Source: Mesostigma viride (lineage: Eukaryota; Streptophyta; Mesostigmatophyceae; Mesostigmatales; Mesostigmataceae). From it: DNA of 64,000 nucleotides. Positions 1 through 64,000 of the stretch are shown here, piece by piece (the stretch's first letter is position 1; each line of letters begins with the position of its first letter). The position numbers were made by a program, and so were the translations under genes. The DNA is taken from contig RPFO01000027.1 of the NCBI GenBank assembly GCA_009746045.1, positions 2,268,202-2,332,201 of the forward strand, read 5' to 3'. The notes beneath the pieces are model-generated. The model did not search any database, was not told the DNA's origin, and saw only the letters and a list, made by a program, of their open reading frames with translations.

Positions 1-346
1 ACAGTCGTTCTGCATGAATGATCTCACTCACCAGCGCGTACGGCACCCATTTATTTAGCACACAGTCGTTCTGCATGAGTGATCTCACTCACCAGCGCGT
101 GCGGCACCCATTTATTTAGCACACAGTCGTTTTGCATGAGTGATCTCACTCACCAGCGCGTGCGGCACCCATTTATTTAGCACACAGTCGTTCTGCATGA
201 GTGATCTCACTCACCAGCGCATACGGCACCCATTTATTCAACACACAGTCGTTCTGCATGAGTGATCTCACTCACCAGCGCGTACGGCACCCATTTATTT
301 AGCACACAGTCGTTCTGCATGAGTGATCTCACTCACCAGCGCGTAC
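1..346. repeat. 61-bp tandem repeat, about 5.7 copies
   Basis: Units begin at 1, 62, 123, 184, 245 and 306, each starting ACAGTCGTTCTGCATGA and ending in a short TTTATTTAGCAC stretch. Copies differ by only a few substitutions. The array runs off the left edge of the window, so its full length is unknown. It ends abruptly at about 346, where GC-rich sequence begins. No coding sense is apparent. Confidence 0.95.
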
Positions 347-1083
347 CGCGGGCGTTGAAGGTGGCGATGACCAAGGGCGCGCGTTGACCGAAAAGGGGGG
401 CCCAGGCGGGGGTGGGGGCGGAGATGGAGCAGGGTGGTGATCGGGGGGTGGGGGTGGAAGTGGTGGGGTAGGGGGGGCGGGTTGGGGACTTATGCTTTCA
501 ATCACCGTTTCGATTCTTCCTGCCAACGCGTCGAGGTGACACCGACGGTTGGCTCGGGTGGCCAGGTAGAATGAGTCTGCGTCTGCACGCATAAGAAATG
601 CGTGCAGTCTGAGGAGGTTTCGGAGGCGGCCGCGCGAGGCGGGGCGAACCTGGCTCACTGCCGACCCGTAATTGCTCTCTCTCCGACAGCCCGAGGGCTG
701 CGAAGGCAAAGGGCCGGCGGGAAGGGGAGTTAGGCAGATCCCACTGCTAGAGCCGCGGAGCCGCGGGGCCGCGAGCGTCGTCATTGATAGGAGAGAAGGG
801 TTCGCAGCGCGGGCTCCGGCTCAGGTGCAAAGCGAACGAATTTATTAGGGGGACGGCCAAGCCTGGCAGCCATACCTGAGCTGAAGTTGCCCCGGCGGAT
901 CCCCACACGTGCTGGGGAGCAGGTGACCGTCGATGCCGGTGGCGATGGCGGTGACGGCGGGGGCCGAGCAGGGGGCTGGGGCGCTGGCACGGCGGTATCC
1001 ATGGGGGTCGCCGTCATTGGAGGAAGGTCCTGGCCGTTAATGCAGACGATGAAGACGCCATTAATTAAAGAGGCGGGCATAGA
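347..1083 (-). other. GC-rich stretch with an unassigned minus-strand ORF, possibly LINE-derived
   Basis: A minus-strand open frame covers 784-329 (151 codons) and is rich in Pro and Ser at its end. The middle has a more protein-like stretch containing LLRLHAFLMRADADSFYLA. It lies immediately downstream, in the same orientation, of the decayed LINE ORF1 at 1084-2393, so it may be remains of that element. I recognise no domain. The 785-1083 part shows no convincing gene. Confidence 0.25.
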
Positions 1084-2393
1084 TGCTGCACCGTAGTTGC
1101 GGGTTGGCCTGCTTGGCTGCCCGAGCCTCGTGGACCTCCGGCCGGTTCAGGGCGGCAGCCCGGGCCTCAAGCTGCTCCGGGGTACTGTATAGTCATCGTC
1201 GATGCTCAGTTGGGTATCGTGGAGGTTCCGGCGGGCCTTCTGCACCTGCAGTTTGTCCTCCTTGCGGTGGAATTCCACCAAGACAGGGGCGGTGGGGCCG
1301 CCGAGCCGTCGTGCCGTTTTGATGACGACACTTTGGGCCACGCCGAGCTTCCCCAGGAAGGGGTCGCCCCGGAGGTGCCCAGGCGTGCATCGTTGACGTT
1401 CAAGGGGACGCCACGTACCACAATACTGCATGAGCGAATGGGTTCGTGCATAGCATCCTGTGTGCTGGCCTTGACCGGGCTGTTTTGATTTCGTTGATGA
1501 GCTCCGTAGGGTTCTGAAGTGTGGCGGCATAGGTGGTCTTGGCAGGTCGAGTTATGGAGGCGGCAAGTTGTTGCTGGAGATGGTGGAGGAGCTGCTGCTG
1601 CTGCTGCTGCAGTCCTGCTGCAATGTGGTTGATGGCGGAGTGGATGGAGGTGTCGGCGTGTGAGGAATGGGCGTGGTGGGTGGCGAGGTGGTTGTGGACA
1701 GGGTTGAGGGCAGCGTTGAGGAGGGAGGGGAGGTGATCGAAGCAGGTATTGACGACTTGCTTGGCGGTGATGCCGATGGCGGCAGCAACAGTGGGGTCGG
1801 CTCCCAGGTCCAGAGAGGCCATGACAAAGCGCTCAAGGGCGCTGTCGGAAAGACGGGAGCACGTCCACCAGACTGCGAGGCAGAGGTCGGTGTCGTCGGT
1901 GTTGTCGTGGAGAAAGTCCGACAGGTGGGTAACCTGTTGGTTGCAGTCCCGGATCTCGCACTTTTTCTCGGCATGCAGCCAGGTGCAGGATGGTGAGGGC
2001 GGCAGCTCGGGACAGGCGCATGATGGCGTTAAGGCCTGGCCATTTGCCAGGTAAAAATGCGGCAGCTTCCTCGGCAGAAAAGGCCTCCTCGCGGGTATCC
2101 ATGGCAGGGTCGCTGTTCGGCAGAGCGGTGGAGTGGAGCGGCTGGATGCTGACAGTGGCGTCCGGCATAGCGTGCGAGGGTGTTTCCAATGACGCCATGG
2201 CTTCATCAGCGAGTTGGTGCAGGGCCGCGGACGCTTGTGATTGCTGGGATGAGTCGTATTCCGCCATATCGAGCTGAATAACAGCGATATTTGCTGGGCA
2301 GGGCGGTGCCGGTATCTTCGGAAATATTGAGCGATAGCTGTAGAAAATTATACCAGCGTGTTTGTCTTCAAAAGACGAGTCTAATGCAACCAA
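1084..2393 (-). pseudogene. Decayed LINE (L1-like) ORF1, frameshifted
   Basis: Reading the minus strand, several overlapping frames together resemble a LINE ORF1 protein. From 2393 there is an acidic N-terminal part. Then comes a stretch with LHDNTDDTDLCLAVWW and LGADPTVAAAIGITAKQVV, then a Gln-rich segment (about 1595-1620), then a basic RNA-binding-like C-terminus. The end contains RRNLHDTQLSIDDDYT followed, after a one-base frame change near 1190, by EQLEARAAALNRPEVHEARAA. The same ending (LHD-x4-LDDDLTPAQ) occurs in the ORF1 at 30074-31330, which supports the assignment. At least two frame changes and no intact ORF make it a dead copy. Strand and element type are well supported; exact ends are not. 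Confidence 0.6.
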
Positions 2394-2407
2394 CGTGATG
2401 AAATTTC

Positions 2408-2950
2408 ATGGCCGGAGTCAAAAGTTATGAGCATTCTCGTATATTCGCTGATTTGCCCTATGTTTCCCACATTATTAGGCACAGGCGCCTGGGCCTAGCC
2501 GGGCACCTGGCCCGCACAAATCAGGTAGATACATCAGATAGACTAGCTGGCACCAAGCCCGCCCAGCCTGGGCGATATGTCCTCACCTGGCGTGCCCCCG
2601 GCCGCGCGCGGCAGGGCCGCCACCCGTGGACTTTTCGTGATAGACTCGGCATGGACATGTGCTACACTAGACCTGACGGGCTCACCCCCGGGCAGCCTCC
2701 TGGTTTGTCTGTAATATGGAGGCAGATGGTGCGCAAGGATAGATGGCAAGTAGTGATGAAGGAGACCACCCCCAAGTCTGTGGGGGCTCCGCGTGTGACC
2801 AAGTATGGCATTCATAGCGATTCGGGCCGCGGTGCCCACACCCCTGTAACTAGGACCTAGATAGCTTATACCATCCATTCCATCCCATGTTCCGCTCCCA
2901 CTGAGGGCTTATGCTCACGTGACGCAGTCACGTGTCTATTAATTAATTAA
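2408..2950 (+). mobile_element. 5'-truncated LINE 3' end, copy 1
   Basis: The reading frame 2408-2860 contains the C-terminal tail of a LINE ORF2 protein (ADLPYVSHIIRHRRLGLAGH, then WRAPGRARQGRHPWTF and SVIWRQMVRKDRWQVV). It is nearly identical to the end of the longer copy at 3604-4626. After the stop come a short 3' UTR, a perfect hairpin at 2916-2934 (8-bp arms CACGTGAC/GTCACGTG, loop GCA) and an ATTAATTAATTAATT tail. The 5' side is lost, as is usual for target-primed insertion. Confidence 0.85.
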
Positions 2951-3430
2951 TTAGGCACAGGCGCCTGGGCCTAGCCGGGCACCTGGCCCGCACAGATCAG
3001 GTTTGTAGTAGACACATCAGATAGACTAGCTGGCACCAAGCCCGCCCAGCCTGGGCGTGATGTCCTCACCTGGCGTGCCCCAGGCCGCGCGCGGCAGGGC
3101 CGCCATCCGTGGACTTTTGGTGATAGACTCGGCATGGACATGTGCTACCCTAGACGTGACGGGCTCACACCCGCGCAGCCTCCTGGTTTGTCTGTAATAT
3201 GGAGGCAGATGGTACGCAAGGATAGATCATTGGCAAGTAGTGATGAAGGAGACCACCCCCAAGTCTGTGGGGGCTCCGCGTGTGACCGCGTATGGCATTC
3301 ATAGCAATTCGAGCCGTGGTGCCCACACCCCTGTAACTAGGACCTAGATAGCTTACACCACCCATTCCATCCCATGTTCCCCTCCCACTGAGGACTTATG
3401 CTCACGTGACGCAGTCACGTGTCTATTAAT
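2951..3430 (+). mobile_element. 5'-truncated LINE 3' end, copy 2
   Basis: This copy starts directly at the tail of copy 1 with AGGCACAGGCGCCTGGGCC and repeats the same ORF2 C-terminus, now broken by small insertions such as the extra GTTTGTA near 3003. The hairpin is conserved at 3403-3421 and the tail is TATTAATGAATAAAT. No terminal host sequence separates it from copies 1 and 3. Confidence 0.85.
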
Positions 3431-3436
3431 GAATAA

Positions 3437-3519
3437 ATCCATTCCATCCCATGTTCCCCTCCCACTGAGGACTTATGCCCACGTTACGATGTCATGTGTC
3501 GGCTATTAATTAATTAATG
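3437..3519 (+). mobile_element. Very short LINE 3' end, copy 3
   Basis: Only the last 80 or so bases of the LINE 3' UTR are present (ATCCATTCCATCCCATGTTC onward). The hairpin is decayed (CACGTTACGATGTCATGTG) and the tail is TATTAATTAATTAATGA. A further bare ATTAATTAATTAATAA tail lies at about 3571-3590. Confidence 0.7.
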
Positions 3520-3603
3520 AGCACATGCACTGGCTACTACCGGGTTAGTTATTACCATTTACCAATCACATTAATTAATTAATAATATAGTAGTACGTAT
3601 CTG

Positions 3604-4632
3604 TTGCTAGCTAATTTACTAGCTGACCTCATTTATGCCGACGACATCACGCTCATCGAGAAGCCGGAGTCTGCCCAACTTTGGCTGGACTGCCTGGCGC
3701 TCGAGGCTCGGGCGGTTGGTCTAGAAATCAGCCCCAAAACGGAGGCCCTGGCCCTCGGCATGGCAGGGCCCCCACCCACACTCCGCCTCTTAGACGATGC
3801 CGAGGTCAACTACCCTCCTTCAGGCCGCTTCAAGCTGCTCGGCAGTTGGCTTCCCGACTGCGAGGACGACATGACGACACGGATCGGCATGGCGTGGGCG
3901 CACCTCCATGACCACCGCCGCTGGTGGAGCAACCCCCCCCTACCCCGGATCGTCAAGCGTGACCTCTTCAAGGTCGTCATTCTGACGATCCTGACCTACG
4001 GCGCCGAGACGTGGACACTGACGCAGGAGCTGGAGCAACGACTCGACGGCGCCGTCACCAAGATGCTGCGCAAGGCCCTTAACATCCCCTTTGGTTTGCA
4101 CATTAGTAATGAGGATTTGTACGCTGATTTGCCCTATGTTTCCCACATTATTAGGCACAGGCGCCTGGGCCTAGCCGGGCACCTGGCCCGCACAGATCAG
4201 GTAGATACCTCAGATAGACTAGCTGGCACCAAGCCCGCCCAGCCTGGGCGATATGTCCTCACCTGGCGTGCCCCCGGCCGAGCGCGGCAGGGCCGCCACC
4301 CGTGGACTTTTGGTGATAGACTCGGCATGGACATGTGCTACAGTAGACCTGACGGGCTCACCCCCGGGCAGCCTCCTGGTTTGTCTGTAATATGGAGGCA
4401 GATGGTGCGTAAGGATAGATGGCAAGTAGTGATGAAGGAGACCACCCCCAAGCCTGTGGGGGCTCCGCGTGTGACCAAGTATGGCATTCATAGCGATTCG
4501 GGCCGCGGTGCCCACACCCCTGTAACTAGGACCTGGATAGCTTATACCATCCATTCCATCCCATGTTCCCCTCCCACTGAGGACTCATGCTCACGTGACG
4601 CAGTCACGTGTCTATTAATTAATTAATTAATC
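3604..4632 (+). mobile_element. LINE fragment with reverse transcriptase C-terminal half, copy 4
   Basis: An open frame of 340 codons (3604-4626) starts inside the reverse transcriptase palm. It carries the catalytic YADD box (DLIYADDITLIEKPES near residues 8-23), the LGSWLP region, the TYGAETWTLT motif common in LINE ORF2 proteins, and the C-terminal domain seen in copies 1 and 2. The endonuclease and the first half of the reverse transcriptase are absent, so this is a dead 5' truncation even though its frame is open. The hairpin is at 4592-4610 and the (TTAA)n tail at about 4614-4632. Its open frame suggests it is younger than copies 1 and 2. Confidence 0.9.
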
Positions 4633-5714
4633 TGTTGCTAGTAGATACATGTGGCGATTAGTTGAAGTGCTACAAAGTACGTACGGCTACTACGGTGCAA
4701 AGTACCCGATACCGGTATACCCGATGGTACCCGGTACCGATACCGAGAAGCGTTGGCCAACACCCGGCCGGTACCGGTACCGATACCCGAGGTCAGTACC
4801 GATACTGATACAGGTAGGGCTTGACCTGGTACCCGACCCAACCCTACCAGCAACTGTATCCTGTTGTTTCATCAGGTCATCCAAGCTCAGCACCTGACCT
4901 TGCGAACTCTGTTCGGCACCTTAATTTATTTTCCAAACCAAGTGCTACCAACACACTTGTAAATGCTATAAAATCCAGATAGAACATCCCGACCCCCACC
5001 TTGTGGCGCGTGAGGATTATGTCCGTTCACGATTGCCCGCATCACTTCAAGACTCATAGAGTCGTAATTAACTAGGATGACTACCTCCAGCCCCTCTGGT
5101 AGCAAATGGGAGCAAGAAATTCCTTTCACTTTCATTTCTCCTGGAATGGGGCAGTTTTAGCCCATCAGTCCCTGAACATGTAGGAGGTTTGAGGTGCAAG
5201 GAAGATGATGGGGTCCAAGCACAGGCTTGTTTGGCCGGTTTACAATAGCTCACTTGCATGCCAAGCTAGAGTCCCGTCGACAAAAAGCTGATGAAATATA
5301 TATATCAAGGAGACAACCAGCGCAATATATATTAACATGCCGTTCGGCGTTAGAGATAAGGGAGTTCACACATGCACACGTTGAGTTATGAAGGCCACTT
5401 CTCCCATGTCAACAATGTTTTCATCAGCCGAACAAAAAGATCCCAGCATATCAAGAAGACATATATCTTTCTCACCTTGTCAAATCTAGAATCCAACCAT
5501 CTCAACCCAGCTCGCCCATTTTAGTATCCGGAAACTGGTTTTGCTCTGGAGTTGACGAGCTTGTCATGAATTAGCCCCTAATAATTACCCTAGATCATTG
5601 TATTGATATCATGTGACTCTATGCACAGAAATTCTATGAAAAGCACAGTGCTTATTTGTCATGTGCAACTGGCATGTTGGCTCGTTTGTAAGCTTACACA
5701 CACACACACACACT
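4633..5714. other. Intergenic; degenerate GTACC/GGTACC-rich stretch
   Basis: From 4676 to about 4845 the sequence is dominated by degenerate GTACCGATACC/GGTACC words, many palindromic, giving a short-period satellite look. The rest is AT-richer and I see no gene. It contains one copy (5303-5324) of the dispersed TATCAAGGAGACAACCAGCG repeat described separately. A (CA)n run at 5696-5713 lies in the 3' flank of the ARID gene. Confidence 0.5.
5303..5324 (-). repeat. Dispersed short repeat, site 1
   Basis: TATCAAGGAGACAACCAGCG appears here on the plus strand. The same edge occurs at 19522, 27741 and 53549, and in inverse orientation at 46020-46081 and 46676-46737. This copy keeps only about 22 bp. 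If the element is read on the minus strand, all copies share the 3' end and differ at the 5' end, as retroposed fragments do. Confidence 0.7.
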
Positions 5715-6523
5715 CTAAAATTCCGCATCAAGCAGGCACGAGAGTGGCTTGGGATTAGCTTTCGGCACGACGATATGTAGAATGCCACCAAATGTGACCT
5801 GCGCTGTTGCATGCTTGGCCATGACGCGGCCGGGAAGCCGCAGCTCCTGCACGATGCAGCCGTGGCAGAGAACTAGTGAGATAGTCAGGATGAAAGCACA
5901 GTTGTGTGTGATTTTCACAGACGTGTGTGTGATGTGTGCCCATAACGTGACCACCACCATTGTGCTTTGCTGTGCACACATAACCAATGGGATTAGTATG
6001 ATAAGTGAGCCAACTATTCCTGGATGGGAGAGATGCATGTAAGCGTAGTGTTAGTCTTACGAATTACGACAAAAGCCACCAGTTCAAGTGAGATCCACAA
6101 AACAGCACGCCCGCATGCCCTGAGACATGGTATTAGGATAACGTCAGTTGACGCTGCGTCTGCGTAAGGCAGAAATCTGTGCAAAATTATTCAAAAAATG
6201 GTTTTAAAAATTCCTTCAAACGACAACAACAAGACTAAGAAGGTATACAGCCACATGGGCCAGCATCCAATACTCAGCATCCACAACAAATTAATTAATG
6301 ACTCAATTAATGTAACTCGTGCTCCCAATGGGGAGTCACGGGGCATTAACCCCGATGGATGGATGGATGGATGGATGGATGGATGGATGGATGGATGGAT
6401 GGATGGATGGATGGATGGATGGATGGATGGATGGATGGATGGATGGATGGATGGATGGATGGATGGATGGATGGATGGATGGATGGATGGATGGATGGAT
6501 GGATGGATGGATGGATGGATGGA

Positions 6524-6598
<75 letters not shown>

Positions 6599-9500
6599 AT
6601 GGATGGATGGATGGATGGATGGATGGATGGATGGATGGATGGATGGATGGATGGATGGATGGGTACTCGCAATCCTACCGGTCTAAGCTATCCACAACAA
6701 AACACATAGTTACAGCTTGGTGAGTAAGTACTTGCGTGCCATGCACAGAGGCACGCCCTGGAGTACTACGCTATCTCATCATAATATAATTACACACAAG
6801 AGTTCCAGCTTCGTGAGCTACGCTGACCTTGAGGAAGGAGGACTTGAGCCCAAAGGGGTCCGGTGTCTCGGGCGCGCCATGCACCAGCAGCTGCCCGGCA
6901 TCACTCGACTGGATGAACACCTGAGGCAGGGTCGGCACATTATTGCAGCCGCGCAATGCACGTAGCACACAAGTAAGGGAAAGAAAAAGAAATGCCTGGG
7001 TATGGGCGAGAAGGGAGCCAACGCGATGGCTACTGAAGCACGCGGTAGAAAACCAAGAAGAGAAATATGTTCACTATACCTAGTTACGTAGTGCTGCACA
7101 TGGCAGCAGCAGTTTCTTTACGCTCAAAACTATGAGGAAAACGCCGCCTCCCTAAAAGTTCATATTCCATACGTCTAGTACCCAGCATACCCACCTCCGA
7201 GGGCTGGTAGCCAGGGACCGCCATCGAGATCTCGTACGCGCCCCCCCGGTCCATGACCGCGCACTTGGCCCACTTGGGCCGCTGGCCCAGCTCCGTGGCA
7301 TCCACCAGGGTGACGCAGGGACCGCCTGCACTGCCGCCGCAACCGCCGCCCATGAGGCACACGGTCTTGCTGCCCGCCTCGCGCACCGTGGGCATCATCA
7401 TGAGCGGGCTGGTGCTCGCGGGCGGGTCGCAGCTGGACCGCAGCTCGTCCACGACCATGAGGCTGGAGCTGCCCTCCATGATCGCGCCACCGACGCCGCC
7501 AATGTGACCCGCGTCGCCAGGGGCGGACGCGCCGAAGCTGCCCTCAGCGAAGCTGTCCGTGTTGCCGCCCATCCACGACTGGTTGGGCTTGGCCTCCTTG
7601 CCACCCCTTCCAGTGCGCGCGTGGCCCTTCCAGGCCATCGTGCGCAGGTCACTTTGGCCCTTGCCGCACCGCTCCATCTTGGCCCCGCCTTTCTTACCCT
7701 CGCCAGGAGCCTTGTGCCATACCGCCGTGTGATGCGGTCGGCGCAGCCCTTCTTCCTCCTCGTAATCCTGGTCGTCGTCACTGCTGTCATTGTCTTCTTC
7801 TTCCTCCTCCTCCTCCTCCTCCTCCTCCTCCTCCTCCTCCTCCTCCTCCTCCTCCTCCTCCTCCCCATCCTCCTCGTCATCAGCCTCCGGATCCTCCGGC
7901 TTCCCCAGCGCCACCTCGTCTTCAGAAAAGATGCCGTCCATGGGGTAGCCCTCGCTGAAGAAGTCCTCATCCGCCAGGTTGTCCAGGAGGTGGTGCGTGG
8001 CACCCTCCGTCGGCACTGCGTCGCTACCCTGCAAGGGGAAGAGGTCATGGGATGGTGGGATCGTAATGGACACATGGACACAGGCGCCATGGCATTAATG
8101 GCATGAGACTTGAGAGGTACTAGCTCAGAAAGTACGGGCGAAGGTGGCCAGTTCCCCTAAAAGCTATGCCCAGCCTGCCATAATCCATGCAGCCTGAATG
8201 GAACACCTGTGACAGTATGCCAAACCACGTTCAGATGATATGTGAAACTGTGACAAGCGAACCGACATGCACTGTTCCTTGGTTTGCGTGACGTTAAAGG
8301 AAAAAATCCATAGAAAAGTAACTCATTCGGGCTTCTCAGGAATTCAATATGGCATGTTGCTGGGTTGGTCAACTGTCTAACCCTGCAAACATGAAAGACA
8401 TTCATGAAATGCATGGAGATACTGGCGCTAGTGACGATGTGCGCATGCCACCGTACCTGTGCCTGCCCACACGACTGCGAGGCGGTCGGCCCCCCCTTGC
8501 ACCCGCTCCGTCGCGCGTGTTCGAACAGCCACTTAACCTCGCGAAGGTTCACCACCTCACGCCCGCCTCCGTCGTACTCCACCTGGCCAAAGATGCAGTA
8601 CAAAACAGGGGACAGATTGGTATGTTGCCATCAAGAATGCGTTGGCACACTTGCCAAATAGAAGGTGACAATGTGGCGTTGCATTGGGAAGCCGTAGGGT
8701 GCTGAGGAAAAATACATGAATATAATTGAAGACTAGCTGAGTTGTCTGCTGCTGAGCAAAACAGTAGCGCTGCTAAGTACCCGGCCAGTTACTGCGCGAA
8801 ATGTAACACGGCAGAGATTACGGCATCCAATAATAACATATTTAGCGCTCTCTCCCCGTTTGCCATATGCATACCTGTATGAAAACTGGCATAACAAGCA
8901 CATGTGAGTTTCCGCTATGGTGAAGCAAGGTGCTTGGCCTGGCTGTGCCGACCCTCGTTCTTATTCAGCACATTTTCTCCACAAGTTCACCCACCTCGTG
9001 CAGCAGAGTCTTCTCGTCGAAGCTGACGATAGTGCATGGGTAGTAGGTGCGGTCGGCCACCCACATGACCAACAGACGCTTGCCAGGTGTCAGCGTGCGG
9101 AAGCGCGGCCCAGTTCCGGGTGGACGTCCCTTCTTGGTCGACTGCTTGGGTGCGTTAGGGCCGCTGGAGGCCGCGAAGCACGGCGGACTGTTGACAGCGG
9201 TCTTCTGCTTCTTCACCGGCACAAAGGGCTTCTTCTTCAGGGACTTGCCAGGTGGCGGCATGGGCCTCTTGTTGCCAGTCAAGCTGCCAGCGACCCACAC
9301 ATGCGCCTCGGGCTGCAAGGTGGAGCGCGGGGGAATAGCCACAGCATGCAAACGCTGTCATTGCCTAGACAACTGGTGTTTGTTTGGGCGATCATAGCAC
9401 AATGGCAGGATCAGGAAGGCGTCCGGTGTAGTCATAGTGCGTCATGAAGTTAAGACGAAATAATAAAATGCATGACTGCATTACTTGATGCAAAGAGCTT

Positions 9501-10528
9501 TTGAGAAACTTGCATACCATCAGAGCTCCCATGGTGTAGATCCCTGTGGTGCCCGTGGCTGGCTCCTTCAGCACGCAGGATGACAGGCAGGGCGACACAT
9601 TCTGGGACTGCAGAACCAGCGCGGCATCTGACGCTGCATGTTTGGATAAGGACAGCAGGCTTTCCCAACGCAGCAGGTACTGCCCAAGGGGTGAGACAAG
9701 AAGACAGGACAAGCATGTGATCGGTTATGGCCAGATTATGAGTTGCCGCAACGAAGCAAGCAGGCAGTGCCAGGACCATAACTAGCAACTTACTAGGGTA
9801 GCACCAAATTTGGCTACATGGACCTGTCTATGCCGAGAAACTGTTCATACGTGAGCATGACTAGCATATGAGAACGACAATCGCACCATTGCAAGAGATC
9901 TGGCTTACAGCAGAAACACGGCATAAAACGGGATCGGCCTTTGTGCAAGTCACAGTAACTTAAGTCCAACTAAAGAAGTTCCAAGGGCCAACAGAGGCGT
10001 AAATAGCAAGCATTATAATTGCATCTAGGAACAAAGCTTACGATTAATTGAAAGCAAATGCCTCAAGTAGAGCACTGTTAGCATACCTTTTCGTACTTCT
10101 TCCGAAAAATAAAAGAGGCATTATTGATAGGCGGCTTAGCGTTGGGAAGAAAATAATCTGATACTATCGTGTTCCAATCGTTTACTTCCGACACACGCTG
10201 GAAACCTCCTCGCCGCTGAACCACCGTCAATGCCCTGCAAGGCAGAAGATCGGTCGAGAACGAAGAACGAGGTCTAGGGGATTGGCAAATTGCAAAAGAA
10301 AAGCCTGCATTCATCGCAATGCGTGCAATCGATTAAAATTTAGGAGAACGGAAGCAGATGAGCCAATTGCGCTTACTTTGCACAGTCGAGAGGTGCACCA
10401 AGGAAGTAAGGAGGCTCCAATCCGGCGTTGAGCCGCCTGATGGTCGTATTAACATCCTCAAGTGTCCGTTCGGAGTCCTGGGAAGCGTTCGCCAGGCGTT
10501 GGATCTCCCGATCAGGTTCGGCAGACAT
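5715..10528 (-). CDS. ARID domain protein with Tudor-like and HSP20-like domains, 8 exons
   Basis: Exons on the minus strand: 10528-10377, 10234-10087, 9679-9518, 9312-8995, 8582-8457, 8028-7195, 6920-6828 and 5846-5715. All introns are GT-AG, phases agree, and the sum is 1965 nt (654 residues). The start is fixed by an in-frame TAG two codons upstream. Residues about 38-115 form an ARID/BRIGHT DNA-binding domain ([20 protein letters not shown], then [17 protein letters not shown]). Residues about 228-285 look like a Tudor/PDS5-type fold ([39 protein letters not shown]). Exon 6 encodes a run of about 24 Glu. Residues about 560-645 resemble an alpha-crystallin/HSP20-like domain ([30 protein letters not shown]). 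ARID plus HSP20-like is a known land-plant architecture, so a nuclear chromatin role is likely. Intron 7 carries a LINE-derived microsatellite. Confidence 0.85.
6310..6720 (-). mobile_element. LINE 3' UTR remnant with expanded (GGAT)n/(GGCT)n, inside ARID intron 7
   Basis: The left flank CTCCCAATGGGGAGTCACGG and the right flank CAATCCTACCGGTCTAA match the LINE 3' UTR at 43241-43325, where the same ends enclose only three GATG units. Here they enclose about 300 bp of (GGAT)n with a central (GGCT)n block (about 6526-6597). The element is oriented minus, with its 3' end at about 6310. Open frames across it encode only tetrapeptide repeats and are not genes. Confidence 0.75.
6724..6800 (+). repeat. 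Dispersed repeat shared with 29975-30055
   Basis: CTTGCGTGCCATGCACAGAG followed by GGAGTACTACGCTA matches TTGCTTGCGTGTCATGCGCA followed by GGAGTACTATGCTA just upstream of the LINE ORF1 at 30074. It is probably a fragment of a mobile element 5' region. Confidence 0.45.
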
Positions 10529-11597
10529 GTTCTAGCTGTGACGTATCCTCAGAAAACGGTGGCGACAACCAAAAGCAGGAAGGCCCAAATAATTCACGAG
10601 TCCGGGAACGGCACAGCCGACGGGAAGGGCAACGCTCGGGGCAGCTTGGATAACTAAGCTTGCTTTTGCTGCTCGCGCGGCCTTGCCCTCCGTCAGCACC
10701 GTGTCCCGGCTCGCTTGGTCAGGATGCTCTGGCTAGCTCGCAATTGCATCACAAAAGCGTTCGCAAAATAGGTCGCAAGAGTCGGCAGTTGGTCCTGCGT
10801 GAATCGTCGCTCCCCGATTTGCTTGAGCCGAACCTTATCATCAAGTCGGCTGACCTGGACTGCCGACACGGGAGCAGCAGGAGCAGCAACGTCAACCTCT
10901 GAATTGCCCGGGCTTTTCAAGAATCGGTCGCTCATCAACAGACCACTTCGCTACTGTCAAAAATGACCATGGTAGACTCGGTTCAGCCTTTGGATGCCTC
11001 CATGGCGGAAAATATCTGACGGCTGATATACTACTCTACGATCCCATGTTCCTTAGCTTCCGTGCGAGCCGACCGTACCGCGCCTACTTGGATCGCACTG
11101 GCGCGCTAGAGAATCTTCCCTCGTTAGCAGTGCGATGGTGGACATCAGTCATCAATTTGGCTTCAGGCTTGGGAAGTAAAATAACGGGGCGTGCCTCGTC
11201 ACTCGTGCACGTTTTTGCCATCGTCATCCAGAGTTTTCGCGACAGACATTACCTGGATAACCGATAACCACGGCTTATTACCGTCGTTATGTCATAAGGC
11301 AATACAAGCAATTCTCATATTCGCAATTTTTCGGTTAGCCAGCTGTGTAGGGACTTGATTAAACACGCCAGACTTCGAGTCTTCAGATATTTGCACCTGG
11401 TGCCTGATCCAAGGCTTGTCCTCAAACCCCCTCACCCCTATCTGCTAAACACAGTGTGCCAGGACGCCGGGAGAATTCGCTTTCCCTGGCTTTGAGATCA
11501 GACGAAATTGCTTCGTTGGCAAGCTTAGGCTGCTTGCTCGCAATGATTTTTTGTGTAAGTTAGAGGAAATAGAGAATCTCGGGCGTGCTCACCAGCG
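10529..11597. promoter_or_regulatory. Divergent promoter region of the ARID and 5-phosphatase genes
   Basis: The start codons at 10528 (minus) and 11598 (plus) are 1069 bp apart and face away from each other, so both promoters should lie here. No TATA box or repeated operator stands out. A minus-strand open frame at 10938-10693 (80 codons, with ERRFTQDQLPTLATYFANAF) looks protein-like but has no recognisable domain. It cannot extend the ARID frame because of the in-frame stop just upstream of that start. It may be a small gene or a 5' UTR exon. Confidence 0.45.
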
Positions 11598-26596
<14,999 letters not shown>

Positions 26597-28239
26597 AAGG
26601 CGTTGAATGCATTGAAGGCCTATAGGGAATTATGGAGAGGATGTATGGGAGGTAGCCAGTCCCCTGCTTGTGTGATAGATAGGCCTGCGCTTGTTGTCTC
26701 CAACATCTATGTTCACGCCTTTCCTCTCGTACAACTATTCTAGTCCTTATACGAAGGTTGGCGCGTCACGTGTCCAGGAATATTTGTCTCCGTAACTGCA
26801 TTTCTTAGCGGCAAACTTCACGCTTTATTGGTCGGTTTTCATCGTGTAGGCAGATGCTTGTTGGACGTGAAATGTACAGTAACCTTCTTGGTTCATTCAG
26901 TAATCTTTTGAGGCAAGTTGTTATTTTTTTCGTCATTAATGGCATGGCCCTGATTAGGGCCCCATGGATTGTACAAGAACCACCTCGCTTGTAAAACAGC
27001 ATAGTCTTAACTTGGTTGGCTTGAACTCTGTATAGTCATTCTGATAAATGCATAGTTGGCTCATGGATGGTACGTTTTCTCATTGCCAGTTCTGCAAATG
27101 TTGTTTCCATTGCAAGCTTGGGTGCCTTATGAAGTGCCTTATTGGGTGCCTTCTTAACTTCAGAGCTGGTGGTAGCAAAACTTTAGGGTGCAGAAAGTCC
27201 CTCCATGCAATCCCTGCACTTTCCACCAGCCACAATGATATTGTCAAGGCAAGCAACAAAATTATAGTAGTATTAAATTATAACATGACTCCGTGGGGAG
27301 ATCATTTTGCACGTATTCCCTTGCTGATGGATGGGGGTGGGCGAAGCCGCGAAAGCTAACTAAGCTAGCTCTAAAGCATTCTACAAAAATCCTAGCTACT
27401 CTACTCAGCAAAGCGTCCCTTCCTCCTGGGGGGGGGGGGCTTGCCCACAGGGGCTGGCGTGTGGGCCTAGCTGGACAATGGCCTGCTACCTAGAGCTTCT
27501 TGTCCTGCATGGCAGTCCAAGCAAGAGAGAGGGAGGAAATGCGGTGTGCAAACTGGGCTGGGACCACTAGGTCGGCCAGCAACTGATCTGTATAGTTCAT
27601 GGCAGGTCTACCAACATGTCTGGGTTTGTCCTTGGGGCAGGTTAGGTCAGGATATGCCGCCCTGGCTGGCCAAGCTGCTGTGGGGCTGCCAGACCAAGGG
27701 CGGTGTCTACCTGACTGGTTCGAGCAAGATGTCCTACAAATATCAAGGAGACAACCAGCGCAGGCCAGAAATCGGGAGAATCCGGTCCATGGTAGCTCCA
27801 GCCTGCCGTTATCTTGTCCGCGTTTTTGAGTCGTTCAGGATGATGAATATGAATGGAGATGGAAATGTGTAGCCTTGTGCATTGAAATTATGGCTGGCTT
27901 ACGTGTAGAGCGACTAGATGACCTAGACGGTGGGGCCGGAAACAGCTTGCTTGCATGATCAGGGCGTGTCATGTTTCGAGCCTAACTGACCGGGAGTGTC
28001 TAGTGCTGAGCACCATTGCTGCGATCGCTCTCTCACCATTTACGAGGAAATACCCGCAAATGGAAAACCACTGAAAAGGTCTAGCTAGTCAGTCATTACG
28101 TTAGCCATGCCATGTTTCCAAACCTACAAATATGGTTAATATGTACAAATACCATGGTATGCTATGGTTACTATGTTCATTGAGAATGATAAATTACGGA
28201 GGTGAGATACATGGTTAATATGTACAAATGCTATCCTAC
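26597..28239. other. Intergenic; 3' flank of the 5-phosphatase gene and repeat debris
   Basis: I see no supported gene. The first few hundred bases should hold the 3' UTR; no obvious TGTAA polyadenylation signal was found by eye. From about 27590 to 27738 the minus strand weakly resembles the C-terminal LINE coding region at 43600-43700 (shared GGTGTCTACCTGxxTGGTxCGAGC). It is joined directly to the dispersed short repeat at 27741. Confidence 0.4.
27741..27800 (-). repeat. Dispersed short repeat, site 3 (longest plus-strand copy)
   Basis: TATCAAGGAGACAACCAGCG, CAGGCCAGAAATCGGGAGAA, then TCCGGTCCATGGTAGCTC. The last part matches the inverse copy at 46676-46737, so the full element is at least 58 bp long. 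Confidence 0.85.
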
Positions 28240-29590
28240 GCTGCCTTAATAGTCGTCCGGAATACGGGGTATACCCTTGTACTGACAAAGACTCTATGCG
28301 TGGAAAACTCTACATTCAGGACCTGTCGGAGCATCCTATAAACCGTGCCATTCAGCCGGATGACCAGCTTGCATGCATGTCCGTGAGCGTCCATGCCTTG
28401 GCGCCTTACGTGAGCACCGTGAGGACCAGGACCTTGAAGAGCACGCACTTGCGGTCCTCGCCCAGGTCCTTCGAGTTCCAATAGGTATTGAGCGAGTGGA
28501 GCCTGGCCCAGGCCAGGCCGATGCGGGTGTCCACATCGTCGGTGGTGTCGGGGAGCATGCTCCCCAGCAGTTTGAAGCGATCACGGAACGGGACTTCTGT
28601 CCCGTCTAGCAGCCGCGGCAGCGACGGGCATGTACTGGTAGCCCCAATCACCATCGCCTCAGTTTTGACGCTAATCTCCGATTCCCCACCGCCCGCGCCT
28701 CCAAGCCCAGACAGTCCAGCCAGGTCTGAATGTGCTCGGGGCGCTTGATGAGGGTGGTATCATCCGCATGTATAAATCAGGTTGGACAGGCGGTAACCCG
28801 GCAGGGCCCCACCGCCGCGGCGCCGCCCCCTTGGCGCACGTTAAGGATGTCCAAGCCCGGCCGGCTCAAACCCCTAAGAGCAGTAAAGCGCGCACGTGCC
28901 TGGCGCATGACGTGATTCACGACAATAATGAATTTGAGATATGGGGACAGGACACAACCTTGCCACACCCTGTGATGAAGGGGAAATGGTGGGGTGGTGC
29001 CTTCCGCAGTCCGCAATACTGCCTGTGAACCCTCATACAGCCGGCGAATGGCAGCAATAAATGCTGGTGGCAGGTGATCCAGAGCTAGGATGGCCCAAAG
29101 AGCCTCCCAGAGGACCGTGTCAAAAGCCTTGATGTAGTCAACAATGAATGAAGACCAGCGGAAAACCATCAGGGCAAATGCGACGCACCTCCTCCACCAG
29201 CCGGCGCACGACAAACACAGCCATGACAGTGTTACGGCCACGACAGAAACCCATCTGAGACTCACCCGGCCAGGTGTGGGTCCACTGCGCAGCGCGGAGC
29301 CTAGCTGTGCAGCATCATGCGCATGAAGACGTACCTAATTCAGCGCCGCGCTCTGGATCGAGGCAGACACTCCGGATAGTTACGGGGGTCAGCAGCAGAG
29401 CCATTCTTGTACAGCATGACTCGGATAACCGTCTGCCACTCAGCAGGCGGAGGCTCATCAGAGAGCAGAACACGGTTGCAGAGCGCCAGCAGAAGCTTGC
29501 GAACCGCCAGGTCAGGGGTAAATCGAAACAACCCACGAATGCCGTAGATGCAGATACAGCAGTGCAAACAACGTCACGATCGACGCGGCA
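28240..29590 (-). pseudogene. Decayed LINE reverse transcriptase
   Basis: Reading the minus strand from 29590 downward there are pieces of a LINE ORF2: PPPAEWQTVIRVMLYKNGSA (N-terminal reverse transcriptase), DYIKAFDTVLWEALW, VWQGCVLSPYL, then RFKLLGSMLPDTTDDVDTRI. They lie in different frames. The catalytic YADD position reads HADD here (complement of about 28755-28780). Frameshifts and this change make it inactive. Orientation and family match the better copy at 43224-44994. Confidence 0.8.
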
Positions 29591-29639
29591 CTAAATCGCC
29601 TCGGTTCCTTATTTAATATGAGCCATTTTACAGCGTCGC

Positions 29640-29970
29640 GCCGTGTCGCGTACCCGAGCCCTTTTCCATGTACATCACATGATATGTAAAATCCACTTCC
29701 CAGACCGGGAATTCCGCCCCATCTTTTACCGTTGTGCAGTACCACCGATACACTACCATTCAAATCACCGATCATTTTGCTGGAGGTATACCTCATATTT
29801 AATTTCGCCGGCATGCCTCTTTCCAACTCCGAAGTCCAACTCTACTGAGCTGCATGGAACTCCGAGCCGGATTTTTTCACCGACCGTGGCGCGTACCCGA
29901 GCCTTTTGCCATGGACATAACGTGAGATTTAAAATCTGCTTCCCAGACCCGGAATTCCGTTTAATAAGCA
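29640..29970. repeat. Partly duplicated block plus a dispersed repeat shared with 45449-45575
   Basis: GCGTACCCGAGCCCTTTTCC at 29648 is repeated as GCGTACCCGAGCCTTTTGCC at 29890; both copies run on to CAGACC(C)GGAATTCCG. Between them, 29737-29880 (CAGTACCACCGATACACTAC through CCTCTTTCCAACTCCGA) matches 45449-45575. It is the same repeat family at two loci, each near the 5' side of a minus-strand LINE fragment. Confidence 0.7.
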
Positions 29971-30073
29971 AGCAAGCAATTGCTTGCGTGTCATGCGCAT
30001 GGGCATGCCACGGAGTACTATGCTAATTTAATTAGAAAATAATTACACGAAAGTTACAAATATCGTCTGCATC

Positions 30074-31838
30074 ATGCCCCAACCATTTCGTAACTACGTA
30101 CGAAAATTGCAAATGGCGACAGTACCTAGACTACGTACGCTTTACGGTCAGCGGCTGGGCGCTGCGACTGACCGACGCAGAATGCACCGACATAGTGCAC
30201 TATTACGCAGGGGAACTCAAGCTCCGTGGGCCCGATGGGCCAATCCCCGCCGACAAGGTGGAGGAGTTCCTCGCCCTGCTAGAATTCAACCATCGCCTCG
30301 GCCATCCTCTTCAGCTTCTTCAAGCTCACTGCACGTGACCTCGACGCTCGGCTCCGCAACCCAGCCCGGCCTGCGCAGCGGGCAGCCACACCGGCTGCCT
30401 CCCTCTGCAAGGATGACCTCCCAGCATTGCTGGAGGAGCACGTGACCTGGCCGCTGGCCGAGAAGATGACATTGATGACTACAGCGCTCAACACGGTGGA
30501 GGCCAAGGTCTCCAATACGGAAACCAAGGTCGCACACAAGCTACAACCTCAGCTCACGGCGCTGCAGACCACGGCGCAGGCATCCGAGGCACATGCTGCA
30601 CTCCTCTCCCGCCTCAACCAGGTGGAGGGGAAGTGCGGCGTGCTCGAAGCCATCACCGCCCACACCGAGGCCCTGGCCACACAGGTCCCAACCAACGATA
30701 GCGGAGCAGACGGCCACCATCGCATCCCAGCCACCCCGGCAGGATCATTGCTGGCGACCTCCCGCCGCTCTCCTATGCGGACCTCAGTGCTGCGGTCAGC
30801 GACCGCCTCAACCACTGACGCCATAGCCACGAAGCTCCGGGAGCTGGAGGACCACCGCCATGCAGGCCGAACAACGGGAGGCCACCGACCGCGCTCGCTG
30901 CGAGTGCCGAGTGGTGCTGCGTCGTTTCCCCCAGAAGCCAGGTGAGTCTGACGTCAAGTGACCACCCTTGCCGACGAGCTCAAGGACCAGCTTCTCACCC
31001 TCATGGGCCTGGTACTAGGTGCTCAGGTAGAACTGCGCGGGTGCCACCGCCTTCCCCACTCACGGGACAAGGCGGCTCTCCCACCAGTCCTGCTCACCTC
31101 AGTTCCCCTCCCCTGAGGACAAGCGGCGGTTCCTTTCTCGATCGTCGCAAGACTCAGGTTGCACGACCTCACATGGACGCTGGACGACGACCTGACCCCC
31201 GCTCAGCATGCAGCAGCAGCGACACGACCTGTGGCCGGAATACCTCCGCCACAAGCAGGACCCCCAGAAGCCCAAGGTGTACTGGAGGGGCGGGGACCTG
31301 ATGATTAACCACAAGATGTGGATGCCCCCTGCGGGCTAGAACTATAGCTTGAGCTTGTATAACAGCCCTAGCTTGTATTATCCGTTGGTAGTCACTGCCC
31401 GGCCATGGCAGCCAATGATGCCTAAAATGTTTGCCTAGCTGTGCCACCATACATACCTAGTCACGTGCACCGCTAATGTGCACACGTACGGTACACAACA
31501 ACCAGCCATGGCCTCAGCGTAGCCCCGGGCAAGGCTTGTACAGCTATGCTACGTCCTGGCTATGATCAGATTACTTGCCCACGCTACTTGTTACTGATGA
31601 TATGCTCACATGGGTCTTATTGCACCCACAGAACTTGCCGGATCATCTATGGCGTGTCCGATTGCCGCTGTGGCATGCCTCTGGCATGAAGGAGAAAGGG
31701 GGTCTCTGCCCTTTCTTCCTGTTGTGCACATGCAGGGATTAGAAGCACTTCGGTGCTCCGTGACTTCCCAACGGGAGCACGAGTTTAATTAATTAATTAA
31801 TTAATGAATTAATTAATTCATTAATTAACTAATTTCGT
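30074..31838 (+). mobile_element. LINE ORF1-only (half-LINE-like) element
   Basis: Plus-strand frames give an ORF1-type protein broken by frameshifts. An N-terminal part contains ADKVEEFLALLEFNHRLGHP. A coiled-coil-like segment covers 30427-30840 (AEKMTLMTTALNTVEAKVSN). An RNA-binding-like part contains RCECRVVLRRFPQKPGESDV, and the end contains LHDLTWTLDDDLTPAQ. No endonuclease or reverse transcriptase follows. Instead, after about 400 bp, there is a LINE 3' end: hairpin arms at 31753-31760 and 31772-31780, then (TTAA)-type tail 31785-31838. Whether ORF2 was lost before or after insertion cannot be told. Confidence 0.65.
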
Positions 31839-32274
31839 AACTAGAGGGGGATATAATCCTCATCTGAGCTGCCCTCTACTGTAACGGCAGACGCGAGGCG
31901 GTAGTGTAGTGGCTATCCTCAGGGGCAATGACCTCCACCTGTGGACTTCTACCCTGCATTCTAGCAATGGGCCGCGGGGCCCGTGGGGATAAAACAGGAG
32001 CATGCCCCTCACGAAGGTGCTTATCGCAGACGGCAGACGGCCCATTTCTCCAATTGTCTATCATGCAGGCGCGGAGTACAGCTAGTCCGGCCCAGAAGCC
32101 CTTCATCCTCAATCAAGCAATTGTGTCACATAGGTCCAGGTCCCGCCGCGTCGATGTGGGGTGCGCGCAAATTTGCCAGTGGTTTGCTACGGGAAAAGGG
32201 GACCCTGCCATAGGAGAAGGTGTCTACTGACCTGGTTGGCCAGTCCTAAGCCCGCCAGCAGGGCCCACATCGGT
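31839..32274. other. Short unassigned stretch left of the TIR element
   Basis: I see no gene. The part at about 32200-32260 weakly resembles the minus-strand LINE C-terminal coding region (GGTGTCTACTGACCTGGTTGG). It forms the left flank of the inverted-repeat element. Confidence 0.3.
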
Positions 32275-32309
32275 ATTCCCTAGCCTAATATGGATTTGTA
32301 CTACAGCAC
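32275..32309 (+). repeat. Left terminal inverted repeat
   Basis: Begins ATTCCCTAGCCTAATATGGA and ends AGCAC. It matches the complement of 42019-42053 at 34 of 35 positions. Confidence 0.85.
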
Positions 32310-32389
32310 TAGTACAAATTGGTTTTTTTTCAACATTGTTATTTAATGCCTCTCATAGGTCCAAAGCATGGAGGTCAGTGTCCCAACAT

Positions 32390-32775
32390 GTGGTGACACC
32401 GTGACACCGTGACACCGTGACACCGTGACACCGTGACATCACAACACTAGCATTTCACAGTTTGTATGATGTCACATGGTAATGTGACGTTCAGCACTGG
32501 TATCATGATGTCCACATGTAAGCTAAAGCGCTGCCCAACATGACGTGACACCGTGACATCATGACACCGTGACATCGTGACACCGTGACACCGTGACATC
32601 ACAACACTAGCTAGCATTTCACAGTTTGTATGATGTCACAAGGTAATGTGATGTACAGCACTGATATCATGATGTCCACATGTAAGCTGAAGCGCTGCCC
32701 AACATGACGTGACACCGCACGACATCATGACACCGTGACATCGTGACACCGTGACATCGTGACACCGTGACATTG
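32390..32775 (+). repeat. Left subterminal array of GTGACACC octamers in a higher-order repeat
   Basis: Blocks of (GTGACACC)n alternate with a spacer containing CATCACAACACTAGCATTTC, ATGATGTCCACATGTAAGCT and GCGCTGCCCAACATGAC. The composite of about 165-175 bp occurs about 2.5 times. GTGACATC variants are interspersed. Such subterminal repeats often bind transposase in other DNA transposon families; that role is inference here. Confidence 0.85.
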
Positions 32776-33492
32776 AATCTTGCTATGTATGGAGATATCG
32801 TTTTTCACTTCTCTAACTTGAGTAATGCAAGCACAAGGCAACATAATTAGTTTTGAACCCCTGAAAAGAAAGAACCTTACATGCCCTACGTCTCAGAACA
32901 CTGTTGCATCATGCATGACACCAGGACACGGTGACAAAGTGGCATGGCACAAGATACAACTGCATTTGACACCAAATATTGATAAGGCTAAACAACTAGC
33001 CTTCATTCCTAAATAGCCATGCATGCATCACATTCTTTACTGAAATATGACATGGATCTACTAAGTCAACCATGCAGTCACATGTGAGTCTCAAACCATT
33101 AAAACAGGTATGCGCATATGTGTATTCCATCTGGGTTTGATGCCCAGGCGCATACCATTAATTAGACAACTAGTCCAAAACAATGCATGTCTCACTTAAT
33201 AGTCATCATAATACACATCTTGTTCCAGATTGTTATTTGGTATTTCACCAGACGCCTCCGAGGCACTGCGTCCGATGATGCCTGGTGCAAAACAATAGCA
33301 TTTATAGCACGCAAAACAAGAAAGCAAAACAAGAAAGTTACGTATTTTCTCCGACACCAAACGTCATCGTACCCTCCATGCAGCAGCCTCGTGCAAGCTG
33401 AATTGCATAGAAGCTGCAACTACGATTCTATTCATGAAAGCATACAGGCAGGCAGTCGACATCCCAAGCAGGATAACCCCCCTAAACAACAA

Positions 33493-33597
33493 CCCCTCGC
33501 GGGGGGCGCGTGAAAACGGCAAAGGCAAAGCGGAGCCCGCCGCCTTTGGGCGGGCGGAGCGGAGCCTTTGCCGTTTTCACGCGCCCCCCGCGAGGGG
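33493..33597. repeat. Perfect 34-bp inverted repeat with nested GC stem
   Basis: Arms are 33493-33526 (CCCCTCGCGGGGGGCGCGTG through CAAAGGC) and 33564-33597, exact complements over 34 bases. The 37-base loop contains a second stem, GCCCGCC/GGCGGGC. The whole block is far more GC-rich than its surroundings and could form a cruciform or RNA hairpin. It has no target duplication that I can see. Confidence 0.95.
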
Positions 33598-33653
33598 AAT
33601 TTTTTTTTGGAAAATGGGGCAAACCATGGGGGTTTTCTTACGGAATTTACCTG

Positions 33654-33908
33654 CGATCTTCCTTGCGATGCAGTTTTGCCTGGTCGCTCGCGCTCCCCGT
33701 CCGAACCGCCATCAGAGGCTGCATTAATTCTATTAAGCTCATTCAGCGCGCCCCGGACGTACACGGTTGATTTCTTATCTTTTGGTTGTTCATCTGCCTT
33801 CCCGTCTACAGCAGCGCCATCATCGGCTGTCTCGGCATGCTCTGCACGTTCATCCGAGCCATACTGTTCATGGATTTCTGCCGGCGGCTGCTGTTCGCCG
33901 CTAGCCAT
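33654..33908 (-). CDS. First exon of a small acidic/hydrophilic protein in the TIR element
   Basis: An ATG at 33908 (minus) opens a frame with EQYGSDERAEHAETADDGAA and DKKSTVYVRGALNELNRINA, up to a plausible donor (CAG|GTAAAT) after residue 85 at 33654. Beyond it, the frame runs through the GC palindrome and looks artificial. Downstream exons are likely at about 33400-33280, but no phase-consistent model was found. No domain was recognised. It is divergent from the transposase-like gene with about 560 bp between starts. It could encode an accessory protein of the transposon. Confidence 0.45.
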
Positions 33909-34466
33909 CGCAGCTATATCCTATCAAACTCCGCTGTCCTAAAAACACGAACAAACACGAGGGCACGCAAATTATCTACGTCGTGCGTCCAGAAGTACTT
34001 GTCGAGCTTAATCTGTATATTATTTTGCGTTCAAGTTCTCCGGACCTCGTGACATCGGGTGCATGCCTTCGTTCCCGAGGTCGATGTCCCGAGGTCCCGA
34101 GAACTTGCGGCCCAAATTTAGGTGGTGTCCCGAGGTCCCGACACCTGATTGGCCCGTTGAGATTCGCTCAGAATCAAGAGCAATCAATGCGGACCACGAG
34201 TAGCTCGGACCTCGTGACACCACCTCGGGCCAGGCGGGTGCACTTGCACGCCGATATGTATATCGACAACGATGGAAGATTGCATCGGTAAAATGTATTA
34301 GCCGGGTAATAACAACTCGGGCAGACCGGGCTGCAGTTGGAGCCCGTTTTGCCATGTTTAGATTCCACCCCACTGGCGTGGGGACCTACGTTTGCCATCT
34401 GCACACGTAGAAAAGGGGGCGGAAGTGTTATTTAATTTGCACGGGTGCCCAGTGGACATCATAGCC
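33909..34466. promoter_or_regulatory. Divergent intergenic region of the two transposon genes
   Basis: CGGACCTCGTGACA occurs twice in direct orientation (about 34039 and 34207). GTCCCGAGGTCCCGA words also repeat at about 34085 and 34128. These clustered copies lie between divergent starts and may be regulatory or protein-binding sites. This is based on repetition and position only. Confidence 0.4.
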
Positions 34467-37400
34467 ATGGCGAGGTCCACAGTTTTCATGGACCCCGGCC
34501 CAGGGGCGCTGGGTTGGCAGATTTTGGCAGCGTTTGTCTTGCTGCTAATCCTGGGATACGTCGTTTTAACCACCATGGCGAGGCGGGGCGTCCGGTTGTC
34601 TGCTGCTGCCGTGTTAGAGAAATGCACCTCGGATGCGTCCCTGAATGCGGCACTTAGCAGGGACTGGGATTGTGATTGTGGTCGGCATTGTTTGAGAAGC
34701 GTGCATAGGGAGGAAGTACGTGCAATGAGAACTGACTTGTGGAGAAAGACGCAGGCGGATAGGAAAGACTTTATCAGAACCCAACTTAGAATGGGCGGTC
34801 AGAGAGAAGAAGAAATTCCGGGAAGCTTCCGTCACAAACGCAGTCGAGACGAGGATTTTCTTTTCGCAGTGGAGGGCTACGTTGTTTACCCGGCTACCAA
34901 GCATAATCCAGAGTCGACAGCCCCCTTTCGGCATCGCATGTGTGAAGCTGCTTTCCGCCGTGCTTTGTATATCAACCCCAATATTTGGCAGACGGCTGTA
35001 AAGGAGGCAACCCGCCCCGCCCCTTCACCTGGCACTCGTCGGGATGTGGAATCCGGCTTGGGTAGCACTGCTGGACGGCGTGTTCGAGGATCCCGTTCAA
35101 TATCTGCCAGGATTGGGGAGGCCAAAGCGCTTTGTGAGCTATATGGATTCGGCGTTGGTTACGCCCAGCAGTTGAGAAAGATCCTCGAGATGGCCGCAGC
35201 ATTCTTGAGCAACCCTGCAAGAAGACTTTGTACTCGGAGTATGTTAGGGAGAGACAAGATTACAATGCACCTGTGGTTAGTATTTCGCTTTTCAGGACAA
35301 TCTTCAAAGCAGTGGCGACAATCATGGAAGTCCATGTTGAGCGTTTTCGCACAAAGGTTATGGGTGAATGTTCCCGCTGTCGAAAGCTGAAGGATGCCAT
35401 TTTGTTTTACCGGACCACTGACCGGGCCAGGTGGGAGGCCAGTAAGGAGAAGTTAGCTGATCACACTGATTTCTTTAATGGGGAGCGGATGGCTTATCTG
35501 CAGCGAAGGTTCGAAGGCGCCAAGCATTTTTTTGTTTCCATAGTCATGGATGGTTTGGCAAAGATGAAGACAGCGGTTCCAACGAGGGGGAGCGCCTCGA
35601 AAGAGTGGCTTAGCAGCCGCCAGCTTCATATACCGTACCAGTTAGTCTGCTCTATTTTGCACGGGGTGAGGACGTATTTTTGGGTCATCATGCCATGGGT
35701 AGCTAATTCTGAGGTTTCTGGTAATTCAGGGCGCGTCACGGCAACAGTGCTCACGCATCAGTTGTTGGAAGTGGTTGTTGAGCGTCCATGGGAGAAGTCC
35801 ACTGATCCTGAGATTCGTGAGTTTGGCCTTGCCCCTAACCTCGTCCTTCAAGTGGATGGGGGTGGGGACAACATGAACAACGAGTTGTTGGGGTTCCTAG
35901 CTGTTCTCATTGTCCGCCGCCTCTTTGCTCGCATCAGGGTGTGCCGGCTTCCACCGGGACACACACACAATGATGCTGACCAAAGGTTTGGTTGGTTCAT
36001 CCGGTGGTACAACGGCATCAAGAACCGTGTGTCAGATCTTCCACCGGTGCTGATGCTGACGTTTCAAGACGTGCTGCAGGGGCTGAAGCGTGCCTTTGCA
36101 CATTTCTACGACGACGGCCCTTCTGGGAGCACGGCGATCATCAGTCCACTGCCACCATCTTCCAAGGTTCGTTTGTCTTCATAGATTTATGTTGCCATAG
36201 TGGATGAGTGCATTGCCAGTGTGTTGGTAGGCGGGGCATGTAGTCATGGGGATGCGCGCGCGCGGCACGGTGGGGGGAGCGCGTGGCGGCCAGTTTTTTA
36301 TGCTATTCATGGGGATGCGCGCGCGCGGCACGGTGGGGGGAGCGCGTGGCGGCCAGTTTTTTATGCTATTCATGGGGATGCGCGCGCGCGGCACGGTGGG
36401 GGGAGCGCGTGGCGGCCAGTTTTTTATGCTAGTCATGGGGATGCGCGCGCGCGGCACGGTGGGGGGAGCGCGTGGCGGCCAGTTTTTTATGCTATGTAGC
36501 TGCAGAGTTGAATCACAATTTTCTGCTTACTTGTCTTTTACTGCTACCGTATGTGCGTTTCCTTTCGCGGCTACTGTGTCCTTTTGCAGCTGATCAACGC
36601 AGCGCTGGACTTCACCACGTGGCTACGTGGCTGCGTGGACCCAGACCTTGGGCGCTGGGTCAAGTCCGCTGATGTTGTTGTGGACGCGTCAACCAATCAA
36701 CCCGTGATCGAGCGTCATCCGGTCAGCAAGATATTCGATATCGAGTTGTTTGGCCATCGAGCTGCAGACGACGGACCGGATGTTGGTGATGACTGCTATT
36801 TCCGCTACCGCCTTGCCACGGCGGAGGCCTTAACGGATGTGCCCGCCAATTGGTGGAGGCCTCTTGGGCCGAACGGGGAGGCCTGCGACATGGTCAGCGT
36901 CAACTCGAGGCGCGCGAGTGATGGCAAACAGCTTTTTGGCGCGCTGGTCATGGAGGCAGCCAAGGCATGCACCCAAGGGCAGCCCGGGTCTCGCTGCTTT
37001 CGCCGATTGGGATGGCGATCACGCAATCCGCTCTCACTGCTCTAAACTCAGTCGGCAGTTTAATTCCAGACGTCATGACGGAGGAAAAGCAAGCAGAGCT
37101 CAACGACGAGATCCGCGGCTTTCCCACTGACCCAGCGCAAGTAGAAGAGTGCGCGTCGGTGTTTGACGTCATGATCCAGAAGCTGACAGAGTGCAGGGAG
37201 CAGCAAAAGGACAAGCCCCTCCCTTTCCGTCTCCATTCTGCAGGGGATCAGGCGATCATGCGGGCTACCCGTGCCCTGGAAGCGCCGCTGCATCCAATTG
37301 TCACCCACGCTGGCGACCGCCGGCACGAAGTGCATGCTGCCATTCAGCGGGCGCGACGCGCGGCTGAGCAGCTGCCTGCCGCCCCTGCCCACCCTGCCGC

Positions 37401-38283
37401 CCTGGCCGCCCCTGCCGCCTCTACCGCTTCTGCCGCACATGCCACGCCTGTGGTCGCCTCCAATCTGCCTGCAGATGCCAGCGGTGGTGCCCGGACTACT
37501 GCGACCTCGGACCGGATTTTTACGGTAAATCCCGGCATCATCTCCCACGGCGATCTGCTTATCGTCAAGAGGCCTGCAGTAACGTGCGGGGATGGCATGC
37601 CGTGGCCAGAAGAGATTCTGGTAAAAGTCACGGATGCATCTACAGTGCGTGCATGCGGGACTCTGACAGTTTCTGTGTATTATTCACCCTCCTGGGAAGG
37701 GCAGTTTAGCAAGCTCGTACTCGCCGGTGGTGGGCCGGGCCTGGTAGTGCCGGCGTCAGATATCATTGTTCAACACTGGACAGTTGGTGCAACAGGGCAG
37801 GCTGTCCACACTCCCACGCTTACAGCAACACGGAAACTGTCTGGTGCAACCCTCCAGGCTTTGCGAGACCATCCACATGTGCACTTTGCCGGATTTAAAA
37901 CACAGCAAGCTGCCGCCGCGACATCCAAAGCTGCATGTGCGGCATACTTTGCTGAGCACGGTCTGCAGGCGCTAGAAGGGAGGAGGCTTTGTGCGTTGTG
38001 GGGTGCTTCCAAGACCCGTTTTCATGGGTGGGTCGTAGGAGTGGATGAGAGTGATGGGAAGGTGAAGATTGAGACAATGTGGTCTGACGGCAAGGGGGCT
38101 TCATACACCTCCTTGGAGGAAGTATTGAGTTTCATATGCGGGTGCCCGCATGCGGCTCGTGCCTTTGGCCGTGCGAAGTTTTTTCAGGATGACACCGCAG
38201 GCGGTGTCGGGACGGAGCGGGATGTGCCGCCCGATGCTTCTACTAGTGAGAGTAGTGATGATGAAAGTGATGAGGATGAGTGA
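34467..38283 (+). CDS. Transposase-like protein (DUF7869-type core) in the TIR element
   Basis: The start ATG at 34467 has a good GCCATGG context. The N-terminus carries a hydrophobic stretch (WQILAAFVLLLILGYVVL). Then comes a region with CDCGRHCLRSVHREEVRAMR, typical of the N-terminal half of this family. The core (35228-36166) contains LYSEYV, VSISLFRTIF, GECSRC, LVLQVDGGGDNMNNELLGF and LPPGHTHNDADQRFGWF. That last motif is characteristic of a large eukaryotic family believed to be transposase-derived. The frame changes near 35130-35200, either through a very short intron or a frameshift. An intron at 36167-36589 (AAG|GTTCGT, TTGCAG|CTG) is phase-consistent. A second frame change near 36917-37070 may be another intron. 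The C-terminus holds an Ala/Pro linker, a GWVVGVDESDGKVKIETMWS segment and an acidic end. The family name is from memory. Confidence 0.65.
36240..36496. repeat. 63-bp tandem repeat in an intron of the transposase-like gene, 4 copies
   Basis: Units at about 36248, 36311, 36374 and 36437 contain CATGGGGATGCGCGCGCGCG, then GGTGGGGGGAGCGCGTGGCG. Copies are nearly identical. The unit length is divisible by three, so the frames stay open, but the array lies inside a well-supported intron. Confidence 0.92.
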
Positions 38284-41200
38284 GGGGGCGTGGGACTGAT
38301 ATTAAGGGGAGGTGGCACCCCAAAAACCTTAAAATTTGACCCATGCTAATATCACTTGAAATTCATTTGCACAATGCTGAGTTATGATTGGGGGCACTAA
38401 ATAACATCTCTAGTGAGTTGTCCATGCACTTGTTGGGGGTACTACCCCCATATATACGCCAATAATGCGCTATAAATAGCAAAAGACGCTAATTAGGGCT
38501 GGGTATGCCCCAGCCAATTCACTTATTTGTTGGCTACCAAAAATCAAGGTCATATAGTTCCCTGAGTTTGTAGCTTGCTGAGCTATTTACATCATGGAAA
38601 TGGCAAAACCTTGAACAGTTATTAATTTTCCCGCAAAACAGGTCATTTTTTACCGGACATTGGGAATAAACATGTCATAAACACTTCCGATAAGGCCACA
38701 AAATCAACAAAAATTCCGGCTAACAGGGGGACAGCGGTGTTCCAAGTCCCAGGTCATTCCGACAAGTCTAGCTCAAGTTATTGCGTCAGACGTGTTTTCA
38801 GAAAAATGCCCGCTAAAACAGAAAATGTCACTATATCAGCCCTTGTAAGCATCCTGCACAAGGCAGGCAGGGCAAAACCAATCCCCCTTGGGCTTCTTAG
38901 TCAACGGGGGGTCAGCGCAGCACCCATGCAGTCCTCCCTTGCACCCGAATGTGCTGCACAGCAGGAAAGGACACCGTCAATTTCATCGGGGACGCACATG
39001 CAAGGCAAGGAATATCATCACATCATTCTCATCATCACTACTACCTTCCCCATCGTCCTCCTGCCCCTCCCTTTGCATCACGTCGTGGCAGCCACCCTTA
39101 AAACAGGTCATTCCGACAAGTCTAGCTCAAGTAATAAGGTTATGCGTGCTAAAACCTGAACATAAGCTTAAGGGGGGTTTTCTTTGTATACATGGCCACT
39201 TAGGCATGATGTTTTCCATCCAAAAAGCCAGAAAGCATGCCCCACTCGATCACAAAACATAAGCAAACGGCTAGGCACCACATCTGCCCTCACCTGCCCT
39301 CGGCATGGCCAACCTTGCCAGCGCAAGCATAGCAACACGATCGCTAGGCATACATGCCAAGAGAGCATACACTATACTCTACCCAAGGTTACCTTGTAAA
39401 CATCATGCCAAGAACTCAGCAAATCTATGATCAAAAGCACATATAATTAACTCTAGCACACTGATGACGACACATGCTCAAGGTTGGGGGTCACTGTGGC
39501 ACGCACAGATGGGTTTCCTAGACGACCACTCACCACCTGACAAGGCGCTAAGGACCACTCAGAAAGCAAGTAAACACAATCACACTTTACATGCCATCAA
39601 CATGGATCAAATCCATGCTGAATATGTTATGAAGTACAAAGGGGTGGCCACGCACCTCATACTCCTTCACCGTCCCTCGAGCATGGCCAGCCTTATAAGT
39701 ACGCGAATAGCAATTATGATGATGGCACTAACATGCATTACCAGCATTCTCTATGTTTCTCCCAGGTTAGAGTGTAAGGGTTATGCCAACCAAGCTTACC
39801 AACACAGCAACAACTCCTTAACTGCCCTACCCGACATGGGCAACAAACTGGAACTATGGAGGGCAAGGAACCAAGGAGATCATGGCATACAAAGCTTGCA
39901 TGCAGTCAACCATGTCAACCATGGTTGGCTCAGCACATTGCTGTCTTGTCACATCATCATAACAAGGAAAGCTCAAGTAAACCAATGATGGCAGCTATCT
40001 ACATGCAGTCACACAAATGCAATATCTCCAACATGATCGTCGATAAAAAAACTTCCTTCCCTGCACGATAAAGTGCAAAGAAACCAGTGGCGGCCGTTCA
40101 GCTTCTGACCGCTGTGATGCCGCTGCGAGGAAAGGGTGCGTCACTATCACACAACAAGAAGCGTCCATACGCACAACATCCTTGCCAGAACACGTGCTAT
40201 GAAATCCCTTACGCCTTCCCTAGGATCTATCGGTTGAGACTGAAGCGGATTTGATCAAGACATCAACGAAAAGAAGCTAAAGCTGCCAGGTATTCGTCAA
40301 CACGACGGCGAGCAACGGAGAGTTAACTGGCGGAAACTGACCAAAACGAACGCAAAAAACTTCGAACGATGAGCTCTTCGAAGAAAGAACTGATAGTAGA
40401 TAACAGTCGCCACAAATCTATACCTTGCCCTCGTAGATCCCTCGCCCAGGCGCGCAACAACTGCCGTTCTTCCATGGAAGGTTCCGACATGCACTGCGCA
40501 GGCCTCAAGAAATACTTACCGAGAATGGCCGAAAATGTAGCAAAAAGCACCCGTTCGGTTTAGAATTCGATGCTACCGATATGAATGCATCCTTCACGGT
40601 CAAAAAGACCCCCAAAACAGAGAATTTACTGCCGCAATCACGAATTCTATTTTATTCCGCGCGACCAAAAAATGCAGATTACCCCCCATGCCGACGGCAG
40701 TAAAAGAAAGCAGCGGTATTGTAAACCAGCCACTTGCCGCCGCAACCCAACATCATTAAATCATCGTCTTCAACATCCAAGCATTTTTTTTGCATTTCTC
40801 TAGCCCTACATTGCTAGTTTCGCCTAAACGCAGTCGCCATGGCCACTTCCGCAAGTGGTGCGCGCACGGAGCACCCACTTTTCACGGTACGGCCGGTGCC
40901 GCGAATTTTTTCGCGCGGAAAATATTCGGCGCGCCACGTCCCCTTAAGTTAGACAATTATATCTGTCCATGTGACAGTGTGCAAGGGTGCATAACAATCA
41001 GTGCATGGCTGGTTATCGCGAGGTCATGTTTTGCCTGGCATGGTCCCTCTAATGATGACTCTATGTCATAAATGTCCCTCACTATAACGACTCAATGAGA
41101 ATGTGTTATAATTTTTCATTTTAAGTTAGACATGTATGATGTCAATGAGGCACCCATGAATATACTTAGTTGTCTCTTTTATACAGTCACATGATGTGTT

Positions 41201-41290
41201 CCCACGTACCATGCTGAAATAAATTATGTGCATGCTTAAATATTGTCAAGGCAAGCAGCAATTAATAAACGCTTAGCTGCAATTTGTGAA
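38284..41290. other. Right half of the TIR element without a confident gene
   Basis: The direct repeat CAGGTCATTCCGACAAGTCT (then AGCTCAAG) occurs at 38750 and 39104. The region is AT-rich and contains no long protein-like frame. A minus-strand exon candidate at 40493-40424 is listed separately. The remainder may be 3' sequence, introns of a minus-strand gene or non-coding cargo. Confidence 0.4.
40424..40493 (-). CDS. Candidate exon of a minus-strand gene in the TIR element
   Basis: Between an acceptor (CTGCGCAG) and a donor (CAAG|GTATAG), the minus strand encodes MSEPSMEERQLLRAWARDLR. Just upstream (about 40540-40515), another stretch ends in a consensus donor GTAAGT. Good splice signals and protein-like composition suggest a 5' exon. 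I could not extend the gene downstream and recognise no family. Confidence 0.25.
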
Positions 41291-41299
41291 TGCTTACAT

Positions 41300-41935
41300 G
41301 TGTATAGTTAGACAACTACAATGTCAATACAATTCTGCAAAGATGTGTCTTTACATGCAATATGAGGCGCCATGGTGGTGTCACGGTGTCACGGTGTCAC
41401 GGTGTCACGGTGTCACGGTGTCACGGTGTCACGGAGTCACGGTGTCCAGGTCATCTAGGGCAACCTTGTCATTATCAAATAGACATATAATCCCCATTAC
41501 TTAATCACTAAATGTGCAAAGATGTGTGTTTACATGCAATATGAGGCGCCATGGTGGTGTCACGGTGTCACGGTGTCACGGTGTCACGGTGTCACGGAGT
41601 CACGGTGTCCAGGTCATCTAGGGCAACCTTGTCATTATCAAATAGACATATAATCCCCATTACTTAATCACTAAATGTGCAAAGATGTGTGTTTACATGC
41701 AATATGAGGCGCCATGGTGGTGTCACGGTGTCACGGTGTCACGGTGTCACGGTGTCACGGTGTCACGGTGTCACGTTGTCCAGGTCATCTAGGGCAACCT
41801 TGTCATCATCAAATAGACATATAATCCCCATTACTTAATCACTAAATGTGCAAAGATGTGTGTTTACATGCAATATGAGGCGCCATGGTGGTGTCACGGT
41901 GTCACGGTGTCACGGTGTCACGGTGTCACAGGTCC
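41300..41935 (-). repeat. Right subterminal array of GGTGTCAC octamers, about 4 higher-order units
   Basis: Each unit of about 160-175 bp has (GGTGTCAC)n followed by GGTGTCCAGGTCATCTAGGG, CAACCTTGTCATTATCAAAT, AATCCCCATTACTTAATCAC and TTTACATGCAATATGAGGCG. The octamer is the reverse complement of that in the left array, but the spacer sequences are unrelated. Confidence 0.92.
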
Positions 41936-42018
41936 TATGAACTTCCCCTTCCTCAAAGACTTTAGTTGAGATGTTAGATGCATAGAAATGCAACTTTGAA
42001 AAATGAAGTACAAATGGC

Positions 42019-42053
42019 GTGCTCTAGTACAAATCCATATTAGGCTAGGGAAT
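42019..42053 (-). repeat. Right terminal inverted repeat
   Basis: Read on the minus strand from 42053 it begins ATTCCCTAGCCTAATATGGA, matching the left end with one mismatch in 35. Confidence 0.85.
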
Positions 42054-42081
42054 TTCACCTGCTCTCATGACAGTGCGGGCA

Positions 42082-42591
42082 ATTCATTCATTCATTCATT
42101 CATTCATTCATTCATTCATTCATTCATTCATTCATTCATTCATTCATTCATTCATTCATTCATTCATTCATTCATTCATTCATTCATTCATTCATTCATT
42201 CATTCATTCATTCATTCATTCATTCATTCATTCATTCATTCATTCATTCATTCATTCATTCATTCATTCATTCATTCATTCATTCATTCATTCATTCATT
42301 CATTCATTCATTCATTCATTCATTCATTCATTCATTCATTCATTCATTCATTCATTCATTCATTCATTCATTCATTCATTCATTCATTCATTCATTCATT
42401 AATAAGCAGGTGACTGCGTCACGTGGGTGCCAATACAGAGTAAAGGAACCTTCAACCCTATATACACAGCGAGAAGGAGGGAGGGCGCCCTATAGTAGCT
42501 TCTCTCACTGCCGCAAGTGGGCAGGCCACAGAGCGCTCTCTCCACAGCACATTTGGTGCCGGGGCGCAACACTGTTGGTGCAATACAACCA
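42082..42591 (-). mobile_element. LINE 3' end with a (ATTC)n tail of about 320 bp
   Basis: 42406-42591, on the minus strand, matches the retroposon end at 13380-13560, including GGGCGCCCTCCCTCCT and CCCACGTGACGCAGTCACCT. It is followed by TATTAATGAATGAATG and an uninterrupted (AATG)n tract down to 42082. The tract sits where the LINE tail should be, so it is an expanded tail. The encoded SFIHSFIH frames are artefacts. Confidence 0.8.
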
Positions 42592-43223
42592 TTAATTCAT
42601 TAATTAATTCATTAAACTTGTGCTCGGACCCGTTGGGGAGTCACGGAGCATTAACCCCGATGGATGGATGGATGGATGGATGGATGGATGGATGGATGGA
42701 TGGATGGATGGATGGATGGATGGATGGATGGATGGATGGATGGATGGATGGATGGATGGATGGATGGATGGATGGATGGATGTCCAGATGGATGGATGGA
42801 TGGATGGATGGATGGATGGATGGATGGATGGATGGATGGATGGATGGATGGATGGATGGATGGATGGATGGATGGATGGATGGATGGATGGATGGATGGA
42901 TGGATGGATGGATGGATGGATGGATGGATGGATGGATGGATGGATGGATGGATGGATGGATGGATGGATGGATGGATGGATGGATGGATGGATGGATGGA
43001 TGGATGGATGGATGGATGGATGGATGGATGGATGGATGGATGGATGGATGGATGGATGGATGGATGGATGGATGTCCAGATGGATGGATGGATGGATGGA
43101 TGGATGGATGGATGGATGGATGGATGGATGGATGGATGGATGGATGGATGGATGGATGGATGGATGGATGGATGGATGGATGGATGGATGGATGGATGGA
43201 TGGATGGATGGATGGATGGATGG
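42592..43223 (-). mobile_element. LINE 3' UTR remnant with (GATG)n expansion of about 560 bp
   Basis: The 3' hairpin region and tail (42592-42655: TTGGGGAGTCACGGAGCATT, TTAATTCATTAATTAATTC) match those at 43224-43275. The rest of the copy, up to 43223, is (GATG)n with two identical interruptions (TGTCCAGATGG at about 42781 and 43073). The interruptions are about 292 bp apart and indicate an internal duplication. Confidence 0.8.
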
Positions 43224-44994
43224 ATTAATTAATTAATTAGACTCGTGCTCCCGTTGGGGAGTCACGGAGCATTAACCCCGATGGATGGATGGATGGGTGC
43301 AAACAGTCCTACCGGTCTAATCTATCTACATCGGCTACATACTATATCTTTCTAACAGCATTCTAACGACAACATCTATCTAGGCAGCCGCACGCTGCCC
43401 TAGGGGAGCTATCTGGCGTGCCTCCCACGGGATTGCACACGCGGGCGCTTCCCCACTGGGGGGGGCTCGTTGTCCTCTATGACCTGGGCCCACTTGGCCT
43501 TGTCCATCATCTTCTTCCAAATCACAGAGAGGCCTAGGCCCCCCATGTCCTCTACTAGCTGTTCTTTGAAGGTGCGGGCCTTGCGGCGTCTAACATCACT
43601 GGGCCCAGCCCACGTCAGGAGGTGCCGGCCAGGCTGGGCTGGTCGCAGTCCTGCGGGGGGGCCACGTGAGGTGTCTACCTGGTTGGTGCGAGCTAGATGC
43701 CCTACTAGCTGCAGCCTGCAGGCGTCGTTGCTTAATGGTGCTGGTGATATAGGGCATGCCCTGGTACAGGTCCTCATTGCGGACATGAGCAGCATATCCT
43801 ACTCTGAAAATGGAACGCAGCATGCTGGTGACCGCGCCGTCCAGCTTGCGGGCCAGGTCGGCGGTGAGGGTCCACGTCTCGGCCCCATACGTGAGAACAG
43901 GAAGGACGAGGACCTCAAGTGAACAGGTCCTGTTTCTCAATCTTGCCCAGGGGCTTGCGCCACAGGGCCCGGTACTGGCGTAAAGTGTGCCAGGCGAGGG
44001 AGATGCGATGGTCCACATCGACCTCGCAGCTGGGGAGCAGGCTGCCTAGCAGCTTAACGCGGTCCCGATACAGGACTCGAGAGCCGTCTAGGAGATAGAG
44101 GGGCGGCGGTGAGTTGGTGAGCCCAACCGCCAGGGCCTCTGTCTTCTTGCTGACCTCAAGCCCCACTGCACGGGCCTCGAGAGCCAGGCAGTCAAGCCAT
44201 GTCTGCACGTGCTCAGTGTCCTCGAAGAGGGTGGTGTCGTCTGCGTAGATGATGACTGCCAGCCGAATCTCCGTGTCCGCACCGCCATGCCAGAATTTGT
44301 TAGCAACCTGCACTCCTGGTTCCCTGCCCACGATGCGGGCAAATCGCTTGCGCGCCTGAATCATTACGTATTCGACAACAATAATGAACAGGTAGGGCGA
44401 CAGCACGCAGCCCTGCCACACACCCTTCTGTAAAGGGCATGGGGGCGTGGTCCCGTAAGAAGTGCGCACCGAAGTGGTGGACCCTTCATACAGGTTGCGG
44501 ATGACAGCAATCAGGGGGCGGGGGATCCGGAACAACTCGAGGATGTCCCAAAGCGCATGCAGGCCAGAAAACCGAATCGAAGGCTTTGATGAAGTCCACC
44601 AGCACAAGGTGCAAAGGGGACTCACCAGGCTGAAGGCGTTGCAGTTCCTCCACCAGTCGGCGAGTAGCGAAGAGCGCCTGTACTGTGTTGCGACCTGAAC
44701 GGAAGCCGTGCTGAGTCTCGCTGAGGTGACCGTCCAGGGCCGTGCGCGGCCGGTTCAGGATGAGCCGCATAAGAAGCTTGAGGGGGGCACTTTGAATGCA
44801 TACCCCTCTGTAGTTGCCGGGGTCGGCAGGCGACCCCTTGTTCTTGTACAGCATCGTGCGAAAACTGTGTTGCCAGGCCGCAGGAGGTGGTTGCGACGAC
44901 AGCAGAAGGCGGTTGCAGATGTCCCGGAAGAGCAGCATAACACCTGTGTCCTCGAATTCGGCTGCAAGTTTTACAACTGCCGAGTCTATCACGA
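43224..44994 (-). mobile_element. LINE with reverse transcriptase, 5'-truncated, best-preserved minus copy
   Basis: On the minus strand from 44994: RDICNRLLLSSQPPPAAWQH, KGSPADPGNYRGVCIQSAPL, SETQHGFRSGRNTVQALFAT, LVDFIKAFDSVFW, then in another frame GVWQGCVLSPYLFIIVVEYV, AVIIYADDTTLFEDTEHVQT (intact YADD) and TYGAETWTLTADLARKLDGA. The C-terminal region (HLARTNQVDTS, SVIWKKMMDKAKWAQVIEDN) ends near 43409. The 3' UTR has CCGGTAGGACTGTTTGCACC, three CATC units, a hairpin at 43245-43271 and the tail at 43224-43240. Frameshifts near 44560 and 43910 inactivate it. It is a sister family of the plus-strand copies at 2408-4632. Confidence 0.88.
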
Positions 44995-44995
44995 A

Positions 44996-45445
44996 AAGTC
45001 CACAGGTGGCGTTGATGAAGTCCATGGACCAGCACAAGGTGCAGAGGGGACTCACCAGGCTGAAGGCGGTGCAGTTCTTCCACAAGGCGGCGAGTAGCGA
45101 AGAGCGCTTGTACTCTGTTGCGGCCTGGACGGATGCCGTGCTGATACAACCATGCAATACCACAGGTAGGCTGACGCATAGCTTACCATGTGCGGGCAGC
45201 TAGATGGCTGGCAAAGAGGAGGAGGCGGTGTCGGATGGTACGGGTGACAAGAGGGAGCTCGCAGTAGAGCTCGGCCCGGGTACGGCGCTCTTCGTAGCGG
45301 ACGATGAGGATGTGACGGAGCATTCGAGTGACAGTGCCGTCAAGCTGCTTGCTCAGCGCCTGGTACGTCCAGGGTCAACGCCTTGCAGCCGAATTAAAAG
45401 GAGGATGCTGAGGACAAGGGCCTTGAACAGTCCGTCCAATACCGT
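44996..45445 (-). pseudogene. Two further LINE ORF2 fragments
   Basis: 44996-45175 repeats the GRNRVQALFATRRLVEELHR, QPGESPLHLVLV segment already present at 44575-44720, so it belongs to a separate copy. 45181-45440 encodes an ORF2 C-terminal piece on the minus strand in shifted frames (LDGTVTRMLRHILIV, RTIRHRRLLLFASHLA). The copies are nested or abutting. Confidence 0.65.
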
Positions 45446-45448
45446 CGT

Positions 45449-45575
45449 GCAGTACCACCAATGCAATACCATTCAAATCACCAATATCGCTGGAGGCATA
45501 CCTCTTATTTAATTTCGCCATGCCTCTTTCCAACTCCGAATCCAACTCCAACTCCGAGTTTTTCACCGACTAGGG
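45449..45575. repeat. Dispersed repeat shared with 29737-29880
   Basis: CAGTACCACCAATGCAATAC, CATTCAAATCACC, GCTGGAGGCATACCTC and CCTCTTTCCAACTCCGAATC match the left copy with indels. Nature unknown; the position upstream of minus-strand LINE fragments is shared. Confidence 0.65.
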
Positions 45576-46019
45576 CCTCTGGCATGATTCCGCGGCTAAA
45601 TGGGTCTCCTAATCCGAAGGTTCATCCCAAGCTACAGCACGACTGCGAAAAAACTCTTTACTGGAGAGCGGTGCCAGCAATTCAGAAATTGTGCTAGATG
45701 TACTACGTAGTGCGCTCCTGGTGCGTAGGAGTGCTACACACCTGTCCACTCTCGATACCGAAGGTATCGAAACGTGAAATGGGTTGCCCACGGCTGAATC
45801 TGAGCGGCCACAATTATATAGTCACAGCATGCCAGGCTTTAGAACGTCGAGCATGTAAGGCAAGTTGCAGGCCGGCGATGGGATCCAGATTGACCAAATA
45901 ATATAGCACACCCATCCATACAAGGGCATCTGCTTTCAAGTGCCCAATGGGCATAGCATGGCTTGGCTGACGTAATGACTGACATGACAAGTTGATGGTA
46001 GCTCCATTGAGGGTGATGG

Positions 46020-46081
46020 CTCGAGCTATCAAGGTCCGGATTCTTCCAGCTTTCTGGCCTGCCCTGGGTGTCTCTTTGATA
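46020..46081 (+). repeat. Dispersed short repeat, site 4
   Basis: CTCGAGCTATCAAGGTCCGG, ATTCTTCCAGCTTTCTGGCC, then GTCTCTTTGATA: an inverted, diverged copy of the element at 27741. Confidence 0.75.
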
Positions 46082-46675
46082 GCATAGTTGCCTCATTGAT
46101 AGCAGACCACTGGCATGTCAGCCATAACATGCCCAAGTACGTATATGTGGCATGACATGCAACAGGCCCCCCTGCATGGATGGCAGCACGCCAAGCCCCA
46201 CCACACACTCGCATCAACAGCCATGCGGCGCATCGTGCTGGCAACGCGTCTCACTGCACGTGATGCTCCGAGCACCACAAGATGCAATCCTTGACAAGTG
46301 CCTTGCATATACAGTCGTGCAGTGCGGCGTTTCTGGCCACCATGGCAAACACCATGCACACATAAAAAAAGCCTCGTCAAACGCCATGGCAAGCACCTTG
46401 TCAAATCACGTCTCAGTTGCCTTATGTGCGCACACACTGGCTCCGACGATCACCTGCAGTGATGGGTGATGCAGCAACAGACCCAGCGCAAGCAGCACAG
46501 GAACACGGGCACAGGGAAATGGGCACAAAGACGTCATCCGATGATCGTGAGGCCACTGCCCCCTATTGTTGTAGATATAAGCCATCATCCTTAATGTCCG
46601 TGGCTACACATATCCACCTCCATGCACTGCCATCATCCTCAACGATTCGACAAACGCGGATAAGATAACAGCAGG

Positions 46676-46737
46676 CTCGAGCTACCATGGTCCGGATTCT
46701 TCCAGATTTCTGGCCTGCGCTGGTTTTTTCTTTGATA
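46676..46737 (+). repeat. Dispersed short repeat, site 5
   Basis: CTCGAGCTACCATGGTCCGG, ATTCTTCCAGATTTCTGGCC, TGCGCTGGTT then TTTGATA: an inverted copy of the element, extending it to the CTCGAG side. Confidence 0.8.
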
Positions 46738-46849
46738 TGCTACATAACAAAATGCTCATGTTGTTTGGTTCAACATCATCAAACCATCGTGCTGCCACCC
46801 CTAAACAAGCTACTATCAGACCGTACTATGTGAATACTATACTACTACG

Positions 46850-47115
46850 ATGCCACAACACCCATTTGCTACTGCCCCACGCCCCACAACACCCATTTGC
46901 TACTGCCCCACGCCCCACAACTCCCATTTGCTTCTGCCACACGCCCCACAACACCCATTTGCTACTGCCCCACGCCCCACAACTCCCATTTGCTACTGCC
47001 ACACGCCCCACAACACCCAGCCTAGTTTGCTACTCCCACACGCCCCACAGCACCCAGCCTAGCTTGCTACTCCCACACGCTCCACAACACCCAGCCTAGC
47101 TTGCTACCCCCACAC
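46850..47115. repeat. 31-37-bp minisatellite, about 8 copies
   Basis: Units read CCACAACACCCATTTGCTAC, TGCCCCACGC; the last three change to CACCCAGCCTAGCTTGCTAC. The flanks 45580-46840 and 47116-48190 contain no gene that I can support; 47530-47780 has loose repeats around GCATGCTAGCA. Confidence 0.85.
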
Positions 47116-48193
47116 GTACCATTCTGTCCAAGGCTCCTATCGCCTGCGCCAGCTCCCTGATGGCAGCGGCTGCCTGGCGATTAAGCAGAAGAACGCGCTT
47201 GCCGGCAGTGGTGAAAAGCATAGGCACGCCGAGGAGCTCGCCACGTGCCGCCACCTGTCCGCTTTACCCCCACAAATGGCCCTTATGCGCATAGGGCACC
47301 CAAGACGTGGGCTATCCCCACGCGTAGGTAGTAGGCCATTCATTACAACGGCCAACCAACCTTCATCGCACCTAGCGCGTAGACCATTTAACAACAATGC
47401 CATCATTTAGCACGCATCATTTGGCGGGCAGGCCATCTGTTTGGGAACACCGAATGTGTTTGGGACGACTCCAGACGGTCGGCCAGAGGCTCCCATAAAG
47501 CAAGAGTGACAATGCCACGCACCAGGGGGCCACCGCGGCATCTGGTTGCTAGCATTTGTCACAGTGAAGCATCCCGCCCCTGACATGCTAGCATCCGCGC
47601 CGCATCCGCTTGTAGCCATCCATGGGATGTCACGCGAGTGGTGACGGACAGCTGGCACACGCACGGCGGCGGGTCAATAAGGGCAATGAGGCATCTCAAC
47701 CGGCAAAGGCTACCACCGTCACAAGATAGGACCACGCCCCCGGCATGCTAGCAGACGCACCGCATCACGCCCCCGGTGAGCTACGATTTCACAGGGCAAC
47801 CACCAAAGGTTCATAGTGACCAGTACAGTGACCAGGGGGTACCCTCCCATGATTTCGCAGGGCGACCGGTCCTCCCCGGATGGCAGTCCGTGCCAGCGCG
47901 ACCGTGCTGGCGCACCTTACTCCTGGAATGATTTGCTTGGGGGGTGCCCCACCTAGTGTGGGGTGCCTCGTGAGACTAGTGGGCCCAGGGTCCCATGGCC
48001 ATGACCCACCCACATTCAGCACTGTCCCCATCGATACAGTGAAGGTGTTGACATGGCAGAGTCTATGGTGGTGAGTGTCCCCCTGATGAAGGGGCGGTCC
48101 GGACTGGACTCCATTTACTGCATGGGGGCAGGGTGGCGAAGAACAACAATAGATATGAATGCTGCCGACGACGCCCACCTCAAAGTAGTGGTT

Positions 48194-49192
48194 TCAGAGG
48201 GGTGCGCCCACGCCCCCCTCGCCCTTTCCCAGCACCGCCTGCCCTTGCGCCCCCTCGCTGGCCGCCAACTGGCGCTGCCTGGCCCCCCAGAACTCGCTTC
48301 TTTCCTCCGCCACCCGCCGCACCTCCGCCCCAGTGACGTCTGCCAGGCCGGCGAGGAAAGACGTCACCCGCGCCTCCGGGTTGGCCCCCAGGGATCCTGG
48401 CGATGCGGCGGTCCCCAGGTCCTCCTGCGCTGCGCCGTGCTGGTAGCGGAGCACCGCATAGGCGAGATGGTAGAAGGAGAAGTCGGGCCACATGACGGGG
48501 AGGAAGGCGAGCACGGCACGGGACGACTGCCAGAGCAAGAAATCGCTCAGCCGTGTCTCGCCAGAGGTGCGGACGAGCAGGTCGACGGGGGGACAGCTGT
48601 CAGTGCGGAGGCAGGCGGTGAAGAGGGAAGGGTCGACGTCGGACGTGTCCAGCTGGCGTGACGCCACGCCGGCAACCAGGAGGTTTGCGGCGCGCGCCAT
48701 CTCGTCTCGTGACGTGTACGAGAAGCAGATGTTGACGACGAGCGAGGTGCCGCCGGCGCTGGATTCCATGAGCTGCGCCGCCTTGCGCTGGAGGCCAAGG
48801 GGGGCCAGGGACAGGTCGCCGACCACGCGCACACGGACGCCTTTCTGGGCCAGGCTGGGGGAGCGGAGTAGGTAGTCGAGCTTGTCCTCGGCGAGCCGCA
48901 TGAGGTAGTCGATCTCGTCTTTGGACCGTTTGAAGTTGTCGATGCTGAACGCGTAGACGCTCATGTAGCCGACGCCCAGCGCGAGCAGCCAGTCAATCGT
49001 GCGCTCCATGGAGGCGAACCCGCGGAGGTGACCCTCCAGCCGGCTCATCTTGTGCGCGTCCGCGTAGCGTCGGTTGCCGTCCATGATGATGGCGATGTGC
49101 GACGGGATGCGGCCGGCGCGCAGTACCCACGAGATGGAGGAGATCATGATGGCGTCCAACCCTTTTCCTATCCATTTCAGGGAGAAGGCCAT
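48194..49192 (-). CDS. cis-Prenyltransferase, dehydrodolichyl diphosphate synthase type
   Basis: A single uninterrupted exon of 332 residues condenses isopentenyl units onto farnesyl diphosphate to give dehydrodolichyl diphosphate, the dolichol precursor for ER protein glycosylation. Family motifs are all visible: HIAIIMDGNRRYA (32-44, catalytic Asp38), SVYAFSIDNFKR (78-89), FSYTSRDEM (157-165) and RTSGETRLSDFLLWQ (208-222). The pattern RTSGExRLSDFLLWQ and the length (human enzyme 333 residues) fit the eukaryotic DHDDS/RER2 subfamily rather than bacterial UppS. The frame is open for 63 codons upstream to 49381 but without an ATG, so the start at 49192 is preferred. The C-terminus lacks the RxG motif of NgBR/Nus1 partners. 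It is intron-less, unlike its neighbours. A low-complexity Gly/Ala tail ends it. Confidence 0.92.
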   Translation of the reverse strand: MAFSLKWIGKGLDAIMISSISWVLRAGRIPSHIAIIMDGNRRYADAHKMSRLEGHLRGFASMERTIDWLLALGVGYMSVYAFSIDNFKRSKDEIDYLMRLAEDKLDYLLRSPSLAQKGVRVRVVGDLSLAPLGLQRKAAQLMESSAGGTSLVVNICFSYTSRDEMARAANLLVAGVASRQLDTSDVDPSLFTACLRTDSCPPVDLLVRTSGETRLSDFLLWQSSRAVLAFLPVMWPDFSFYHLAYAVLRYQHGAAQEDLGTAASPGSLGANPEARVTSFLAGLADVTGAEVRRVAEERSEFWGARQRQLAASEGAQGQAVLGKGEGGVGAPL

Positions 49193-50537
49193 GCTTGTGA
49201 AGTTGATAGCGCGAGCACCGCCTATCAGGGGTTGCTTAAATGCACCACGCGAGGGGTCCGATCTCACGCCGGCCCCTTTGTGCCACCTTCGAATGCAACC
49301 AGAAGAAACCGCCACCCGCCGCCCGTGGACACCACCCGCGGCCCGTGGACACCACCGTGGCACCGCGTGCAGGCTGGCCACGAAAAATTACTTCAATAAG
49401 TGACGGCAAAGATCATTTCCCATACAGACTGAAGAACCGTAGAAGAGCCATGAAAACAGAACCCATGTCACCATTTACCTATCAGCCTGGATGGACTACA
49501 GTAGCTGCGATTTTACGACGCAGGTCAGAGCCACCAAGTCATCATGCCGGTGGGCAGCGACTGACAGGCTGCCACGTATGCGTCTCTCAAAGGCCTAGAG
49601 GATACTTCTGGCAGCATTACAGGGCAGAATGATCTCTTTTCCCGCGTCGCCGCGCCGCCCTTTCCGTCGGGCCGACGGGGCGGGCGGGCCCTGGTGGGGT
49701 TGCCGTTGCGACTTGCGACCTGTTGCGAGTGACTTGCGACCATCGCTGACAGCTTGTGGACCGAGCGGCATGCTACTGTACAGTACAGTGTACAGGAGCT
49801 GGCGTGGGCAACAACAGGCTGCAACAACAGGCTGCAACAACAACAACAACAACAACAACAACAGGCCTGGCGTCTTGCGGCCACCCATGGGAGGCATGGC
49901 ATGGCGTGGCGCTTCCGACAGATACAGTCAGATCTTACACATGGCGGGCCACCCGGCAATCTGAACGTGCCCGGGACCTGGGACTGCCGAGTGCCGGCTG
50001 CACCGGTAACGGGGCCAAACCTATCTCAAACGGGGCACAAAGCCACAAACCTATCTACACCAGGTGAACACCTGAAAGTAGTCGTAAGCCGGCCCATCAG
50101 CGGCTTATTAATTCGAACATTGTTTTGCGCAAGAGTCTAGGGAATAGCTGAGGCAGTAGGTTATGTTTTGTCATGGAAATCTTGCCCACTGCCGAACGAG
50201 TTCTTCGTTATAAGGACTGGGCTGCCACCCTACAAGCCGAAGTATAAGCACTGGGGTTTGGTGGGCAAACCTAAAAGAAAAAGCGTCTTCTCGCCTTCTC
50301 GCGGCCCCTCTGCTATAACAATATTTTCTGATCTCAGCACACAGCAGCACTGTGTGCTTAGATCAGAAAGCATTGTCTGCAGCAGCCGCTGTGCTCAAGC
50401 AAGGTGTTCGGCAGGTTAAAGAACCTGGTTGAAGGCGGCAATCGCTGCTCTTTAATAGAGCCGTGCCAGCATATTTTAGTGACATGAAATAAGCGAAGAT
50501 TCCTAACTAGCCTCTTTGCTGCAAAACCCGAAGAGTC
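49193..50537. other. Intergenic region between the prenyltransferase and the next gene, with a (CAA)n run
   Basis: A (CAACA)-type run lies at 49820-49862. Open frames across it encode only homopolymers. The prenyltransferase promoter (minus) and the promoter of the gene starting at 50538 (plus) should both lie here; no specific element was recognised. Confidence 0.45.

Positions 50538-64000
<13,463 letters not shown>

Follow-up and report, generated by a model that had tools for sequence, protein, structure and literature searches.

The window, a 64,000-nucleotide stretch of a contig of the streptophyte green alga Mesostigma viride, contains two inverted ends that enclose a gene of the DUF7869 family and a repeat of another family (Table 1). 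The original prediction gave the ends as 35 bp with 34 matching positions, and this count was reproduced (32275-32309 against the reverse complement of 42019-42053, 34/35). Of the 9.8-kb span that it proposed, the inverted ends stand, but the exact boundaries lie 3 bp further in, at 32278 and 42050. Because other copies agree only from and to these positions, ATT and AAT are flanking DNA that is complementary by chance. The resulting termini are CCCTAG...CTAGGG, and subterminal octamer arrays, the left one a candidate transposase-binding region, are oppositely oriented at the two ends. A further 2.64 kb of the span is the nested repeat, so the element proper measures ~7.13 kb; this repeat is missing from all five other element copies compared and is common elsewhere in the genome, with full copies making up 24 of the matches listed.

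Table 1. Features of the element, in window coordinates
Feature	Position	Strand	Remarks
Whole element	32278..42050	+	9,773 bp; ends agree with paired copies and genome-wide end search
Left flanking triplet ATT	32275..32277	.	Expected TSD position; not equal to right triplet
Left TIR	32278..32309	+	31/32 bases match right end, with no mismatch in the first 26
Left subterminal array of octamer GTGACACC	32393..32772	+	~164-bp units; 11 exact octamers
Divergent open frame beside gene	33432..33917	-	Possible second gene
Putative transposase gene, exon 1	34467..36166	+	Hydrophobic segment at N terminus, Cys motif, catalytic-like DUF7869 domain; one frame break
Inferred intron	36167..36589	+	GT..AG and frame in relatives
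Minisatellite in intron	36244-36495		63 bp x 4
Putative transposase gene, exon 2	36590..38283	+	Acidic C terminus, no match in Pfam; two frame breaks
Nested repeat of another family	38307..40943	.	2,637 bp; TTAA on both flanks
Right subterminal array of octamer GTGACACC, inverted	41377..41929	-	~163-171-bp units; 24 exact inverted octamers
Right TIR	42019..42050	-	Counterpart of 32-bp left TIR
Right flanking triplet AAT	42051..42053	.	Where a TSD is expected; differs from ATT at one base

The gene with the GHTHNDADQRFG motif that had been predicted here is indeed present, and it matches Pfam DUF7869 (PF25273) with E=7.9e-12 and 45.6 bits against a cut-off of 26. It had been described as a multi-exon gene; two exons hold, separated by a single intron that we deduce from GT..AG signals and frame continuity in the DNA, and part of the multi-exon appearance is due to frame breakage. 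Compared with a copy in which each exon is one open frame, the window gene differs in length at three points, once by 2 bp and twice by 4 bp, and by this alignment it is frame-broken. Exon 1 of another copy with open exons is likewise one open frame, and both exons are open in three other copies, as stop-to-stop frames of 606 and 587 aa. The frame is shortened in 26 of the 31 near-full gene copies; all eight shortened copies that were aligned are without exon 2 and have their 5' part replaced. The divergent frame at 33432-33917 was considered as a conserved second gene, which is not supported by its comparison with a divergent frame in the related locus L112 (BLASTP E=0.088, not significant). 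In a related element, two divergent frames adjoin the DUF7869 gene.

To judge whether this arrangement is mobile, the copies across the genome are most informative. With three or fewer mismatches allowed, 439.9 Mb of sequence contains the 26-bp end at 77 places, 74 of them perfect matches, and a reversed-pattern control at none; thus, the inverted ends are not a product of chance. A second end type (type B, termini CCCTAAGC..GCTTAGGG) accounts for 159 ends genome-wide, again with 0 for its control. Among the 35 pairs of the first type (type A) that were examined, a perfect 3-bp target-site duplication (TSD) flanks 30, with 22 different triplets among the type-A pairs, and a 3-bp TSD was found in 10 of the 10 type-B pairs sampled. 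Two cases stand outside this TSD count: the C480 pair, of which both ends were seen but the right one was not retrieved as sequence, and C1690:2781584, whose end belongs to type B. The window copy has no matching TSD (ATT/AAT), which counts against reading it as a transposon with its own transposase; four further type-A pairs also have no matching TSD, and in two of these the left end is damaged.

Empty sites were sought by comparing the joined flanks of 35 insertions with uninterrupted DNA in the same assembly. Four sites with a single TSD copy are gapless at the junction, one of these with an altered triplet, and two more have an exact junction with gaps nearby; the best shows 99.2% identity over 481 bp of joined flanks. 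Three of the nine target sites with a counterpart at 80% identity or more departed from the pattern of a clean empty site. The original prediction had looked to related strains for such sites; the comparison was made within one assembly, and there they exist. It had also anticipated other copies and deleted derivatives that keep the ends, and both were found. Ends that occur alone, as an unrelated dispersed repeat, would have spoken against it; instead, the ends occur as pairs, with a minority unpaired, and 29 of the 31 near-full exon-1 matches (99-100% identity) sit between paired ends. Furthermore, a 1.1-kb stretch is the same, base for base, in 23 of 30 loci. The hallmarks of a cut-and-paste transposon with terminal inverted repeats (TIRs), namely TIRs at fixed positions in many copies, a TSD of fixed length and empty sites, are all seen, and the gene lies, as proposed, inside a mobile element with defined boundaries. 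Judged from these genomic comparisons, the inverted ends in the window belong to a recently active TIR DNA transposon of M. viride.

What the enclosed gene contributes is best approached through its protein. Pfam records the function of DUF7869 as unknown, and our literature search found no paper naming it. The domain was found in all nine aligned members (best E 9.9e-32). Three aspartates of exon 1, D361, D463 and D504 (L011 numbering), are invariant in all nine, as is D502; exactly 40 residues separate D463 and D504 in every member, and no acidic column beyond D504 is invariant among the nine. Thus, the three conserved acidic residues by which a DDE/D enzyme is recognized are present in 9/9 members. 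The coding sequence also appears constrained: NG86 proportions for exon 1 are pS 0.78 versus pN 0.29, 0.74 versus 0.40 and 0.71 versus 0.42, and for exon 2 pS 0.76 versus pN 0.35. These values indicate that the DUF7869 gene is under purifying selection, and families with 67% and 53% identity also retain it under selection. Some families have a conserved, membrane-like hydrophobic segment at the N-terminus, which is odd for a transposase and counts against that role.

The Pfam collection holds an ISAzo13/Zator-type model and a KDZ model, and none of the nine members matches these, Transposase_21 or any other of its transposase models at E<=10, a threshold at which the HMMER filters drop most weak matches. 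Three protein searches for remote homologues, each restricted to scoring the 8000 candidates with most words in common, returned a DUF7869 protein (P0001) from one, a Mesostigma gene model (P0002) from another and nothing from the third. For sequence relatives in the PDB, one search gave none and another gave one weak, unrelated match (E=1.4). Scans of viral contigs with alignments A1 and A2 gave 48 and 38 pattern matches and no relative, and secondary structure was viewed as a crude Chou-Fasman propensity profile.

The most serious alternative is that the element belongs to CACTA/EnSpm (CMC group) as a divergent member whose transposase has drifted beyond the Pfam models. CACTA elements carry subterminal repeat arrays, as the window element does, and a 3-bp TSD fits EnSpm; TIRs, a predicted DDE/D transposase and deletion derivatives are shared as well. 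The CMCT clade is marked, according to PMC12730594, by a C(2)C and an H(3-4)H motif that lie between the second D and the last E. Most of its members have 5'-CA..TG-3' termini, and its TSDs span 2-5 bp, a range that includes the 3 bp seen here. However, neither motif is present in any of the nine members within the 40 intervening residues, if the triad is rightly assigned, and the termini are CCC..GGG rather than CA..TG. The missing Transposase_21 match points the same way within the limits of the HMMER filters, and at least 150 Transposase_21 (CACTA) copies are located elsewhere in the same genome. We therefore consider a drifted CACTA element unlikely, although it is the alternative that deserves most weight.

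Other known superfamilies share single traits. The 3-bp TSD recalls Zator, to which a passage in PMC10045372 assigns this length, but no member matches the Zator-type model. PIF/Harbinger, in the descriptions available, also makes a 3-bp TSD; its target pattern is TNA in the relevant part of PMC12477816, whereas the target triplets here are diverse, and no transposase model matches. The KDZ group (Kyakuja, Dileera, Zisupton) comprises large transposons with big transposase genes according to an excerpt of PMC12477816 and occurs in green algae according to one of PMC8226300, in both of which respects the element is similar. In contrast to the 8-bp TSDs ascribed to Zisupton, the TSD here is 3 bp, and no member matches the KDZ model.

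A different possibility is that the DUF7869 gene serves as cargo or in regulation and that a different transposase, for example from another element, moves the ends. Shortening affects most of the near-full gene copies, which have nonetheless been amplified, so another transposase could act on their ends, and divergent frames lie beside the gene both in the window and in the related element. Against this, DUF7869 is the sole Pfam match over the cut-off in the element frames tested, its acidic triad is invariant, the gene has been kept under selection in the diverged families, and the window's second frame shows no significant similarity to the L112 frame; we regard this possibility as quite improbable. 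That the pattern reflects segmental duplication or an assembly effect with no transposition is scarcely credible, for although a few insertions have the same flanks on two or more contigs (C777/C680, C737/C557/C772, C129/C63), so that the assembly contains duplicates, most have differing flanks, fixed ends and exact 3-bp TSDs, several with empty counterparts, and these TSD and empty-site data argue strongly against it.

Thus, the element is very probably a TIR DNA transposon whose DUF7869 gene encodes its own transposase; that is, this orphan family probably supplies the enzyme that moves the element. It is best read as a lineage of cut-and-paste transposases of DD(40)D type, CACTA-like in its working, that does not pass the CACTA motif test. 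We predict that the DUF7869 protein binds the octamer arrays and pairs the element ends, that an RNase H-like Asp-Asp-Asp centre (D361, D463, D504) cuts, and that the ends are joined to target phosphates 3 bp apart, from which repair would yield the 3-bp TSD. The shortened or broken copies, the majority, would be moved in trans by the few copies with both exons open, and the window copy, with its nested TTAA-flanked repeat, is one of the broken ones.

These results give a domain of unknown function a concrete role that can be tested, with the ends mapped, TSDs and empty sites located and both exons open in some copies. A broader proposal, to which we give slightly less than even weight, is that DUF7869 forms the catalytic core of a eukaryotic transposase superfamily that has gone unrecognised. 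Its marks would be DD40D, an upstream CxxC, a GHTHxDxD signature, the 3-bp TSD, CCC..GGG ends and octamer subterminal arrays. In this alga it would have given rise to several families, and the hydrophobic N-terminal segment conserved in some of them might anchor the protein in a membrane. If so, the DUF7869 proteins of other genomes would all be transposases or domesticated transposases, and some 'unknown' repeats would become classifiable where transposable-element libraries lack DUF7869 elements. The Mesostigma lineage lies near the streptophyte base, and its genome holds at least 150 DUF7869 matches over the cut-off, so elements of this kind may play a large part in its genome structure. 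In the 53%-identical subfamily, L112:1-7300 was matched end to end in 14 places, which indicates that this repeat runs past both sides of that segment.

The 35-bp ends of the window element are inverted and identical at 34 of 35 positions, as the original prediction had it, but its outer boundaries were 3 bases too wide: comparison with other copies sets the real ends at 32278 and 42050. In the copies compared with the window, only the sequence from CCCTAG to CTAGGG is common to all, and the terminal inverted repeat (TIR) is 32 bp with 1 mismatch. Long simple-repeat arrays directly adjoin the right end on its outer side.

A search for other copies of these ends, for derivatives that conserve them and for empty sites in related strains had been proposed; all three kinds have been found, the empty sites within this one assembly. 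In the whole 439.9-Mb genome, the window-like 26-bp end (type A) occurs 77 times at up to 3 mismatches, 74 of these being perfect, while the reversed pattern occurs 0 times. Used as queries, the left 201 bp found at least 40 near-full places at 85-100% identity (best 40 of 219 candidates) and the right 141 bp at least 40 places (best 40 of 247 candidates). Matching 39 left with 39 right ends on contig, strand and spacing gave 35 pairs, after exclusion of the C480 right end and of C1690:2781584, which has a different end type; the paired elements measure 6,771 to 12,959 bp, with a median of 7,585. Left ends without a partner lie on contigs C772, C129, C63 and C480 (whose right end is outside the set), and right ends without one on C1967, C1227, C337 and C208. 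The C1690 left end is 85% similar to that of the window but differs in its terminal sequence. This second type (type B) has a 26-mer that occurs 159 times genome-wide, against 0 for the control. One type-B end, C335:2986220, lies ~1.1 kb past a degraded DUF7869 gene.

The same triplet stands on both sides of 30 of the 35 type-A pairs, for which the chance is ~2e-49 if pairs are independent and match at 1/64 each. Because these target-site duplications (TSDs) comprise 22 different triplets, there is little target preference. Flanks are alike within each of the contig pairs C777/C680 and C737/C557, which look like one insertion each on two contigs; thus about 28 of the 30 TSDs are independent. 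A TSD is missing from the window copy (flanks ATT and AAT, differing by one base), C1457, C887, and C2100 and C1468:359567, both of which have damaged left ends. Type B showed a 3-bp TSD in 10 of 10 pairs, sampled from the early part of 100 listed places; ends without a partner, one pair separated by 30 kb and C139 were skipped.

For the empty sites, the flanks of the 35 insertions were joined around a single TSD and matched against the loci examined and the window. Forty-five matches crossed the joined junction; junctions were inspected in the 20 with at least 80% identity, and 11 of these are gapless within 20 bases. They represent four sites within the same assembly: C777/C680 (99.2% over 481 bp to locus L059), C1801:5827802, C1468:1629499 and C1724, whose empty counterpart has TGA in place of TAA. 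At two further sites, C557/C737 and C1413:2023485, the junction is exact and gaps lie close to it. Among the counterparts at 80% or above, a clean fit is absent at three sites: C1801:809376 (GCA for GTA, with a 4-bp gap nearby), C1551 (a gap at the TSD) and C1690:6626884 (no triplet). No counterpart of the window's own insertion site was found among the loci examined and the window.

The paired ends do enclose the predicted 9.8-kb span, but 2,637 bp of it are a nested repeat. A single, uninterrupted TTAA occupies its position in C1565 (read in letters) and in C224, C1413, C680 and C777 (from match coordinates). The piece is repeated in the genome, with at least 43 matches (best 40 of 3,158 candidates), of which at least 24, the window's own included, span exactly 1-2637. 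Minus the nested repeat the window element is ~7.13 kb, as in C1565 (7,130 bp). A foldback in the 5' region of the element is possibly another small nested element.

Features in and beside the window element (window coordinates)
Feature	Position	Strand	Description
Nested repeat	38307-40943		2,637 bp; TTAA on both sides; GGGGA..TCCCC ends
Foldback	33484-33606		58 bp, 83% complementary
ATTC array	42082-42400		simple repeat outside right end
WMDG-type frames	~42640-43230		simple repeat outside right end

The gene of an uncharacterised family predicted between the ends indeed matches DUF7869 (E=7.9e-12, 45.6 bits, cut-off 26), whereas no Pfam family matches exon 2 at E<=1. In the copies at C1413, C224 and C1579, exon 1 (606 aa) and exon 2 (587 aa) are open in one frame each, and the predicted protein is ~1,130 residues long. 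Compared with C224, the window gene has three short length changes that disrupt its frame, and the C1565 copy has the same split frames. These differences, near 35140, 36965 and 37060, could be excision footprints of earlier nested insertions.

Shortened derivatives predominate. A 397/398-aa frame replaces the 606-aa one in 26 of 31 near-full gene matches (99-100% identity), and the eight derivatives aligned (from 25 loci) all lack exon 2, with their exon 1 piece running straight into the element's right part; 1.4 kb or more of their 5' part is unmatched in the window element. L014:1-1416 is this 5' part in a common derivative. Exon 2 has at least 9 matches at 99-100% identity. That full copies are fewer than shortened ones suggests that the latter moved in trans. 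In addition, 23 of the 30 loci show no difference along 1.1 kb, which points to recent spread.

The genome holds at least 150 DUF7869 (PF25273) matches over the cut-off (best 150 of 275 candidates), and 0 of 14 control genomes match. Aligned members fall into a window-like set with 44-61% identity to the locus L011, the DUF7869 protein P0001 (26%) and a second set (23-24%). Fourteen places match a 53%-identical subfamily (L112, C1:7216800-7226799; L119) at 100% (rounded) along 7.3 kb; beside its gene lie two divergent frames, one of 383 aa and one of 430 aa. The second set, for example L113-L117, has long open frames (such as 753, 1,219 and 1,729 aa) and many equal-score places.

Between families, exon 1 has a synonymous pS of 0.71-0.78, near saturation, versus an unsaturated nonsynonymous pN of 0.29-0.42, and exon 2 has 0.76 versus 0.35. 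Aligning eight proteins of this genome (L113 and L117 being 95% alike) with P0001 gave 27 invariant columns, including CxxC, three Arg, D361, D463, GHTH, D502 and D504 (L011 exon 1 numbering). D463 and D504 are separated by 40 residues in all nine and D361 and D463 by 79-101; past D504, these nine share no invariant acidic position. This conservation fits a DDE/D transposase with a putative D361/D463/D504 triad and a putative fold.

A 3-bp TSD is given for EnSpm and Harbinger in PMC12730594, and PMC10045372 lists 3 bp for Zator and 3 or 4 bp for AcademX. By its sequence features, the window element would work like CACTA, yet three comparisons led us not to assign it to that group. On the present triad assignment, all nine members lack the motif of the CMCT (CACTA/EnSpm) clade, C(2)C plus H(3-4)H between the second D and the last E. 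None of the nine matches transposase Pfam models at E<=10, in a search whose HMMER filters drop most weak matches. Finally, the CACTA domain Transposase_21 has at least 150 matches elsewhere in the same genome, many with equal scores (best 150 of 239 candidates), and none of those listed falls within the 35 paired type-A elements. We found no paper naming DUF7869 or PF25273 in the open-licence literature, and some algal 'EnSpm' repeat entries might include this group. That DUF7869 transposons form a superfamily of their own is a tentative proposal, to which we give slightly less than an even chance.

Four window-like proteins (L011, L118, L112 and the gene model P0002) carry a conserved hydrophobic N-terminal segment with Kyte-Doolittle values of 2.5-2.9 over 19 residues; it is membrane-like and lies within the ~45 N-terminal residues of the predicted transposase. 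The N terminus of P0002 (Mv22949-RA.1 of Mesostigma viride) is 65% identical to that of the predicted protein. In this model the DUF7869-element N terminus is joined to a cobalamin adenosyltransferase domain (PF01923), possibly through gene fusion or as an annotation artefact.
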